The position numbers were made by a program, and so were the translations under genes. DNA of 64,000 nt from Rhizobiaceae bacterium (GTDB taxonomy: Bacteria; Pseudomonadota; Alphaproteobacteria; Rhizobiales; Rhizobiaceae). The notes beneath the pieces were generated by a model that was given only the letters and a program-made list of their open reading frames with translations, searched no databases and was not told the DNA's origin. Shown here in pieces: positions 1-64,000 of this stretch (position 1 is its first letter; each line of letters opens with the position of its first letter). Location: positions 1,275,001 to 1,339,000 of the forward strand of contig JAILWO010000001.1 of the NCBI GenBank assembly GCA_025698895.1. Direction: 5' to 3'.

Positions 1-203
1 GCGCGATCTATCAGCTGCACGGGATTCCGCGCGACCTCTACGTGCCGATCTTCGCCATCGGACGGGTGCCCGGCTGGGTGATCCAGTGCATCGAGCAACT
101 GCGTTCGAACATCCTCATCCGGCCGCTCACCCTCTACAACGGGCCAGAATCTCGCGAATATATTCCCCTGGCTGGCCGCACGGGCAACCCTTCGGCAGGG
201 TGA
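1..203 (+). CDS. Citrate synthase family protein, C-terminal end (partial)
   Basis: The window opens inside this gene. Only the last 66 codons are present, in the frame that starts at base 3 and stops at TGA 201-203. The visible residues match the C-terminal signature of citrate and 2-methylcitrate synthases: a GIPRDLYVPIFAIGR block, then GW, an EQ pair, IRP and a Y-x-GP loop. These enzymes condense acetyl-CoA or propionyl-CoA with oxaloacetate, and the tail cannot tell which. The family usually shows GWxAH; here the equivalent residues read GWVIQ, which may mark a divergent paralog. It converges on the next gene with 58 bases between the stops, so the two are not co-transcribed. Confidence 0.75.
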   Translation, partial: AIYQLHGIPRDLYVPIFAIGRVPGWVIQCIEQLRSNILIRPLTLYNGPESREYIPLAGRTGNPSAG

Positions 204-261
204 TTTCAACTCCAACTAAGCGCTTCGTCTGGATGCTGGAAGCTTTCGACGTCCCGCGGAG

Positions 262-1131
262 TCAGAAGCGCATGGACGCCGTCATCGTCGTGACGCCATC
301 GGCCGACGCGCACCAGGCTTCGGCCGCGCCGTCGCCGTCCGGGCGCGCATTGACGGTGAAGGCCGAGCCGTGGAACAGCGGCGCCAGGCCGCGATAGACC
401 ATCTCGCGGGGCGGCCCGCCTCTCATTCGCGCGGCCAGATGGATCATCAGCGTCGCCTGCAACGGACCGTGCACGACGAGGCCGGGATAACCTTCCACGT
501 CGCGGGCATAGTCGAGATCATAGTGGATGCGGTGGGCGTTGAAGGTCAGCGCCGAATAGCGGAACAGCAGCGGCGGTGTCGCCTCGACGGTGTCGCAAAC
601 GGTTTGTCCGTCGGCTGCGGCGTTCTCATCGGATCCGGCTGGCGCCCCGCCGGCGCGAGGGCTGGCGGTAGCCGGGGATGCCGCCTCGCGATAGACGATG
701 TCGTGTCGCTCACGGATCGCCTCGCGGCCATCGCATTCGAAGACATGATCGACGGCCACGAAGATCATCTCGCCGCTGCGGCCGGTCTTGCGCGTGATGT
801 CGGCTATGCGCGAGCGGCGTGTGACCGTCTTTCCGATCGTGAGCGGCTCGATCAGCCTCAGCCGTCCGCCCGCCCACATGCGCCGGGGCAGCGGCACCGG
901 CGGCAGGAAGCCGCCGCGCCTTGGATGACCGTCGGGGCCGATCATGGCTGGCGGCACGGCCGGTGGCGCCAGGCACCAGTGGATCGCCAGCGGCGCGGAG
1001 CCGGCCTGCGCGAACGCCGAAGGGCCGAGCGTGGCGGTGAAGCGTTCGACGAGGCCCGGCGTGATGACGTCGCTTGCCTCTTCCTCGCGGCCGATCCAGC
1101 CGCGCAACGCGTCCATGTCCGGTTCGCTCAT
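262..1131 (-). CDS. MaoC-like/HTD2-type acyl-CoA hydratase (mesaconyl-C4-CoA hydratase-like)
   Basis: 289 residues from the ATG at 1129-1131, chosen because AAGGACAGG lies just upstream and the longer frame adds only low-complexity sequence. The C-terminal half carries a hot-dog-fold signature: FNAHRIHYD, then YPGLVVHGPL, with the paired Asp and His that hydratases of this type use on enoyl-CoA. An N-terminal FAS1-like dehydratase domain precedes it. The layout resembles HTD2 and mesaconyl-C4-CoA hydratase, which act on 3-hydroxyacyl-CoA or citramalyl/mesaconyl-CoA. It lies 40 bases downstream of an acyl-CoA dehydrogenase on the same strand and probably shares its transcript. The two may run successive dehydrogenation and hydration steps in acid catabolism. 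The substrate is unknown. Confidence 0.75.
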   Translation of the reverse strand: MSEPDMDALRGWIGREEEASDVITPGLVERFTATLGPSAFAQAGSAPLAIHWCLAPPAVPPAMIGPDGHPRRGGFLPPVPLPRRMWAGGRLRLIEPLTIGKTVTRRSRIADITRKTGRSGEMIFVAVDHVFECDGREAIRERHDIVYREAASPATASPRAGGAPAGSDENAAADGQTVCDTVEATPPLLFRYSALTFNAHRIHYDLDYARDVEGYPGLVVHGPLQATLMIHLAARMRGGPPREMVYRGLAPLFHGSAFTVNARPDGDGAAEAWCASADGVTTMTASMRF

Positions 1132-1171
1132 CCTGTCCTTCCCGGTCGGTGGCGGTGGTGGCGATCGAGCC

Positions 1172-2344
1172 TCAATAGGAGCGCGGCATGCCCAGCACAT
1201 GCTCCGAAACGTAGCTGAGGATCAGATTGGTGGAGATTGGCGCGACCTGATAAAGCCGCGTCTCGCGGAACTTGCGCTCCACGTCATATTCCTCGGCGAA
1301 GGCAAAGCCGCCATGCGTCTGGACGCAGGCCTCCGCCGCCGCCCAGGAGGCTTCCGCCGCCAGCATCTTGGCCAGATTGGCCTCCTCGCCGCATTTTTCC
1401 CCGCGTTCGAACAGGGACGCCGCGTGCCGCACCATCAGTTCGGCCGCGCGCATCTGCGCATAGGCCCGCGCGATCGGGAACTGCACGCCCTGGTTCTGGC
1501 CGATCGGGCGGCCGAAAACGGTCCGGTCCTTCGCATAGGCCGACGCCTTGTCGATGAACCATTTGGCGTCGCCGATGCATTCCGCCGCGATCAGGATGCG
1601 TTCGGCATTCATGCCCGACAGGATGTAGCGGAAGCCCCTGCCTTCCTCGCCGACCAGGTTGTCGGCCGGAATGCGGACATTGTCGAAGAAGACCTCCGTC
1701 GTGGAATGGTTCATCATCGTGCGGATCGGCTTGATTGTCATGCCCGCGCCAAGCGCCTCGCGCATGTCGACGATAAAGACCGACATTCCCTCGGTGCGCC
1801 CGGCCGCCTCGGATTTTGGGGTGGTGCGCGCCAGGAGCAGCATCAGGTCGGAATGTTCGGCGCGCGAGGTCCAGACTTTCTGGCCGTTGACGACATAGTG
1901 GCCGCCCTCGCGCCGGGCGAAAGTCTTGATCGAACTCGTATCCGTGCCGCTGGTCGGTTCGGTGACGCCGAAAGCCTGGAGCCTTAACTCGCCGGAAGCG
2001 ATGGCGGGCAGATAGCGACGCTTCTGTTCCTCGCTGCCATGGCGAAGCAGCGTGCCCATGATGTACATCTGCGCATGGCAGGCCGCGCCGTTCGCACCGG
2101 CCCGCTGCACTTCCTCCAGAATGGCGGCGGCCGCCGAAAGGGTCAGGCCCGCCCCGCCATAATCCTCGGGAATGAGCACCGACAGATAGCCGGCATCGGA
2201 CAGCGCCTGCACGAACTCCGCCGGATAGGCGTGCTCGCGATCGAGCCGGCGCCAGTATTCGGCGGGAAAGGTCTCGCACAGGCGTCTGACGCTTTCCCTG
2301 ATCCGTCCGATGTCGTCGCTCTCGGGAAGTTCGGTAATGGTCAT
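1172..2344 (-). CDS. Acyl-CoA dehydrogenase family protein
   Basis: 390 residues from the ATG at 2342-2344, with a purine-rich GAAGAGACAG upstream. It is a flavoprotein that oxidises acyl-CoA to 2-enoyl-CoA and passes electrons to ETF. The three domains are visible: helical N-terminus, beta domain with FGVTEP and WTS flavin-contact motifs (about residues 125-160), and C-terminal helical bundle with HGG near 345. The glutamate of the usual YEGT motif is missing: the aligned stretch reads QVAPIS, with Pro369 at that position. A glutamate at residue 248 (NAERI) lies where isovaleryl- and long-chain acyl-CoA dehydrogenases keep their catalytic base. First gene of a two-gene minus-strand unit with the MaoC-like hydratase. 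Confidence 0.88.
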   Translation of the reverse strand: MTITELPESDDIGRIRESVRRLCETFPAEYWRRLDREHAYPAEFVQALSDAGYLSVLIPEDYGGAGLTLSAAAAILEEVQRAGANGAACHAQMYIMGTLLRHGSEEQKRRYLPAIASGELRLQAFGVTEPTSGTDTSSIKTFARREGGHYVVNGQKVWTSRAEHSDLMLLLARTTPKSEAAGRTEGMSVFIVDMREALGAGMTIKPIRTMMNHSTTEVFFDNVRIPADNLVGEEGRGFRYILSGMNAERILIAAECIGDAKWFIDKASAYAKDRTVFGRPIGQNQGVQFPIARAYAQMRAAELMVRHAASLFERGEKCGEEANLAKMLAAEASWAAAEACVQTHGGFAFAEEYDVERKFRETRLYQVAPISTNLILSYVSEHVLGMPRSY

Positions 2345-2510
2345 GGGTTCTGTCTCTTCAGGCGTGCGGCGCCCGGCATAGCCGCTTTTTCCGTCCGCCG
2401 CGACGCTTCTCGTCCGGCCGGGCCGATCCGTGGTGGCGAGCGCGGCCAAGCACCCCCGGATCGCGCCGACGCACCACGCTGCTGAGCCAGATTCAAAGTC
2501 GCCGGTAACC

Positions 2511-2521
2511 TTGTGTCACAA
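2511..2521. promoter_or_regulatory. Perfect palindrome TTGTGTCACAA, possible operator
   Basis: An 11-base inverted repeat with a single central T lies 87 bases before the rlpA-like start, in the gap between two divergent genes. The half-sites resemble those bound by Crp/Fnr-family dimers, but the spacing is shorter than the usual site. No regulator can be assigned. Confidence 0.25.
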
Positions 2522-2607
2522 AACGTGTTCTGGAGTCTCGGAACCGTTCACGCCGTCGCCCCAATCGACCCCTAGCCGCGTCGTATAGATCGACGGAGAG
2601 GCTATTC

Positions 2608-2958
2608 ATGACAAAAAGACGTGCCGCCGCGGGGCTCGCGGCGCTGGCTCTCGTGGGCGTGGGTACCGGGCATGCGAGCGCGCAATGCGGCGGGGCTTCC
2701 TGGTATGCGCTGACGTCCAAGACCGCCTCGGGTGAGCGGATGAACCCGCAAGCGATGACGGCGGCCCACCGCTCGCTGCCATTCGGCTCCAAGGTCGTCG
2801 TCACCAATCAGCGCAACGGACGCTCGGTGGTGGTGCGGATCAACGATCGGGGCCCGTTCATCCGGGGGCGCGTCATCGACCTGTCCAAGGCGGCCGCGCA
2901 GAAGCTCGGCTTCGTCAGAGCAGGCCACACCAAAATCTGCATGGAAAGGGCCAGCTGA
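2608..2958 (+). CDS. RlpA-like double-psi beta-barrel secreted protein
   Basis: 116 residues starting at ATG 2608, with GGAGAGG seven bases upstream. Residues 1-25 form a signal peptide (KRR, hydrophobic run, AxA site before QCGG). The rest is a double-psi beta-barrel of the RlpA type: ASWY near the start, SGERMNP, then [13 protein letters not shown] and the VRINDRGPF motif with the conserved Asp. RlpA proteins are septal or envelope-associated; some cleave glycan strands without stem peptides. This copy is short and lacks the C-terminal SPOR domain, so septal targeting is not evident. It stands alone before the ABC ATPase gene on the same strand, 74 bases away. Confidence 0.85.
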
Positions 2959-3032
2959 CCCTTCCGGGTGCCGGCTTGCGCATCGTCTCGTCATCGGGGA
3001 AGAGATGTCCGTCCCTTGATTGACGGTGGCGC

Positions 3033-3674
3033 ATGGTGGCGGGCGGACTGCATCTCGACAAGGTTTCGATTGCGCTTGGCGGCGCGACGCTGGTCGAGAT
3101 CGACCGTCGCGTCGACAGAGGCAGCACGCTGACGATCATGGGGCCTTCCGGGTCGGGCAAGTCCAGCCTGCTGGCCTTTGTCGGCGGTTTTCTGGACCCG
3201 GCCTTCTCGGCATCCGGCAGGGTCTGGTGCGACGAGGTCGAACTGACGGCCCTGCCGGCCGAGCGCCGCCGCGCCGGAATATTGTTTCAGGACGCGCTGC
3301 TGTTTCCGCACATGTCGGTCGGCGGCAATCTTCTGTTCGCCTTGCCTTCCGACGTCGCGGGAACGACAGCGCGGCGTGCCGCCGTCGAGGCCGCGCTGGC
3401 CGAGGTCGATCTGGCCGGCATGGCCGACCGCGATCCCGATACTCTATCGGGTGGCCAGAAGGCGCGGGTCGCGCTGGCGCGGGTCCTTGTCTCGCGGCCG
3501 CGGGCGCTGCTTCTGGACGAGCCCTTTTCGAGGCTCGACGCGCCGCTGCGACGGCAGATGCGCGATCTCGTCTTTGCCCGCGCGCGGGACCATGACCTTC
3601 CGGTCCTGCTCGTCACGCATGACGAGGCCGACGCGCGGGCGGCCGGTGGCGACGTGGTGCGGATCGGCCAATGA
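3033..3674 (+). CDS. ABC transporter ATP-binding protein (YnjD/thiamine-type), orphan
   Basis: 213 residues. A complete ABC ATPase: Walker A GPSGSGKSS at 37-45, Q-loop FQDALLFPHMS, signature LSGGQ at 138-142, Walker B LLLDEP near 158, and H-loop THDEAD. Sequence and short length resemble the YnjD/ThiQ group of import ATPases, which pair with one fused permease and a periplasmic binding protein. No permease or binding protein lies nearby, so the transport partner must be encoded elsewhere or the protein has another role. Its stop overlaps the hrpB start (ATGA at 3671-3674), which implies translational coupling with the helicase. Confidence 0.85.
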   Translation: MVAGGLHLDKVSIALGGATLVEIDRRVDRGSTLTIMGPSGSGKSSLLAFVGGFLDPAFSASGRVWCDEVELTALPAERRRAGILFQDALLFPHMSVGGNLLFALPSDVAGTTARRAAVEAALAEVDLAGMADRDPDTLSGGQKARVALARVLVSRPRALLLDEPFSRLDAPLRRQMRDLVFARARDHDLPVLLVTHDEADARAAGGDVVRIGQ

Positions 3675-6136
3675 CGGCACAGCACCTGCCGGATCTCCCC
3701 GTCGCGGAGGCGATGCCGGGCCTTCTCGATGCGCTCGAGCGAACCGGGTCGGCCGTGCTCGTTGCCCCGCCGGGAGCAGGCAAGACGACGCTGACGCCGC
3801 TGGTTCTGCTTGAAGCCGGCTGGCGCGGCGACAGGCGCATCATCCTTCTGGAACCGCGTCGGCTCGCCGCCCGCGCCGCCGCGCGCCGCATGGCCTCGCT
3901 GCTGGGTGAGGAGGTCGGCGGGACGGTCGGCTACGCCATGCGTATGGACAGCGCCGTCTCGGAGCGCACACGCATCCTGGTCGTCACGGAAGGCGTGCTC
4001 GCCCGCATGATCCTGGACGACCCGGAACTGCCGGATGTCGCGGCGGTGCTGTTCGACGAGTTTCACGAGCGATCACTGGATGGCGATTTCGCGCTGGCGC
4101 TCGCGCTCGATGCGAGATCCGCTCTGCGGCCGGATCTGAGGCTGCTCGTGATGTCGGCGACGATCGACGGCGCGGCGGTGGCGCGCCTGCTCGGCGACGC
4201 GCCGGTGGTGACGAGCGCCGGTCGAAGCTTCCCCGTCGAGATACGCCATGTCGGGCGCGATCCATCCGTCGCGGTCGAGGATGCCGTGGCCGCCGCGGTG
4301 CGCGACGCGGTCGCGGCCGAGGCGGGTGGCGTCCTTGTCTTCCTGCCAGGCCAGCGCGAGATCGAGCGGGTCGCGGAACGGCTCGTCGGCCGCCTGGCGG
4401 CGAATGTCGATATCGTGCCGCTTTATGGAGGGCTGGATGGTCGCGCTCAGGACGAAGCGATCAGGCCCGCCCCGGCCGGACGCCGGAAAGTGGTTCTGGC
4501 GACCGCGATCGCGGAAACCTCGATCACCATCGATGGCGTTCGGGTGGTCGTCGATTCGGGTCTGGCGCGCCTGCCGAAATACGAACCGGCCACCGGGTTG
4601 ACGCGACTGGAGACCGTGCGCGTCAGCCGCGCGTCGGCCGACCAGCGCGCCGGCCGGGCGGGCCGGACCGCGCCCGGCGTCGCGATCAGGTTGTGGCGTG
4701 CCGAGCAGACGGCCTCCCTGCCGCCGTTTGCGCCACCCGAGATCAGAGAGGCGGATCTGTCGGGCCTGGTGCTGGATTGCGCGGCCTTCGGCGTGACCGA
4801 TCCCGCCACGCTTGCCTTTCTCGATCCGCCGCCCGCGCCCGCGCTGGCCGAGGCGCGATCGCTGCTGGTCCAGCTCGGCGCGCTCGACGCCGATGGCCGC
4901 ATCACTGAGGCGGGCAGGGCGATGCGAGCGCTGGCCTTGCCGGCGCGGCTTGCGCATATGGTTGCCGAGGCGGCCCGCGAAGACGCGGCCTTGGCGGCGG
5001 CCGAACTGGCCGTGCTCCTGACCGAACGCGGTCTGGGCGGCCCGGCCGCCGATCTCGAGGTCCGCCTGTCCGCCTTCCGTGGTGACAGGAGCGGCCGGGC
5101 TGACAGGGCGCGCGATCTCGCCAGGCGCCTGGCGCGGCAGGCTGGCGGCAAGCCTGGCCGGAACAGAAGGATTTCGCCGGGCGCCCTGCTTGTCCGTGCC
5201 TATCCCGATCGTGTTGCCGGGGCGCGGGGCGCGCCGGGCCATTTCGTTCTGGCCAATGGCCGTGGCGCCACGGTCGATGCGGCCGATCCGCTCGCCCGCC
5301 AGAATTTTCTGGTCGTCGCCGACCTCCAGGGCAAGGCCCGGAACGCGCGTGTCGCGGCAGCCGCGCCCGTCGACGAAGACGATCTCCGTCGCCTGCTCGA
5401 GGACCACATCGAACGGCGGACCCTCTCGGCTTACGATCCGGAAAGAAAGACGATCCGCGTTCGCGAGGTCGAGACGCTCGGCGCGATCCGGCTCGGCGAA
5501 CGGATGCTGCCGCCGCCAAAGGGGGCCGCGGCCGATCGGGCGGTCGTCGAGGCGGTTCGCGAGCACGGCCTTGCGATTCTTCCCTGGTCGAAGACCGCAG
5601 ATATGCTTCGCAGGCGTCTCGACTGGTTGCACAGGGGGCTGGGCGAGCCCTGGCCGGATATGGGCGACCGCGCGCTGCTGGATCGTCTCGAGGAATGGCT
5701 GGCGCCCTTTCTGACCGGGGAGGCGTCGGTCGCCGCGATCGATCCGGCGGCTGTCACGGAGGGCCTTCTGTCGCTCGCGCCGCACGATCGCCGTCGCGAA
5801 CTCGACCGTCTGGCGCCATCGCATTTCGAGGCGCCGAGCGGCAGTCGCCTGCCGATCCGCTACGAGGAGGACGGCCCGGTGCTGGCCGTGCGGGTCCAGG
5901 AACTGTTCGGCCTTGCCGAACACCCCTCGATCGCCGGAGGATCAATCCCGCTCACGCTCGAACTCCTGTCGCCGGCGCACCGCCCGATCCAGACGACGCG
6001 TGATCTGCCCGGCTTCTGGCGCGGTTCCTGGGCCGACGTGAGGGCTGAGATGCGCGGCCGCTATCCGAAGCACGCCTGGCCGCAGGATCCTGCATCGGCG
6101 ACGGCGACGTCCCGCGCGAAGCCGCGCGCGGGCTGA
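3671..6136 (+). CDS. hrpB: ATP-dependent helicase HrpB
   Basis: 821 residues, the normal length for HrpB. A DEAH-type superfamily 2 helicase: Walker A with PPGAGKTT at 33-40, DEFH box at 129-132, SAT at 162-164, and QRAGRAGR (motif VI) at 325-332. The HA2-like region follows, then the HrpB-specific C-terminus with a conserved LPIRY stretch and an RPIQTTRDLPGFW motif near the end. HrpB is widespread in proteobacteria; its RNA or DNA substrate is poorly defined. Start ATG overlaps the stop of the ABC ATPase gene by four bases. The sensor kinase gene follows 60 bases downstream. Confidence 0.95.
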   Translation: MTAQHLPDLPVAEAMPGLLDALERTGSAVLVAPPGAGKTTLTPLVLLEAGWRGDRRIILLEPRRLAARAAARRMASLLGEEVGGTVGYAMRMDSAVSERTRILVVTEGVLARMILDDPELPDVAAVLFDEFHERSLDGDFALALALDARSALRPDLRLLVMSATIDGAAVARLLGDAPVVTSAGRSFPVEIRHVGRDPSVAVEDAVAAAVRDAVAAEAGGVLVFLPGQREIERVAERLVGRLAANVDIVPLYGGLDGRAQDEAIRPAPAGRRKVVLATAIAETSITIDGVRVVVDSGLARLPKYEPATGLTRLETVRVSRASADQRAGRAGRTAPGVAIRLWRAEQTASLPPFAPPEIREADLSGLVLDCAAFGVTDPATLAFLDPPPAPALAEARSLLVQLGALDADGRITEAGRAMRALALPARLAHMVAEAAREDAALAAAELAVLLTERGLGGPAADLEVRLSAFRGDRSGRADRARDLARRLARQAGGKPGRNRRISPGALLVRAYPDRVAGARGAPGHFVLANGRGATVDAADPLARQNFLVVADLQGKARNARVAAAAPVDEDDLRRLLEDHIERRTLSAYDPERKTIRVREVETLGAIRLGERMLPPPKGAAADRAVVEAVREHGLAILPWSKTADMLRRRLDWLHRGLGEPWPDMGDRALLDRLEEWLAPFLTGEASVAAIDPAAVTEGLLSLAPHDRRRELDRLAPSHFEAPSGSRLPIRYEEDGPVLAVRVQELFGLAEHPSIAGGSIPLTLELLSPAHRPIQTTRDLPGFWRGSWADVRAEMRGRYPKHAWPQDPASATATSRAKPRAG

Positions 6137-6196
6137 CGGCCAGCGCCCTGCCGCCGCGAACTTGTGCCGGGCGCTCGGCCGGCGCATAGAGACGGC

Positions 6197-7549
6197 ATGA
6201 CGCAGGACGTTTTCGCTCCCGATCCGCGCATCGGCGGCCGATTGCGGCTCAATACGCTGATCAGGCTCAGATGGCTTGCCGTGTTCGGCCAGAGCGCGGC
6301 TGTGATCGCGGTCGGCTACGGTTTCGACTTCCCGCTGCCGGTCAGCCTGTGCTTCGCCCTGATCGCCTGTTCGGCCTGGCTCAACCTGTTTCTCGCCTTC
6401 CGCTATCCGGCGACCCATCGTCTGGAGCCGCTGCCGGCCTTCGGCGTGCTCGTCTTCGACGCCTTGCAGCTCGGCGGCCTTCTCTACATGACCGGTGGAC
6501 TGACCAACCCCTTCTCGGTGCTGATGGCCGTGCCGGTGGTGATCTGCGCGACATCGCTGCCCTTCCGGCTGACCATCGCGCTCGGGTTGATCGTGGTCGG
6601 CATGGCGACCTTCCTCGTTTTCAACCACCTGCCGCTGCCCTGGTATGACGGCGTCGAGCTGGCGATACCCACGATCTATGTCGCCGGGATCTGGATGGCC
6701 GTCGTCTCCACCATGATCTTCACCGCGATCTATGCCTGGCGGGTCGCGGAGGAAGCCAGGCTCCTCGGTATGGCGCTGTCGGCGACGGAACTGGTGCTGC
6801 AGCGCGAGCAGCATCTGTCGGCGCTCGACGGGCTGGCCGCCGCCGCCGCGCACGAACTGGGAACGCCGCTGGCGACAATCGCGCTGGTTTCGAAGGAAAT
6901 GGAGAAAGCCCTGGCCACCGATCCCCGCTTCAGCGAGGACGTGACCTTGCTCCGCTCGCAGAGCGAACGGTGCCGCGATATCCTCACCAGGCTGACCAGC
7001 CTGTCCACCGCCAGCGAGGAGCACCTGGCGCGCATGCCCTTCACCTCGCTGATCGAGGAGGTGATCGCGCCGCACCGCGATTTCGGAATCCGCATCGTGC
7101 TCGAACCAGGCCCGGCGACGGGACCTGAACCCGTCGGCCGTCGCAATCCGGGCGTCATCTATGGGCTCGGCAACATCGTGGAAAACGCGGTCGACTTCGC
7201 ACGCGAGCGGGTCGTGGTGCGCTGGTCCTGGACGGAGGACCGGGTGCGTCTGGTCATCAAGGATGACGGGCCCGGCTTCCCGGCCGAAATACTCGACCGC
7301 ATCGGAGAACCCTACACGACCACCCGCACCCCCGGAAACAGCGAGGGCGGCGGTGGTCTCGGTCTCGGCCTCTTCATTGCCAAGACGCTGCTCGAACGAT
7401 CCGGCGCGCAGCTCTCGTTCCGCAACGATTCCTCCTCGGGGAACGGCGCCGTCGTCGAGGTGTCGTGGCCGCTGAGCCGCTTCCGCGCCGATGAAGCCAC
7501 GTTCTCGGACCGGACCAAGCTGGACATGAGGCCCGAACTGCATACATAA
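6197..7549 (+). CDS. actS: ActS/RegB/PrrB redox-sensing histidine kinase
   Basis: 450 residues from ATG 6197; an in-frame GTG at 6164 would add 11 unlikely residues. The N-terminal half holds about six membrane helices with GGLTNPFS at 100-107, the conserved quinone-sensing motif of the RegB family. The kinase core has the H-box AAAAHELGTP with phospho-acceptor His219, and ATP-binding N and G boxes (NIVENAVDFA, DDGPGFP, GLGLGLF). Cys259 in SERCRDIL lies exactly 40 residues after the histidine, like the redox-active Cys265 and His225 of Rhodobacter capsulatus RegB. RegB kinases tune respiration, nitrogen and carbon metabolism to redox state. The cognate regulator gene follows 32 bases downstream. 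Confidence 0.95.
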   Translation: MTQDVFAPDPRIGGRLRLNTLIRLRWLAVFGQSAAVIAVGYGFDFPLPVSLCFALIACSAWLNLFLAFRYPATHRLEPLPAFGVLVFDALQLGGLLYMTGGLTNPFSVLMAVPVVICATSLPFRLTIALGLIVVGMATFLVFNHLPLPWYDGVELAIPTIYVAGIWMAVVSTMIFTAIYAWRVAEEARLLGMALSATELVLQREQHLSALDGLAAAAAHELGTPLATIALVSKEMEKALATDPRFSEDVTLLRSQSERCRDILTRLTSLSTASEEHLARMPFTSLIEEVIAPHRDFGIRIVLEPGPATGPEPVGRRNPGVIYGLGNIVENAVDFARERVVVRWSWTEDRVRLVIKDDGPGFPAEILDRIGEPYTTTRTPGNSEGGGGLGLGLFIAKTLLERSGAQLSFRNDSSSGNGAVVEVSWPLSRFRADEATFSDRTKLDMRPELHT

Positions 7550-7581
7550 ACCGCCTGAAGACTGGAAACGGAACGCTTGTC

Positions 7582-8145
7582 ATGATTGCGGAACAGCCGA
7601 ACGCCGATGTCGACCTCGGCGCCGATCGCAGCCTTCTGATCGTCGATGACGACAAGCCGTTCCTCACGCGGCTGGCCCGCGCCATGGAAGGACGCGGCTT
7701 CGAGGTCGAGACCGCCGAAAGCGTCGAGGAGGCGGTGGCGAAGGCGAAGGCCAATCCCCCCGCCTACGCGGTCGTGGACATGCGGCTGGGCGATGGCAAC
7801 GGGCTGGACGTGGTCTCGGCGATCCGCGACAGGCGCGCCGAAGCGCGCACCGTGATCCTGACCGGCTACGGCAATATCGCGACGGCCGTCACCGCCGTGA
7901 AGCTCGGCGCGGTCGACTATCTGGCGAAACCGGCCGACGCGGACGATGTGTTCGCCGCGCTGACCAGGACGGCCGGCGACAAGGTCGAACCGCCCGAAAA
8001 CCCGATGTCGGCCGACCGCGTGCGGTGGGAGCATATCCAGCGCGTTTACGAAATGTGCGATCGCAACGTCTCGGAAACGGCTCGACGCCTCAACATGCAC
8101 CGCAGGACCCTGCAGCGCATCCTTGCCAAGCGCGCTCCGCGCTGA
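7582..8145 (+). CDS. actR: ActR/RegA/PrrA response regulator
   Basis: 187 residues, the standard size. Receiver domain with the acidic pair VDDD at 21-24, phospho-acceptor Asp66 in VVDMRLG, Thr in LTGYG, and Lys in LAKPAD. After a short linker, the C-terminal Fis-type helix-turn-helix reads NVSETARRLNMHRRTLQRIL, nearly invariant across RegA homologs. It is phosphorylated by the adjacent kinase and controls transcription of redox-dependent operons. The start at ATG 7582 keeps the family's short N-terminus. It converges on mmcB with 7 bases between the stops. Confidence 0.95.
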   Translation: MIAEQPNADVDLGADRSLLIVDDDKPFLTRLARAMEGRGFEVETAESVEEAVAKAKANPPAYAVVDMRLGDGNGLDVVSAIRDRRAEARTVILTGYGNIATAVTAVKLGAVDYLAKPADADDVFAALTRTAGDKVEPPENPMSADRVRWEHIQRVYEMCDRNVSETARRLNMHRRTLQRILAKRAPR

Positions 8146-8152
8146 GCACCTC

Positions 8153-8653
8153 TTATTCGCTTTCTCCGTCGAGCGCGGGCACCGGCACGCCCGCCATCTC
8201 GGCCGCCGTCAGACGGTTCGCGCCGGCCCGCGCGATCCTGAGCATCATGGCCTTGCGCGCCGCGGCCGACATGCGGTGCTCGGGCGCGTCGCGAAGGATT
8301 TCGGCTCCATAGCCGTCAGACAGGATGAAGCCGCATTCGGCCGGAAAGATTTCCCGGGGCACGGTGGGGTGCGAGGCGAAGAACAGCCTGTCGCAATGTA
8401 TCCGGTATTGCGGCCACTTGCGGTCGACACGAAAGTCCTCGATCGAGGACTTGATCTCCACGATCCACAATTCGCCCTTGCGCGTGATCGCCGCCAGATC
8501 CGCCCGTCGCCCGGAGGCCAGCGACAGTTCGGGTATGACGGCCGCGCCGAGTTCCAGAAGCAGGCGCTGCACGCCGCGACGAATGACGAGCGCCCGTTCC
8601 GACTGGCGGCCGTCGGCGAGCGGATTGATGGGAATCGCGGAGACGATGGGCAT
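8153..8653 (-). CDS. mmcB: MmcB family DNA repair protein (PD-(D/E)xK nuclease fold)
   Basis: 166 residues. The core looks like a PD-(D/E)xK nuclease: Asp52 in RRADL, then Glu66-x-Lys68 in IVEIKSS, followed by a conserved DRKWPQYRIHCDRLFFA block. MmcB was named in Caulobacter as a factor for tolerance of mitomycin-type DNA damage and is common in alphaproteobacteria. No LexA-type GAAC-N7-GAAC or GTTC-N7-GTTC repeat is visible in the 230 bases upstream, so SOS control is not supported by the sequence. It is divergent from the L,D-transpeptidase gene. Confidence 0.85.
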   Translation of the reverse strand: MPIVSAIPINPLADGRQSERALVIRRGVQRLLLELGAAVIPELSLASGRRADLAAITRKGELWIVEIKSSIEDFRVDRKWPQYRIHCDRLFFASHPTVPREIFPAECGFILSDGYGAEILRDAPEHRMSAAARKAMMLRIARAGANRLTAAEMAGVPVPALDGESE

Positions 8654-8886
8654 GGCCGATCATTGCACGAGGCGGGCGTCGTTTGAACCGGCTCGACCGG
8701 CATCGGCCGCCCATACGGAATGTTGCCCAATTGCCATAGAATGTGAACTTTGCGCCAGGGGGTGTGGCACGGGGGCGCTTTGAGCTTGGCAGGCCGGAAC
8801 GGACGAATGTAACCTTTTTGACAGAAGCGGGGCACGAATCGTGAGCATCCCGTTTCCAGTTCATTCACTCGACCCAGGCCCGCTTC

Positions 8887-9507
8887 ATGATTTCCGGCAG
8901 ATTTTTCACGTCCCTTCTGATCGTCTCCTGCCTGGCGCTGGCCGGTTGCATGGGCGACGGCACCGTCAGCATCTTCTCCTCGACCTATGGCGCGAAGCGC
9001 GATGCCGGCTATCAGTTGCCGTCGATCCCGATCCACAAGGTTCCTCGCAAATATCATCGCCAGATCGTCCGCTACGAGACGAGCGAAGAGCCCGGGACCA
9101 TCATCGTCGAGACCGGCGAGAAGCATCTCTACTTCGTCATGAAGGACGGCAAGGCGATGCGCTACGGCATCGGCGTCGGCCGGGAGGGTTTCGAGTGGAA
9201 GGGCACGGCCCGGGTCGCCATGAAGCGCGAATGGCCGGTCTGGACTCCGCCGCCGGCGATGATCCGGCGCGAGCCGCAACTGGCCAAATGGCGCGGCGGC
9301 ATGCCCGGCGGCCCGACCAACGCACTCGGCGCGCGCGCCCTCTATCTGTTCAACCGCAATGGCGACACGGGATACCGCCTGCACGGCACGCCGGAGTGGA
9401 ACTCCATCGGTCAGGCGATGTCGTCGGGCTGCATCCGGTTGATGAACCAGGACGTCATAGATCTCTACAACCGCACCGAAATCGGCGCCAAGGTGATCGT
9501 CCGATAG
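8887..9507 (+). CDS. L,D-transpeptidase, YkuD domain lipoprotein
   Basis: 206 residues. A lipoprotein signal peptide ends in the lipobox L18-A-G-C21. The YkuD catalytic domain follows, with His166 (HGTPEW) and the nucleophile Cys182 in SSGCIRL. These enzymes make 3-3 cross-links in peptidoglycan or attach proteins to it, acting in the periplasm. The middle region, with LYFVMKDG and the IGVGREGF-type turn, is typical of the large rhizobial L,D-transpeptidase family. A TTGACA at 8818-8823 may be a -35 element, but no convincing -10 follows it. A bidirectional terminator lies 41 bases after the stop. Confidence 0.9.
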   Translation: MISGRFFTSLLIVSCLALAGCMGDGTVSIFSSTYGAKRDAGYQLPSIPIHKVPRKYHRQIVRYETSEEPGTIIVETGEKHLYFVMKDGKAMRYGIGVGREGFEWKGTARVAMKREWPVWTPPPAMIRREPQLAKWRGGMPGGPTNALGARALYLFNRNGDTGYRLHGTPEWNSIGQAMSSGCIRLMNQDVIDLYNRTEIGAKVIVR

Positions 9508-9547
9508 GCTTTTACAGGCGAACCGTCCGGGCAACACGACGCAAGCC

Positions 9548-9579
9548 AAAAAAAACCGGGCCTCGCGCCCGGTTTTTTT
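9548..9579. terminator. Bidirectional Rho-independent terminator
   Basis: A run of eight A, stem CCGGGC (9556-9561), loop CTCGC, stem GCCCGG (9567-9572), then seven T. It sits between the convergent L,D-transpeptidase and Nfu genes and can end transcripts from both strands. Confidence 0.93.
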
Positions 9580-9600
9580 GATCGTCGCGGCAGCGCGGCG

Positions 9601-10179
9601 TCAGCCTACCTGCTCGACCTGCTGCACCTCGGGAATGAAGTGCCTCAGCAGATTCTGGATGCCATGCTTGAGCGTGGCTGTGGAGGAGGGGCATCCGGCG
9701 CATGCGCCCTTCATGTTCAGGAACACCACGCCGTTCTCGTATCCACGGAATGTGATGTCGCCGCCGTCCTGCGCCACGGCGGGGCGTACCCGGGTGTCGA
9801 GCAGCTCCTTGATGGTGACGACGATCTCCTCATCCGCCGCATCGTAGAACTCGCCTTCCGCGTCGCGCGCGGCCTCGGATTCCATCCCGCCGGCCGCCAT
9901 GACCGGTTGACCGGTCATGAAATGCTCCATGATGGCGCCGAGAATGGCCGGCTTGAGGTGCTGCCAGTCTGGCTCTTCCGCCTTCGTCACCGTGACGAAA
10001 TCATAGCCGAAGAAGACGCCCGTGACCCCCGGCACCGCAAACAGCCGCCCCGCCAGCGGCGATTCGCCGGACGCGGCTTCGGCGCTGCGGAAATCGGCGG
10101 TTCCCTCCTCCAGCACCACGCGTCCGGGCAGGAACTTGAGCGTGGCGGGATTGGGGGTCGTTTCGGTCTGGATGAACAT
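9601..10179 (-). CDS. NifU/Nfu family Fe-S cluster scaffold or carrier
   Basis: 192 residues from ATG 10177-10179 with GGGAGAG upstream; the frame extends further 5' but only the shorter form starts with the conserved FIQTETTPNP. Residues 1-95 are the Nfu N-terminal domain. The C-terminal NifU domain (about 118-192) carries the cluster-binding CxxC, Cys160 and Cys163, in GACAGCPSS, and the QDGGDI motif. Nfu proteins receive Fe-S clusters from Isc or Suf and deliver them to client enzymes in the cytoplasm. An Irr-like palindrome 42 bases upstream of the start suggests iron control. It is the last gene of the minus-strand run trpS, usp, nfu. Confidence 0.92.
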   Translation of the reverse strand: MFIQTETTPNPATLKFLPGRVVLEEGTADFRSAEAASGESPLAGRLFAVPGVTGVFFGYDFVTVTKAEEPDWQHLKPAILGAIMEHFMTGQPVMAAGGMESEAARDAEGEFYDAADEEIVVTIKELLDTRVRPAVAQDGGDITFRGYENGVVFLNMKGACAGCPSSTATLKHGIQNLLRHFIPEVQQVEQVG

Positions 10180-10220
10180 GGACGCTCTCCCGCGCGTGAT
10201 GCCCGCGCTTTCGATCTCAC

Positions 10221-10237
10221 TTTGGAATAATTCTAAA
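10221..10237 (-). promoter_or_regulatory. Candidate Irr box (iron control element)
   Basis: On the minus strand the 17 bases read TTTAGAA-TTA-TTCCAAA. The published rhizobial ICE consensus for the haem-responsive regulator Irr is TTTAGAA-N3-TTCTAAA, so 13 of 14 specified positions match. It lies upstream of the Nfu gene, in a locally AT-rich spot. Confidence 0.6.
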
Positions 10238-10287
10238 ATAGTCCTCGCGCGGCCCGATGGCAAGGTCGGCAGGCATGTGGTTTGCGG

Positions 10288-10779
10288 TCAGGCCAGGCTT
10301 TCCAGGTCCTCGTCCGAGAGGGAATGGGGAACGACCGTGACCGGAATCGCGAATCCGCCCCCCTTGCCCGCGACGGACGAAACAAGCGGTCCAGGACCTT
10401 CCTTGGCGCTGCTGGCCGCCAGCACGAGGATCGCGATGTCCTGATCCTCCTCGATCAGCCTGTGGATCTCCTCCGATGGCTTGCCTTCCCGGACCACCAG
10501 CTCCGGTTCGATGCCGAGATCGGTCCTGATTCGCGTGGCGTGCGTGTTCAGCGTCGACTTCGCGGCTTCGGTGGCCTCGGCGCGCATGATGTCCTCGACG
10601 CCGAGCCATTGCTGGAAATCGCCGGGATCGATCACGTAGAGCAGGACCAGGACGCCGCCGGTCGTGTTGGCGCGGCGGGATGCATAGGCGACCGCCCTTT
10701 CGCATTCCGGCGATTCGTCGATGATCGCCAGGAATTTACGGCGGTGGCCAGCTTCCCGGCTCAGGCGCTTCGAAACCAT
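10288..10779 (-). CDS. Universal stress protein (UspA fold)
   Basis: 163 residues. Begins with a basic leader, then the UspA fold: FLAIIDESPECERAV near the start, a central helix pair, and VLAASS near the end of the domain. The ATP-binding G-x2-G-x9-G-S/T motif seen in nucleotide-binding Usp proteins is not cleanly present, so it may belong to the non-binding class. The role is general stress resistance; the partner is unknown. It sits between trpS and the Nfu gene on the same strand. A strong GC-rich hairpin separates it from trpS. Confidence 0.87.
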   Translation of the reverse strand: MVSKRLSREAGHRRKFLAIIDESPECERAVAYASRRANTTGGVLVLLYVIDPGDFQQWLGVEDIMRAEATEAAKSTLNTHATRIRTDLGIEPELVVREGKPSEEIHRLIEEDQDIAILVLAASSAKEGPGPLVSSVAGKGGGFAIPVTVVPHSLSDEDLESLA

Positions 10780-10823
10780 GCCATACCCTCGTTGACGGCG
10801 CGCAATCTGACATTGCGGCCCTC

Positions 10824-10846
10824 CGGCGGCAAGCTGCTTGCCGCCG
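10824..10846 (-). terminator. Strong hairpin between trpS and usp
   Basis: A perfect 10-bp inverted repeat, CGGCGGCAAG with its complement, closes a 3-base loop. No T-run follows on the minus strand, so it may be an attenuating or RNA-stabilising stem at the trpS 3' end rather than a classical terminator. Confidence 0.45.
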
Positions 10847-10863
10847 ACGCCGCGTCAGCGGCT

Positions 10864-11931
10864 TCAGTCTCCGATCAACCCGATGATCCTGCGTACTGAT
10901 TTCATTGTCGTCTCGGCAATCGCGCCCGCCCGTTCCCCGCCGTCCTTGAGCACGGTGTCCACATAGCGGCGGTCGGCCATGATGCGCCGCATTTCGCTGG
11001 CGACGGGGCCGAGCTTTTCGACCGCCAGATCGGCAAGCGCCGGCTTGAAGGTCGAGAACTGGGCTCCCGCGAATTCGCTGAGCACGGATTCACGGCTGGT
11101 TTCGGCAAGGGCCGCGTAGATGCCGACAAGGTTCTCGGCCTCGGGCCGCAAGGCCAGTCCTTCCACCTCGCCTGGCAACGGTTCGGGATCGGTCTTGGCC
11201 TTGCGAATTTTCTTCGAGATCGCGTCGGCGTCGTCGGTGAGGTTGATCCGCGAGAGGTCCGACGGATCGGACTTCGACATCTTCTTGGTGCCGTCGCGCA
11301 GGCTCATCACGCGCGTCGCCGGCCCCTCGATCAGCGGCTCGGTGAGCGGGAAGAAGCCGTCGACCGTCTCTTCGCCCATCTCCATCTCGACGCCGAGACC
11401 AAGATCCCGGATCCGTTTCGAGAAGTCGTTGTTGAACTTGGCCGCGATATCGCGCGTCAGCTCAAGATGCTGCTTCTGGTCATCGCCCACCGGCACATGG
11501 GTCGCGCGATAAAGCAGGATGTCGGCCGCCATCAGGCTCGGATAGGCAAGCAGCCCTAGCGACGCGTTCTCGCGATCCTTGCCGGCCTTGTCCTTGAATT
11601 GCGTCATGCGGTTCATCCAGCCGATCCGCGCCACGCAGTTGAATATCCAGGCCAGTTCGGCATGCAGCGGAACCCGGCTCTGGTTGAACACGATATGGGC
11701 CTTCGGGTTGATGCCGGCGGCAAGGAAGGCGGCTGTGATCTGGCGCGTCTGGTCGGCGAGGTCGTCATGCACCAGCGTGGCGGTCAGCGAATGCAGGTCA
11801 ACGACGCAATAGATGCAGTCATGGCTCTCCTGCAGCGCCACGAATTTGCGGATCGCGCCGAGATAGTTGCCCAGATGAAGATTGCCCGTCGGCTGGACGC
11901 CGGAAAAGACGAGCGGCTTGAAGGGTGACAT
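10864..11931 (-). CDS. trpS: Tryptophan--tRNA ligase
   Basis: 355 residues from ATG 11929-11931; the open frame upstream has no family similarity. A class I aminoacyl-tRNA synthetase that charges tRNA-Trp. The HIGH-type motif appears as GNLHLG at 16-21 after SGVQPTG, and KMSKS lies near residue 215 in [10 protein letters not shown]. The length matches alphaproteobacterial TrpS. It belongs to the glnD-murJ-trpS block, but an EamA gene on the plus strand separates it from murJ here. Confidence 0.97.
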
Positions 11932-12084
11932 GAACGTGTTCCGTGGCTGGTGGAGGGCCTCGAACGGCCGCGCGCGCGAAGGCGCGGAGCTTATGGACGA
12001 GCCCTCGCGCCGAATCAAGTAGCCCGGCGGCGGGCGACGATGCGCTCCATTCGAACCGAATAGCGTCGCCATCGTTACGAGGTC

Positions 12085-13071
12085 ATGGGCAGATCCGGTG
12101 AACGCCAGGACGTCGCGACGAGGAACGGAAGAAGGTCGGGCATCGTCTATGTCCAGCTGGCGCTTGGCATGATCGTCTTCGGCTCGGCGACGCCGGTCTC
12201 CAAGCTCGTGACCGAGGCGATGCCGGTCTTTGTCGGCTCGACATTCCGCGTGTTTCTGGGCGCGCTGGTGCTGGCGCCGTTTGCGTGGTCGGCGAGAGAA
12301 GCGGTCACCAGGTTTGAACGTCGGGACTGGCTGCTGGTCTGCCTGATCGCTCTGGTCGGCATGTTCGGCTTCACCGTCGCCATGCTTTATGGAATGCGCA
12401 TGATCACCGGTGTTGCCGGATCCATCGTGATGGCCTCCACGCCAGCGGTCACGGCGGCGGGCGCGATGCTCATCTTCGGCGAGAGCGCGAACTGGCGCAA
12501 GCTGACCGCGATCGCACTCGCGGTTGCCGGCATCGTCCTTCTCCACGCCGGTGGCTCGTCTGCCGGAGGGTCTGGCACAATGGCGTCTTCCGGCGGTGGC
12601 GGCGGCCTCGTTTCGGCGACGATGCTCGGCCTTTTGCTGGTTTTCGTGGCCGTCTGCTGCGAGGCGACCTATACCCTGCTCGGCCGGAAGATGAGCCGCG
12701 ATTTCGATCCGCGCCTGATCGCCTTCGCGGCCGCGGCGATCTCACTGCCGCTTTTCGTGCCCTTTGCGGCCTGGCAATGGCAGGACTTTCAGCCGTCGCA
12801 GGTCGGCGCCAGCGGCTGGATGGCGACCGTATGGTACGGAGCCGGCACGCTCGCTCTCGGCAGCCTGCTCTGGTATTCGGGAATCGCCAGGACGCAGGGT
12901 TCCATCGCGGCCGGTTTCATGGCGCTCATGCCGGTCTCGGCTTTGGTGCTGTCTTATGTGCTGCTGGGCGAAGCGTTCCGCCCAATCCACCTGGCAGGCT
13001 TCGCCACCGTCTTTATCGGTGTTCTCATCATGTCGTGGGAACACGCCCGGGCCGCGGCTGGCCGTTCCTGA
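12085..13071 (+). CDS. EamA/DMT superfamily transporter
   Basis: 328 residues with about ten predicted membrane helices in two EamA halves. The first begins [14 protein letters not shown], and the second ends with [19 protein letters not shown] and a final helix before [11 protein letters not shown]. Between the halves is a Ser/Gly-rich loop (about 150-170). DMT proteins export amino acids or other metabolites; the substrate cannot be read from sequence. It lies on the opposite strand between trpS and murJ, two genes that are normally adjacent in this lineage. GAGG lies very close to the chosen ATG, so the start is moderately certain. Confidence 0.85.
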
Positions 13072-13104
13072 GGTCTGAGGTTCCTGGTACCGGGAAAGAC
13101 CCGG

Positions 13105-14664
13105 CTACCCCCTGCGGCGGCGCAGCAGACGGCGCAGCTCGCTCCGATCCACTCCACCGGTCGCCACCACTATCGCGAAATAGAGTCCCGCTGCGACCGC
13201 CACCACGCCCAGCGTGGCGAGCAGCCGTTGCGACAGCGTCCCCGCGAACCAGTTCGCGAGCGCCAGGTTGAGGAACCAGACGGCAAGGCCCATTGCCGTG
13301 CTTGCGATCATGATCAGCGCCACTCGCCGCAAGGTCACGCCGGAGGGCCGGAAGTCGCCGTTCCGCCATTGTGTCGCGGCGAGCAGGACGAAATTCAACC
13401 AGCCCGACAGCGACGTGGCAAGCGCGATGCCGACATGGCCGTATATCGGGAACAGCGCAAGGCTGCCGACGACGTTGGCCGCGACCGCGGCGAAGGAGTA
13501 CCACATCGGCGTCTTCATGTCCTCGCGCGCGAAGAAGGCGGGCTGGAACACCTTGATCAGAACGAAGGCGGGCAGGCCGGCCGCGAAGGCCGCAAGAGCT
13601 GCGGCGGCCATCGCCGTGGTCTCGGACGTGAAGGCGCCGCGCTCATAGAGCAGCGCCACGATTGGCCCTGGCATGACCATCAGGCCAATGGCGGCCGGCA
13701 AGGTCAGGCCAAGCGCGAATTCCAGCGAGCGGTTCTGGAGATGCTGAGCGTCGGCATGGTCGCCGGCCTTCAGCGCGCGCGCCAGTTCGGGCAGAAGCAC
13801 CACGCCGATCGCGATGCCGATGACGCCGAGCGGAAGCTGATTGATGCGGTCGGCATAGTTGAGCAGCGCGATGGCACCGTCCTGAGCAGAGGCGATGATC
13901 TGCCCGACCAGAAGGTTGATCTGAACCACGCCGCCGGTAAGGAGGGCCGGACCCATCAGAACCAGAAGCCGCTTCACCGCCGGCGTCAGACGCGGCCGGC
14001 GCGCGCGCATCGCGAAGCCCTCACGCATGGTTGCCCAGGCGAGCAGGCCGAGCTGCGCGAAGCCGGAGACCAGAACGCCGACGGCGAGCCAGTAACCCAC
14101 GGTTGACTGGTCGGAGCCGGCGGTAAGGGCGGCCACCAGGACGGCGATCAGGATGATGTTGAGCAGCACAGGCACGAGCGCGGCCAGGAAATAGCGGCGC
14201 ATCGAGTTGAGGATGCCCGACAGCATGGCCACGAGCGACATGCAGAACAGATAAGGGAACATGATGCGGGTGAGGTCGACCGTTAGGTCGAACTTGCCCG
14301 GCGTATCGACGAAGGCCGGCGCGATCACGGTTGCCACGAGCGCCGGCATGAACAGGATCGCGGCGATCGACAGCACGACCAGCGACACGACCAGCACCGC
14401 CAGCACCTCCTCGCCGAAGCGCCTCGCCGCCGCCTCGCCGCCGCCCTCGAGCTCCTTGGCGAAGAGCGGGATGAAGGCGGTGTTGAAGGCGCCTTCCGCG
14501 AACAGGCGCCGAAACAGGTTGGGGAACCGGAAGGCGGCATAGAAGGCGTCGGCCACGGGACCCGCGCCCAGGGCCGCGCCGATCAGCGCCTCGCGCAGGA
14601 AACCCAGCACGCGGCTCGCCATCGTGCCGGACGCGACGCTGGCGAACTTCCTGACAAGGCTCAT
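13105..14664 (-). CDS. murJ: Lipid II flippase MurJ (MviN)
   Basis: 519 residues from ATG 14662-14664, just after the glnD stop (22 bases). A MATE-like protein with about 14 membrane helices. The N-terminus has the family block MSLVRKFASVASGTM and a PNLFRRLFAEGAFN motif near residue 50, both diagnostic of MurJ. It flips lipid-linked peptidoglycan precursor across the inner membrane. Co-oriented with glnD and probably in one transcript with it, as in most Rhizobiales. Confidence 0.96.
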   Translation of the reverse strand: MSLVRKFASVASGTMASRVLGFLREALIGAALGAGPVADAFYAAFRFPNLFRRLFAEGAFNTAFIPLFAKELEGGGEAAARRFGEEVLAVLVVSLVVLSIAAILFMPALVATVIAPAFVDTPGKFDLTVDLTRIMFPYLFCMSLVAMLSGILNSMRRYFLAALVPVLLNIILIAVLVAALTAGSDQSTVGYWLAVGVLVSGFAQLGLLAWATMREGFAMRARRPRLTPAVKRLLVLMGPALLTGGVVQINLLVGQIIASAQDGAIALLNYADRINQLPLGVIGIAIGVVLLPELARALKAGDHADAQHLQNRSLEFALGLTLPAAIGLMVMPGPIVALLYERGAFTSETTAMAAAALAAFAAGLPAFVLIKVFQPAFFAREDMKTPMWYSFAAVAANVVGSLALFPIYGHVGIALATSLSGWLNFVLLAATQWRNGDFRPSGVTLRRVALIMIASTAMGLAVWFLNLALANWFAGTLSQRLLATLGVVAVAAGLYFAIVVATGGVDRSELRRLLRRRRG

Positions 14665-14686
14665 GAGGATCGTGCTCCGGCGGCGC

Positions 14687-17488
14687 CTATTCCGCGGCCG
14701 CGCGGCCGGTTGCCGCCTGCCTTGGCTGAGATCGGTCGTCGAGAATGCCGATGAGGCGTTCACGGATGTTCTTCTGCCGCGTTGCGCTCTCGATCTTCTG
14801 GCCGGTCAGGTCGGTCACGTAGAAGGTGTCGATCACCTTCTCGCCGAACGTTGTGATATGCGCCGAGGCGATATCCAAAGACAGGTCAGACAGCGCTCCC
14901 GTAATCTGCGACAGCAGGCCCGGCCGATCGAGCCCCGAGACTTCGATCACCGAGAAACGGTTCGACAGCGTGTTGCGAACCTCTGCGCGCGGCTCGATCC
15001 TGAACGTCTTGGCGCCCTTGCGCGGCTTTGCCCGTTTCTCGATCATTTCCGGCAGCCAGGTCTTGCCCGACAACACGTCCTCGATCAGCTTGCCGACCCG
15101 CTCGCCGCGCCGCAATTCGTCCTCGTCGCGGTCGAACTCCCGTCCGATCAGGATGGTGTCGAGCGCCCTGCCGTCGGCGGTGGTGAAGATCTGGGCATCC
15201 ACGATGTTGCCGCCCGCACCCGCGCAGGCGCCCGCGATCACCGACAGGAGCCGCGGATGATCGGGCGCCAGAACGGTGATCTCGGTCACGCCCTCGAAGG
15301 CATGTGTCTTGACCATCGTGGCCAGCCGCTTGCCGCTTTCGTCCGCCCGCCGCACGAATTCGGCGTGGCGAAGCTGGTCCGCGAGGTCGACCGTCAGCAG
15401 ATAATTCTCGTAGTGAAGCGCGGCATAGGCCTTGCGCTCTTTCTCCCGCCAGTCGCGAAGCGCGCCGGCGAGCTCTTCGCGCGCCGCCTCGGCGCGCTGG
15501 GCGCGAGGCACTTCGGAGAAACCACCGGTCAGCAGCAGTTCGGTCTCGAAATAGAGCGTTCTGAGCAACTGCCCCTTCCAGCCGTTCCATACGCCGGGGC
15601 CAACCCCGCGAATGTCGCACACGGTCAGCACCAGCAGCAGCTTGAGCCGTTCGACGGACTGGACGACCGCCGCAAAGTCCTCGATCGTCTTGCGGTCGTT
15701 CAGGTCGCGGGTCTGCGCGACCATCGACATGGTCAGATGCTCCTGAACCAGCCAGCCGGCGAGCTCGGTGTCATCGGCGCCGAGCCCTACATAGGGTCCG
15801 ATGCGGCGCGCGATGCGTGCGCCGGCGACCGAATGGTCTTCTGGCCGGCCCTTGGCGACATCGTGCAGCAGCACCGCGAAATAAAGCGCCTCGCGCCGGT
15901 GCGCCAGCGAGGGCATGATTTCGTGCGACAAGGGGTGAAGTTTCTCGCCACCGCCATGTTCGATCTCGGACAGAACGCCGATGCAGCGCAGCAGGTGCTC
16001 GTCGACGGTGTAGTGATGATACATGTTGAACTGCATCATCGCGACGACCTTGCCGAATTCGGGTATCAGCTTGCCGAGCACGCCGGCCTCGTTCATTCGG
16101 CGCAGGTTGAGCTCCGGGTTCCTGCTCGACGTCAATATGTCCATGAACAGGCGGTTGGCTTCCTCGTCGCGCCTGAGCTTCCGGTCGATGAGCTTGAGGG
16201 ACCGCGTCACGAGCTTCAGCGCGTCGGGGTGGTATTCGAGCCCGTGCCGGTCGGCCAGCCAGAACAGCCTGAGAAGGTTGACCGGATCGCGCTCGAAGAC
16301 ATTCTCGTCAACGATCGAGATGCGGTGGTTGTCGACGATGAAGTCGCTCGTTCCCGGAAGCTTCTTGCGTCGGCGCGAAAAGGAAAGGAACAGCCGGTTG
16401 AAGCCCGGCGCGTCTTTCGCCTGTTCCTCCTCCAGCGCCGAACAGAAGATGCGGGTTAAATCTCCGACATCCTTGGCGACCAGGAAATAGTGCTTCATGA
16501 AGCGCTCGACCGCCGCCAGGCCCGGATGGCTGGTATATCCCAGCCGGTCCGCGATCTCGCGCTGGATGTCGAAATGCAGCCGCTCCTCGGCCTTGCCGGT
16601 CAGGAAATGCATGTGGCAGCGCACCGCCCACAGGAAGTCTTCCGCCTTGCGGAACTTCAGATACTCCGTGCGGGTGAAGACGCCCTTGCCGACCAGTTCC
16701 TCGCCATCGCGCACGCGATAATAGTATTTGGCGATCCAGAACAGCGTGTGCAGGTCGCGCAGCCCGCCCTTGCCGTCCTTGACGTTCGGCTCGACGAGAT
16801 AGCGGCTTTCGCCGCCCTTGCGGTGGCGCTCGTCGCGTTCGGCGAGCTTCGCATGGATGTAGTCAGCGCCCGTGTCGGATACGACTTCCCTGTCGAAACG
16901 TTCTATCAGCTCGTCGAAGAGCGCCTCGTCGCCCCACAGATAGCGCGCCTCCAGAACCGCCGTCCGGATCGTGGTATCGCTGCGCGACAGGCGGATGCAG
17001 TCGTTGATGTTGCGGGTGGCATGACCCACCTTCAGACCGAGGTCCCACAGCACGTAGAGGATGTATTCGACGATCTGCTCGCCCCAGGGCGTCTGCTTGT
17101 AGGGCAGCAGGAACAGGAGATCGAGGTCCGAGCCGGGCGCCAGCGTGCCGCGTCCGTAACCGCCCACTGCGATGATCGCCATGCGCTCGGCGGCCGAGCG
17201 GTTGCGCGAGCGATAGATATGGGTGACCGCGAAGTCGTGGATGGACCGGATCACCTCGTCCATCAGATGCGACAGCCGCTCCGCGCACGCGGTTCCGCCG
17301 CCGTCCTGCGCCAGCATCTCCTCGGCCTTGGCGCGCCCTTCGGCGATCGTCTCACGCAGGCGATCGAGCAAGGCCGTGCGCGTGGCGGCGGCCGAACCGT
17401 CGCCGCCAGGCGCAACGAGCGCGGTGAGATCGCGGTGAAGCGTCTCGCCATCGACGATCTCGGACAATCTCAAGGGAATTCTTGCCAT
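14687..17488 (-). CDS. glnD: [Protein-PII] uridylyltransferase GlnD
   Basis: 933 residues, the full family length. Nucleotidyltransferase domain with GGYGRG at 109-114 and the catalytic Asp pair at 121 and 123 (SDLDLL). A central HD domain near residue 539 ([14 protein letters not shown]) removes uridylyl groups. Two C-terminal ACT domains (about 735-810 and 845-920) sense glutamine. GlnD sets the modification state of PII proteins and so controls nitrogen assimilation, including NtrB/NtrC and, indirectly, sigma-54 promoters; rpoN is also in this window. Followed by murJ after 22 bases. Confidence 0.97.
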
Positions 17489-17637
17489 GGGTCCCGTCCG
17501 GGTACGGGGCGGCTCTATAGCGTGTTTCCCCGCACAATCCTATGCCCGCCGCCGGGCCGCGATGTACAGCCGGGACGACCGTCACGGCGCCCCGATCAGA
17601 TCGCGGAAAGGCCGCATACCGGCCCGGAACCGCGATG

Positions 17638-18153
17638 TCACGCATCGTAGCCTCTTTCGGCCTCCTCCATTTCTTCCCGGGAAGCGGGCTCTATTCGACT
17701 CGACAGGTACTGATAGACCCCCAGCGCGATCAGAGCGAACATCGCGGACGAGAACAGGATCGCCGGATAGAGCGCTGCCCTGATTTCATCCTGGTTCGAC
17801 TTGAAGATCATCACCAGCGCTTCGAGACTTATGGCGATGACGATAATCGTGATGAATTTGGTCACCGAGCGTCTCGACTCGATCGAGGAGCGGAGTTCGC
17901 GATCGCGAAATACCTCCTCCTCGGCGATGAACTTGGCCGTCTCGACCACGGCGAAGCCGATGATGAGCAATCCGATGGCGTTGAGCGCGGCGTCGACCAT
18001 GTCGAAGGCGTAGATCGCACCGGCCATCTGATAGACGGCCGTGACCGCAAGCACGATCGCGATCACGATCAGCATCAGGGTCGCGATCAGGATGTAGCCA
18101 TAGACAAGTGCCTCGTAGACACGTTCCAGTGGCAGCTTGTTCTTCTTCGCCAT
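17638..18153 (-). CDS. Conserved four-helix membrane protein, PsiE-like, unknown function
   Basis: 171 residues. A charged start (MAKKNKLPLERVYE) leads into four predicted membrane helices at about 16-42, 52-75, 94-117 and 127-150, with an acidic tail ending EEMEEAERGYDA. The layout resembles PsiE-type small membrane proteins; related rhizobial genes are often annotated only as general glycosylation pathway proteins without evidence. No catalytic motif is visible. It starts 6 bases after the mutS stop on the same strand, so it is probably co-transcribed with mutS. Function unknown. Confidence 0.75.
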   Translation of the reverse strand: MAKKNKLPLERVYEALVYGYILIATLMLIVIAIVLAVTAVYQMAGAIYAFDMVDAALNAIGLLIIGFAVVETAKFIAEEEVFRDRELRSSIESRRSVTKFITIIVIAISLEALVMIFKSNQDEIRAALYPAILFSSAMFALIALGVYQYLSSRIEPASREEMEEAERGYDA

Positions 18154-18159
18154 CTTGCT

Positions 18160-20883
18160 TTAGCCGCCCTTCTGCGCCAGCGCCTTGAGCCGGTAAAGCG
18201 CTTCCAGCGCCTGGCGCGGCGTCATGTCGTCGATTTCCAGCGTGGCGATCTCCCCCGCAAGGACATCGCGCCCGACCGGCCGCGGCGCTTCCTGCCGCAC
18301 CGAGACGGAAAACAGCGGCAGATCATCCACCAGCCGCGTGGTCTTGCCGCTGGTCTCGCCGGCCTCCAACTGGTGCAGGACCGCCCGCGCTCGCTCGACG
18401 ACGGAGGCGGGCAGCCCCGCCAGCCGCGCCACCTGGACTCCGTAGGAGCGGTCCGCCGCGCCCTTGCCGATCTCGTGAAGGAAGACGACATCGCCTTCCC
18501 ACTCCTTGACCCGCATCGTGACATTGGCCAGCCGCGTCAGCTTTTCGGCCAGTGCCGTCATCTCGTGGAAATGGGTGGCGAAGATGGCGCGGCAGCGGTT
18601 CGCCTCGTGCAGATGCTCGATCGTCGCCCAGGCGATCGACAGACCGTCGAATGTCGCCGTGCCCCGGCCGATCTCGTCGAGGATGACCAGAGCGCGTTCG
18701 CCAGCCTGATTGAGGATGGCCGCCGTCTCCACCATCTCCACCATGAAGGTCGAGCGCCCGCGCGCAAGGTCGTCGGAAGCGCCGACCCGGGAGAACAGGC
18801 GGTCCACCACGCCGATGCGGGCGCGCGCGGCAGGCACATGGCTTCCGATCTGCGCCAGGATCGCAATCAGCGCGTTCTGGCGCAGGAAAGTCGATTTGCC
18901 GCCCATGTTCGGACCGGTCAGCAGCCAGATCGCGCCGGGGCCGCCATCGGGCGGCGACAGATCGCAATCATTGGCCACGAAGGGTTCGCCGCCCGCCTTG
19001 CGCAATGACTGCTCGACCACGGGATGACGGCCCGCCTCGACCTCGAACGCCAGCGTGCCGTCGACTTCGGGCCGCGCCCAGGCCTCGACCTCGGCGAGTT
19101 CAGCCAGCGCCGACGAGACGTCGAGCACGGCCAGCGCCGCCGCGCCGGCGCGGATGGAATCGGCCTCGCTGGCCGCTTCGGCCAGCAGCCGGTCGAACAC
19201 CGAAAGCTCGATCGCCAGCGCCCTGTCGGCCGCATTGGCGATCCTGGTTTCAAGGTCCGCCAGTTCGGTCGTGGTGAAACGCATGGCGCTGGCCATGGTC
19301 TGGCGATGGATGAAGCGGGCCCTGGCGTCGTCGGTGCCGGTCAATGCCGGGGCATGATTGGCGGTCACCTCTATATAGTAGCCCAGCACATTGTTGTGCC
19401 GGATCTTGAGCGAGCGGACGCCGGTTTCCTCCGCGAGGTCGCGCTCCATGGCCGCTATGACCTTGCGCGACTCGGAGGCTAGCGCGCGCATTTCGTCAAG
19501 TTCGGCGTCATGGCCGGCCCGCACGAAACCGCCGTCGCGCTTGAGAAGCGGAAGGTCGTCCGCGAGCGCCGCCTCGAGATGGTCGGACAGGCTGGTAGGA
19601 AGCGCCTGCAAGGCCTCGATCGCGGAGCGGAGTTCCCCGCCGGCCACGCTTTCGTCCAGCAGCGCGGCGACCTCGCGGCCCGCCGCTATCCCGGCGCGTA
19701 AGCCGTCGAGATCGCGCGGGCCGCCGCGATTGAGCGCCAGCCTGGACAGCGCGCGCGGCATGTCCGGCGCGCCCTTGAGACAGGCCCTGACAGCTTCGCG
19801 CAGGCGCGGCTCGGCGCGGAAGAAGGAGACCGAATCGAGCCTGTCGGCGATGGCGTCGGGGCCGGTCAGCGGCGCGACCAGCCGCTCGGCGAGAAGCCGC
19901 GCGCCGCCGCCCGTGACGGTCCGGTCGATCGCCTTGAGCAGACTGCCGTCCCGGCCGCCGGAAATGGCGCGCACCAGTTCCAGATTGGCGCGGGTGGCGG
20001 CGTCGATGAACATCACGCCGGCGGCTTCCTCGCGCCGTGGCGGTTCAAGCGGCGGTCGCTCCGCCTTCTGGGTCGTCTCCACCCATGCGATCGCGCCGGA
20101 GATCGCTGAAAGCTCCGCCCGCGAGAAACCGCCGAAGGCATCGGGCGTCGCAACGCCGTAAAAGCGCGCTATGCGGTCGGACGCCAGGGCAGAATCGAAA
20201 AGTGTCGCCGGTTGCGGAGATACGATGAGGCCCAGCATGTCCATCGCGGGCTTGAACGCCGGGTCGCGAAAGACCGGTTCCGGCACGAGCAGTTCGCGCG
20301 GGTCGACGCGCATGACGTCGGCGAGCAGCCGTTCGGGCGACGTGGCCGCTACACGGAAGGCGCCGGTCGAGATATCGACCCAGGCCAGCGCCAGCTCGCC
20401 GCCCTGCTCGGTGCCGCGCACGCGGCCGAGCGTCATGAACCAGCTCGACTCTGCCGGTGCCAGCAGCTTGTCCTCGGTGATGGTGCCCGGCGTGACGAGC
20501 CGCACGACGTCGCGTCGCACGACGGATTTCGAGCCGCGCTTCCTGGCCTCGGCCGGATCCTCGACCTGCTCGCACACCGCCACGCGATGACCGAGCGCGA
20601 TCAGCCTGGACAGGTAGTCGTCGGCCGCGTGGACTGGCACGCCGCACATGGGAATGTCGTCGCCCTGATGCTTGCCACGCTTGGTCAGCGTTATGCCGAG
20701 CGCGCGCGAGGCGATCTCGGCGTCGTCGAAGAACAGCTCATAGAAGTCGCCCATCCGGTAGAACAGCAGCGAACCGGGATTGGCCGACTTGATCTCGATA
20801 TACTGCTCCATCATCGGTGTCGCGCCGACGCCGGAGAGGGGGCGGGCGGTTTCGGTCGACATGGTTGCGGGGCGCTGGTTCAA
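18160..20883 (-). CDS. mutS: DNA mismatch repair protein MutS
   Basis: 907 residues. The N-terminal mismatch-binding domain has [14 protein letters not shown] with the F-x-E residues that wedge into the mismatch. The C-terminal ATPase has Walker [10 protein letters not shown] near residue 655, Walker [15 protein letters not shown] near 735, and the FATHFHEM signature. It starts mismatch repair with MutL. A start a few codons downstream (MSTETARPL) is equally possible; the choice changes 7 residues. Divergent from maeB with 110 bases between the genes. Followed by the four-helix membrane protein. Confidence 0.97.
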
Positions 20884-20993
20884 ACGGTTCGTCCCGGCTG
20901 ATGATGTTCCCTGCTTGGCGCTTTACGTCCGGCAAGTGTAGCCTTAATCGCGAACGCTCCACAAAAGAAGCGTCCCGGGAGGACACTACGCCA

Positions 20994-23276
20994 ATGCCGA
21001 ATGTGACAAAGAACGAGGCCGGCCCGTCGGTCAGCGCCGAGGAGGCTCTCGATTTTCACGCGTCCGGCCGGCCCGGGAAGCTGGAAATCAATCCGACAAA
21101 GCCGATGGCCACGCAGCGGGATCTGTCGCTGGCCTATTCGCCGGGCGTGGCGGTGCCGGTCAAGGCGATCGCCGAGGACCCGAGCCGCGCCTTTGACTAC
21201 ACCACACGCGGCAACATGGTCGCCGTCATTTCCAACGGGACGGCCATCCTCGGTCTTGGCAATCTGGGCGCGCTGGCCTCCAAGCCGGTGATGGAAGGGA
21301 AGGCGGTGCTGTTCAAGCGGTTCGCCGACGTGGATTCGATCGACCTGGAGGTCTCGACCGAGGACGTCGACGAGTTCGTCAACTGCGTGCGCTTCCTCGG
21401 GCCGTCCTTCGGCGGCATCAACCTCGAAGACATCAAGGCGCCCGACTGCTTCATCATCGAGCAGCGCCTGCGCGAGATGATGGACATTCCCGTCTTCCAT
21501 GACGACCAGCACGGCACGGCCATCATCGCCACGGCCGGACTGATCAACGCGCTCGAGATCACGGGCCGCGATATGGCCTCGACCAGGCTGGTCTGCAACG
21601 GCGCGGGGGCGGCCGGCATCGCCTGCATCGAACTGGTCAAGTCGCTCGGCTTCCCGCCGCAGAACGTCATCCTGTGCGACACCAAGGGGGTGGTCTGGCA
21701 GGGACGCACCGAAGGCATGAACCAGTGGAAGTCGGCGCACGCCGTCAAGACGGACGCCCGCACCCTGGCCGAGGCGCTGGACGGGGCCGACGTGTTCTTC
21801 GGCCTGTCCGTGAAGGGCGCGCTGACGCCAGCCATGGTCCAGTCGATGGCCAAGAACCCGATCATCTTCGCCATGGCCAATCCGGACCCGGAAATCACAC
21901 CCGAGGAGGTGGCCGAGATACGCACCGACGCCATCATGGCGACGGGACGCTCGGACTACGCGAACCAGGTCAACAACGTGCTGGGCTTCCCCTACATCTT
22001 CCGTGGCGCGCTCGACGTGCGCGCGACCACGATCAATGACGAGATGAAGGTCGCCGCCGCGCGCGCCCTGGCTGCGCTCGCCCGCGAGGACGTGCCTGAC
22101 GACGTCGCCGCCGCCTATCAGGGCATGCGGCCCAAATTCGGGCCGAACTACATCATCCCGGTGCCCTTCGATCCGCGCCTTATCTCCGCGATCCCGACGG
22201 CGGTGGCGCGCGCGGCGATGGATTCGGGCGTCGCGCGCCGGCCGATCCTCGATTTCGAGCGCTACGGCCAGGAACTCTCGGCCAGGCGCGACCCGATCGC
22301 CTCCACGCTGCAGCGCATCTACGACCGTGTGCGCCGCCAGCCCAAGCGCACCGTCTTCGCCGAAGGCGAGGAGGAGCAGGTCATGCGCGCGGCCGTCTCC
22401 TACGTGAACCAGAAGCTGGGGACGGCCATCCTGCTGGGCCGCGACGACGTGATCCGCGAGAATGCCCGCAATGCCGGCGTCGATCTCAATCGTTCCGGCA
22501 TCGAAATCATCAATGCGCGCCTGTCGCGCCGAAATGGCGTCTATGCCGATCATCTCTACGAGCGTATGCAGCGCAAGGGCTTCCTGTTCCGCGACTGCCA
22601 GCGCCTCATCAACAACGACCGCAACCACTTCGCCGCCTGCATGGTGGCGCTGGGCGACGCCGATGCCGTCGTCACCGGCGTGACACGCAACTATTCGACA
22701 GTGCTCGACGACGTGCGTCGCGTGATCGACGCCAAGCCCGGCCACCGGGTCATCGGTGTGTCGGTGGCGCTGTGCCGAGGGCGCACCGTGATCGTCGCCG
22801 ATACAGCCGTTCACGACATGCCGAACGCGGTCGAACTGGCCGACATCGCGGAGGAGGCTGCCGGCTTCGCGCGGCGCATGGGCTATGAGCCGCGCGTGGC
22901 GATGCTCGCCTATTCCACCTTCGGCCATCCGCCGGGCGAACGGTCGGAGCGAGTGCAGGAGGCGGTCAAGATACTCGACAAGCGCCGGGTCGATTTCGAG
23001 TGCGACGGCGAGATGGCCGCCGACGTGGCGCTCAACGCGAAGGTCATGCGCCAGTATCCGTTCTGTCGCCTGTCGGGACCGGCCAATGTGCTGGTCATGC
23101 CCGCCTTCCACTCGGCTTCGATCTCCACCAAGATGCTGCAGGAACTCGGCGGCTCGATGGTGATCGGGCCGCTGCTGGTCGGGCTGAACAAGCCGGTGCA
23201 GATTGTCTCGCTGGACGCCAAGGATTCCGACATTGTCAACATGGCTGCCATCGCCGCCTACAATGCGGGCGCCTGA
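20994..23276 (+). CDS. maeB: NADP-dependent malic enzyme (MaeB type, with phosphotransacetylase-like domain)
   Basis: 760 residues from ATG 20994, preceded by GGGAGGA; the frame is open upstream but without similarity. Malic domain with LAYSPGVA and the catalytic block around DFH...KLEINPTK, NAD(P)-binding domain with CNGAGAAGIAC (about 200), then a C-terminal phosphotransacetylase-like domain (about 430-760) beginning KRTVFAEGEEEQ. It decarboxylates malate to pyruvate. The fused domain is regulatory, often binding acetyl-CoA, rather than a working transacetylase. A weak TTGGCG-N18-TAGCCT promoter is possible at 20915-20944. Confidence 0.96.
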   Translation: MPNVTKNEAGPSVSAEEALDFHASGRPGKLEINPTKPMATQRDLSLAYSPGVAVPVKAIAEDPSRAFDYTTRGNMVAVISNGTAILGLGNLGALASKPVMEGKAVLFKRFADVDSIDLEVSTEDVDEFVNCVRFLGPSFGGINLEDIKAPDCFIIEQRLREMMDIPVFHDDQHGTAIIATAGLINALEITGRDMASTRLVCNGAGAAGIACIELVKSLGFPPQNVILCDTKGVVWQGRTEGMNQWKSAHAVKTDARTLAEALDGADVFFGLSVKGALTPAMVQSMAKNPIIFAMANPDPEITPEEVAEIRTDAIMATGRSDYANQVNNVLGFPYIFRGALDVRATTINDEMKVAAARALAALAREDVPDDVAAAYQGMRPKFGPNYIIPVPFDPRLISAIPTAVARAAMDSGVARRPILDFERYGQELSARRDPIASTLQRIYDRVRRQPKRTVFAEGEEEQVMRAAVSYVNQKLGTAILLGRDDVIRENARNAGVDLNRSGIEIINARLSRRNGVYADHLYERMQRKGFLFRDCQRLINNDRNHFAACMVALGDADAVVTGVTRNYSTVLDDVRRVIDAKPGHRVIGVSVALCRGRTVIVADTAVHDMPNAVELADIAEEAAGFARRMGYEPRVAMLAYSTFGHPPGERSERVQEAVKILDKRRVDFECDGEMAADVALNAKVMRQYPFCRLSGPANVLVMPAFHSASISTKMLQELGGSMVIGPLLVGLNKPVQIVSLDAKDSDIVNMAAIAAYNAGA

Positions 23277-23283
23277 ACCGGTC

Positions 23284-23308
23284 GGAACCATGGCCGCACC
23301 GACGGGTT
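23284..23308 (+). promoter_or_regulatory. Weak EcfG/RpoE2-like promoter match
   Basis: GGAAC at 23284-23288 and TT 18 bases later at 23307-23308 fit the GGAAC-N18/19-TT pattern of the alphaproteobacterial general stress sigma factor. It lies 38 bases upstream of the EEP-family gene. The pattern has few fixed bases and can occur by chance. Confidence 0.25.
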
Positions 23309-23345
23309 GACGCCTGCGCCGGAAAGCGGCGCACGAAGGTGGGTG

Positions 23346-24434
23346 ATGCTTTTCCTGACGGCGATCCTGACGCTGCTCGTCCTGCTGGCGACGATCCTGC
23401 CGTTCCTGCCAGTGGCGCACGGGCTCGTTCGGGTGGGCGATTTCCCGCGACAGCAATTGCTGGGGCTGTCGCTCTTCCTCCTGGCGGGCTCACTGTTCCT
23501 GTCCGATGGCGGCGGGATATGGATCGTGCTGCAGATCGTGTTGGCCGCCACGGCGATCCTGCAGGCGGCGATGATCGCCGAATTCACGCCGCTCTGGCGC
23601 AAGCAGTCGGTGACATATGATCCGGTGGCCGACTGGAATGGCGAGGCCCTCCGCCTGGTCGCCTCGAACGTCAAGATGTCGAACAACCGTCATGCGGACC
23701 TTGCCCGGACCATAGCGGCGCGAGATCCCGATATCGTCATCCTCATGGAAGTGGACGACGAGTGGCGCAGAGGCCTCGATGGTCTGCTGTCGCGATACCC
23801 CTTCATCGTCGACCGTTGCCAGGACAACAGCTACGGCATGTTGCTTGCCTCCCGGCTGGAACTGATCGACGTTTCGGTCGAGTGCCTGCTCACCGAGGGC
23901 GTGCCGTCGATCATCGCCACCGTGAAAACGCCGAAGGGCCGGCGTTTCCGCCTCTATTGCATCCATCCCGAGCCGCCCGTGCCTCATGATACCTCGGCCG
24001 GCCGCGACGGCGAGACCTCGCTGGTGGCGCTCAGGACCCGTGAAGAGAAGCTGCCCGTGATCGTGACGGGGGATCTCAACGACGTCGCCTGGTCGAAGAC
24101 GACGCGGCGCTTCCGGCGCATCAGCGGGCTGCTCGATCCGCGCATCGGCCGCAAGATATTCTCGACATTCGACGCGCGCTGGCCGCTGCTGCGCTGGCCG
24201 CTCGACCATCTGTTCCATTCGGGCGAGTTCCGCTACGTGCGCATGGAGCGCCTGGACCCGTGCGGATCAGATCATTTTCCCGTCATGTTCGAACTGGTTC
24301 TGTGTTCGACCGAGAAGGCTCATGACGAACCGGAGGAGGCCGATGGCGAGGAAATCGGTCGCGCCGGCGATCTCGTCGACGATGCCGCGCGCCGCGACGA
24401 CGAGCCGATCGGTTCCGACTGGGAGGAAAAATGA
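23346..24434 (+). CDS. Membrane-anchored endonuclease/exonuclease/phosphatase family protein
   Basis: 362 residues from ATG 23346 with GAAGGTGGG upstream; a TTG at 23307 is a weaker alternative. The first 85 residues hold about three membrane helices. The EEP domain follows, with LRLVASNVKMSN, a catalytic Glu in ILMEVDDEW, TGDLND, and the final SDHFPV motif, so the metal-binding residues are intact. After the domain comes an acidic tail of about 40 residues ending SDWEEK. Family members act on nucleic acids, phosphoinositides or sphingolipids; the substrate is unknown. It converges on olsB with 10 bases between the stops. Confidence 0.85.
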   Translation: MLFLTAILTLLVLLATILPFLPVAHGLVRVGDFPRQQLLGLSLFLLAGSLFLSDGGGIWIVLQIVLAATAILQAAMIAEFTPLWRKQSVTYDPVADWNGEALRLVASNVKMSNNRHADLARTIAARDPDIVILMEVDDEWRRGLDGLLSRYPFIVDRCQDNSYGMLLASRLELIDVSVECLLTEGVPSIIATVKTPKGRRFRLYCIHPEPPVPHDTSAGRDGETSLVALRTREEKLPVIVTGDLNDVAWSKTTRRFRRISGLLDPRIGRKIFSTFDARWPLLRWPLDHLFHSGEFRYVRMERLDPCGSDHFPVMFELVLCSTEKAHDEPEEADGEEIGRAGDLVDDAARRDDEPIGSDWEEK

Positions 24435-24444
24435 CGGCGCGGCC

Positions 24445-25314
24445 TTACGCCGCGAAGCGGGTCGCCTCCGCGCCGTAGTAGTTCAGGTAACGGTTCGATA
24501 TTCGCTCCACCGGCAGGATGACCAGCACATCCGTGGTCGAAAAGTCCTGATCGACCACGCAACCGTCTCCGATCGAGGCGCCGAGACGCAGATAGCCCTT
24601 GATCAGCGGCGGCATGGCGGCGAGTGCTGTCCGCGCCGACACCGCCTCGGCCGGCATGAGGTCCATTGAGCAGTAGCGATGCGGAAGGGCCCGCGCATCC
24701 CATTGCGCGTCGGCCCGGCAATTATGGTGCAGAAAGGACAGCGCCTCGGCATGCGCCGCCGGAACCGTGCCGGGGAACGACGCGCAGCCGGTCATGACGT
24801 CGACGCGGCGCAGGCGGCAATAGGCCCAGATTCCCTGCCACAAAAGCTCGACGGTGCGCTTGGTGCGGTATTCCGGCAGCACGCAGGAGCGGCCGAGCTC
24901 CAGGAAGCGGCGTTCGCCGTGCCGTGCCATGAGAGCGCCGATCTCGAACTCGTCCTGCGTGTAGAAGCCGCCGGCCGCGATCGCCTTGTCCTGCGGCAGG
25001 AGCCTGTATGTGCCGACGATCTGGCGATGGTCCGGCCCGCCGATCGCGGTGTCGAGCACGACAAGATGGTCGCAGACGTCATCGAAGCGGTCGGCGTCGC
25101 GCTGCTCGAGAATGTGCACGAACTGCCGCTTGGCCCCGAGCTCGTCGTAGAAGACGCGAAAGCGGATTTCCTGCGCGGCCGCTATCTCGGACGCATTGCG
25201 CGCAAGCCGTGTTTCGAGCGTTCCGATCCGCCCCAGCGTTTTGCCGGCGAACTCAAGAGGCGCAAGTGTTTCGACGGTGCCTTGGTCTGACGTCAGATCG
25301 AAGGTCTGTTGCAT
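24445..25314 (-). CDS. olsB: Ornithine-acyl-ACP N-acyltransferase OlsB
   Basis: 289 residues from ATG 25312-25314, chosen because GGAG sits nine bases upstream; an ATG five codons earlier is possible. The GNAT-fold acyltransferase domain shows EIRFRVFYDELGA, CDHLVVLD, a FYTQDEFEI stretch and RRFLELGRSCVLPEYR. It matches the OlsB group, which adds a 3-hydroxyacyl chain to ornithine to form lyso-ornithine lipid in the inner membrane. OlsA, which adds the second chain, is not adjacent. Ornithine lipids replace phospholipids under phosphate limitation; no clear Pho box was seen upstream. Confidence 0.85.
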   Translation of the reverse strand: MQQTFDLTSDQGTVETLAPLEFAGKTLGRIGTLETRLARNASEIAAAQEIRFRVFYDELGAKRQFVHILEQRDADRFDDVCDHLVVLDTAIGGPDHRQIVGTYRLLPQDKAIAAGGFYTQDEFEIGALMARHGERRFLELGRSCVLPEYRTKRTVELLWQGIWAYCRLRRVDVMTGCASFPGTVPAAHAEALSFLHHNCRADAQWDARALPHRYCSMDLMPAEAVSARTALAAMPPLIKGYLRLGASIGDGCVVDQDFSTTDVLVILPVERISNRYLNYYGAEATRFAA

Positions 25315-25471
25315 GACGTCTTTCTCCATCGAAAAAGCGCATCGAGGACCATTTCCCCGATTCTCGCTCACCGGCAGGCTGATAGTCGATGAAAGCAACA
25401 GAAGCGTGACAGCCCTATGGCACTTGCGTCGACTTTGCGCCCGAGAATGGGCACGATAGCCGGCTACAGGC

Positions 25472-27673
25472 TCAGGCGGCAACCTGTTCGCGTACCGCCT
25501 CCAGGAGGGCGGCCGGGTCGATCGGCTTGGACAGGAAGCCGGTCGCGCCGTGCGCCAGCAGTTGCTGCCGGGTGCCATCCTGTCCGTCGGCCGACAGGAC
25601 CATGATCGGCACCTGCCTCGAGCCGCGGTCCTGCTCGTGACGGCGGATGGCCGTGATCGCGTCGAGTCCGTCCATGACGGGCATGTGCAGGTCCATGAGC
25701 ACCGCGTCGAAGCGCCGTCCCGCCGAGAGGTCGGTCATCGCGTCCACCGCCGCCTTGCCGTTGCCAACAACGGTCACCGTGTGCCCGGCCCGCGTCAGCG
25801 CGGTGCGCGCGAGCAACGCATTGATCTCATTGTCCTCCGCCAGGAGGATGTTGAGGCCCTCGCCCGTCTCCTTGCGCCAGCCAGTGCGCGGCCGCGTCAT
25901 GGCATCGTCCGGCACGGCCTCCGACCTCAGGAGCAGGCGGACCAGCGTCTCGCTGCGCACCGGCCGGATAAGGAAGCTCTCATAACCGCCGGCCTTGAAC
26001 TCGGCGAGTCGTCCTCGGTCCGACGGCGCGATTGTTATGAAGGACGGTCCGTCCACGATACCGGCCGATTTCAGTCGCTGCAGCGTCCGGCCTGCGCTGG
26101 TGTCCGCGGCAGCATCGACGATAACGAAATCGAAGCGGCTGCCGTCGCCGGCCCTGTCGACCGCCTCCTCGGCGGTGCGGGCCAGTTCCGCTTCCGCGCC
26201 ATAGTCGATGAGCGTGAGCAGGATGCCTTCGGCTTCGGCCGCGTTGGTGGACAGGATCAGGCCGCGCCGGCCGCGCAGGGCTGCCTGCGTGCTCAGATCG
26301 GGGCGTTCGGCCTCCTGGGCGGGAACGATGAAGCTGAAGTCCGAGCCGACGCCGACGGTGCTCTCCACACGCAGCCTGCCGCCCATCGCCTCGACGATGT
26401 GGCGAGAGATCGCCAACCCCAGCCCGGCGCCGCCATGCTGGCGCGTGGTTGTGGAATCGGCCTGTTCGAACTCCTCGAATATGCGGTCGAGATCGGCCTT
26501 TTCCAGCCCGGGTCCGGTATCACGCACCGTCACGGCAAGTGCTGGCCGTCCATCGAGTTGCTCCATGGTGGCGGTAACCAGCACGCCGCCCGAATCGGTG
26601 AACTTGATGGCATTGCCCAGCAGGTTGAGCAGGACCTGGCGAAGTCGGCCCGGATCGGAGACCATCGAGACGGGCACGTCCGGCGCGACATGGCAGCCGA
26701 GGCCGATGCCCTTGCCGATAGCGCGCCCGGCCAGCAGCTCGGCGACGTTTTCGACCAGTTCGCGCGGCCGCACCGGCTGCGCTTCCAGCGAGAATCGGCC
26801 TGCCTCGATCTTCGAGAAGTCGAGAAGGTCGTCGATCAGCGCCATCAGGGCCGAGGCCGAGGTCGAGATCGCGCCGACATAGGTCTGCTGCTCCTTCGTC
26901 AGCGGCGTGTCGACGAGCAGCTTGGCCATGCCGATCACGCCGTTCATCGGGGTGCGGATCTCGTGGCTCACGGTCGCCAGGAAGCGCGACTTGGCCTGGC
27001 TTGCCTGTTCCGCGCGCTCGCGCGCGGCATTGAGGCCGATTTCGGCCCGCTTGCGAGCGGTGATGTCGCGGGCGATCGCCCGGTGTGACACGGCCTGGCT
27101 GCTTCCGTCACGAACGGACAGCTCGATCCAGGAAAACCAGCGCGGACCGTCGGCTGTCTGCACCTGCACGTCCTTCGAGCTCAGGCAGTCCCCATCGGCG
27201 AAGGCTGCGTCCGGAACCAGCCCCACGTCGATGCCGATCTCGGAAAGCGTACGCCCCGGTAGAAGTTTCGGATCGCGTCCGGAAAGGTCGGCCACCACTC
27301 GATTGGCATAGACGATGCGGCCTTCGCGGTCGCGGTGCACGACGAGGTCGCCGAGCGCGTCAATCAGACCGAGCAGGCGCTCCTCGCTCTCCTGTAGTTC
27401 CCACATCCGGTCGGCAAGCGATTCGAGCTGGTCGCGCGCGGCGCGCTCGTCGCCCCTGCGCGAGAAGATGCCGGCCTGCCGCCATGTCGCGGCGGTCGCG
27501 ACCACCGTCAGCATCGCCACAGCGACGACAACGAGCACACTCGAGCCGGTGGCGAAGGCGAGTGCCGCCACACCGGCGCCTCCGGTCGCGATCAGGCCGG
27601 CCGCCAGGGGCAGGCCCCTGGCTCCATCCCTTTCAGGCATTTTCGCGGGTCTGAGAACTTGGTTCGCCACCAT
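25472..27673 (-). CDS. Hybrid sensor histidine kinase with PAS and receiver domains
   Basis: 733 residues. Two membrane helices at about 21-43 and 46-64 with almost no periplasmic loop, then a coiled segment, a PAS domain (about 97-205), and a HisKA domain with His237 in [11 protein letters not shown]. The ATPase domain follows ([25 protein letters not shown]), then a degenerate receiver-like region (about 475-590) and a complete C-terminal receiver with acidic residues in LLAEDNE and phospho-acceptor Asp661 in VLMDLHMP. The signal is probably cytoplasmic, through PAS. No output regulator is adjacent, so phosphate likely passes to an unlinked phosphotransfer protein. Confidence 0.92.
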
Positions 27674-27758
27674 GCGGCGAACGGTATCGAAACCGCGTTA
27701 TGGAAGGCTTGGAGCGGCCGTTCGCATTTTAGCGATCGTGTCTCGCGGCAGGATGCGA

Positions 27759-28748
27759 TCACATCTCGACGACGACGCGGCCCCTGATCTTGCCGTCGAC
27801 GATGTCGGTGGCCGCCCTGATGATGTCGTCGAAGCCGATTGTTCTGGACAGCGTTGCCAGCTTGGCGTGGTCGAGATCCGTCGCGATGCGCCGCCACGCT
27901 TCCAGCCTGAGAGCCTTTGGCGCCATCACCGAATCGATGCCGAGCAGCGACACACCGCGCAGGATGAACGGCGCGACGGAGGACGGCAGGTCCATGCCCT
28001 GCGCCAGGCCGCAGGCCGCGACCGCGCCGCCATAGGAGGTCATCGAAAGGACGTTGGCCAGCGTGTGGCTGCCGACCGCGTCGACGCCGCCTGCCCAGCG
28101 TTCCTTGCCCAGCGGCTTCGCAGGCGCCGAAAGCTCTGCCCTGTCGATGATCTCGGTCGCGCCGAGATCCTTCAGGAAATCCTCCTCGATGGTGCGGCCC
28201 GTCGAAGCGATGACGTGGTAACCGAGTCGCGACAGGACCGAGATCGCGACCGATCCCACTCCGCCCGCCGCGCCTGTGACCACGATCGGGCCGCGCTGAG
28301 GCACGATGCCATGCCGCTCGAGCGCCATGACCGACAGCATGGCGGTGTAGCCGGCCGTGCCGACCGCCATCGCGTCGCGCGCGCTCATGCCTTGCGGCAG
28401 CGGCACCAACCAGTCGCCCCTGACCCTGGCCTTCGCGGCATAGGCGCCGTGATGGGTCTCGCCGACCCCCCAGCCGTTGAGCACCACCCTGTCGCCGGCC
28501 TTCCAGTCGGGATGGCGGGACTCGGTGACTGTGCCGGCGAAGTCGATCCCGGGCACGAGCGGGAATTTTCGTACCACGGGCGCCTTGCCGGTGATGGCCA
28601 GCCCGTCCTTGTAGTTGACCGTCGTCGCCTCGACCGCGATGGTCACATCGCCTTCCATCAGCTCGGCTTCCGTCATCTCGCCGACCGCGACCGACTGCTT
28701 CTTGTCCTCGTCACGTGTGATGATGATCGCCTTGAAGCTCTCCGACAT
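27759..28748 (-). CDS. acuI: Acryloyl-CoA reductase AcuI-type quinone oxidoreductase
   Basis: 329 residues. Medium-chain dehydrogenase fold of the YhdH/AcuI subgroup: catalytic-region motif [20 protein letters not shown], the loop [13 protein letters not shown], and the NADPH-binding [10 protein letters not shown]. No structural zinc cysteines are present, consistent with this subgroup. AcuI enzymes reduce acryloyl-CoA to propionyl-CoA, as in DMSP or 3-hydroxypropionate breakdown. No other acu or dmd gene is visible nearby, so the physiological substrate is unproven. It lies downstream of lspA on the same strand with 27 bases between them. Confidence 0.85.
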
Positions 28749-28775
28749 GGTCGTCTCCCGGTGTGTCTGCCTCGG

Positions 28776-29276
28776 TCAGTTCGAATCACGGCTGGTTTGC
28801 GCCTTCGCGCGCCGGTCGGCCAGCCAGGAAAGCAATTCCTGAAGGATGACCAGACCCGCACCGACAGTGATGAAGGCGTCGGCCAGGTTGAAGATGGCAA
28901 ACGACCATGTGCCGACGTGGAACAGGAAATAGTCTATGACGTAGCCAAGGCTCGCGCGATCGATGAGATTGCCGGCCGCACCGCCGAGGATCAGCGCGAA
29001 GCCCAGGCGCGCGATCCATTGCGTGGCGGGCGCGCGCCAGGCCAGCCACGCAATGAACCCAACGACGGCGATCATCAGCAGGATCAGCGCCGCGCCCCCG
29101 CCGGCCAGCATGGAAAACGCTATCCCGTCATTATGAGCCCTGAACAGGGCGAAGAAAGGCAACAGGTCGATGCGCTCGTGAAGCACCATGTTCGCCTCGA
29201 CCCAGTGCTTCGACCACTGGTCGAGCGCGGCGGAGACGACGACGATCGCCGCCAGTCCGAACAGGCCAAGCCTCAT
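28776..29276 (-). CDS. lspA: Lipoprotein signal peptidase LspA
   Basis: 166 residues from ATG 29274-29276. Four membrane helices and the two catalytic aspartates of the family: GGAAGNLIDR and FNLADAFITVG. It removes signal peptides from prolipoproteins in the inner membrane; the L,D-transpeptidase at 8887 is a probable client by its lipobox. The start codon overlaps the stop of the upstream methyltransferase gene in an ATGA (29273-29276), which indicates translational coupling. Confidence 0.97.
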   Translation of the reverse strand: MRLGLFGLAAIVVVSAALDQWSKHWVEANMVLHERIDLLPFFALFRAHNDGIAFSMLAGGGAALILLMIAVVGFIAWLAWRAPATQWIARLGFALILGGAAGNLIDRASLGYVIDYFLFHVGTWSFAIFNLADAFITVGAGLVILQELLSWLADRRAKAQTSRDSN

Positions 29277-30130
29277 CGCTCCACCTCCGGCATGACCAGA
29301 GCCTTGCGGCGGATCTCGAAGAGCATGACACCCGTCGCGACCGCGAGATTGAGCGAATCGGCCCGGCCCGCCTGCGGGATCAGGACCAGCCGGTCGCAGG
29401 CTTCGGTGATGGCATCCGGGAGCCCCTGCTGCTCGTTGCCCATCACCAGCAGCACCGGCTGCCCCGAATAATCGACCGAGCGATAGTCGACCGCGCCTTT
29501 CAGATGCGTGCCGACCACGAGCCCGGCGAACTGCCGGCGCCATTCCAGGAAGGCGTCGGTGCTCGCGCGCACCACCGGCACGGCGAAGATCGAACCCATC
29601 GTGGCGCGCACCGTCTCGATGGCGAACGGGTCGGTGGAATCTCCCACGAGGATGACGCCCTTTGCTCCGACCGCGTCGACGGTTCGGATGACGGTGCCGA
29701 GATTGCCGGGATCGCGCACCCGGTCGAGCGCGACCCACACCTCGTCGTCGGCCGGCCGCACCTGGTTGAGCGGGCGCGTCTGCTGGGTGAAAACGCCAAC
29801 CACCATTTGCGGATTGTCGCGGCGGGTGATGGCAGCCAGCACCTTCTCGCTGACCTCCAGCACGTCGCCGCCGGCCGCGACCACGCGGGACGCCGCCTTT
29901 TCGACCGCCGGGTTGCCACGACCCGCCTTGGCGTGGACAAGGGTGCGGATCGTCCAGCCGAGGTTGAGTGCGTCGATGACGAGCTTCAGCCCCTCGGCCA
30001 CGAACGCGCCCTGCTGGTCGCGGAACTTCTTCATGGCCAGCGCACGAATGTCCTTGACCAGCGGATTGGCAAGGCTCGTCACCGCGCGCACACGCCCCGG
30101 CGCGCGCGTTTGCGTCCTTGCCGTGCTCAT
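29273..30130 (-). CDS. TrmH/SpoU family RNA 2'-O-methyltransferase
   Basis: 285 residues from ATG 30128-30130. The N-terminal substrate-binding domain (SLANPLVKDIRALAMKKFRD) is followed by the SPOUT knot with the three family motifs: VRDPGNLGTVIRT, MGNEQQGLP, and IPQAGRADSLNLAVATGVML. It methylates ribose 2'-OH in rRNA or tRNA using SAM; the target nucleotide is unknown. It is sandwiched by four-base ATGA overlaps with the SAM methyltransferase gene upstream and lspA downstream, so the three are surely one operon. Confidence 0.92.
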   Translation of the reverse strand: MSTARTQTRAPGRVRAVTSLANPLVKDIRALAMKKFRDQQGAFVAEGLKLVIDALNLGWTIRTLVHAKAGRGNPAVEKAASRVVAAGGDVLEVSEKVLAAITRRDNPQMVVGVFTQQTRPLNQVRPADDEVWVALDRVRDPGNLGTVIRTVDAVGAKGVILVGDSTDPFAIETVRATMGSIFAVPVVRASTDAFLEWRRQFAGLVVGTHLKGAVDYRSVDYSGQPVLLVMGNEQQGLPDAITEACDRLVLIPQAGRADSLNLAVATGVMLFEIRRKALVMPEVER

Positions 30131-31152
30131 GGACTGACGACCCAGCGCGAGAACAGCGAAGTCGACAAGGCGCGCCCCGCGCTCTCCTCGCGGATGACGA
30201 GTTCGCCCGATTCGACCTTGCCGCCCATGCCCGCGAACGCATCGCGCATCAGCGCGTGGATGGCGAAGAAGGATGCGCGGATCGAATAGGCGGTCAACAC
30301 GATCGCGAGCGGTTTCTCCGTCAGGATCGAGCGGCAGGTCTCGACCAGCGCCGGCAGGTCGTCGAAGAGTTGCCAGACCTCTCCCTTGGGACCGCGGCCA
30401 TAGGCGGGCGGATCGAGCAGTATGATGTCGTAGCGGCTGTCGCGGCGAGCCTCGCGTTCGGCGAATTTCACCGCATCGTCGCATATCCAGCGGACAGGTC
30501 GGTCGGCGAGTCCCGCCACCTCCTGGTTCTCGCGCGCCCAGCCGATCGCCTTTTTCGAGGCGTCGACATGCGTCACCTGAGCACCGGCACGCGCCGCCAG
30601 CAGCGAGGCCAGTCCGGTATAGCCGAAAAGGTTGAGCACCTTGACCGGCCGACCGGCCGAGCGGATCAGACCTTCCATGTGCGCCCAGTGCGGCGCCTGC
30701 TCGGGAAACACGCCGACATGGCGAAACGAGGTGAAACGGCCGAGATAGGACAGGCCGTCATGCGCCATCGGCCATGTCTCACCGAGCGGCGTGTCCGGAA
30801 ACCGCCAGCGTCCGAGGCCTTCCTCTTCGGTGTCGCCGGTGAAGATGGCGTCCACCCTGGCCCATTCGGCTTCGGGAAGCGCCGGCCGCCAGATCGCCTG
30901 GCCCTCGGGCCGCACGATACGATATGGCCCGTAGCGCTCGAGCTTGGCGCCATCGCCCGAATCGATCAGGGCATAATCGGGACCCGGCTCGACCCGAAGG
31001 ATCAGTGGCACGGCCTCGTCGGGAAGAGCGCCGCTTCGCCGGGGGGGACGGGACCGGTGTTCGGCTGGTGCCGGATCGGCTTCCCGCCCGGCCTTCGGCG
31101 AGGCCGGAACCGGGCCGCGTCGGTCGGAAAATCTGGGGCGAGGGCGGCTCAT
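30127..31152 (-). CDS. Class I SAM-dependent rRNA methyltransferase (RlmI/RlmL-like)
   Basis: 341 residues from ATG 31150-31152. The N-terminus is basic and disordered (about 45 residues). The catalytic domain shows the SAM-binding motif VLNLFGYTGLASLLAARAG, the acidic HVDASKKAI, and the motif IV block ILLDPPAYGRGPKGEVW. This DPP-type motif fits m5C or m2G methyltransferases acting on 23S rRNA. The exact target is unknown. It is the first gene of an overlapping operon with the TrmH-like gene and lspA. Confidence 0.88.
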   Translation of the reverse strand: MSRPRPRFSDRRGPVPASPKAGREADPAPAEHRSRPPRRSGALPDEAVPLILRVEPGPDYALIDSGDGAKLERYGPYRIVRPEGQAIWRPALPEAEWARVDAIFTGDTEEEGLGRWRFPDTPLGETWPMAHDGLSYLGRFTSFRHVGVFPEQAPHWAHMEGLIRSAGRPVKVLNLFGYTGLASLLAARAGAQVTHVDASKKAIGWARENQEVAGLADRPVRWICDDAVKFAEREARRDSRYDIILLDPPAYGRGPKGEVWQLFDDLPALVETCRSILTEKPLAIVLTAYSIRASFFAIHALMRDAFAGMGGKVESGELVIREESAGRALSTSLFSRWVVSP

Positions 31153-31199
31153 CGCGGCGCTTCTGCCACAGGGGCCGAGGGCGCGCAACAAAGCCGGGC

Positions 31200-32162
31200 T
31201 TAGCCTTTCAGCTTGCGCCACACCGCAATGCCGGCCGCGAGATCCTCCAGTGCAGCACCGGCTGATTTGAACAGGGTGATTTCCCTGTCGTCGCGCCGTC
31301 CCGGATGATCTCCGGAGCACAGTTCCTTCAGATCGGCCAGCAGGTCGGCATGTTCTATCGTTCCGTCGCGCAGGGGCTGGACGATGTCGCCGGCTTCCTT
31401 GACGATGCTTTCGCGGACATCGACGAAGATGCCGGCGCGCGTCACGGCATCATTGTCGGCCTCGCGTAGGTCCGGCCTGAACCCGCCGACCAGGTCCACG
31501 TGGACGCCGTCGGGCAGCAATTCGCCCCTGACCAGCGGATCGGGTGAAATCGTCGCCGAGGTCACGACATCCGCCCAGCCGAGCGCATCGTCCACTGTCT
31601 GCACGGCTTCGGCCTCGTAGCCTTCGGCCGAAAGGTCCATCGCGAGCTTCTGGGCCTTCGCCCATGTCCGGTTCCAGACCCTGATTTCCCGGATCGGCCG
31701 CACCGCCGCATGGGCTCTCGCCAGGAAGGGCGCCAGCGCGCCGGCGCCCAGCACGAGGAGCCGCGAGGCATCCTTGCGGGCGAGATAGGTCGCGGCCAGC
31801 GCCGAAGCGGCGGCCGTCCGCCACAATGTCAGCCTCTGCCCGTCGATCAGCGCCAGTGGCTCGCCTGTGCGACCGTCGGTCAGGAGATAGACACCCATGA
31901 CCGCCGGTTTGCCGACGGCGTTGTTGTCGGGCGAGACCGTCACGATCTTGACGCCGGTGAAGCCGTCATTGGTGCGGTTGTTGAGGAAATCGGTCCAGGC
32001 AGGCATCAGAAGCAGCGTCGAGGCTGCTCCCTCTGGCCGGTCGATCGTGTGATGATGCCGCACCGGGGAGACGGCGCCGGCACGGAAGGCCTCTCGCAGC
32101 GTCTCGACCAGGCCCGGGAAGTCGAGCGCGCGATCCACCTCTTCCGCGGAGATGTTCAGCAT
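31200..32162 (-). CDS. Ornithine cyclodeaminase/mu-crystallin family protein
   Basis: 320 residues from ATG 32160-32162. The fold is the ornithine cyclodeaminase type: FTGVKIVT with the substrate lysine, the conserved GRTGEPLALIDGQRLTLWRT, NAD-binding LVLGAGALAPFLARA, and a catalytic Asp region in GGFRPDLREAD. The family includes ornithine cyclodeaminases, alanine dehydrogenases and ketimine reductases, and sequence alone does not separate them. It lies 7 bases after LapA on the same strand. In many rhizobia the ihfB-lapA pair is followed by trpF; that gene is absent here. Confidence 0.85.
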   Translation of the reverse strand: MLNISAEEVDRALDFPGLVETLREAFRAGAVSPVRHHHTIDRPEGAASTLLLMPAWTDFLNNRTNDGFTGVKIVTVSPDNNAVGKPAVMGVYLLTDGRTGEPLALIDGQRLTLWRTAAASALAATYLARKDASRLLVLGAGALAPFLARAHAAVRPIREIRVWNRTWAKAQKLAMDLSAEGYEAEAVQTVDDALGWADVVTSATISPDPLVRGELLPDGVHVDLVGGFRPDLREADNDAVTRAGIFVDVRESIVKEAGDIVQPLRDGTIEHADLLADLKELCSGDHPGRRDDREITLFKSAGAALEDLAAGIAVWRKLKG

Positions 32163-32169
32163 CGGGAGA

Positions 32170-32502
32170 TCATGATCGCGGTCCGGCGAGGGCGGGCCGG
32201 TCGCGTGCCGCACCGGTTGGCGACGTGTCGCGCTGGACCGGGCGGATATCCGCCGACCGCCGGCGTGCCTGCTTTCTGTAGCGGCCCTGCTTCAGCCAGG
32301 TTGTCACGCTTCCCGCCACCAGGCCGACCGCGACCGAGGCGAAGATGACGACGAAGAGCGGCATGGACGCGCTCAGCGCCGGATTGCCGGGATTGAACGG
32401 ATCGATCGTGACCGTCACCGGCCCGCGATTGGCGACTGCCAGCGCGATCAGCACGATGGCGAGCGGCAGCACGATGAGGACGGTGACGAGACGGCTGAAC
32501 AT
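32170..32502 (-). CDS. LapA domain (DUF1049) membrane protein
   Basis: 110 residues. Two membrane helices at about 4-24 and 47-67 separated by TVTIDPFNPGNPALSASM, then a basic, Arg-rich cytoplasmic tail. This is the LapA/DUF1049 arrangement; E. coli LapA works with LapB in regulating LPS synthesis, but the role in rhizobia is not established. It lies 28 bases after ihfB on the same strand, its usual place in this lineage. Confidence 0.85.
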   Translation of the reverse strand: MFSRLVTVLIVLPLAIVLIALAVANRGPVTVTIDPFNPGNPALSASMPLFVVIFASVAVGLVAGSVTTWLKQGRYRKQARRRSADIRPVQRDTSPTGAARDRPALAGPRS

Positions 32503-32530
32503 GGCGGTCTGTGCTTCGAGGAAGGGCAGG

Positions 32531-32821
32531 TCAGGCCCGGTTGTCGGCGTTGAGCCTTTCGCGCAGATCCTTGCCGGTCTTGAAGAAGGGAACCCACTTT
32601 TCCTCGACCTCGACCGCCTCGCCGGTGCGCGGGTTACGACCCGTCCTTGCGGGCCGGTTCTTGACCGAGAACGCCCCGAACCCGCGCAGCTCGACCCGAT
32701 TGCCCTGCGCGAGCGCTTCCGAAATTTCCTCCAGCATCGCGTTCACGATGTTCTCGACGTCGCGCAAAAACAGGTGCGGATTGCGATTGGAGATGACCTG
32801 AACCAGTTCCGACTTGATCAC
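32531..32821 (-). CDS. ihfB: Integration host factor subunit beta
   Basis: 96 residues, the standard size. HU/IHF fold with MIKSELV at the start, [22 protein letters not shown] forming the DNA-inserting beta arm with its proline, and a helical C-terminus. The LFLRD and [10 protein letters not shown] segments place it with IhfB rather than HU. With IhfA it bends DNA sharply and assists sigma-54 promoters; rpoN is 4 kb away. The leader contains an 8-bp inverted repeat 76 bases upstream of the start. Confidence 0.96.
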
Positions 32822-32896
32822 TGGATGCCCCTCGTTGTCCTTTTTTGGTTTTCGAAGCGCCCGCCCGCGCAGTCACCGGTAGATCTTTGCGATCCG

Positions 32897-32921
32897 CCTG
32901 AAATCTCGAAAGAATTTCAGG
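32897..32921. repeat. Inverted repeat CCTGAAAT/ATTTCAGG in the sppA-ihfB gap
   Basis: An 8-bp perfect inverted repeat around a 9-base centre, lying between the sppA stop (32936) and the ihfB start (32821). No T-run follows on either strand, so it is not a standard terminator. It could be an operator or a leader hairpin of ihfB. Confidence 0.5.
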
Positions 32922-32935
32922 TTCCCCGCCGGCTC

Positions 32936-33904
32936 TCACGTCCCTGTTTCAGGTTGCCAGACCGACAGAAGGCCGTCAAGGAAGATACGGTCGGCACCCG
33001 AATTGCCCATCAGGCCGCGCATGTTGGCGGGGAGGCCGAACGCCTCCATCAGCGCGCCGGCCGCCGACCCCAGAAGCAGCGCCCCGACGCCCGTCGGCCG
33101 ATCCTTCCACTCGATGATCTCCAGGCCCTCGTCGACGCCCTTGCTGGTCAGCCAGGCCTTCGCCTCCAGTTCGCCGCCAAGCTCGTCCACCAGTTTGCGC
33201 TCGAGCGCCTGGCGACCGGTGAAGATCGACCCGTCGGCCAACCGCTCCACCTCCGCGCGGTCAAGCGGACGGCGCTCGTCGACAAGTCCGATGAACCAGT
33301 CATAGGAATCCAGGATCATGCGCGAGATCATGGTGCGCTCCTCGTCGGTCGTCGGCGTGAACGGCGACGGCTCCGCCTTGAGCGGCGATGACTTCACCGA
33401 TTCCATCTTCACGCCGATATAGTCCATCAGCGCGGTCACGTCGGGAAACTGCACAAGCACGCCGATCGAGCCCACTATGGAGGATTTGCGCGCCACGATG
33501 TGGTCGGCGGCCGTTGCGACCATATAGCCGGCAGAGGCGGCGAGCGTGCCGACCTGTGCCACGACGGGCTTCTCCGCCGCGATCCGGCGCACGGACTCGA
33601 AAATCGCCTCGCCGCCTGCTGTCGTGCCGCCCGGCGAGTTGATCGAGATGATCACACCCTTGACGGCGCCGGACTCGCGCACGCGGTCCAGCCGCTCGAG
33701 CAGTTCGTCCTTTTCCGTGATCGTGCCGTCGATCTTGATCTTGGCGATGTGGCTTGCCGCCGCGCCGGAGAACCGGCCCTGCGTGCCCCACAGCGCCACG
33801 GAGATGATCGCCGCGGCGGCGATCATAATGGCGGCCACCCGCCAGAATGTCACTTTGCGCCGCAGACGGCGACGGTCGATCAGTTCGTCGGCCCTGGCTG
33901 CCAT
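32936..33904 (-). CDS. sppA: Signal peptide peptidase SppA
   Basis: 322 residues from ATG 33902-33904 with AAGGAAA upstream. A basic N-terminus and one membrane helix (about 20-40) anchor the protein in the inner membrane. The S49 peptidase domain has INSPGG, the nucleophile region LAASAGYM, SIVGSIGV, and the general-base lysine region in TGRQALERKLVDELGG. This is the short, single-domain form. It digests cleaved signal peptides in the membrane. Followed on the same strand by ihfB, an order common in Rhizobiales. Confidence 0.95.
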   Translation of the reverse strand: MAARADELIDRRRLRRKVTFWRVAAIMIAAAAIISVALWGTQGRFSGAAASHIAKIKIDGTITEKDELLERLDRVRESGAVKGVIISINSPGGTTAGGEAIFESVRRIAAEKPVVAQVGTLAASAGYMVATAADHIVARKSSIVGSIGVLVQFPDVTALMDYIGVKMESVKSSPLKAEPSPFTPTTDEERTMISRMILDSYDWFIGLVDERRPLDRAEVERLADGSIFTGRQALERKLVDELGGELEAKAWLTSKGVDEGLEIIEWKDRPTGVGALLLGSAAGALMEAFGLPANMRGLMGNSGADRIFLDGLLSVWQPETGT

Positions 33905-34353
33905 TGCCGGTTTTCCTTTCGAATGTGGATTGATCCACTGATGCTTTATGCGACGGGCGCTAGCGGTTGGTCCGACATTCGCATCCCGTCCACCTCTGTC
34001 GCGAGGGCAAATGCCGAAGACCATAGAACCACTGGCAAATCCATGTTTCTAGCGGAAACGTCAAATCGGCATTCGGACAACGTCGAACGGTCATCGAATG
34101 TCAAATCCGTTTCAGGAGCGGAGCCGAAGCCTCGCCGCTCAAGGCCGGCGACAGGCCATGCGCCTGCGGTTTGTTGTCGGCAAGCCCTTGGCGTTGCATC
34201 CAACAATAACCACAATAGCGTGGAAATCGGTATTGCCTCGAAAGCCGGGACGGCCGGATTTGCCGGCGCCGGCCTTCAACCCTACATTGGCGGAGAACGT
34301 CGTTGTGGCCGCGGGCCGACGGCACTGAACGAAACGGGCCGGCGGACCCTATC
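33905..34353. other. Gene-free divergent interval between sppA and lptC
   Basis: 449 bases without a convincing gene. The frames on the minus strand (up to 89 codons) have no family resemblance and irregular composition. It holds an inverted repeat GTGGAT-TG-ATCCAC at 33925-33938, 21 bases before the sppA start, which could be an operator. The rnd gene that precedes lptC in some rhizobia is not here. No clear promoter pair was found for lptC. Confidence 0.6.
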
Positions 34354-35040
34354 ATGAGCATGGACGCGAGCTTGAAGAGCCAGGGGCGAGACGTACGCGT
34401 CGGCGCGTCGGCTCGCGGCGATGACGCCTATCGGCGTGCGCAGCGCCATTCCTCGCGTGTGCGGGTCCTCAAATTCCTGGTTCCTTTGGTCGCGGCGGTC
34501 ATGGCGATCGGCTTCGCCGGCTATACCTGGCTTGCCACTCCTGGCGACATATCCGTCGACCTGGCCGGTTCCGGCATTCGCGACGGCAAGCTCGTCATGG
34601 CAAATCCCAAGCTCGAAGGGTTTACGCGAGACGATCTGCCCTACACCGTGTCAGCCGCGCGCGCCATTCAGGACATGAAGGGCGACGCGCCGGTCGTCCT
34701 GGAGGAAATCGATGCCCGCCTGCCGATCGACGCCGGCAATTGGGCTTCGGTCGACGCGCGGTCGGGCCTCTATGACGAGGCGGGCGGCAAGCTGGATATC
34801 ACCAGCGAGATGACCGTCACGACCACGGACGGCATGATCGCCCGTTTCCGCTCCGCCAGCATCGACATCGAGTCGGGCGGCCTGGTCACGTCCGATCCGG
34901 TCGACGTGACCATGTCGGATGCGCATATCGCGGCTGATTCGATGCGGGTCACCGAAAATGGAAAGGTGTTTGTCTTCGAGCGCCGCGTTAAGGTAACGAT
35001 GAACGCGCGTGCGACGAACCTGACCAGGGCGGACCAATGA
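34354..35040 (+). CDS. lptC: LPS export ABC transporter periplasmic protein LptC
   Basis: 228 residues from ATG 34354. A cytoplasmic N-terminus of about 40 residues, one membrane helix (about 42-62, FLVPLVAAVMAIGFAG), then a periplasmic beta-jellyroll (LptC/DUF1239). LptC relays LPS from the LptB2FG complex to LptA. The stop overlaps the lptA start (ATGA at 35037-35040). The order lptC-lptA-lptB-rpoN is the classical proteobacterial one and supports the call for a rapidly diverging family. Confidence 0.9.
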   Translation: MSMDASLKSQGRDVRVGASARGDDAYRRAQRHSSRVRVLKFLVPLVAAVMAIGFAGYTWLATPGDISVDLAGSGIRDGKLVMANPKLEGFTRDDLPYTVSAARAIQDMKGDAPVVLEEIDARLPIDAGNWASVDARSGLYDEAGGKLDITSEMTVTTTDGMIARFRSASIDIESGGLVTSDPVDVTMSDAHIAADSMRVTENGKVFVFERRVKVTMNARATNLTRADQ

Positions 35041-35594
35041 TGATTTCCAGTCGCCGGCGCGGGCCGGCTCTCCTCTCGACCGCGGTGCTGATCGGGCTTC
35101 TGAGCGTGTCTGGCGCCGCAGGCCAGCAGAACCAGCGCATGACGGGGCTGCAACTCGACGGCGACCAGCCGATTCAGATCGAGAGTGACCGGCTCGAGGT
35201 GCGCGAGAACGAGAACATCGCCATCTTCACCGGCAATGTGAACGTGGTCCAGGGACAGACCCAGCTCAAGGCGGGCCGCATGACCGTCTACTATTCGCCG
35301 AACGGCAACGGGACGGTGACGGGCGGCACGTCGAGCATTGAGCGGCTCGAAGTAGAGAACAAGGTTTATCTGCGCTCGGAGAACCAGGTCGCAACCGGCG
35401 ACAGCGGCACGTTCAACATGCTGACCGAAGAGATGGTCCTGCTGGGCAAGGAGGTCGTCCTCACGGAGGACGACAATATCGTCGTCGGATGCAAGCTGAC
35501 CGTCCACATGGCGACCGGCCAGGCCAGGCTCGATTCGTGCGAGGGTGGCCGTGTCAGGACGCTCCTGTCGCCGCAGTCCCGAAACAGCAATTAA
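35037..35594 (+). CDS. lptA: Lipopolysaccharide transport periplasmic protein LptA (OstA)
   Basis: 185 residues. Signal peptide over about residues 1-29 ending SGAAGQQN, then an OstA-like jellyroll: QPIQIESDRLEV, ENIAIFTGNVNVVQGQTQL, MTVYY, and a repeat of strands to the end. LptA polymerises or bridges the periplasm to carry LPS to LptD. The start ATGATG overlaps the lptC stop. lptB follows after 12 bases. A polar CEGGRVRTLL tail is typical of the rhizobial form. Confidence 0.93.
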   Translation: MMISSRRRGPALLSTAVLIGLLSVSGAAGQQNQRMTGLQLDGDQPIQIESDRLEVRENENIAIFTGNVNVVQGQTQLKAGRMTVYYSPNGNGTVTGGTSSIERLEVENKVYLRSENQVATGDSGTFNMLTEEMVLLGKEVVLTEDDNIVVGCKLTVHMATGQARLDSCEGGRVRTLLSPQSRNSN

Positions 35595-35606
35595 GGCCCG
35601 CCCGAT

Positions 35607-36407
35607 TTGTCGTTGCTGACCCGCATCAGGGGCAAAGGGGGCGTGGCCGGTGCGACGCGATCGGAAGCCGATCTAGAGCGCCTGCGCGGCACGCTGATCG
35701 CCCGCGGGCTGACAAAGAGCTACAAGGGCCGCCAGGTCGTCAGCGGCGTGTCGATGGGCGTGCGCGCCGGAGAGGCGGTCGGTCTGCTAGGCCCCAACGG
35801 CGCCGGCAAGACGACCTGCTTCTACATGGTCACCGGCCTCGTGCCGGTCGACCAGGGGCGCATCGAGATCGACGGCTATGACGTGACCGGCATGCCGATG
35901 TATCGCCGCGCGCGGCTCGGTGTCGGATACTTGCCTCAGGAAGCCTCGATCTTTCGGGGGCTGAGCGTGGAGGGCAATATTCGCGCGGTGCTCGAAATGA
36001 GCGAGAAGAGCGGCAAGGAGCGCGAACGGCGCCTCGATTCACTCCTGGAAGAGTTCAACATCGCCCATCTGCGCAAGTCCGCCTCGATCGCGCTGTCCGG
36101 CGGCGAGCGGCGGCGGCTGGAAATCGCGCGCGCCCTGGCGAGCAACCCGAAATTCATGCTGCTCGACGAACCCTTCGCCGGCATCGACCCGATCGCGGTG
36201 GCCGACATTCAGCAACTCGTGCGCCACCTGACCGCCCGCGGCATCGGAGTGCTGGTCACCGATCACAATGTGCGCGAGACACTCGGCCTGATCGACCGCG
36301 CCTACATCATCCATGCCGGCCAGGTGCTGACCCATGGCCGGCCTGCTGAAATCATCGCCAATCCGGACGTCCGCCGCCTGTATCTGGGTGACACGTTCAC
36401 CCTTTAG
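35607..36407 (+). CDS. lptB: LPS export ABC transporter ATP-binding protein LptB
   Basis: 266 residues. The start is taken as TTG 35607 (AAGG about 12 bases upstream); a GTG at 35643 is the alternative. Walker [11 protein letters not shown]-loop [13 protein letters not shown], signature LSGGERRR, Walker [14 protein letters not shown], and switch [10 protein letters not shown] are all present, in the characteristic LptB form. It powers extraction of LPS from the inner membrane with LptF and LptG, which are not in this window. Third gene of the lpt operon, followed by rpoN. Confidence 0.95.
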
Positions 36408-36429
36408 GCATCACGAAGGCCATTCCGGC

Positions 36430-36458
36430 TTGACATGCAAGAGCCGGGCCAGTTTTGA
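36430..36458 (+). promoter_or_regulatory. Possible promoter for rpoN
   Basis: TTGACA at 36430-36435, 17 bases, then TTTTGA at 36453-36458, located between the lptB stop and the rpoN start. The -35 is perfect and the -10 weak. It may give rpoN a transcript independent of the lpt operon. Confidence 0.4.
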
Positions 36459-36497
36459 TGCCAAGGACGGGAGCGGCGCGCAGCGCCCTCTTCGGGT

Positions 36498-38027
36498 ATG
36501 GGGATCGCCGACGTGACCATGGCGCTTGGCGCACGACTTCAGCTTCGACAGTCACAGTCGCTGGTGATGACGCCGCAACTGATGCAGTCCATCAGGCTGC
36601 TGCAGTTTACCCATGCCGAACTCGAACGCTTCATCGACGAGGAGATCGAGCGCAATCCGCTTCTGGAACGCGCGCCCGACGACGGACGGGCGGCCCATGG
36701 AGCGGAGGAGCCGGACTGGCCTGACGCGACCGGCGCCGGATCACAGGGATCGGCCGGGGCGCGGGAAATCGCCGACAGGCTGGATTCCTCGCTGGAGAAT
36801 CTGTTCCCGGACGATACGGGCCGTTCGGACGCGCTGCGGCCCGACCTCCTGTCGCAATGGCGGTCGGCCGGCGGGTCGGGCATCGGCGGCTCCGCGGACG
36901 GCTTCGATCTCGACGAATTCGCCGCCCAGGCCACCACCCTTCGCGAACATCTCGGCGCGCAGATTGCCATGACTTTCTCCGACGCCGTCGAGCACGCGAT
37001 CGCCTCCCATCTCGCGGACGCCGTCGACGAGGCCGGATATTGCCGCGCGGAGATCGCGGAAGTCGCCGGAAGGCTCGGCGTTTCCGCAACGCAGGTCGAA
37101 AGGGTTCTTGCGGCCTGCCAGCAGATGGAGCCCGCCGGCGTCTTCGCGCGCGACCTCGCCGAATGCCTGGCGCTGCAGCTCCGGGTCCGCGACCGTTACG
37201 ATCCGGCGATGGCCGCCCTCGTGGCGCATCTCGACCTCCTGGCGCGCCGGGATTTCCAGGCGCTGAAGCGTCTGTGCGGCGTGGACGAGGAGGATCTGCT
37301 GGACATGCTGGCCGAGATCCGGCTGCTGGACCCGAAGCCCGGCACGCTGTTCTCCGCCGGCTCGGCGCAGACGGTCGTGCCCGACGTGATCGTGACCCCG
37401 TCGCCCGATGGATCCTGGGCCGTCGAGGTCAACCCCGCCACCCTGCCACGCGTGCTCGTCGATCAGGCCTATTTCGCAAGGGTGTCAAAAACGACGCGCG
37501 ATCCGGCCGAGAAGGAATTCATGGCCGAATGCCTCCAGAACGCGAACTGGCTCACACGCAGCCTTGACCAGCGGGCGCGCACGATCGTCAAAGTGGCGTC
37601 GGAAATCGTCAGGCAGCAGGACGGGTTTCTCGTCGAGGGTGTGCGCAAGCTGCGTCCGCTCAACCTGAAAACCGTGGCCCAGGCGATCGGAATGCACGAA
37701 TCCACCGTCAGCCGCGTCACCGCCAACAAGTTCATGCTCACGCCGCGCGGCGTTTTCGAACTGCGCTTCTTCTTCACCGCGTCGATCGCGGCCTCGGGCG
37801 GCGGGGAGGCGCATTCGGCCGAGGCGGTGCGAGATCGCATCAGGGCGATGATAGACGCCGAAGCCCCTGACGCCGTGCTCTCCGACGACGCGATTGTGGA
37901 TATGCTGGCGAAGGACCGGATCGACATCGCCAGGCGCACCGTGGCCAAGTATCGGGAAGCGCTCAATATTCCCTCGTCGGTGCGGCGCCGCCGCGAAAAA
38001 CAGGCCATGGCGGGCGTCGGACGCTGA
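36498..38027 (+). CDS. rpoN: RNA polymerase sigma-54 factor
   Basis: 509 residues from ATG 36498; an ATG seven codons later (MALGARLQLRQSQS) is equally plausible. Region I shows the activator-response segment SLVMTPQLMQSIRLLQ. The core-binding domain follows. The helix-turn-helix region contains LNLKTVAQAIGMHESTVSR. The RpoN box reads ARRTVAKYREALNIPSS, which recognises the -24 element. Sigma-54 directs nitrogen assimilation and other activator-dependent promoters; glnD and ptsN in this window belong to the same regulatory network. Confidence 0.97.
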   Translation: MGIADVTMALGARLQLRQSQSLVMTPQLMQSIRLLQFTHAELERFIDEEIERNPLLERAPDDGRAAHGAEEPDWPDATGAGSQGSAGAREIADRLDSSLENLFPDDTGRSDALRPDLLSQWRSAGGSGIGGSADGFDLDEFAAQATTLREHLGAQIAMTFSDAVEHAIASHLADAVDEAGYCRAEIAEVAGRLGVSATQVERVLAACQQMEPAGVFARDLAECLALQLRVRDRYDPAMAALVAHLDLLARRDFQALKRLCGVDEEDLLDMLAEIRLLDPKPGTLFSAGSAQTVVPDVIVTPSPDGSWAVEVNPATLPRVLVDQAYFARVSKTTRDPAEKEFMAECLQNANWLTRSLDQRARTIVKVASEIVRQQDGFLVEGVRKLRPLNLKTVAQAIGMHESTVSRVTANKFMLTPRGVFELRFFFTASIAASGGGEAHSAEAVRDRIRAMIDAEAPDAVLSDDAIVDMLAKDRIDIARRTVAKYREALNIPSSVRRRREKQAMAGVGR

Positions 38028-38167
38028 CGCAACGCGCCGGGGCGCTTCGTTGACAAGCCCCGGACGAACCACTAGAAGCCCGCCCGCATGACAAGGGCGG
38101 CCAAGGACGCCGCATAGCCTGCATTGGTTGGATCGACCGAAATCGTGGCCCCGAGCGCCGGGAAAAC

Positions 38168-38193
38168 TTGTCCGCACGCGCAACCGGTATAAA
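38168..38193 (+). promoter_or_regulatory. Possible promoter for hpf
   Basis: A clear -10-like TATAAA at 38188-38193 lies 38 bases before the hpf start. The best -35 (TTGTCC, 38168-38173) is only 14 bases away, which is short for a sigma-70 promoter, so the class is uncertain. Confidence 0.35.
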
Positions 38194-38230
38194 CTCCGAT
38201 CACCCAGTCCTGGCACAAGAAGGTCCCCCA

Positions 38231-38815
38231 ATGACCCTGCGCATATCCGGCAAGCACATGGATATCGGTGACGCGTTCCGCTCGCGTATCGACGGTCGTA
38301 TCGGCGATATCGTGGACAAGTATTTCGATGGTGGCTTTTCGGGCCATGTGACCGTGGAGAAGAACGGCCCGCGCTTCACGGCCGACTGCATGATCGGACT
38401 GGATACGGGCATCACACTGCAGGCAACCGGTCAGGCGCAGGAACCGCAGGCCGCCTTTGACGCCGCGGCCGAGCGCATCGACAAGCGCTTGCGCCGTTAT
38501 AAGCGCCGCCTGAAGTCCCACAACACGGGCGGCAACGGCGCCGCTGTCGAGGACATGGCCTATCGCGTCGTCTCGCCGGTCGCCGATGAGGACGAGGAGG
38601 TCGCCGAGGACTATGCCCCCGCGATCGTGGCCGAGACCAGGATGGCGCTGAGGAGCATGAACGTGGCGGCGGCGGTGATCGAACTCGACACCAAGGACAG
38701 TCCCGTCTTCGTCTTTCGCAATGCCGGGAACGGCCATGTCAACATCGTCTACCGCCGCCCCGACGGGAATATAGGGTGGATCGACCCAAACCTCGCCTCC
38801 GATGAGCGCGACTAG
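38231..38815 (+). CDS. hpf: Ribosome hibernation-promoting factor, long form
   Basis: 194 residues from ATG 38231; the frame is open upstream without similarity. N-terminal S30AE domain (MTLRISGKHMDIGDAFRSRI, GHVTVEKNGPRF) that blocks the decoding centre, a linker, and the C-terminal dimerisation domain (MNVAAAVIELD, FVFRNAGNGHVNIVYRRPDG). The long form makes 100S ribosome dimers in stationary phase on its own. It lies 203 bases after rpoN, as in most proteobacteria, and just upstream of ptsN. Confidence 0.95.
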   Translation: MTLRISGKHMDIGDAFRSRIDGRIGDIVDKYFDGGFSGHVTVEKNGPRFTADCMIGLDTGITLQATGQAQEPQAAFDAAAERIDKRLRRYKRRLKSHNTGGNGAAVEDMAYRVVSPVADEDEEVAEDYAPAIVAETRMALRSMNVAAAVIELDTKDSPVFVFRNAGNGHVNIVYRRPDGNIGWIDPNLASDERD

Positions 38816-38875
38816 GCCGGGTCCGGCTCAGTCGGCGGGCCCGACCCGCCAGAGGCAACACGAGGAACCATCGAC

Positions 38876-39340
38876 ATGGACCTGAGCGATCTGATCGAGA
38901 CGCCGGCAGTCATGCCGACCGTCAGGGCCAATTCGAAGAAACAGCTTCTTCAGATCCTGGCCGAGAAGGCCGCTGCCATCACCGGCATCCCCGAGAGGGA
39001 GATTTTCGATACTATACTCCAGCGCGAGAAGCTGGGCTCCACCGGGGTAGGCAACGGCGTAGCCATCCCTCACGGCAAGCTGCCGGCCGCAACGCGCATC
39101 ACCGGCGTTTTCGCGCGCCTCGAAGCGCCGGTGGATTTCGACTCGCTGGATGACCAGCCGGTCGATCTGGTCTTCCTGCTCCTGGCGCCTGAGGGGGCGG
39201 GGGCGGATCATCTCAAGGCGCTCTCGCGGATCGCGCGCGTGCTGCGCGATGCCGACACCGTGGCCAAGATACGCGGCACGGACAATGCCGCCGCGATCCA
39301 CTCTTTCCTGTCGAAGGCCCCCGCCTCCAACGCTGCCTGA
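38876..39340 (+). CDS. ptsN: PTS IIA-like nitrogen regulatory protein EIIA-Ntr
   Basis: 154 residues. PTS EIIA type 2 domain with the phosphorylated histidine at residue 66 in VAIPHGKLP, and the conserved EREIFDTILQRE before it. EIIA-Ntr takes phosphate from the PtsP/NPr relay and links nitrogen and carbon status to potassium transport and other targets. It follows hpf by 60 bases. It converges with the DUF1150 gene, 21 bases between stops. Confidence 0.96.
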   Translation: MDLSDLIETPAVMPTVRANSKKQLLQILAEKAAAITGIPEREIFDTILQREKLGSTGVGNGVAIPHGKLPAATRITGVFARLEAPVDFDSLDDQPVDLVFLLLAPEGAGADHLKALSRIARVLRDADTVAKIRGTDNAAAIHSFLSKAPASNAA

Positions 39341-39361
39341 ATGCCGCGAACGCCTCGTCGA

Positions 39362-39628
39362 TCAGTGGATGCTGACGGTGGCGAGGTTGTTCTCCTGGGC
39401 GCTCGCCAGCGCGGTCGCGCGCGCATCGGTCAGCATGATAGGCTGGCCGTTGGCCGCGAACAGGGCCCACAATTTGAGGCCGGGCGCGATTTCGGGCAGG
39501 CCGGGGAAGCGGCTCTTGAGTTCGTCGCTGTCGACCTCGCGCAGATAGCTGACCACGCCCTCGCCCAGATGGGCGAGCTGCGACTGGGTCATGGTGAATC
39601 TGGTTTCGTTGGTGTCCTTCTCGGTCAT
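39362..39628 (-). CDS. DUF1150 family protein
   Basis: 88 residues, preceded by a strong AAGGAGG. Matches the alphaproteobacterial DUF1150 pattern: MTQSQLAHLGEGVVSYLREV, then PGLKLWALFAANGQPIMLTDARA and a short tail. Function unknown; no catalytic motif or membrane helix is visible. It lies 82 bases downstream of the hsp20 gene on the same strand, an arrangement seen in other Rhizobiales, which suggests a link with heat or general stress. Confidence 0.88.
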   Translation of the reverse strand: MTEKDTNETRFTMTQSQLAHLGEGVVSYLREVDSDELKSRFPGLPEIAPGLKLWALFAANGQPIMLTDARATALASAQENNLATVSIH

Positions 39629-39663
39629 CTCAGCCTCCTTGAAGGCGGGTGTCCCATTGGACC

Positions 39664-39688
39664 AACCCGCATAAGGGCCAGTGGTTCC
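39664..39688 (-). promoter_or_regulatory. Weak EcfG/RpoE2-like promoter match before DUF1150
   Basis: On the minus strand GGAAC is followed after 18 bases by TT (GGAAC-N16-GGTT), 36 bases from the DUF1150 start. It has the same spacing and flank as the match at 23284. The pattern is short and could be chance. Confidence 0.25.
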
Positions 39689-39710
39689 GCCGAAATCGCC
39701 GGCGGACCCA

Positions 39711-40139
39711 TCAGTCTTTCGCCAGAATGTTTATTTTTCGTACCGTCCGTTCCGGTTCCGGCCGGTCCAGGTCGATCGTCAGCAGGCCGTTCTTCAGCTC
39801 CGCGCCCTTCACGCGCATGCCGTCCGCCAGCACGAAGGCGCGCTGGAACTGTCGCGCGGCGATTCCGCGATGCAGATATTCACGCTCCGTCTCGTCGGTC
39901 TGCCGCCCGCGTATCACGAGCTGGTTTTCCTCGACCGTCACGTCGAGATCCTGGTCGGAGAACCCCGCCACGGCAAGCACGATACGCAGGCGCTCGCCGG
40001 ATTGGCCGTTCGCCCTGAGGCGCTCGATATTGTACGGCGGATAGCCGTCGCCATTCTTGGCGACGCGTTCCAGCGACTTTTCCATCGCTTCAAACCCCAA
40101 AAGGAGCGGGCTCGAAAAAGGCGTCATTCTCGTCATCAT
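39711..40139 (-). CDS. Small heat-shock protein Hsp20 (IbpA-like)
   Basis: 142 residues from ATG 40137-40139 with AGAGGACAGG upstream; an ATG directly after gives an alternative start. Alpha-crystallin domain with YNIERL, LRIVLAVAGFSDQDLDV, the NQLVIRG strand, YLHRGIAARQFQRAF and NGLLTIDLDRPEPE. The N-terminus MTPFSSPLLLGFEAMEKSLE resembles rhizobial class A IbpA proteins. It holds denatured proteins for refolding. A heat-shock-type promoter lies upstream (40200-40229). DUF1150 follows downstream. Confidence 0.94.
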   Translation of the reverse strand: MMTRMTPFSSPLLLGFEAMEKSLERVAKNGDGYPPYNIERLRANGQSGERLRIVLAVAGFSDQDLDVTVEENQLVIRGRQTDETEREYLHRGIAARQFQRAFVLADGMRVKGAELKNGLLTIDLDRPEPERTVRKINILAKD

Positions 40140-40199
40140 CCTGTCCTCTGAGAGCGACATTCGGGCGGCCGGACCCTGATGGCGTCCTGCCGCACTGCT

Positions 40200-40229
40200 G
40201 ATATGGTCCCGGCGCGATTCGAGTTCAAG
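40200..40229 (-). promoter_or_regulatory. Candidate RpoH (sigma-32) promoter for hsp20
   Basis: On the minus strand CTTGAA (40224-40229), 17 bases, then CCATATC (40200-40206). This resembles the heat-shock pattern CTTGAA with a CCCATNT-type -10. Predicted start near 40193, giving a leader of about 54 bases. Confidence 0.6.
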
Positions 40230-40248
40230 TAAGAGGGAATGCAACCGA

Positions 40249-41190
40249 ATGGCCGACGCGCGGCGCATCATCATCGACACCGATCCGGGGCAGGACGACG
40301 CAGTTGCGCTGTTGCTTGCACTGGCCAGTCCCGAACTCGAGGTTGTCGGCATCACGGCCGTGGCCGGCAACGTGCCGCTTTCGCTCACCGAAAGGAACGC
40401 CCGCAAGATCTGCGAACTGGCTGGCCGGTCCGACATTCCCGTCTTCGCCGGAGCGATCCGGCCCATGGTGCGCGATCTCGTCACGGCCGAGCAGGTGCAT
40501 GGCAAGAGCGGCCTCGACGGCCCGGATCTGCCCGAGCCGTCGATGCCGCTCCAGCAGCGCCACGCGGTGGATTTCCTGGTCGAGACGCTGATGGAGGCCG
40601 AGGCTGGATCGGTCACGCTCTGCCCGCTCGGGCCGCTCACCAACGTCGCGCTTGCGCTTGTCCGCGAACCTCGCATCGCGCCGCGCATCCGGGAGATCGT
40701 CATGATGGGCGGCGGCTTCTTCGAGGGCGGCAACACGACGCCGGCGGCCGAGTTCAACATCTTTGTCGATCCGCATGCCGCCGATGTGGTCTTCCGCTCG
40801 GGCATACCGCTCGTGATGATGCCACTCGACGTCACCCACAAGGCGTTGACCACGGCCAGTCGCGTGGCCGCCTTCCGCGACCTGGGCACGCGCCCTGCGG
40901 TCGCCGTCGCCGAGATGCTGGAGTTCTTCGAGCGTTTCGACGAGCGCAAATACGGCACCGACGGCGGCCCGCTGCACGATCCCTGCGTGGTCGCCTGGCT
41001 TCTGAAGCCCGACCTCTTTTCCGGGCGGGCGTGCAACGTCATGGTCGAGACCGGCTCGGAACTGACCATGGGCATGACGGTGGTCGACTGGTGGGATGTC
41101 ACCGGCCGCGAGAAAAACGCCACGGTCATGCGCGACATCGACGCCGACGGCTTCTTCGCGCTTCTGACCGAGCGGATCGGGCGGCTGTGA
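40249..41190 (+). CDS. Inosine-uridine preferring nucleoside hydrolase family protein
   Basis: 313 residues from ATG 40249 with AAGAGGGA upstream. The N-terminus IIIDTDPGQDDAVALLLAL has the calcium-binding Asp cluster (DTDPGxDD) of nucleoside hydrolases. A later VMMGGGFFEGGNTTPAAEFN block and the final histidine region (GGPLHDPCVVAW) complete the active site. It cleaves ribonucleosides to base plus ribose in the cytoplasm. A ribokinase gene lies 0.7 kb away, which could use the ribose. It converges on the LysE gene with 4 bases between. Confidence 0.93.
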   Translation: MADARRIIIDTDPGQDDAVALLLALASPELEVVGITAVAGNVPLSLTERNARKICELAGRSDIPVFAGAIRPMVRDLVTAEQVHGKSGLDGPDLPEPSMPLQQRHAVDFLVETLMEAEAGSVTLCPLGPLTNVALALVREPRIAPRIREIVMMGGGFFEGGNTTPAAEFNIFVDPHAADVVFRSGIPLVMMPLDVTHKALTTASRVAAFRDLGTRPAVAVAEMLEFFERFDERKYGTDGGPLHDPCVVAWLLKPDLFSGRACNVMVETGSELTMGMTVVDWWDVTGREKNATVMRDIDADGFFALLTERIGRL

Positions 41191-41194
41191 GCTC

Positions 41195-41812
41195 TTAGCG
41201 CGCTTTCGAAAGCGCCAGCCAGAACCCGCCACCGATGAGGCAGCCGCCGCCGATCCGCGAGACCAGCCTCATACGGGCCGGCGCGAACCGGCCCAGTAGG
41301 CGTCCTGCGGCGAGCGCATAGGCGCCGTCCGAGGCGATCGAGATCGCGATCGCCGTGGCGCCCATCAGCAGGATCTGCGTTGTCGCGTTGCCGCCGGGAT
41401 CGACGAATTGCGGCAGCAGTGCTCCGAAGAATACGAGCTGCTTCGGATTGCCGAGCGACACCATGAGGCCCTGCACGAAGAAGCCGTTGCGCGGCGCTGC
41501 CCGGTTCGCCTCCCCGGGCTCGCCGCCGGAGCAGAACATCTTCCAGCCGATCCAGACCAGATAGGAGGCGCCGGCCAGCTTGACCCATTCGAACCAGTGT
41601 CCGGCGGCTTCTATGAGCGATGTCAGCCCGATCCCCACGCAGGCGATCATGATCGCCAGCCCGGCTTCCGTCCCGGCCACGTTCAGCAGGCCCGCACGCA
41701 GGCCGTGGCGCATTCCGTTGGCCACGATCAGCATGTTGGTCGGCCCCGGCGTGACCGTGGCGACCGCGCATACGAGGACATAGGCCAGATAGAGTTCGAG
41801 CGGCATCGGCAT
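41195..41812 (-). CDS. LysE family amino acid exporter
   Basis: 205 residues. Six membrane helices with the RhtB/LysE signature near the N-terminus: VTPGPTNMLIVANGMRHG. Further helices include LVWIGWKMF, FFVQGLMVSLGNPKQLVFF and a final ALSKAR. These proteins export amino acids or related compounds; the substrate cannot be read from sequence. ATGs at 41812 and 41806 are both possible starts. It lies 69 bases downstream of rbsK on the same strand. Confidence 0.88.
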   Translation of the reverse strand: MPMPLELYLAYVLVCAVATVTPGPTNMLIVANGMRHGLRAGLLNVAGTEAGLAIMIACVGIGLTSLIEAAGHWFEWVKLAGASYLVWIGWKMFCSGGEPGEANRAAPRNGFFVQGLMVSLGNPKQLVFFGALLPQFVDPGGNATTQILLMGATAIAISIASDGAYALAAGRLLGRFAPARMRLVSRIGGGCLIGGGFWLALSKAR

Positions 41813-41881
41813 CCTCCCGAGCCGAGCCTAGCCGCTCGGCCTGCTCCGTACAGCCGCGAAGCTGTCACCGCGACATGATTG

Positions 41882-42778
41882 TCAACTCATCCACGCGGTG
41901 ACCTCGGCCGCGGAAGGGATCGAAGGCTGGGCGCCGGGCTTGAGGCAGGCGATCGCGCCCGCGACCGCCGCGCGTCCCAGCGCCTCCGCGAGCGGAAGCC
42001 CGTCCGACAGGCCGGCGGCCAGATAGCCGCAGAACGTGTCGCCCGCCCCGACCGTGTCCACCGGTTCTATGGCCGGGGCGGCGACATGATGAAACCCGTC
42101 GGGCGTCGCCGCCATGACGCCCTTGGCGCCGAGCGTCACGACCACCACGCGCCCGGTTCGGCCGGCCCAGATGCGCATCATGTCTTCCCGATCTCCATCG
42201 CCGAGACCAAGTCCCTTCGCCGCGAGATCGAATTCGGACTCATTGGCGACGACGATATCGGCCTCGGCAAGGAAGCCTGCCGCGCGATCATCAAAGGGCG
42301 CAATGTTGAGAATGGATGTCGCGCCATTCGCGCGCGCCGTCTTCAGCGCCGCCTCCACGGTGGCAAGCGGAATTTCGTGCTGGACAAGGAGATATTCGCC
42401 CGCGCGAAGGTCGGCGGTTGCCACGTCGCCTGGCACGACGGCCCCGTTCGCTCCGGGTACGACGGCGATCATGTTCTCCCCGTCGCCGCCCACAAGGATC
42501 AGCGCCGTTCCCGTCGCGGCATGGGTCTCCCGCACGTCTGACAGATCGACGCCGGCCTGCTTGAGGAGAGCCAGGGCCTCGCCGGCGAAGGCATCGCGGC
42601 CGACGGCGCCGACCATGCGCACCTTGGCTCCCGCGCGCCTTGCCGCCAGCGCCTGGTTCGCGCCCTTGCCGCCCGGCGCGGTCGAGAAGGCCTCGCCCGC
42701 GACCGTCTCGCCGGGGTCCGGCAGGCGGCCGACTGTCGCGATCAGATCGAGATTGATGGAACCGATGACTGTGATCAC
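41882..42778 (-). CDS. rbsK: Ribokinase
   Basis: 298 residues. PfkB fold with N-terminal GSINLDLIATV, the first signature GGKGANQALAARRAG, and the second signature DTVGAGDTFCGYLAAGL with the catalytic Asp. A Gly-Asn pair and the substrate-side DLRETHAATGTALI region support ribokinase rather than fructokinase. It phosphorylates ribose to ribose-5-phosphate. Probably linked to the nearby nucleoside hydrolase in nucleoside salvage, though on the opposite strand. DeoB elsewhere in the window also feeds this pathway. Confidence 0.92.
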   Translation of the reverse strand: MITVIGSINLDLIATVGRLPDPGETVAGEAFSTAPGGKGANQALAARRAGAKVRMVGAVGRDAFAGEALALLKQAGVDLSDVRETHAATGTALILVGGDGENMIAVVPGANGAVVPGDVATADLRAGEYLLVQHEIPLATVEAALKTARANGATSILNIAPFDDRAAGFLAEADIVVANESEFDLAAKGLGLGDGDREDMMRIWAGRTGRVVVVTLGAKGVMAATPDGFHHVAAPAIEPVDTVGAGDTFCGYLAAGLSDGLPLAEALGRAAVAGAIACLKPGAQPSIPSAAEVTAWMS

Positions 42779-42835
42779 GGACGTGCCTCCTGCGTGCGGC
42801 GAAACTTAAGCAGAGAGGCCACTGCGGGGAAGACG

Positions 42836-43717
42836 TCAGGCGCCTGTGACCCTCCCCGCCTCCCAGCCGAGTATGGCGCGCTTGCGCGTCAGGCCCCAGT
42901 GATAACCGGTCAGCGCGCCCGACTTACCCAGCGCGCGGTGGCACGGAACCACGAAGGAGATCGGGTTGGCGCCCACGGCCGCGCCAACCGCCCTGCTTGC
43001 CGAGGGGCTGCCGATCCGCTCGGCGATCGCGGAATAGGTGCATGCGTGGCCCATCGGAATCCGCAGCAGCGCGTCCCAGACGCGGAGCTGGAAGTCGCTA
43101 CCGATCAAGACCACGCGCAGCGGCTCCTCGGCCCGCCAGCGCGACGGATCGAAGATCCGGGCCGCATAGGGCTGGGTGGCGGCCATGTCCTCGACATAGC
43201 GCGCATTCGGCCAGCGCGACGACATGTCGGCGAAGGCGGCCTGTTCGCCGCCGGCGTCCGAGAAGGCGAGCCCGCACAACCCCTTGTCGGTGACCATGAC
43301 CAGCGCGATGCCGAAAGGCGAGATATGCTGGCCCCAACGAATCGTCAGGCCCTGGCCGCGCGTCTTGTAGTGCCCGGGCGACATGCCCTCATGGGTCACG
43401 AACAGGTCGTGCAGCCGGCCCGGGCCCGACATGCCGACCTCGTAGGCGGCGTCGAGGATCGGCATTCCCTGGTCGAGCAGTCGGCGGGCGTGATCCAGCG
43501 TGACCGCCTGCAGGAAAGCCTTCGGGCTCAGCCCCGCCCAGCGGGTGAACAGTTTCTGCAAGCCGGTCGGCGTGTCGCCGACTTCCGAGGCGAGGTCCTC
43601 CAGCGAAGGCTGGTCGCGATAGTCGAGGCTGATCTTCTCGATGGCGCGGCGCACGACTTCGTAGTCGCCGCCGTCCGGCGTCACATCGCGTTCGAGAATG
43701 GCGGTTCGGGCATTCAT
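42836..43717 (-). CDS. ada: Ada-like AraC regulator/O6-methylguanine-DNA methyltransferase
   Basis: 293 residues. An AraC-type helix-turn-helix domain occupies about 25-120 (LEDLASEVGDTPTGLQKLFTRW). The C-terminal MGMT domain has the acceptor Cys259 in FVVPCHRAL, with SRAVGAAVGANP before it and a Tyr-His-Trp loop after. It repairs O6-methylguanine by transferring the methyl to its own cysteine. The N-terminal zinc domain that lets E. coli Ada sense methylphosphotriesters is missing, so the E. coli activation mechanism cannot apply. This truncated layout is common in alphaproteobacteria. Confidence 0.92.
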   Translation of the reverse strand: MNARTAILERDVTPDGGDYEVVRRAIEKISLDYRDQPSLEDLASEVGDTPTGLQKLFTRWAGLSPKAFLQAVTLDHARRLLDQGMPILDAAYEVGMSGPGRLHDLFVTHEGMSPGHYKTRGQGLTIRWGQHISPFGIALVMVTDKGLCGLAFSDAGGEQAAFADMSSRWPNARYVEDMAATQPYAARIFDPSRWRAEEPLRVVLIGSDFQLRVWDALLRIPMGHACTYSAIAERIGSPSASRAVGAAVGANPISFVVPCHRALGKSGALTGYHWGLTRKRAILGWEAGRVTGA

Positions 43718-43811
43718 GGCGTTGCTCCACGGCGTTTATGACTTGCCGCGAATATCGGCGGAGACGCCTGCATTTCCCACCCGTTTCCTGCCATTTCGCG
43801 CGAAAGGCGAG

Positions 43812-44309
43812 CTAACCCGCCTTTGCCGTGGCCAGCGCCTGTCCGAACGCCCGGGCGAAGCTCTCGCGATCGTCGGGATTGAGGAAGGAGCCGACCGGCA
43901 CGCTGCGGCCCTGTCCTTCGACGGCCATGGTCGTGATGCCGATCTCCCGGTGGCGCGCGACATGAAAGCGCGCCCAGAACGGATTGAAGCGGTGTTCGGC
44001 GGCGCGGCCCGAAGGCGCGATCTTGCGGATGTCGACCGAAAGGCGCGACACCGAGACCTCCTCCCGCATCCGGCCCGCACGGTAGTTGAGCTTGAAGGCC
44101 AGATAGACGAGCAGCACGTCGAGGCCGAGAAAGCCGAAAACCGGCCAGGCGCCGATCGACAGGAAGAATATGCCGTAGCCGAAACAGACCGAAGCCACTA
44201 CCGCCATGAGGATCGTGAAGCCGCGCGGCCCCAGAGAACGGTGTGGGGTCAGGAGCGCCTTGAAGATCGGCCTGTCGGCACTGTCGTGTTCGGCGTTTGT
44301 GTCGGTCAT
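43812..44309 (-). CDS. DUF2244 domain membrane protein
   Basis: 165 residues from ATG 44307-44309. A short polar N-terminus, two close membrane helices (about 32-50 and 53-71) and a conserved cytoplasmic domain: VSVSRLSVDIRKIAPSGRAA, FNPFWARFHVARH, and VGSFLNPDDRESFARAF. DUF2244 is widespread in alphaproteobacteria and has no established function. Its start is only 22 bases from the divergent nth start, and its own promoter appears to leave almost no leader (see the promoter entry at 44318-44345). Confidence 0.85.
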   Translation of the reverse strand: MTDTNAEHDSADRPIFKALLTPHRSLGPRGFTILMAVVASVCFGYGIFFLSIGAWPVFGFLGLDVLLVYLAFKLNYRAGRMREEVSVSRLSVDIRKIAPSGRAAEHRFNPFWARFHVARHREIGITTMAVEGQGRSVPVGSFLNPDDRESFARAFGQALATAKAG

Positions 44310-44325
44310 CGAGCATGAGTATAGA
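44297..44325 (+). promoter_or_regulatory. Promoter for nth, predicted leaderless
   Basis: TTGTGT at 44297-44302, 17 bases, then TATAGA at 44320-44325. The expected start, seven bases on, is 44332, which is the A of the nth ATG. The -35 lies just before and the spacer runs over the DUF2244 start codon. Confidence 0.55.
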
Positions 44326-44345
44326 GCGCCGATGGCCAGCCCCAA
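44318..44345 (-). promoter_or_regulatory. Promoter for DUF2244 gene, predicted near-leaderless
   Basis: On the minus strand TTGGGG (44340-44345), 16 bases, then TATACT (44318-44323). The expected start is about 44311, two bases before the DUF2244 ATG. The -10 shares four bases with the nth -10 on the other strand. Confidence 0.5.
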
Positions 44346-45102
44346 GGACAAAATCGCCACGGACGCGAAGAAGCCCGCTTCCGGACGCCGTAGCCGCTCC
44401 AAGTATTCGCGGGCGGAAGTGCGGGAAATATTCCGCCGCCTCGCCGTGCAGCGGCCCGAGCCGAAGGGCGAGCTCGAACATGTCAACCCGTTCACGCTTC
44501 TGGTCGCGGTGGTGCTGTCGGCGCAGGCGACGGATGCCGGCGTGAACAAGGCCACGCGCGGCCTTTTTTCCGTGGCCGATACGCCCGAAAAGATGCTGGC
44601 CTTGGGCGAGGAGGAGGTCGGCCGTCACATCCGCACAATCGGCCTGTGGCGCAACAAGGCCAAGAACGTCATCGCGCTGTCGGAGGCGCTGATCCGCGAT
44701 CATGGCGGTGAGGTGCCTGGCCAGCGCGACCTGCTCGTCAGGCTGCCGGGCGTGGGCCGCAAGACGGCCAATGTCGTGCTCAACATGGCCTTCGGCCAGC
44801 CGACAATGGCCGTCGACACGCACATTTTCCGGATCGGCAACCGGCTGGGCCTCGCCCCCGGCAAGACGCCCGATGAGGTGGAGGAAGGGCTATTGCGGAT
44901 CGTGCCGGACGAGTATCTGCGCCATGCGCATCACTGGCTGATCCTGCACGGACGATATGTGTGCAAGGCCCGCAAGCCGGATTGCCCGGCCTGCGTGATC
45001 GCCGACCTGTGCAAGGCGGGCGAAAAGACGACCAACGTGCCGGCACCGCTTGTGCCGCTCGGCGTGCTCGACGAGACGGAAGCGGCCGCGGCCGCTCAGT
45101 AA
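44332..45102 (+). CDS. nth: Endonuclease III
   Basis: 256 residues from ATG 44332. Base-excision repair glycosylase and AP lyase for oxidised pyrimidines. Helix-hairpin-helix LPGVGRKTANVVL with catalytic Lys144, catalytic Asp162 in VDTHIFRIGN, and a [4Fe-4S] cluster motif C211-x6-C218-x2-C221-x5-C227. A basic 25-residue N-terminal extension precedes the fold. It overlaps the convergent DUF2214-like gene by 7 bases at the 3' end. Divergent from DUF2244 with a 22-base gap. Confidence 0.96.
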   Translation: MASPKDKIATDAKKPASGRRSRSKYSRAEVREIFRRLAVQRPEPKGELEHVNPFTLLVAVVLSAQATDAGVNKATRGLFSVADTPEKMLALGEEEVGRHIRTIGLWRNKAKNVIALSEALIRDHGGEVPGQRDLLVRLPGVGRKTANVVLNMAFGQPTMAVDTHIFRIGNRLGLAPGKTPDEVEEGLLRIVPDEYLRHAHHWLILHGRYVCKARKPDCPACVIADLCKAGEKTTNVPAPLVPLGVLDETEAAAAAQ

Positions 45103-45539
45103 CGCGCCATCAGGGCCGCCGCGACCGGAATCAGGATGAACAGCCCGATCTGCGTATGGATCAGCCGCCGCGCGCCGGCCAGTTCGGCGGCGGGCACCGA
45201 AAAGCCGTTGTCGGCCTTCATCGATTTCTGCCATCGCATGAAACGCATCGTGGGCTTGATGGACAGCGCTCCGACCACCACGAAAAGCGCCATCTTGATC
45301 CAGAACCAGGGGTTGGACGCGTAATACTCCCAGCCCTTCGCGCCCCAGATCAGCCGCATGATGCCGACCGCGAAGACCAGCAGCGCTGCCAGGCCGTAAC
45401 CGCGATCCAGCCCCGCGACGCGGCGCAGGGCTTCGCCCGTCAGTCCCGGCCTGACGAGCACGAGCTCGGCCGCCAGCATCGCCATCAGCGAGAAGGCGAA
45501 GATGTGGTGCAGGATAGCGAGCAACGTGTCGGCGAACAT
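45096..45539 (-). CDS. DUF2214-like four-helix membrane protein
   Basis: 147 residues from ATG 45537-45539. Four membrane helices at about 3-24, 47-67, 80-100 and 125-145. Conserved features include a histidine pair in ILHHIFAF, ELVLVRPGL in the first loop, and WGAKGWEYYASNPWFWIKM. It fits the DUF2214 group of small integral membrane proteins of unknown function; the paired histidines could bind haem or metal, but that is a guess. Its 3' end overlaps nth by 7 bases tail to tail. It starts 25 bases after the CysZ-like gene ends. Confidence 0.8.
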   Translation of the reverse strand: MFADTLLAILHHIFAFSLMAMLAAELVLVRPGLTGEALRRVAGLDRGYGLAALLVFAVGIMRLIWGAKGWEYYASNPWFWIKMALFVVVGALSIKPTMRFMRWQKSMKADNGFSVPAAELAGARRLIHTQIGLFILIPVAAALMARY

Positions 45540-45564
45540 GGAGGGCACCTCGATATTTACATTG

Positions 45565-46308
45565 TCAAGATGCTGCGTATCGCGACTGCGCCGACCGGTC
45601 AACCGTTCTTTCCTCGCGCCGCGCGACAGCCTTGTGCAGATGCACCATCAGACCGGCCGCGAAGAGCGGCCCCGCGAGGTTCAGGACGGGAATGGCAAGG
45701 AAGGCGGCGATCAGGAGCCCGGCAACAAAGATCGTGCCCCCGTGGCGGCGCCTCAGCGCCTTCGCTTCCGCCTCCGGACGGAAGCGCAGGGCCGCGAACT
45801 CGAAATATTCGCGTCCGAGCAGATAGCCGTTGACCACGAAAAAGGCGACGAGATTGACGCCCGGCACCAGGAGCAAGGCCAGGGCGACGAGATTACCCAA
45901 TACGACCACGCCGAAGAAGCGGACCGAAAGCAGGATCGATCGTCCAAGCGGCATGGCCTTGCCGAGAGGATCATTCGCATAATCCGCCTTTTCGATCAGC
46001 TCGGCGACGTCGTCGAGGAAAAGCCCCGCGATCAGCGCCGTCACCGGCGCGATCAGCAATGCCAGGCCTGCCGCGATGGCGACGCCCGCCAAAATCGCCG
46101 CCGTAAGCGAAAGCCAGCCCGACCAGGCCGCGTCCTGCGGCAGCCATCCGTCGAGCAGCGGCAGGGCAAGCCAGTCGAACGCACCCGTCAGCGCGTACCA
46201 AAGGCCGATCAGCGCCAGCAGGGTCAAACCGATCGACTTCCACAGAACGCCGCGGAACGGCGCGGTAAACAGCCTTCCCAGCGACCGGCGCGCGGAGTCG
46301 AGGATCAT
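45565..46308 (-). CDS. CysZ/EI24-like membrane protein
   Basis: 247 residues from ATG 46306-46308, six bases after GGGAGA; an ATG two codons earlier would sit directly on that ribosome-binding site. About five membrane segments; EI24-type motifs include LLVPGVNLVAFFVVNGYLLGREYFEF in pieces and RHGGTIFVAGLL near the C-terminus. CysZ proteins take up sulfate in enterobacteria, but rhizobial members are untested and no sulfate gene is adjacent. Divergent from the adenosine kinase-like gene. A DUF2214-like gene follows on the same strand. Confidence 0.8.
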   Translation of the reverse strand: MILDSARRSLGRLFTAPFRGVLWKSIGLTLLALIGLWYALTGAFDWLALPLLDGWLPQDAAWSGWLSLTAAILAGVAIAAGLALLIAPVTALIAGLFLDDVAELIEKADYANDPLGKAMPLGRSILLSVRFFGVVVLGNLVALALLLVPGVNLVAFFVVNGYLLGREYFEFAALRFRPEAEAKALRRRHGGTIFVAGLLIAAFLAIPVLNLAGPLFAAGLMVHLHKAVARREERTVDRSAQSRYAAS

Positions 46309-46480
46309 GGGCATTCTCCCTGACGATCTTGGGCAGATAGGAGTCGGCGGGCCAAGCCACAACCAGGCGGCCGCCCTTGCAAATGCGCGGCGAGACGTTA
46401 AACCCGCACCCGGCCGGACGGGGACCCGGCCCTCCACGCGCTGTCCGGCGCGAAAAGCCAATAAGTTTTCGGGAATTATC

Positions 46481-47473
46481 ATGAGCCATTATGACGTCCT
46501 GTGCGTCGGCAATGCGATCGTCGACATTCTCGCCCGTTGCGACGACGACTTCATCGTCGCCAACGACATCAAGAAGGGGGCGATGAACCTGATCGATGCC
46601 GAACGCGCGGAACTTCTCTATTCGCGCATGGGGCCGGCGACCGAAGCCTCCGGCGGCAGCGCGGGCAACACGGCGGCAGGCATCGCCAGCTTCGGCGCGC
46701 GCGCGGCCTATTTCGGCAAGGTGTCGTCGGACCATCTGGGCAAGATCTACACGCACGACATTCGCGCCCAGGGCGTGGCCTTCGATACCAAGCCATTGGC
46801 GGGCGAGCCGCCGACCGCGCGCTCGATGATCTTCGTCACCCCGGATGGCGAGCGCTCCATGAACACTTATCTCGGCGCCTGTGTGGAACTGGGTCCGGAC
46901 GATGTCGAGGCGGACAAGGCCGCCGGCGCGAAGGTGGTCTATTTCGAAGGCTATCTGTGGGATCCGCCCCGCGCCAAGGAGGCGATTAGGCTCGCCGCGC
47001 GCTTCGCGCACGATGCCGGTAACGAAGTCGCCATGACGCTCTCCGATCCGTTCTGCGTAGACCGGTATCGCGACGAGTTCCTCGAACTGATGCGTTCCGG
47101 CACGGTTGACATCGTTTTCGCCAACGAGGCCGAGCTGAAGTCGCTCTACCAGACCTCTTCGCTGGAAGCTGGCCTCGATGCGATCCGAAAGGATTGCCGG
47201 CTGGCCGCCGTCACCCGGTCCGAAAAGGGGTCAATCATCCTTTCAGGCGGCGAGACGGTTCCCGTCGAGGCGATCGAGATTGCTGAACTCGTCGACACGA
47301 CCGGTGCCGGCGACCTCTACGCGGCCGGCTTCCTGTTCGGCTACACGGCCGGCAAGGATCTGGCCGTATGCGGCCGGCTCGGTTCCCTGGCCGCCGGCCT
47401 CTCGATCCAGCAGATGGGTCCGCGCCCGCGCCAGAATCTGCTCAACGAGGCCGAGCAGGCCGGATTGATCTGA
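46481..47473 (+). CDS. PfkB family adenosine kinase-like carbohydrate kinase
   Basis: 330 residues from ATG 46481 with GGGA upstream. Starts SHYDVLCVGNAIVDILA; first PfkB motif around GGSAGNTAAGIASFGARAAY; second motif DTTGAGDLYAAGFLFGYT with the catalytic Asp. This subgroup, broadly conserved in alphaproteobacteria, is usually annotated as adenosine kinase; other sugars or nucleosides are possible. It phosphorylates the substrate with ATP in the cytoplasm. It converges on the TRIC channel gene with 28 bases between stops. Confidence 0.9.
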   Translation: MSHYDVLCVGNAIVDILARCDDDFIVANDIKKGAMNLIDAERAELLYSRMGPATEASGGSAGNTAAGIASFGARAAYFGKVSSDHLGKIYTHDIRAQGVAFDTKPLAGEPPTARSMIFVTPDGERSMNTYLGACVELGPDDVEADKAAGAKVVYFEGYLWDPPRAKEAIRLAARFAHDAGNEVAMTLSDPFCVDRYRDEFLELMRSGTVDIVFANEAELKSLYQTSSLEAGLDAIRKDCRLAAVTRSEKGSIILSGGETVPVEAIEIAELVDTTGAGDLYAAGFLFGYTAGKDLAVCGRLGSLAAGLSIQQMGPRPRQNLLNEAEQAGLI

Positions 47474-47501
47474 ACCGGCCTTCCGGATCCGTAGGGCGTG
47501 C

Positions 47502-48134
47502 TCAGGGAATGTCTTCCGGCCGCCGGCCGGGCCGCGCCTTGTAGGGACGGAACGCCCAGCCGTAGCGCAGCGCGCCGCCGCGCACGATGAAGGCCGCGCA
47601 AAAGGCGGCGATCGCGGCCGCCATCAGCGGCAGACCCGCGATCGACAGGGCCGTGAAGGCGCATGCCCCCGCCAACGCGGCCGAGACGTAGATTTCGGGC
47701 CTCAGCAGCACCGATGGTTCGCCGGCCACCATATCGCGCAATATGCCGCCGAAAGTCGCCGTCAGCATGCCGGTAACGACCGCCACCAGCGGTGAGCCCG
47801 TCACGGCCAGCCCCTTATAGGCGCCGAAGACGCAATAGGCAGCAAGGCCGACCGCATCGAGCCACAGGATCAGCTTCCAGCGCGATTCGAGCCGGTGCGC
47901 TGTGAAGAAGACGACCGCCGCGACGGTACCGCACACCAGGATGTAGTCCGCGTTCTCGACCCAGAAGACGGGCACGCCCAGGATGAGGTCGCGAAAGGTC
48001 CCGCCGCCGATACCTGTCACCGCCGCCAGGAAGACGAAGCCAATGATGTCCAGCTCCTTGCGTGAGGCCGCCAGCGCGCCGGTCGCCGCGAAGACCGCCA
48101 CGCCGGCATAATCAAAGAGCAGGATGGGGTTCAT
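47502..48134 (-). CDS. Trimeric intracellular cation channel family protein (UPF0126)
   Basis: 210 residues with seven membrane helices in two repeated UPF0126 domains. Each repeat has the diagnostic glycine block: VTGIGGGTFRDLILG in the first and LTATFGGILRDMVAGEP in the second. Prokaryotic TRIC homologs form trimeric cation channels with kinks at these GG motifs. The C-terminus is basic (RPYKARPGRRPED). The physiological role in bacteria is unknown; no partner is evident in the flanks. Confidence 0.92.
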   Translation of the reverse strand: MNPILLFDYAGVAVFAATGALAASRKELDIIGFVFLAAVTGIGGGTFRDLILGVPVFWVENADYILVCGTVAAVVFFTAHRLESRWKLILWLDAVGLAAYCVFGAYKGLAVTGSPLVAVVTGMLTATFGGILRDMVAGEPSVLLRPEIYVSAALAGACAFTALSIAGLPLMAAAIAAFCAAFIVRGGALRYGWAFRPYKARPGRRPEDIP

Positions 48135-48241
48135 GAGAGGGCAATCGGCAACTGGCAGTCGAAACGCGGATCTGCGTGGACCATCGCCGAAAAGTCAGGC
48201 GCGGTCACCCGGATTCCGATCGCCGACTGCCGATCGCTGTC

Positions 48242-48901
48242 TCAGGCGTCCTTCTCGGCCTGTTCGTTGACCGGGCCAGGTTCCGGCTGCGGCGCCTCGG
48301 CCTTCGGACCACCCTTGGCGACGCCGACCATTGCCGGGCGCAGCACGCGCTCGCCGATCTTGAAGCCTGTCTGGACGACCTCGACGACCGTGCCGTTCGG
48401 CACGTCGGCATTGGGTACCTCGAACATGGCCTGATGGAAATTCGGGTCGAAGCGTTCACCCTTCGGCTCCAGCCGCGTCACCCCGTGCCGCTCGAGCGAC
48501 GACAGCATGGCGCGCTCGGTCATTTCCACGCCCTCGATCAGCGAGGCAAAGCCGGCGTCGCCGCTTTCGCGTGCCTCGGCCGGTATTGCGTCGAGAGCAC
48601 GGCGCAGATTGTCGGAGACCGACAGCATGTCGCGGGCGAAATTGGCGATCGCGTAGGCGCGCGCGTCGGCCACATCGCGGGCGGTGCGGCGGCGCAGGTT
48701 CTCCATCTCGGCGGCGGCGCGCAGCGCCTTGTCCTTGAGGTCCTCGTTTTCCTTCATCAGCTTCACGAGGGTTTCGTATTCGGCTTCCGCGACGCCTTCC
48801 GGCGGCTGCGCGAAACCGGACGGCTCCTGCGCGGTTTCCGTTCCGGCATTTTCGTTGGCGGGCTGTTCAGGCGCGTCCTTGCGGGCGGTCTCGTCGCTCA
48901 T
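48242..48901 (-). CDS. grpE: Nucleotide exchange factor GrpE
   Basis: 219 residues from ATG 48899-48901. An acidic, disordered N-terminus (about 50 residues), a long coiled coil ([20 protein letters not shown]), [20 protein letters not shown], and a C-terminal beta domain with [20 protein letters not shown] and VGVAKGG. It releases ADP from DnaK. It lies 72 bases after hrcA on the same strand, with its own heat-shock-type promoter in the gap. dnaK and dnaJ are not in this window. Confidence 0.96.
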
Positions 48902-48941
48902 CGCGTCTTCCGTCTTGTTCAACTGGTCGTGAGTCGGGGCC

Positions 48942-48971
48942 GATATCGAGTTTCGCGGCGCCGAAATCAAG
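48942..48971 (-). promoter_or_regulatory. Candidate RpoH promoter for grpE
   Basis: On the minus strand CTTGAT (48966-48971), 17 bases, then CGATATC (48942-48948). Spacing is the same as in the hsp20 promoter (CTTGAA-N17-CCATATC). Predicted start near 48935, leader about 34 bases. Confidence 0.5.
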
Positions 48972-48973
48972 GG

Positions 48974-50044
48974 TCAGCGCAACATGCGCGAAACGAGTTG
49001 CGCCGTGTAGTCGACCATGGGCACGATCCGCGCATAGTTGAGCCTGGTTGGCCCGATGACGCCGAGCGCCCCGACGACCCGCGCATTGGCGTCTCGATAG
49101 GGCGCCACCACCAAAGACGACCCCGACAGCGAAAACAGCTTGTTTTCCGAACCGATGAATATGCGTACGCCGGGACCTTCCTCAGCCAGGTCGAGAAGCT
49201 GGATCAGCCCCTGCTTGGTTTCCAGGTCGTCGAACAGACGCCGCAGCATCTCGATGTCGGCTTCGGCGGTGATGTTCTCCAGCAGGTTGGCGCGGCCGCG
49301 CACGATCAGCCTGGCCGGCAGGCCGCTCTCGTCGCCGGCCCAGATCGCAAGGCCGCGCTCGACCAGGTCCTGCGACAGCGCGTCGAGGGCGGTTCGCGTC
49401 TGGTCCTTCAGCCGCTCTATCTCGAGCCGGGCTTCGGCGAGCGTGCGACCGCGAATATGCGCATTGAGGAAGTTGGACGCCTCGTGGAGCTGCGAGGCGG
49501 TCACGCCGGCCGGCAGGTCGATCACCCTGTTCTCGACGTCGCCGCCCTGCGAGACGAGTACCGCCAGCGCCCGGCCGGGTTCGAGCTGGATGAACTCGAT
49601 ATGCTTGAGCGGTGTTTCAATCTTGGTCGCCAGCACAAGCCCCGCGCCTCGAGACAGGCCGGAAAGCATCTGGCTGGCCTCGGTCAACATGTGTTCGAGG
49701 CTTGGCGCAGTGCCCGAAGCCCTCACCTGCGCCTCGATGACGCGGCGCTCCTCCTCCGAAAGGTCGCCGAGCTCCATGAAGGCATCAACGAAGAAGCGCA
49801 GGCCCTGCTGGGTCGGAAGTCGCCCGGCCGAGACATGCGGCGCATAGATCAGTCCGAGCTGTTCCAGATCGCTCATCACATTGCGCACCGTCGCTGGCGA
49901 CAGCGACGACGGCAGCATCCGCGACAGGTTGCGCGATCCCACCGGTTCGCCTTCGCGCAGATAGGTGTCCACAAGCGCACGGAAGATGTCGCGCGAGCGC
50001 TGGTCGAGCAGTTGCAGCGTGTGGTCGGCTGTCGGTGCGTTCAC
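48974..50044 (-). CDS. hrcA: Heat-inducible transcriptional repressor HrcA
   Basis: 356 residues from a GTG at 50042-50044. Winged helix-turn-helix at about 15-80 ([35 protein letters not shown]), then a GAF-like domain and C-terminal dimerisation region ending [14 protein letters not shown]. HrcA represses chaperone operons through CIRCE elements, with GroEL as corepressor. No CIRCE repeat was found in this window, so its target is elsewhere. Followed by grpE; divergent from rph. Confidence 0.96.
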
Positions 50045-50078
50045 GGGCCCAAATCGTCATCTGACCATCGGCGTCGAG

Positions 50079-50106
50079 GATATAGGCGCGCCCCGCCCGA
50101 ACGCAA
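50079..50106 (-). promoter_or_regulatory. Promoter candidate for hrcA
   Basis: On the minus strand TTGCGT (50101-50106), 16 bases, then TATATC (50079-50084). Predicted start about 28 bases before the GTG start of hrcA. The CCTATAT overlapping the -10 also fits an RpoH -10, but the -35 is not of that type. Confidence 0.5.
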
Positions 50107-50148
50107 CGTCGAGTCTGGCGGGTCATGTGGATGCGGGGCCATTTTGCT

Positions 50149-50177
50149 TTGCGTTGGCCGGCCCGCGCCGCTACAAG
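50149..50177 (+). promoter_or_regulatory. Promoter candidate for rph
   Basis: TTGCGT at 50149-50154, 17 bases, then TACAAG at 50172-50177. The predicted start lies about 25 bases before the rph ATG. It is divergent from the hrcA promoter, 43 bases away. Confidence 0.5.
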
Positions 50178-50208
50178 CCCGCAGACCGAAAACAGCGGAA
50201 TCGATCCA

Positions 50209-50925
50209 ATGCGACCATCCAGGCGTCAGCCAGACGAATTGCGCGCGATTTCCTTCGAGCGCGGCGTCTCGCGGCACGCGGAGGGCTCGTGCATGGTGAA
50301 GTTCGGTGAAACGCACGTCCTGTGCACGGCGAGCCTTGAGGAGCGGGTGCCGCCATGGATGCGCAACTCGGGACGTGGCTGGGTCACAGCCGAATATGGC
50401 ATGCTGCCGCGCTCGACAGGCGAGCGCATGCGCCGCGAGGCGTCGGCCGGCAAGCAGGGCGGCCGCACGCTGGAGATCCAGCGGCTGATCGGCCGCTCGC
50501 TGCGCGCCGTGGTCGACCTCGAAGCGCTGGGCGAGGTCCAGATCACCGTCGATTGCGACGTCATCCAGGCCGATGGCGGGACGCGCACGGCCGCCATCAC
50601 CGGCGGCTTCGTCGCGCTGCATCAATGCGTGTCGTGGATGGAGGCACGGCGCATGACCACGGTCGCCAAGGCCGTGAAGGACCATGTGGCGGCGATCTCC
50701 TGCGGTATCCACGAAGGCACTGCCGTGCTCGACCTGGACTATGCCGAGGACTCGGCCGCCGGAACCGACGCCAATTTCGTGATGACGGGCAAGGGCGGCA
50801 TCGTCGAGATCCAGGGCACCGCCGAGGGCGAGCCCTTCAGCCAGGAACAGTTCGACGAGCTGATGGTGCTGGCTCGCAAGGGCATCGCCCGCCTCGTCGA
50901 TTTGCAGAAGATGGCGATCGGGTAG
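50209..50925 (+). CDS. rph: Ribonuclease PH
   Basis: 238 residues from ATG 50209. Phosphorolytic 3'-exoribonuclease that trims tRNA 3' ends. Family blocks: [14 protein letters not shown] at the start, [17 protein letters not shown], the phosphate-binding STGERMRRE and [16 protein letters not shown], and the catalytic region [19 protein letters not shown]. Length is standard. It leads a plus-strand operon with the VOC, rdgB, hemW, rsmI and yraN genes. The VOC gene begins two bases after the stop. Confidence 0.97.
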
Positions 50926-50927
50926 CG

Positions 50928-51338
50928 ATGACGCCGTCGGCCGTCCTGGAATCCGCTCTCTACGCCGAGGATCTCGACGCCGCGGAAGCCTTCTATGGCG
51001 GTGTGCTCGGCCTGGAGAAGATCGCCCGCGTCGGCAATCGCCATGTCTTCTTCCGATGTGGCGGGGGCGTGGTGCTGATCTTCAATCCGGCCGAAACGAT
51101 CGTACCGCCCGCGCCGGATGCAAAGCTGCCGGTGCCGCCGCATGGCACGACCGGCGACGGTCATCTGTGCTTTGCCGCTTCCGCCGACGAGATCGAGGCC
51201 TGGCGCTCGCATCTCGCCGGCAAGGGCGTGTCGATCGAGGCGGAGTTCGAATGGCCCCAGGGTGGTCGATCGATCTATTTCCGTGATCCGGCGGGTAATT
51301 CGCTGGAATTCGCCGAACCGAGGATATGGGGCCTGTGA
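50928..51338 (+). CDS. VOC (glyoxalase/bleomycin resistance) family protein
   Basis: 136 residues from ATG 50928. Two VOC beta-alpha-beta modules: [20 protein letters not shown] in the first and [15 protein letters not shown] then [15 protein letters not shown] in the second, with His and Glu in the metal positions. Could be a lyase, dioxygenase or thiol transferase; the reaction is not predictable. It lies between rph and rdgB, two genes that are often directly adjacent, with two bases to rph and a 13-base overlap with rdgB, so it is clearly co-translated. Confidence 0.88.
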
Positions 51339-51988
51339 CGGAAAGACCGCTCACCGAACGCCGCATCGTCGTGGCGAGCCACAATGAAGGCAAGCTGCGC
51401 GAATTCGCCGGGCTGATGGCGCCCTTCGGCTTCGAGGCGAGGTCGGCGAAGGAGTATGGCCTGCCCGAACCCGACGAGACCGGCACGACTTTCGAGGAAA
51501 ACGCCGCGATCAAGGCGCTGGCCGCCGCCACCGCGACCGGCCTGCCGGCGCTGTCGGACGATTCCGGCCTGTGCGTCGACGCGCTCGACGGTCAGCCCGG
51601 CGTCTACACCGCCGACTGGGCGACACTGCCGGACGGCTCGCGTGATTTCATGATGGCCATGGAAAAGACGGAGAAGGCCCTGCGCGACAGGGGTGCGACG
51701 GCGCCGGACGCCCGCACCGGGCGGTTCGTCGCCGTCATCTGCCTAGCCTGGCCCGATGGTCATCGCGAGTTCTTCCGCGGCGAGGCCGAGGGCACGCTGG
51801 TGTGGCCGCCGCGTGGTTCGGACGGCTTCGGCTACGACCCGGTCTTCCTCCCGAACGGCCATGCGCGCACCTTCGGCGAGATGACTGCCGACGAAAAACA
51901 TGGCTGGACGCCTGGCAATGGTGAGGCGCTGTCGCATCGTGCCCGCGCATTCGCCGGTTTCGCGCGCGCCAAGCTCGGCCTCGCCTGA
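51326..51988 (+). CDS. rdgB: dITP/XTP pyrophosphatase (RdgB/HAM1)
   Basis: 220 residues from ATG 51326; a GTG at 51335 forms a GTGA overlap with the VOC stop and is a credible alternative. HAM1 signature: [33 protein letters not shown], and [13 protein letters not shown]. It hydrolyses deaminated purine nucleoside triphosphates to monophosphates, keeping inosine and xanthosine out of DNA. Fourth to sixth genes of the rph operon follow; hemW begins 3 bases after the stop. Confidence 0.95.
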
Positions 51989-51991
51989 ACC

Positions 51992-53143
51992 ATGGAACGC
52001 GATCCCGATTTCGGCGTCTATCTGCACTGGCCGTTCTGCGCGGCCAAATGCCCCTATTGCGACTTCAACAGCCATGTCCGCCATGGCGGCGTGGACCAGC
52101 CGCGTTTCGCGGCCGCGTTCGAGCGCGAACTGGCCGCAATGCGCGCCCGCACCGGCCCGCGCAGCGTCGGCTCGATTTTCCTCGGCGGCGGCACGCCCTC
52201 GCTGATGGAGCCGGCGACCGTCGGTCGCCTGCTCCACGCCGTCGCCGCCAACTGGACGGTCGCCGCCGACGCCGAAGTGACGCTGGAGGCCAACCCTTCC
52301 TCGGTGGAGGCCGGGCGCTTTTCCGGTTACCACGCCGCCGGCGTCAACCGGGTGTCGCTGGGCGTTCAGGCCCTGAACGACCCCGATCTCAGGTTTCTTG
52401 GGCGCCTGCACGACGTGGATGCGGCGCTGAGGGCGATCGACCTGGCTCGTGCGACGTTCCCGCGCCTGTCCTTCGATCTGATCTATGCCCGGCCGGAACA
52501 GACGGTCGCGGCCTGGCGGGCGGAGCTGGAACGCGCCATCGATCTGGCCGCCGATCATCTGTCGCTCTACCAACTCACCATCGAGGAGGGGACGCGTTTT
52601 CATGCGCTGCACGCGGCCGGCAAGTTCGTGATTCCCGATCCCGACCATGCCGCCGAACTCTACCGCGTCACCCAGGAGGTGACGGCGGCGCGCGGCCTGC
52701 CCGCCTACGAGATTTCCAACCACGCACGGCCGGGCGCCGAGAGCCGCCACAATCTCGTCTACTGGCGCTACGGCGACTACGTCGGTGTCGGGCCGGGCGC
52801 GCATGGCCGCTTCGTGGAAGGAGGCCGCCGCGTCGTCACCTTCACCGAGAAGATGCCCGAGACCTGGCTCAACCTCGTCGAGGCTCGTGGCCATGGTGTG
52901 ACCGGCGGCGAGACGCTGACACGTGGCGAGGAAGCGGACGAGTTCCTGCTGATGGGGCTGAGGCTCGCCGAAGGCATCGACCTCGACCGCTACGAGAAGC
53001 TGGCCGGCCGGCCGCTGCCGTCACGGCGCATCGAGGTTCTGCGCGAGGAGAACCTGGTCGCCCCGGTCGGCAATTCGCGCCTGCGCGCCACCGCGGCCGG
53101 CATGATCGTGCTCGATGCCGTCGTGGCCGACCTGGCAAGGTAG
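51992..53143 (+). CDS. hemW: Radical SAM family heme chaperone HemW
   Basis: 383 residues from ATG 51992. The radical SAM cluster is Cys16-x3-Cys20-x2-Cys23 (FCAAKCPYCDFNSH), followed by GGGTPSL and the VSLGVQALND stretch. The HemN_C domain ends the protein. These features, and the lack of the HemN-specific N-terminal extension, mark HemW, which binds haem and delivers it to respiratory proteins, rather than coproporphyrinogen dehydrogenase. It is directly downstream of rdgB, as in many alphaproteobacteria. Confidence 0.94.
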   Translation: MERDPDFGVYLHWPFCAAKCPYCDFNSHVRHGGVDQPRFAAAFERELAAMRARTGPRSVGSIFLGGGTPSLMEPATVGRLLHAVAANWTVAADAEVTLEANPSSVEAGRFSGYHAAGVNRVSLGVQALNDPDLRFLGRLHDVDAALRAIDLARATFPRLSFDLIYARPEQTVAAWRAELERAIDLAADHLSLYQLTIEEGTRFHALHAAGKFVIPDPDHAAELYRVTQEVTAARGLPAYEISNHARPGAESRHNLVYWRYGDYVGVGPGAHGRFVEGGRRVVTFTEKMPETWLNLVEARGHGVTGGETLTRGEEADEFLLMGLRLAEGIDLDRYEKLAGRPLPSRRIEVLREENLVAPVGNSRLRATAAGMIVLDAVVADLAR

Positions 53144-53181
53144 CGTAGCCAGAGGCGCATTCGCGCGGCTATGTTCGCGGC

Positions 53182-54084
53182 ATGAACAGCATTCCCGGCA
53201 GCCGCCCCACCTATATGATCGGCCAGGCCGCGTTTCCGGCAAGACCGCTGGAGCCGGGGCTTTATCTGGTGGCGACGCCGATCGGCAATCTGGGTGACGT
53301 TACCATCCGGGCTCTGGAGACGATCGCGGCCGCCGACATTCTGGCTTGTGAGGACACGCGAGTCACACGCGCGCTGCTGTCGCGCTACGGGATCAGGCAG
53401 CGGCCCATGGCCTATCACGAACACAATGCCGCCGAGGCGGGGGCGAGACTGGTGGAGGCGGTCGAAGCGGGCAAGAGCGTGGCCCTTGTCTCGGACGCAG
53501 GCACGCCGCTCGTCTCCGACCCCGGCTTCCGGCTGGTGGAAGCCTTGCGGGAAAAGGGACTGCGCGTCGTGCCCGTTCCCGGAGCCTCGGCCGTTCTGTC
53601 AGCGCTCACCGCGTCCGGCCTGCCGACCGACGCCTTCTTCTTTGCTGGCTTTCTTCCCTCGAAGGCCGGCCAGAGGAAGGAACGGCTTCAGACATTGGGA
53701 AGCGTTCCGGGAACGCTGGTCGCCTTCGAATCGCCGAACCGGCTGACCGCGACCCTGGCCGCCATGGCCGAGACCCTCGGCGAGCGGCAGGCGGCGGTGT
53801 GCCGCGAACTCACCAAGGCGTTCGAGGAAGTCAGAACCGGCACGCTCGCCGCGCTTGCCGCGCATTACGGAGAGGCCGGTGCGCCGAAGGGCGAGATCGT
53901 GATCTGCGTCGGCCCGCCGAAACCACGTATGGCCGACGAACAGGACGTCGAGGCGATCCTGCGCGGCTTGCTGGCGGAGATGCCGGCCTCGAAGGCGGCA
54001 GCAGAAGCGGCGAAGCTGACTGGGCTGCCGCGACCCGGCCTCTATCGCCGCCTCCTGGACCTCAAGGCCGGGGACGGTGGCTGA
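53182..54084 (+). CDS. rsmI: 16S rRNA (cytidine(1402)-2'-O)-methyltransferase RsmI
   Basis: 300 residues. Tetrapyrrole-methylase fold: [19 protein letters not shown], then [33 protein letters not shown], and [20 protein letters not shown]-terminal HTH-like tail recurs in the family. It methylates the ribose of C1402 in the decoding centre. It overlaps the downstream yraN by eight bases, so the two are co-translated; this pair is conserved across bacteria. Confidence 0.96.
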
Positions 54085-54445
54085 TCCGCGCCGCCACAGG
54101 GCCTACAGGCATGGCCGCCGGAGCGAGTGGCTGGCGGCCATGGCGCTGTTTCTGAGGGGCTATCGCATCCTGGCGCTGCGCCACCGGACGAAGCTGGGCG
54201 AAATCGATCTGATCGCCCGCCGCGGCGACCTGATCGCCATCGTGGAGGTCAAGGCGCGCCCGACGCTGGCCGAGGCGATGGATGCCGTCGCGCACGGATC
54301 GCAGCGCAGGATAGAGGGCGCGGCCGACCTCTGGCTGGCAAGACAGCGCGACCGTGCCCGATTGTCGATCCGGTTCGACCTCGTGGCGGTGCTGCCCCGA
54401 CGCTGGCCGGTTCATGTCGAGAACGTCTTCCAGGGTCGGGATTAA
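54077..54445 (+). CDS. yraN: YraN family protein (UPF0102)
   Basis: 122 residues from GTG 54077, inside the rsmI end. PD-(D/E)xK-like core: [40 protein letters not shown] with the Asp and Glu-x-Lys, then [19 protein letters not shown]. Suspected nuclease related to Holliday-junction resolvases; its role is unproven. In many rhizobia gshB follows this gene; here the strand changes to a hypothetical membrane protein. Confidence 0.92.
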
Positions 54446-54488
54446 CCATCCGCGACGATGATCAACCGTCCGCCGCGCGGCCGGCGTC

Positions 54489-54887
54489 TTATGAGGTGTC
54501 GTTGAGTTTTGGCGTCCAGCCGAGGGAGAGGCCGGAGCCTGGCGCGGCGAAGCCGTGCCATACCGGCCGGCGGGCACGCCGGTGCGCGACGAGCAAAAGT
54601 GCGCCGATGGCCGCCGCCAGCACCATGAAGCGTGCGGCCAGCCGCAGCGCATCGGCGGGACCGTTGCCGTCCGCCGCGATGCCTGCCAGGGCCGGCACCG
54701 GCGCGCCGGTCTGATCGAAGACGAACGCCTCCGCCGCGGCCTCGGCCCGCCGCAACAGCCACAGCACGAAACAACGGACGAGATAGCAGCGGCCGGCGGC
54801 CTGCTCGGCGAGAGCGGCGAGCGCGACAAGCAGCGCAGCGATGCGCCGAAGTCTCCTGCCATCCCCTCTTGCCGGGTAACCGTCCAT
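54489..54887 (-). CDS. Hypothetical membrane protein, no recognised family
   Basis: 132 residues. Starts at ATG 54885-54887 preceded by AAAGGAAGGCGGC, a strong ribosome-binding site that supports translation. Two or three membrane helices: about 13-30 (LRRIAALLVALAALAEQAAG), possibly 32-50 (LVRCFVLWLLRRAEAAAEAF), and 82-102 (LAARFMVLAAAIGALLLVAH). The C-terminus is polar and ends SLGWTPKLNDTS. I recognise no family. It is reversed relative to yraN and lies 43 bases from it, at the spot where gshB would be expected. Confidence 0.6.
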   Translation of the reverse strand: MDGYPARGDGRRLRRIAALLVALAALAEQAAGRCYLVRCFVLWLLRRAEAAAEAFVFDQTGAPVPALAGIAADGNGPADALRLAARFMVLAAAIGALLLVAHRRARRPVWHGFAAPGSGLSLGWTPKLNDTS

Positions 54888-55119
54888 GCCGCCTTCCTTT
54901 CTCCGGCGGGCATTGTCCTACCGGTCGCGGAGCATGTGGATAGATTCGAGGCAAGATTCCTTAAGAATGCCGGTCCTGCTGGGGGCGGCGTCGGAATCTG
55001 TTCACACCCTGAAAGGGGGAAGGGCCATCGCATAGGGCTACGCCACCCCTCGCGACGGAGAGCGGGCGATTAGAGCCACAGGTATCAGGCGCTGTTCGAA
55101 GTCCGCCGGATATGAAGCG

Positions 55120-55644
55120 TCAGAACGGCTTCGCCAGTCCCGCGATCGCCCACTGTGCGAGTTCGGTGCGCGGGAACACAAGCAATCCCGCGATGCCGAG
55201 TGCGATACCGTAGGGGATGCCTTCCCGCGGATTGGCGAAATTGCGCAGCAGAAGATAGTGGCCCGTCAGCCACGATACCGGCGACTTGCGGTACATCAGG
55301 ATACCGAGCGTCAGCGCCCCGCCGATCAGCGAGCCGTAAACAAGGTACTCGAGAAGTATCGGCCCGAAACCCATCCAGACAGCCGTCGAGGCCAGCAGCT
55401 TGGCGTCACCGCCGCCCATTCCGCCGAGCGCGAACAGGGCGAAGGTCACGGCCAGAACCGCCGCTCCGGCGGCAAGGTGCATGCCGAAGGTGGACCAGTC
55501 CATGCCTGTCAGCGGCGCGATCACGGCGAAGGAAGCGACCAGCAGGATCGAGACGCGGTTGGCGATGGTCATGGAAACCAGATCGGACACCGCCGCGAAG
55601 ACCATGCAGAAAGGAAAGATGACAAGGATCGATGCGACGAGCAT
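55120..55644 (-). CDS. cpaA: Prepilin peptidase CpaA/TadV
   Basis: 174 residues from ATG 55642-55644. Five or six membrane helices. The two catalytic aspartates of aspartyl prepilin peptidases are visible: Asp21 in FAAVSDLVSM and Asp80 in the GxGD-type GGMGGGDAKLL. Lacks the cysteine-rich methylase domain, as TadV/CpaA proteins do. It cleaves Flp pilin and the TadE-like pseudopilins. The Flp pilin gene lies 166 bases upstream on the same strand. Confidence 0.92.
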   Translation of the reverse strand: MLVASILVIFPFCMVFAAVSDLVSMTIANRVSILLVASFAVIAPLTGMDWSTFGMHLAAGAAVLAVTFALFALGGMGGGDAKLLASTAVWMGFGPILLEYLVYGSLIGGALTLGILMYRKSPVSWLTGHYLLLRNFANPREGIPYGIALGIAGLLVFPRTELAQWAIAGLAKPF

Positions 55645-55752
55645 GGCACTGTCCCGGTATGGTTGCCTGCGGCACCGTTTTTCGGCGATGGCCCACAGGC
55701 TGCGCCGGTTGTGCTTAAGGTTCGGTGAAACACCCTCACCCAAGCAAGAGAA

Positions 55753-55780
55753 AAGGTCGCCCGGAATGCCAGGCGACCTT
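55753..55780 (-). terminator. Terminator after the Flp pilin gene
   Basis: Read on the minus strand, stem AAGGTCGCC (55772-55780) pairs with GGCGACCTT (55753-55761) around a 10-base loop, followed by TTCTCTTGCTT. It lies 31 bases after the pilin stop and separates the highly expressed pilin from cpaA. Confidence 0.75.
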
Positions 55781-55810
55781 CATACATTCGAGTTCACGCT
55801 GGCTGGGATA

Positions 55811-55984
55811 TCAGCTGGCGTTGTCGACCTCGGACGCGATCTTGTCGAACTGGTCGTTCAGGGCATTGCCCAGGCTGCGTGCGCCGACGATGATGGCCAG
55901 CGCGATGAGGGCGGCGATCAGGCCGTACTCGATGGCGGTGGCGCCGGACTCGTCCTTGGCGAACTGTGCGAAAAGCTTGGTCAT
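55811..55984 (-). CDS. Flp family type IVb pilin
   Basis: 57 residues, from ATG 55982-55984 with AAGGAGCT upstream. The sequence opens MTKLFAQFAKDESG, then the Flp motif ATAIEYGLIAALIALAII; cleavage is expected between Gly14 and Ala15, leaving the hydrophobic helix with Glu and Tyr at mature positions 5 and 6. Mature Flp pilins polymerise into thin adhesive Tad pili. The C-terminal part, LGNALNDQFDKIASEVDNAS, is amphipathic. The prepilin peptidase gene is next downstream. A terminator follows the pilin. Confidence 0.96.
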   Translation of the reverse strand: MTKLFAQFAKDESGATAIEYGLIAALIALAIIVGARSLGNALNDQFDKIASEVDNAS

Positions 55985-56408
55985 TCGAGAGCTCCTTACT
56001 CCACGTGATTTACAGCACTTCCGTCAACGTTCTTCGGGTTTGATCGGATGGCGGCAATCTAGGAGGAAGCTGTTGCGAACGGCTTAAGAAATAGCCTTAC
56101 CGAAATCTTTAGGATGCCAAGCCTGTTGCTTGGTAAACTATCGGGAAACGGGTTCATGAAAAATCGAACGAACGCTGGCGCTTCGATCGGGCAATTCATT
56201 TCGCCACGGGATCGATGCCGGCCGAATTTCGGAATCGTAAAGACACGGTCGGGCCCAAAGGTTCAAATATGGTTGCGGCTTCAAAAGATTCATCCCGGCG
56301 CTCGGCGTGAAGAACGCGACATGCTCCAAACGGCCACGCCGGCGCATGTCTTAACGGTAGGTTCACCATTCCCCTTCATGCTTCGCGAACCAATCAGGGA
56401 ACCGCTTC
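55985..56408. other. Divergent regulatory interval between pilin and pilus N-domain gene
   Basis: 424 bases with lower GC than the flanks. I see no gene here; the short frames lack similarity. It contains a hairpin CCAAGC-CTGTT-GCTTGG at 56117-56133 and a CtrA-like site at 56351-56365. It probably carries promoters for both pilus transcripts, but no clear sigma-70 pair was found. Confidence 0.6.
56351..56365. promoter_or_regulatory. CtrA-like site before the pilus N-domain gene
   Basis: TTAA-CGGTAGG-TTCA matches the CtrA consensus TTAA-N7-TTAA at seven of eight positions, and the next base is C as in the extended consensus TTAAC. It lies 43 bases before the start codon at 56409. CtrA controls pilin genes in Caulobacter. 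Confidence 0.35.
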
Positions 56409-56831
56409 ATGCCCGCTATTGTAAGGACCATGGCCGGATGCGCGCTGCTGGCCGGCATCGTCATGGCCGTTCCGTCCGCGAATGCCGACGAGGGAATATC
56501 GGTCGTGATGAACCAGGCGAAGATCGTGAAGCTCGCCCGCGCCGCCGACACGATCGTCATCGGCAATCCCGAGATCGCGGATGCATCGGTGCAGGACGCC
56601 ACCACCATCGTGCTGACAGGCAAGGGGTTCGGCGTCACGAACCTGGTGGTGATGGACGCCGAGGGTGACCCCATCATCGACGAACAGATCTATGTGAGCC
56701 GGCAGGACGCCAAGTCCGTGCGGATCTACCGCCGTTCCAATATCCAGACCCTGTCATGCACACCGCTTTGCGAAGCTTCCTTCAAAACCCAGGCGGAAAT
56801 GGCGTCGGAAGCGGAAATGGGCTCGAACTGA
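56409..56831 (+). CDS. Pilus assembly N-terminal domain protein (CpaC N-domain only)
   Basis: 140 residues. Signal peptide 1-26 ending VPSANA. The mature part is the T2SS/T3SS pilus N-terminal domain found in front of CpaC/RcpA secretins: MNQAKIVKLARAADTIVIGN, PEIADASVQDATTIVLTGKGFG, VTNLVVMDAEG, and an IYVSRQDAKSVRIYRRSN end with two cysteines (SCTPLC). The secretin channel domain that should follow is absent, so this is a stand-alone N-domain protein. It may assist the real secretin or stabilise the pilus base in the periplasm. Opposite to the pilin gene across a 424-base gap. Confidence 0.85.
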   Translation: MPAIVRTMAGCALLAGIVMAVPSANADEGISVVMNQAKIVKLARAADTIVIGNPEIADASVQDATTIVLTGKGFGVTNLVVMDAEGDPIIDEQIYVSRQDAKSVRIYRRSNIQTLSCTPLCEASFKTQAEMASEAEMGSN

Positions 56832-56953
56832 CGTCGAGGACAAGTTTACGCCGGGTGAACGACTTTGGCGCGATTTGATATGCCGCCATCACCGGGCTTC
56901 AACTTCCATGCGCTAGTTCATGCGGCAAAGCCGAGTGCGGCTTGGGGGCTTCG

Positions 56954-57520
56954 ATGAACGCAGCGACAAACGCGCCGGTGGGCGGCGACAGGCAGACGAA
57001 GAGACGGCGGCCACGATTCCTTCCCGACCGGAAGGGCAGCGTGGCGGTCGAGTTCGTCATGCTGATCATTCCCTTCGCTTTGCTCATATTCTCGATCATC
57101 GAGACCTGCATCGCCTTCGCGGGCCAGCAGATGCTGACCAACGCCACGGAGACCGTGGCACGGCAGGTGCGCACGGGACAGATCAGATCGATCAGCAAGG
57201 ACGATCTTCACGATCTGGTCTGCGCGCGAATCCAGATCCTGGTCGCCAAGGACTGTCCCGAGCTCGAGGTCGATCTGCGCAGTTTCAATACTTTCGAGCA
57301 GGCCGCCCAGCTGCCGTTCCCGATCTCGAATGGCGACGTGGATGCGTCGGGCTTCGTTTCCAATCCCGGTCCGTCGCTGTCGAAGAACATGCTGCGGACC
57401 TTCTACCGCTGGCCGGTCTTCACGGACTTTTTGACCAGACAGATCGACAGCTTCAAGGACGGCAAGCGGCTGATCTTCGCGACCGTCATCTGGCAGAACG
57501 AGCCTTTCGATGACATCTAG
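56954..57520 (+). CDS. TadE-like pilus assembly protein
   Basis: 188 residues from ATG 56954 with GGGGG a few bases upstream; a TTG four codons earlier is less likely. The N-terminal TadE motif SVAVEFVMLIIPFALLIFS forms the single membrane anchor with the conserved Glu after the predicted processing site. The periplasmic part includes NATETVARQVRTGQI and a Cys pair (VCARIQ, KDCPEL). TadE pseudopilins join the Tad pilus. Its 3' end overlaps the next TadE-like gene by 11 bases, so they are coupled. Confidence 0.9.
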   Translation: MNAATNAPVGGDRQTKRRRPRFLPDRKGSVAVEFVMLIIPFALLIFSIIETCIAFAGQQMLTNATETVARQVRTGQIRSISKDDLHDLVCARIQILVAKDCPELEVDLRSFNTFEQAAQLPFPISNGDVDASGFVSNPGPSLSKNMLRTFYRWPVFTDFLTRQIDSFKDGKRLIFATVIWQNEPFDDI

Positions 57521-58157
57521 TGAACCCCGCGCCGCCCGCAACGGCAGGTTTTCGCGCCGGATGACCGGGTTCCTGCGCGCTTGCATCAATGTGCTGAAAG
57601 ATCGCCGGGGCGTGGCCGCGGTCGAGTTTGCGTTCGTGGCGCCGCTGCTCATCGCCCTCTACTTCACGACGATCGAGATATCGCAGGCCATCGACACGAA
57701 CAAGAAGGTAGGCCGGCTGGCCAGCATGGTGGGCGACCTCGTCACGCAGCAGCAGACGGTCACCAAGGCAGACATGCGCGGCATTCTCGACGTGTCGAAC
57801 ACGGTCCTGTTCCCCTATTCTCGATCCAAGGCGACGGTAACCATCACCGCGATCGAGGTGACGGACGAGGCCACGCCAAAGACCAAGGTGGTCTGGTCGT
57901 ACCGAAAGCTGCCGAACGGCAGCTTCCAGAACGGCTACGCCAAGGATTCGCTGACGACGCTGCCCGCGAGCCTCACCGTGGCCGGATCGTTCCTGATCCG
58001 GGTCGAGGCCGACCTTCGATACTATCCGATCCTGTTGTGGTCGGCCGAGGCGAAGGCCGATATCGGGCTGGCGGCCGCATTCGACAAGCTGGAAATGGGC
58101 GAGTCCTATCTCTTGCGCCCGCGCAGGAGCACGCGCATTCCCTGCGAGGATTGCTGA
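57510..58157 (+). CDS. Second TadE/TadG-like pilus assembly protein
   Basis: 215 residues. A basic N-terminus, then the processing and membrane segment GVAAVEFAFVAPLLIALYF, followed by EISQAIDTNKKVGRLASMVGDLV and a beta-rich C-terminal domain ending TRIPCEDC. It lacks the von Willebrand domain of full-length TadG, so it is a second TadE-type pseudopilin or short TadG. The start overlaps the upstream gene by 11 bases. It converges on the PhnD-like gene with 13 bases between stops. Confidence 0.88.
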   Translation: MTSSEPRAARNGRFSRRMTGFLRACINVLKDRRGVAAVEFAFVAPLLIALYFTTIEISQAIDTNKKVGRLASMVGDLVTQQQTVTKADMRGILDVSNTVLFPYSRSKATVTITAIEVTDEATPKTKVVWSYRKLPNGSFQNGYAKDSLTTLPASLTVAGSFLIRVEADLRYYPILLWSAEAKADIGLAAAFDKLEMGESYLLRPRRSTRIPCEDC

Positions 58158-58170
58158 ACGCAAGGCGGCA

Positions 58171-59037
58171 TCAGCCGTCCCGTTCGGCGATGGACTTCAC
58201 GGCATCGATGGCATGGCGGTAGTCGTCATGCACGACCGGCCGGAATGGCCCGGTCAGTCTTGGTTCCAGCGCGTCGCGCAAGCGCGTGTGATCCTCGCCC
58301 AGCGACACGAGAAATTCCCCGAGTGCCTTCTTGACCTGGCCGGGCAGGGTTCGCCGCACCGCGTGCGGGCCATACGGGACCGGGTCCGAGCGCCGGACGA
58401 CGCGCAACCGGCTTCCGTCGATGCCGGCCGCGGCGAGCCTTGCCAGCGTACCGCCTGCGATGGCCTCTCCCTTTTCATCGACCGCCTCCCAGCCGGACAA
58501 AGCGCCCGCTTCTCCGTCGGCGAAAAGTCGCTCGGCCTTTTCCATGGACGTGGTTTCGACAATCGTCCACTCAGGCCCCATATCGATCTTGCCAGGATGC
58601 GCCGTTGGAACGGAATATTCGGCCATGACCGCGATTAGCCTTTCCTCCGCGGCGTCCACTTCTTCGATCAGGACCGCGCGAATACCCGCCGATCCGTCCG
58701 CGCCAAGCGGCGCCAGGAGCGGTTCCATGCAGGCGCAAAGACGCCAGGCCGTCGCGTAGGCAAGGGCTGAATAGACGCCGTAGTCCACCTGGCCGGCGGC
58801 GGCGGCATCGATCATGGCTGTCTGGTCTCGCGCCAGAACGATCTCGATCTTCAGGCCGAGCGCCCGGGACAAGGCGTCGCGGACGGCGCCCAAGGTCGTC
58901 TCATCGAGGTCGTCGCGCTCGACGAGCCCGACGCGGAAGGAGCCGCCTCCATCGCTGTTGGCAGGCTCATCCGTTGCCATGGCTGGTGAAACGGAGACCG
59001 CGAGGGAAAACAGCACGGGCAGGACAACTGATCTCAT
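58171..59037 (-). CDS. PhnD-like periplasmic substrate-binding protein, orphan
   Basis: 288 residues from ATG 59035-59037. Signal peptide about 1-21 ([16 protein letters not shown]). The rest resembles periplasmic phosphate/phosphonate-type binding proteins: [12 protein letters not shown], a [17 protein letters not shown] stretch near residue 85, a conserved cleft, and [18 protein letters not shown] at the end. No permease or ATPase gene is adjacent, which is unusual for a transport binding protein. It could instead be a periplasmic sensor or pilus-linked factor. The pilus genes converge on it and deoB is divergent. Confidence 0.8.
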
Positions 59038-59081
59038 CCGGGCTGCGGTGTCCCGTTCGGCGCCGTTCCGGCACGGCGCGA

Positions 59082-59110
59082 TTGCCATTGCAGGGCGCCG
59101 ATCCTATGTC
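59082..59110 (+). promoter_or_regulatory. Promoter candidate for deoB
   Basis: TTGCCA at 59082-59087, 17 bases, then TATGTC at 59105-59110. Predicted start about 37 bases before the deoB ATG. Confidence 0.45.
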
Positions 59111-59153
59111 TGGCTTCCCGAGCCGCGCAAGTATCACCAACAGGACGAAAGCA

Positions 59154-60395
59154 ATGTCCCGAGCGTTTCTTTTCGTGCTCGATTCCTTCGGCATCGGCGG
59201 GGCGCGTGACGCGGACCGCTTCGGCGACGAAGGCGCGGACACGCTGGGGCACATCGCGCGGGCCTGCTTCGAGGGGCGGGCCGACCGGAGAGGCCTGCGC
59301 GCGGGGCCGCTCGCCCTGCCCACCATGGAAAGGCTCGGTCTTGGAGAAGCCGCGTGCATCGCGACGGGCCGCTTGCCGGCGGGATTTTCCGGACGGGTTC
59401 GACCGACGGGCTATTTCGGTGCCGCCGACGAGATCTCCAGCGGAAAGGACACGCCCTCGGGCCACTGGGAAATCGCCGGACTGCCCGTGCGGTTCGACTG
59501 GGGCTACTTTCCGCACACGGTCCCGACCTTCCCAGGCGACCTGATCGACGCGATCGTCAGCGAGGCGGAGCTGCCGGGCATTCTGGGCAACCGGCATGCG
59601 TCGGGCACCAAGATCATCGCCGAGCTCGGCGAGGAGCACATCAGGAGCGGCAAGCCGATCTGCTACACCTCGAGCGATTCCGTTTTCCAGATCGCGGCCC
59701 ATGAGGAGCATTTCGGGCTCGAAAGGCTCTACGAGCTATGCCTGATAGTGCGCAGGCTGGTCGACCCGCTCAATATCGGCCGCGTGATCGCCCGACCCTT
59801 CACCGGCGAGACCGCGTCCGGGTTTCAGCGAACCGCGAACCGGCGCGACTACGCCGTGCCGCCGCACGAGGCGACTTTGCTCGACCGCGTCGAAAAGGCC
59901 GGCGGCAGCGTGCATGCCGTCGGCAAGATCGGCGACATCTTCGCGCAGAAGGGTGTAACGACGCTGCGCAAGGCCCCCGATAACATGGCCATGTTCGACC
60001 AGGCGCTCGCGGCGATGAACGAGGCCCGCGACGGCGACCTTGTCTTCGTCAATTTCGTCGATTTCGACCAGATCCACGGTCATCGCCGCGACGTGGCCGG
60101 CTATGCCGCGGCGCTGGAGGCCTTCGATCGCCGTCTGCCCGAAGCGCTGGCGAAGTTGAGAGGTGGCGACCTGCTGCTTCTGACGGCCGACCACGGCTGT
60201 GACCCCACCTGGAAGGGCACCGACCACACCCGCGAACGCGTCCCGATATTTGGCGACGGTCCCGGACTGCCCGCGGGGTCGGTGGGGCTCCGCTCGACCT
60301 TTGCCGATATCGGCGAGACCGTGGCGGCCCATCTGGGGCTGGCGCCGGGCCCGCATGGCCGCTCCTTCCTGGCCGAACTGTCCGCCGATGCCTGA
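59154..60395 (+). CDS. deoB: Phosphopentomutase
   Basis: 413 residues from ATG 59154 with AGGACGAAAG upstream. Alkaline-phosphatase fold with VLDSFGIGG at the start, the phosphorylated Thr region DTPSGHWE (about residue 98), [14 protein letters not shown], and the metal ligands [18 protein letters not shown] near the end. It interconverts ribose or deoxyribose 1- and 5-phosphates in nucleoside catabolism. It overlaps mutM by 8 bases, so translation of the two is coupled. Confidence 0.96.
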
Positions 60396-61281
60396 GCTTC
60401 CCGAAGTCGAGACGGTGCGCCGCGGGCTCGAGCCGGTCATGGCCGGCGCGCGCATCCAGCGCGTCGAGCAGCGGCGCCCGGACCTTCGCTTCCCCTTTCC
60501 CGAACGCTTCATCGAACGTCTGCAGGGCCGCACCGTGCGTGAAGTGGGCCGACGGGCGAAATACCTCACCCTGCTGCTCGATGACGGCCTGACGCTGATC
60601 AGCCATCTTGGTATGTCCGGCTCGTTCCGCATCGAGGGCGCGGCCGGCGACGAACTTCCGGGCCAGTATCATTACGAGCGCTCGAAGAACCAAGCGCACG
60701 ACCATGTCGTCTTCCATCTCACGCGACCGGACGATACGAGCTGGACCGTTACCTTCAACGATCCGCGCCGCTTCGGCTTCATGCTCCTGGCCGGTCCCGA
60801 CGAGATCGTCTCGATCAAGGCCCTTGCCGGGCTTGGCATGGAGCCGACCGGCAACGCGCTCAATGGAGAGGCGCTGTCGGACCTGTTTCGCGGCCGGCGC
60901 ACACCCCTGAAGGCGGCGCTGCTCGACCAGCGGCTGATCGCCGGCCTCGGCAATATCTATGTCTGCGAGGCCTTGTGGCGGGCCGGCCTGTCGCCGATGC
61001 GCGAAGCGGGGTCGATCGCCGGCCGCCCCGGAAGGTCAACGTCTCGGGCCGATCGTCTGGCCGACGCGATCCGCGGGGTGATCGCCGAGGCGATCGAGGC
61101 GGGCGGCTCGTCGCTGCGGGACCATATGAAAACGGACGGGTCGCTCGGCTATTTCCAGCATTCCTTTTCGGTGTATGACCGCGAAGGGGAGCCCTGCTCC
61201 CGGCCGGGCTGTCGGGGCCTCGTCAGGCGCAGCGTCCAGTCCGGCCGTTCGACCTTCCATTGCGCTTCCTGCCAGCGCTGA
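60388..61281 (+). CDS. mutM: Formamidopyrimidine-DNA glycosylase
   Basis: 297 residues from ATG 60388. The N-terminal Pro2-Glu3 ([10 protein letters not shown]) is the catalytic pair. H2TH region around [12 protein letters not shown], and a C-terminal zinc finger with four cysteines in CSRPGCRG and FHCASCQR. It excises 8-oxoguanine and ring-opened purines. It starts inside the deoB end and is followed by enoyl-CoA hydratase after 21 bases. The dnaA-rpsT-ech-mutM grouping is typical of Rhizobiales. Confidence 0.97.
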
Positions 61282-61302
61282 CACTGACATCGGAGAACAG
61301 AC

Positions 61303-62076
61303 ATGGCCTATGAAACCATCCTCGCCGAAACCCGTGGCAAGGTGGGGCTGATCACGCTGAACAGGCCGAAGGCGCTGAACGCGCTCAACACGACCGTGCT
61401 CAGGGAGGTCGTGGCCGCGGTCGACGACTTCGATGCCGACGACAAGATCGGCGCGATGGTGATCACCGGCTCCGAAAAGGCGTTCGCGGCAGGCGCCGAC
61501 ATCAAGGAAATGCAGCCCAAGACCTATGTCGAAGCCTACCGGGAGGACTTCTTCGCCGGCTGGGAGGCGCTCACGCGGGCGCGCAAGCCGATGATCGCAG
61601 CGGTCGCGGGCTATGCGTTGGGCGGCGGTTGCGAACTGGCCATGATGTGCGATTTCATCATCGCGGCCGACACGGCCAAGTTCGGGCAGCCCGAGATCAC
61701 GCTCGGCGTCATGCCGGGCATGGGCGGCTCGCAGCGGCTTACCCGCTTCGTCGGCAAGTCGAAGGCGATGGACATGTGTCTGACCGGACGGATGATGGAC
61801 GCGGAGGAGGCGGAGCGGTCGGGCCTGGTCTCGCGCGTCGTACCAGCCGGCGAACTGGTCGAGGAGGCTTTGAAGGCCGCCACGAAGATCGCGAACTTCT
61901 CTCTGCCGGCCGTGATGATGGCCAAGGAGTCGGTCAATCGCTCCTACGAGACAACGCTGGCCGAAGGGCTGCGTTTCGAGAGGCGCGTGTTCCATTCCAT
62001 GTTCGCCCTGGACGATCAGAAGGAAGGCATGTCCGCCTTCGTCGAAAAGCGCTCGGCGAGCTTCTCCAACCGTTGA
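61303..62076 (+). CDS. Enoyl-CoA hydratase
   Basis: 257 residues. Crotonase fold: [17 protein letters not shown], the oxyanion hole [11 protein letters not shown], and the catalytic glutamates in [17 protein letters not shown] and [20 protein letters not shown]. Both catalytic Glu are present, so true hydratase activity is expected. It acts in fatty acid beta-oxidation. The rpsT promoter overlaps its stop codon. This gene sits before rpsT and dnaA in most Rhizobiales. Confidence 0.95.
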
Positions 62077-62101
62077 CGTGCCATGGCGCCTCGACTATAA
62101 G
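62073..62101 (+). promoter_or_regulatory. Promoter for rpsT
   Basis: TTGACG at 62073-62078, exactly 17 bases, then TATAAG at 62096-62101. The -35 overlaps the enoyl-CoA hydratase stop codon. Predicted start near 62108, giving a leader of about 84 bases to the rpsT ATG. The best sigma-70-type match in the window. Confidence 0.8.
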
Positions 62102-62191
62102 CCGCCGACCCGTGGCGGCCATCCGGCCGCCCGATTGTTTTTGCCCGTCGCGTAGCGAGCCAGGGCCCGTCAGAGAGATAGAGAGACCCAG

Positions 62192-62458
62192 ATGGCCAAT
62201 ACGACCTCGGCCAAGAAGGCGACGCGCAAGATCGCGCGCCGGACTGCCGTTAACAAGTCGCGCCGCTCGCGCGTTCGCAATTTCGTTCGCAAGGTCGAGG
62301 AGGCGCTGGCTTCCGGCGACAAGTCGGCGGCCGAGACGGCTCTTCGCGCCGCGCAGCCTGAACTGATGCGCGCCGCCACCAAGGGCGTGCTGCACCGCAA
62401 CACGGCATCGCGCAAAGTCTCCCGTCTGGCCCAGCGCGTGAAGTCGCTCGACGCCTGA
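62192..62458 (+). CDS. rpsT: 30S ribosomal protein S20
   Basis: 88 residues, the normal size. Highly basic, with [20 protein letters not shown] at the start, [15 protein letters not shown], a helical core, and [20 protein letters not shown] at the end. S20 binds 16S rRNA early in 30S assembly. It has its own promoter within the preceding gene and a Rho-independent terminator 34 bases after the stop, so it is a single-gene transcript. Confidence 0.98.
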
Positions 62459-62492
62459 TCCCGGGGCCATCCCGGTTGACCGTGGGGTATGT

Positions 62493-62521
62493 AAAGCCCG
62501 GCTCCTCGAGCCGGGCTTTTT
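62493..62521 (+). terminator. Rho-independent terminator after rpsT
   Basis: Stem AAAGCCCGGCT (62493-62503), loop CCTCG, stem AGCCGGGCTTT (62509-62519), an 11-bp perfect match followed by a T-run. It ends the rpsT transcript and isolates the dnaA regulatory region. Confidence 0.93.
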
Positions 62522-62695
62522 CATAGCCGGCGGATTGTCTTTGAACACCAATGGGTTGTCGCGACGGGCGTCGCCAGGGTGCCCGTGAATTTTGCCGGCA
62601 TAGCTGCCGAAGGTCATCCCGGCCGGTCCAGATGAATTTTATGTGGTATTTTAGGCGTCACTGGTAATGCTGTAATTCCAATGGTTTGCCAAAGG

Positions 62696-62704
62696 TCATC
62701 CACA
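62696..62704 (+). promoter_or_regulatory. DnaA-box-like site
   Basis: TCATCCACA matches the DnaA box TTATCCACA at eight of nine positions. A weaker match lies on the other strand at 62642-62650 (TGTGGTATT). A single good box fits autoregulation better than an origin. Confidence 0.35.
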
Positions 62705-62882
62705 GCTTGTTCAAGTCGCGTCACCGGCTTTGGGGAGAAGCCGATGTCAAGCAGATTCTTAGAATTTTTTTGTGCCGGGAGAGCGATGGTGAAGGCTTCG
62801 GGAATTGTTTTGAATCGCAACGATTTAATCAGCCGGTATCCGATTCCGGGGTTTTGTCAAACCCTGATCGGGGCTCAATTCG

Positions 62883-62897
62883 CTAAGAATCCGTTAA
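62883..62897. promoter_or_regulatory. CtrA-like site overlapping a GANTC methylation site
   Basis: CTAA-GAATCCG-TTAA matches TTAA-N7-TTAA at seven of eight positions, and its spacer contains GAATC, a CcrM target. Three more GANTC sites lie at 62754, 62812 and 62842. It is about 345 bases before the dnaA start. Confidence 0.4.
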
Positions 62898-63239
62898 GCT
62901 CGCACTTGCCCAGTTCGGCCTGCTTTAGGTAGTGTCCTCTTATCGGAAGGGACGGGCCGGGCGGCTCGAAAACCTCACCTTCAATGGCAGGCCGAACGGC
63001 ACGGGTCAACCTGTGCACGGGATCGGTGTGCCTTGAGGTCGGGGCTTCCGACGAGGGCAGACGGGGGTCCTTTGGGAATATGGTTCGAGTGCTCCGGTCC
63101 GGTTGTTTCGCCGGCCGCCGGGATTGCTTGCGCCTATTTTCGGGGAGACGAAACGGACAGGGCGAGGCGCAAGCCGGAACGAGGACCGCGCCGACTTGGC
63201 AGGCGCGGATCCGGCAAACAGAGGAGCGGAACGACGAAG

Positions 63240-64000
63240 ATGGAGAGCGGCATGGGCACGGAAGTCGCGGCGGGCTTCGGCTTCGGGGCAAATCCGGCAG
63301 GAGGGAATGCGGTGACAGGTGGCACGAGCGATGCGGAGCGGATCTTCGAGCGTGTCAGGACGCAACTGAAGGCCAAGCTCGGGACGGATGTCTATTCGAG
63401 CTGGTTCGGACGGATGAAGCTGGTCGACGCGGCCGGCGGCCAGGTCCGCATTTCCGTGCCCACCGCATTCCTGCGGCTTTGGATCAACGGCCACTATCTC
63501 GACACCATCACGGATCTCTGGCGCGCGGAGGATTCTTCTGTGCTGCGGGTGGAGTTCGTGGTGCGAAGCGCGGCTCGACTGAATGGCCAGGCGGCTCCTT
63601 CCGGCGCTGGCGAGCACGTCACGCGGCGCAAGCCTGTCCGCACGCCGATACCGGCTGCGGCCGGCTCGAACGAGATGAACCCGCGGCCTATGGGCGGCAC
63701 GAGGCGGGCGACGGCGCCCCTGGCCGACGCCATTCCGCGTTCGGGGGTGCTCGGATCGCCGCTCGATACCCGCTACACTTTCCAATCCTTCGTCGAAGGG
63801 GCGTCGAACCGCGTGGCCTTTGCCGCCGCGAGGGCCGTGGCGGAAGCCGGTCCGAATTCGGTGCGGTTCAACCCGCTTTTCATCCACGCGTCGGTGGGTC
63901 TGGGCAAGACGCATCTGCTTCAGGCGATCGCGGCGGAATCGCTGAAGGCGCATCCCAATTCACGGGTGCTCTATCTGACGGCCGAGTATTTCATGTGGCG
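63240..64000 (+). CDS. dnaA: Chromosomal replication initiator protein DnaA (partial, N-terminal part)
   Basis: The first 253 codons are present; the gene runs off the window. Starts at ATG 63240 or, equally well, ATG 63252 (GGAG six or seven bases upstream of the second). Domain I (about residues 31-100) has LGTDVYSSWFGRM, FLRLWINGHY. A basic linker with Pro and Ala follows. Domain III opens LDTRYTFQSFVEGASNRVAFAAA, and Walker A reads ASVGLGKTHLLQA with Lys in place. It binds DnaA boxes and opens the origin. The usual first glycine of the P-loop (GGVGLGKT) is replaced by Ala-Ser here. Confidence 0.95.
   Translation, partial: MESGMGTEVAAGFGFGANPAGGNAVTGGTSDAERIFERVRTQLKAKLGTDVYSSWFGRMKLVDAAGGQVRISVPTAFLRLWINGHYLDTITDLWRAEDSSVLRVEFVVRSAARLNGQAAPSGAGEHVTRRKPVRTPIPAAAGSNEMNPRPMGGTRRATAPLADAIPRSGVLGSPLDTRYTFQSFVEGASNRVAFAAARAVAEAGPNSVRFNPLFIHASVGLGKTHLLQAIAAESLKAHPNSRVLYLTAEYFMW

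Follow-up and report, generated by a model that had tools for sequence, protein, structure and literature searches.

The founding work on ICE (iron control element) boxes is said to be that of Rudolph et al. in 2006 on Bradyrhizobium japonicum, and in Rhizobium leguminosarum the gene fssA was reportedly named by Todd et al. in 2006 as a target of IrrA. It is the heme-free form of Irr that binds ICE boxes, and in Irr of the R. leguminosarum type the binding of heme is accompanied by a loss of affinity for DNA (PMC7762939); depending on the position of the box the protein represses or activates (PMC7762939, PMC5587712). At the mbfA gene of S. meliloti the ICE overlaps the -35 and -10 elements, and a promoter with four bases of the ICE changed gave, without iron, a signal like the one that the wild type gives with iron; in an irrA mutant of R. 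leguminosarum the mbfA promoter is unrepressed (PMC7540006). The start point of mbfA in R. sphaeroides lies inside the box, a position held to fit repression (PMC3413700).

The window analysed here, i.e. the whole stretch of 64,000 nucleotides, carries a palindrome of this kind upstream of an nfu gene (Table 1), reading TTTGGAATAATTCTAAA on the + strand and TTTAGAATTATTCCAAA on the - strand. Compared to the 17-bp ICE consensus used in the sequence-only reading, TTTAGAA-N3-TTCTAAA, it has one mismatch, located in the TTCCAAA half; this half is the usual form in related Mesorhizobium-type genera. The palindrome reported by that reading is thus confirmed, and it is the sole site in the window with at most three mismatches (shuffle mean 0.06). 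When the 110 bases upstream of the nfu start were dinucleotide-shuffled 2000 times, the best result was three mismatches, obtained once, and a chance match of the box was ruled out by these shuffles together with the conservation in orthologs. A longer box, extended as TAG...CTA outside the 17 bases, showed a weak preference (T at -3 in 23 of 44) and is not claimed. The spacing between box and ATG is 41 bases; the 42 given earlier denotes this same spacing as a difference of positions instead of a number of bases between.

The gene had been called an Fe-S scaffold gene, in agreement with the two domains that we found in its product: Nfu_N (PF08712, 108.4 bits) and NifU (PF01106, 95 bits), both with a cut-off of 27. 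The NCBIfam equivalogs for E. coli-type NfuA and for NifU proper stayed far below their cut-offs (37.2 versus 269.35 and 35.9 versus 273.3 bits, respectively). Genes similar to nfu were matched in 296 of the 297 genomes of the order. An in-frame TTG upstream, at 10263, would as a start codon place the box inside nfu; it was ruled out because Nfu_N begins at residue 3 from the ATG at 10179 and the orthologs start there as well (MFIQT in 174 of 175 N-termini, MFIQI in one). The box is intergenic, with the universal stress protein gene on one side and nfu on the other, which suggests that nfu has its own promoter; a same-strand upstream tblastn match to the universal stress protein gene was obtained in 71 of 80 named relatives.

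Table 1. Features of the nfu locus in the window, and further ICE sites with at most two mismatches in the genome (C1, contig; L001 and L006, extracted loci).
Feature	Position	Strand	Remarks
nfu (fssA-type), Fe-S scaffold/carrier gene	9601..10179	-	Nfu_N + NifU; 192 aa
ICE / Irr box (putative)	10221..10237	-	TTTAGAATTATTCCAAA; 1 mismatch to consensus; kept in orthologs
Predicted -10, CTATTT	10236..10241	-	17 nt from -35; 2-base overlap with ICE; sequence prediction only
Predicted -35, CTTGCC	10259..10264	-	sequence prediction only
Universal stress protein gene	10288..10779	-	upstream of nfu, same strand; context, outside the switch
ICE site	116 nt before cysteine desulfurase-type gene (Pfam class-V aminotransferase)		41 nt from divergent alpha/beta hydrolase gene
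ICE site	44 nt before rirA start		2 mismatches
ICE site	76 nt before ccmA
ICE site	9 nt before ccmC
ICE site, perfect	L001 1536-1552 = C1:1475235-1475251		overlaps end of Peripla_BP_2 binding protein gene
ICE site	138 nt before ABC substrate-binding protein gene		substrate unclear
ICE site	L006 1577-1593 = C1:1909676-1909692		2 mismatches; 39 nt before biotin/lipoate ligase-family gene, followed by DUF6505 gene

We consider it highly probable that the box is a switch at which heme-free Irr blocks transcription of nfu when iron and heme are low, and which is released when iron is high. At low iron and heme, heme-free Irr would bind the box, cover the -10 end and the expected transcription start, and block RNA polymerase; with plentiful iron, heme-loaded Irr would leave the DNA and nfu would be expressed. 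Both the binding of Irr to the nfu box and the direction of control are what we infer for this genome, the latter from the position of the box, which resembles that of the mbfA box and from which nfu would be expected to go down at low iron.

The pair upstream of nfu conforms to the rhizobial promoter pattern CTTGAC-N17-CTATAT at 10 of 12 positions, a score equalled by 4 of 2000 shuffles. A separate sigma-70 scan returned the same pair, shifted by one base; nothing else in the 1.5 kb scanned was promoter-like, and 0.2 hits were expected. Since the predicted -10 extends two bases into the box, the putative start point is expected within it. The property looked for in an Irr-regulated promoter, an ICE-like 17-bp palindrome in the promoter region, is thus present, and it overlaps the predicted -10; this also agrees with the earlier reading, which had made repression dependent on a nearby start of transcription. 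For comparison we took the 114 orthologs with a box at two mismatches or fewer, 109 of which gave a pair of at least 8/12. Counted raw, with many close kin among them and with the shuffle control covering the window only, the predicted -10 of these 109 ends three bases into the box in 62 and two bases into it in 11. It lies within four bases of the box start in all 87 orthologs that belong to the named relatives or to the window's family, and in only 8 of the 22 from other families, the latter count speaking against repression by Irr as the general reading. In the window and in its box-bearing close relatives, a box that overlaps or adjoins the predicted -10 has what would be the geometry of a repressor site. 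Irr could also bind the box and activate nfu at low iron, as at some other promoters, given that it is described as acting both ways by box position (PMC7762939, PMC5587712). We regard this as improbable: a box that serves activation should lie upstream of the promoter, whereas the predicted -10 overlaps the box or lies at most four bases from it, both in the window and in every one of the 75 named relatives with a box at two mismatches or fewer.

The genome (4.76 Mb in 7 contigs) has three Fur-family matches. One of these proteins is of the IrrA type (NF045678, 221.2 bits, cut-off 150) and contains the run DHHHFF, which we read as the probable HXH heme site described in PMC7762939. A fabA-like gene, recognized by eye, is divergent from irr, and no ICE at three mismatches or fewer is listed near irr (C1:1047248-1047742). 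The gene of a second Fur-type protein adjoins that of a metal-type ABC binding protein (also by eye). RirA is encoded as well (272.8 bits, cut-off 193) and an ICE precedes rirA, the two features looked for in an IrrA and RirA network of the R. leguminosarum type.

Throughout the genome there are two perfect ICE, two at one mismatch (the nfu box included) and four at two mismatches, eight sites in all versus two for the reversed pattern. Once three mismatches are allowed, the reversed pattern outnumbers the ICE (30 versus 17 sites), and with no enrichment at that level only the close matches carry weight; for the same reason the three-mismatch sites of this genome were dropped as a regulon. A near-palindromic, ICE-like site with three mismatches, 62 nt before the gene of an OxyR-like regulator (L011 1500-1516 = C1:1878499-1878515), may be due to chance. 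Six of the eight close sites have iron or heme genes as neighbours, namely suf, rirA, ccmA, ccmC, bfd-bfr and nfu. The suf assignment comes from the frames after the cysteine desulfurase-type gene, which by eye read as SufB, SufC, SufD and SufS, and the bfd-bfr assignment from a bfd-like and bfr-like pair some 410 nt after the perfect ICE at C1:1475235-1475251, with a small ORF in between (by eye); neither Pfam nor NCBIfam gave a family match for the bfd-like frame. The remaining two sites, next to genes of an ABC binding protein and of a biotin/lipoate ligase-family protein, are not by plain iron genes and count against the reading. With Irr encoded and the nfu box fitting into the set of iron-gene sites, the interpretation of the sequence-only reading, an element of the Irr type, is supported as far as the sequence goes. 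That another regulator reads the palindrome, be it the second Fur-type protein or RirA, could be argued from the three Fur-family matches and the RirA in this genome. We think this quite unlikely, as the sources cited give a box like this as the target of Irr, and as it also occurs here before rirA and the bfr-like gene, both described as controlled by Irr (PMC7762939).

The sequence-only reading had asked for the palindrome to be looked for in relatives and had named its absence from orthologs as an argument against an Irr box. We scanned up to 300 bases upstream of the nfu starts and found it widely conserved. The first set consisted of 80 named close relatives (Mesorhizobium, Phyllobacterium, Chelativorans, Nitratireductor and others, with many non-independent Mesorhizobium), of which 55 have the box at one mismatch, 75 at two or fewer and 78 at three or fewer. 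Two have none at three or fewer, one being a Notoacmeibacter MAG (L082) and the other Brucella sp. 21LCYQ03 (L101). In the latter the nfu box is eroded to five mismatches, with Ochrobactrum (L102) and Falsochrobactrum (L104) at three, and this looks like a natural loss.

A wider sample of 96 orthologs in the order comprised 75 genus and 36 family labels; the nfu gene of the window is in it, as are 13 members of the window's family. It was drawn from the best 150 matches among 296 matching genomes: 30 loci, plus 66 taken at one per genus label from 119 of the other 120, the one omitted (G039) having a short upstream region. Weaker matches beyond those listed fall outside this sample, which therefore leans to genes nearer the query; within it 22 orthologs have the box at one mismatch, 40 at two or fewer and 57 at three or fewer, while 39 have no site at three or fewer. 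At two mismatches or fewer the box occurs in at least one ortholog of 22 family labels and 32 genus labels, and in 28 of 83 orthologs when the window's family is set aside. Outside the order we covered 68 of 125 matching genomes (28 loci plus 40 more), mostly the best matches with the last few picked by hand; three lacked a recognized start and were dropped, and a single one of the remaining 65 orthologs has a site at three mismatches or fewer (L209, two mismatches).

As a control, 60 permuted palindromes were run on the 80 named relatives and on 95 of the 96 order orthologs (L118 outside). At two mismatches or fewer they gave a mean of 0.03 per set and a maximum of 1; at three or fewer the means were 1.5 and 1.2, respectively. 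The permuted form TTTGAAA-N3-TTTCAAA was found in 53/80 and 14/95 at three mismatches and in 0/80 and 1/95 at two, its high count being taken as a likeness to the ICE itself. In the 27 orthologs of other families with a site at two mismatches or fewer, the inner columns of the box reach 2 bits, its outermost columns 0.36 to 0.71, and most flanks stay below 0.3 (the highest at 0.78); as these orthologs were selected for the site, the evidence is taken from the comparison with the controls rather than from the bit values. It is scarcely conceivable that the box is an A+T-rich -10 region resembling an ICE by chance: it does overlap a -10-like hexamer and its pattern shows no genome-wide enrichment at three mismatches or fewer, but 57 of 96 orthologs in the order versus 1 of 65 outside have the palindrome, the permuted palindromes are near zero at two mismatches, and the conservation speaks strongly against it.

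The conservation has gaps. No nfu box at three mismatches or fewer was found in six family labels (f27, f28, f34, f35, f42 and f45, with two to six orthologs sampled in each), the genomes of which still have Irr/Fur-type matches. Such matches, the weak ones of which may be other Fur proteins, are present in 291 of the 297 genomes of the order, so that a loss of the box tied to a loss of Irr fails as an explanation; with 39 of 96 orthologs lacking the box all the same, the link between Irr and nfu is not universal. Control of nfu by Irr may be an old link that marks the Rhizobiales and was later dropped in several families keeping an Irr-type protein, a proposal based on the close box in 22 of 36 sampled family labels versus a single one among the 65 orthologs from outside the order, and towards which we lean slightly less than away from it. 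If true, it would let one follow how a gene of Fe-S assembly came under control by heme sensing and left it again.

In Brucella melitensis only seven genes were bound by Irr in DAP-seq, and by term counts the main text of that study has zero mentions of NifU, Nfu or iron-sulfur (PMC10374146). This result and the loss of the box in Brucella sp. 21LCYQ03 count against a link between Irr and nfu. In the B. abortus proteome NifU is given at 1.52 (up), and an ICE was predicted for 35 of 55 iron-related proteins (PMC5587712).

Repression of nfu by heme-free Irr, our preferred reading, would tie the supply of Fe-S clusters to heme and iron status through an operator that is common here to iron storage, suf and rirA genes, and would make a widely conserved operator available for testing Irr. 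Though well kept, the nfu box is very probably just an ordinary part of a rhizobial control circuit that is already known. The accepted picture of that circuit is unchanged, this kind of switch being known already; what we add is a test of conservation, a predicted overlap with the promoter, the other ICE sites of this genome, and the distribution across the order, gaps included.

The fssA case of R. leguminosarum reportedly combines the same type of gene and the same regulator as nfu here, in another genus. In the literature covered on Irr, IrrA, Nfu, NifU and fssA, no box for Irr upstream of nfu is named. In Bradyrhizobium japonicum, Irr is degraded on binding heme and is the sole global iron regulator (PMC7762939), whereas this genome encodes both IrrA and RirA. 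The mbfA gene of S. meliloti has a box (PMC7540006) of the same class as that of nfu, and both boxes overlap the core promoter close to the ATG, the promoter of nfu being a predicted one. The S. meliloti ICE controls mbfA, while the box described here precedes an Fe-S scaffold gene, and repression by Irr at low iron, demonstrated by mutation at mbfA (PMC7540006), is for the nfu box a prediction from its sequence.
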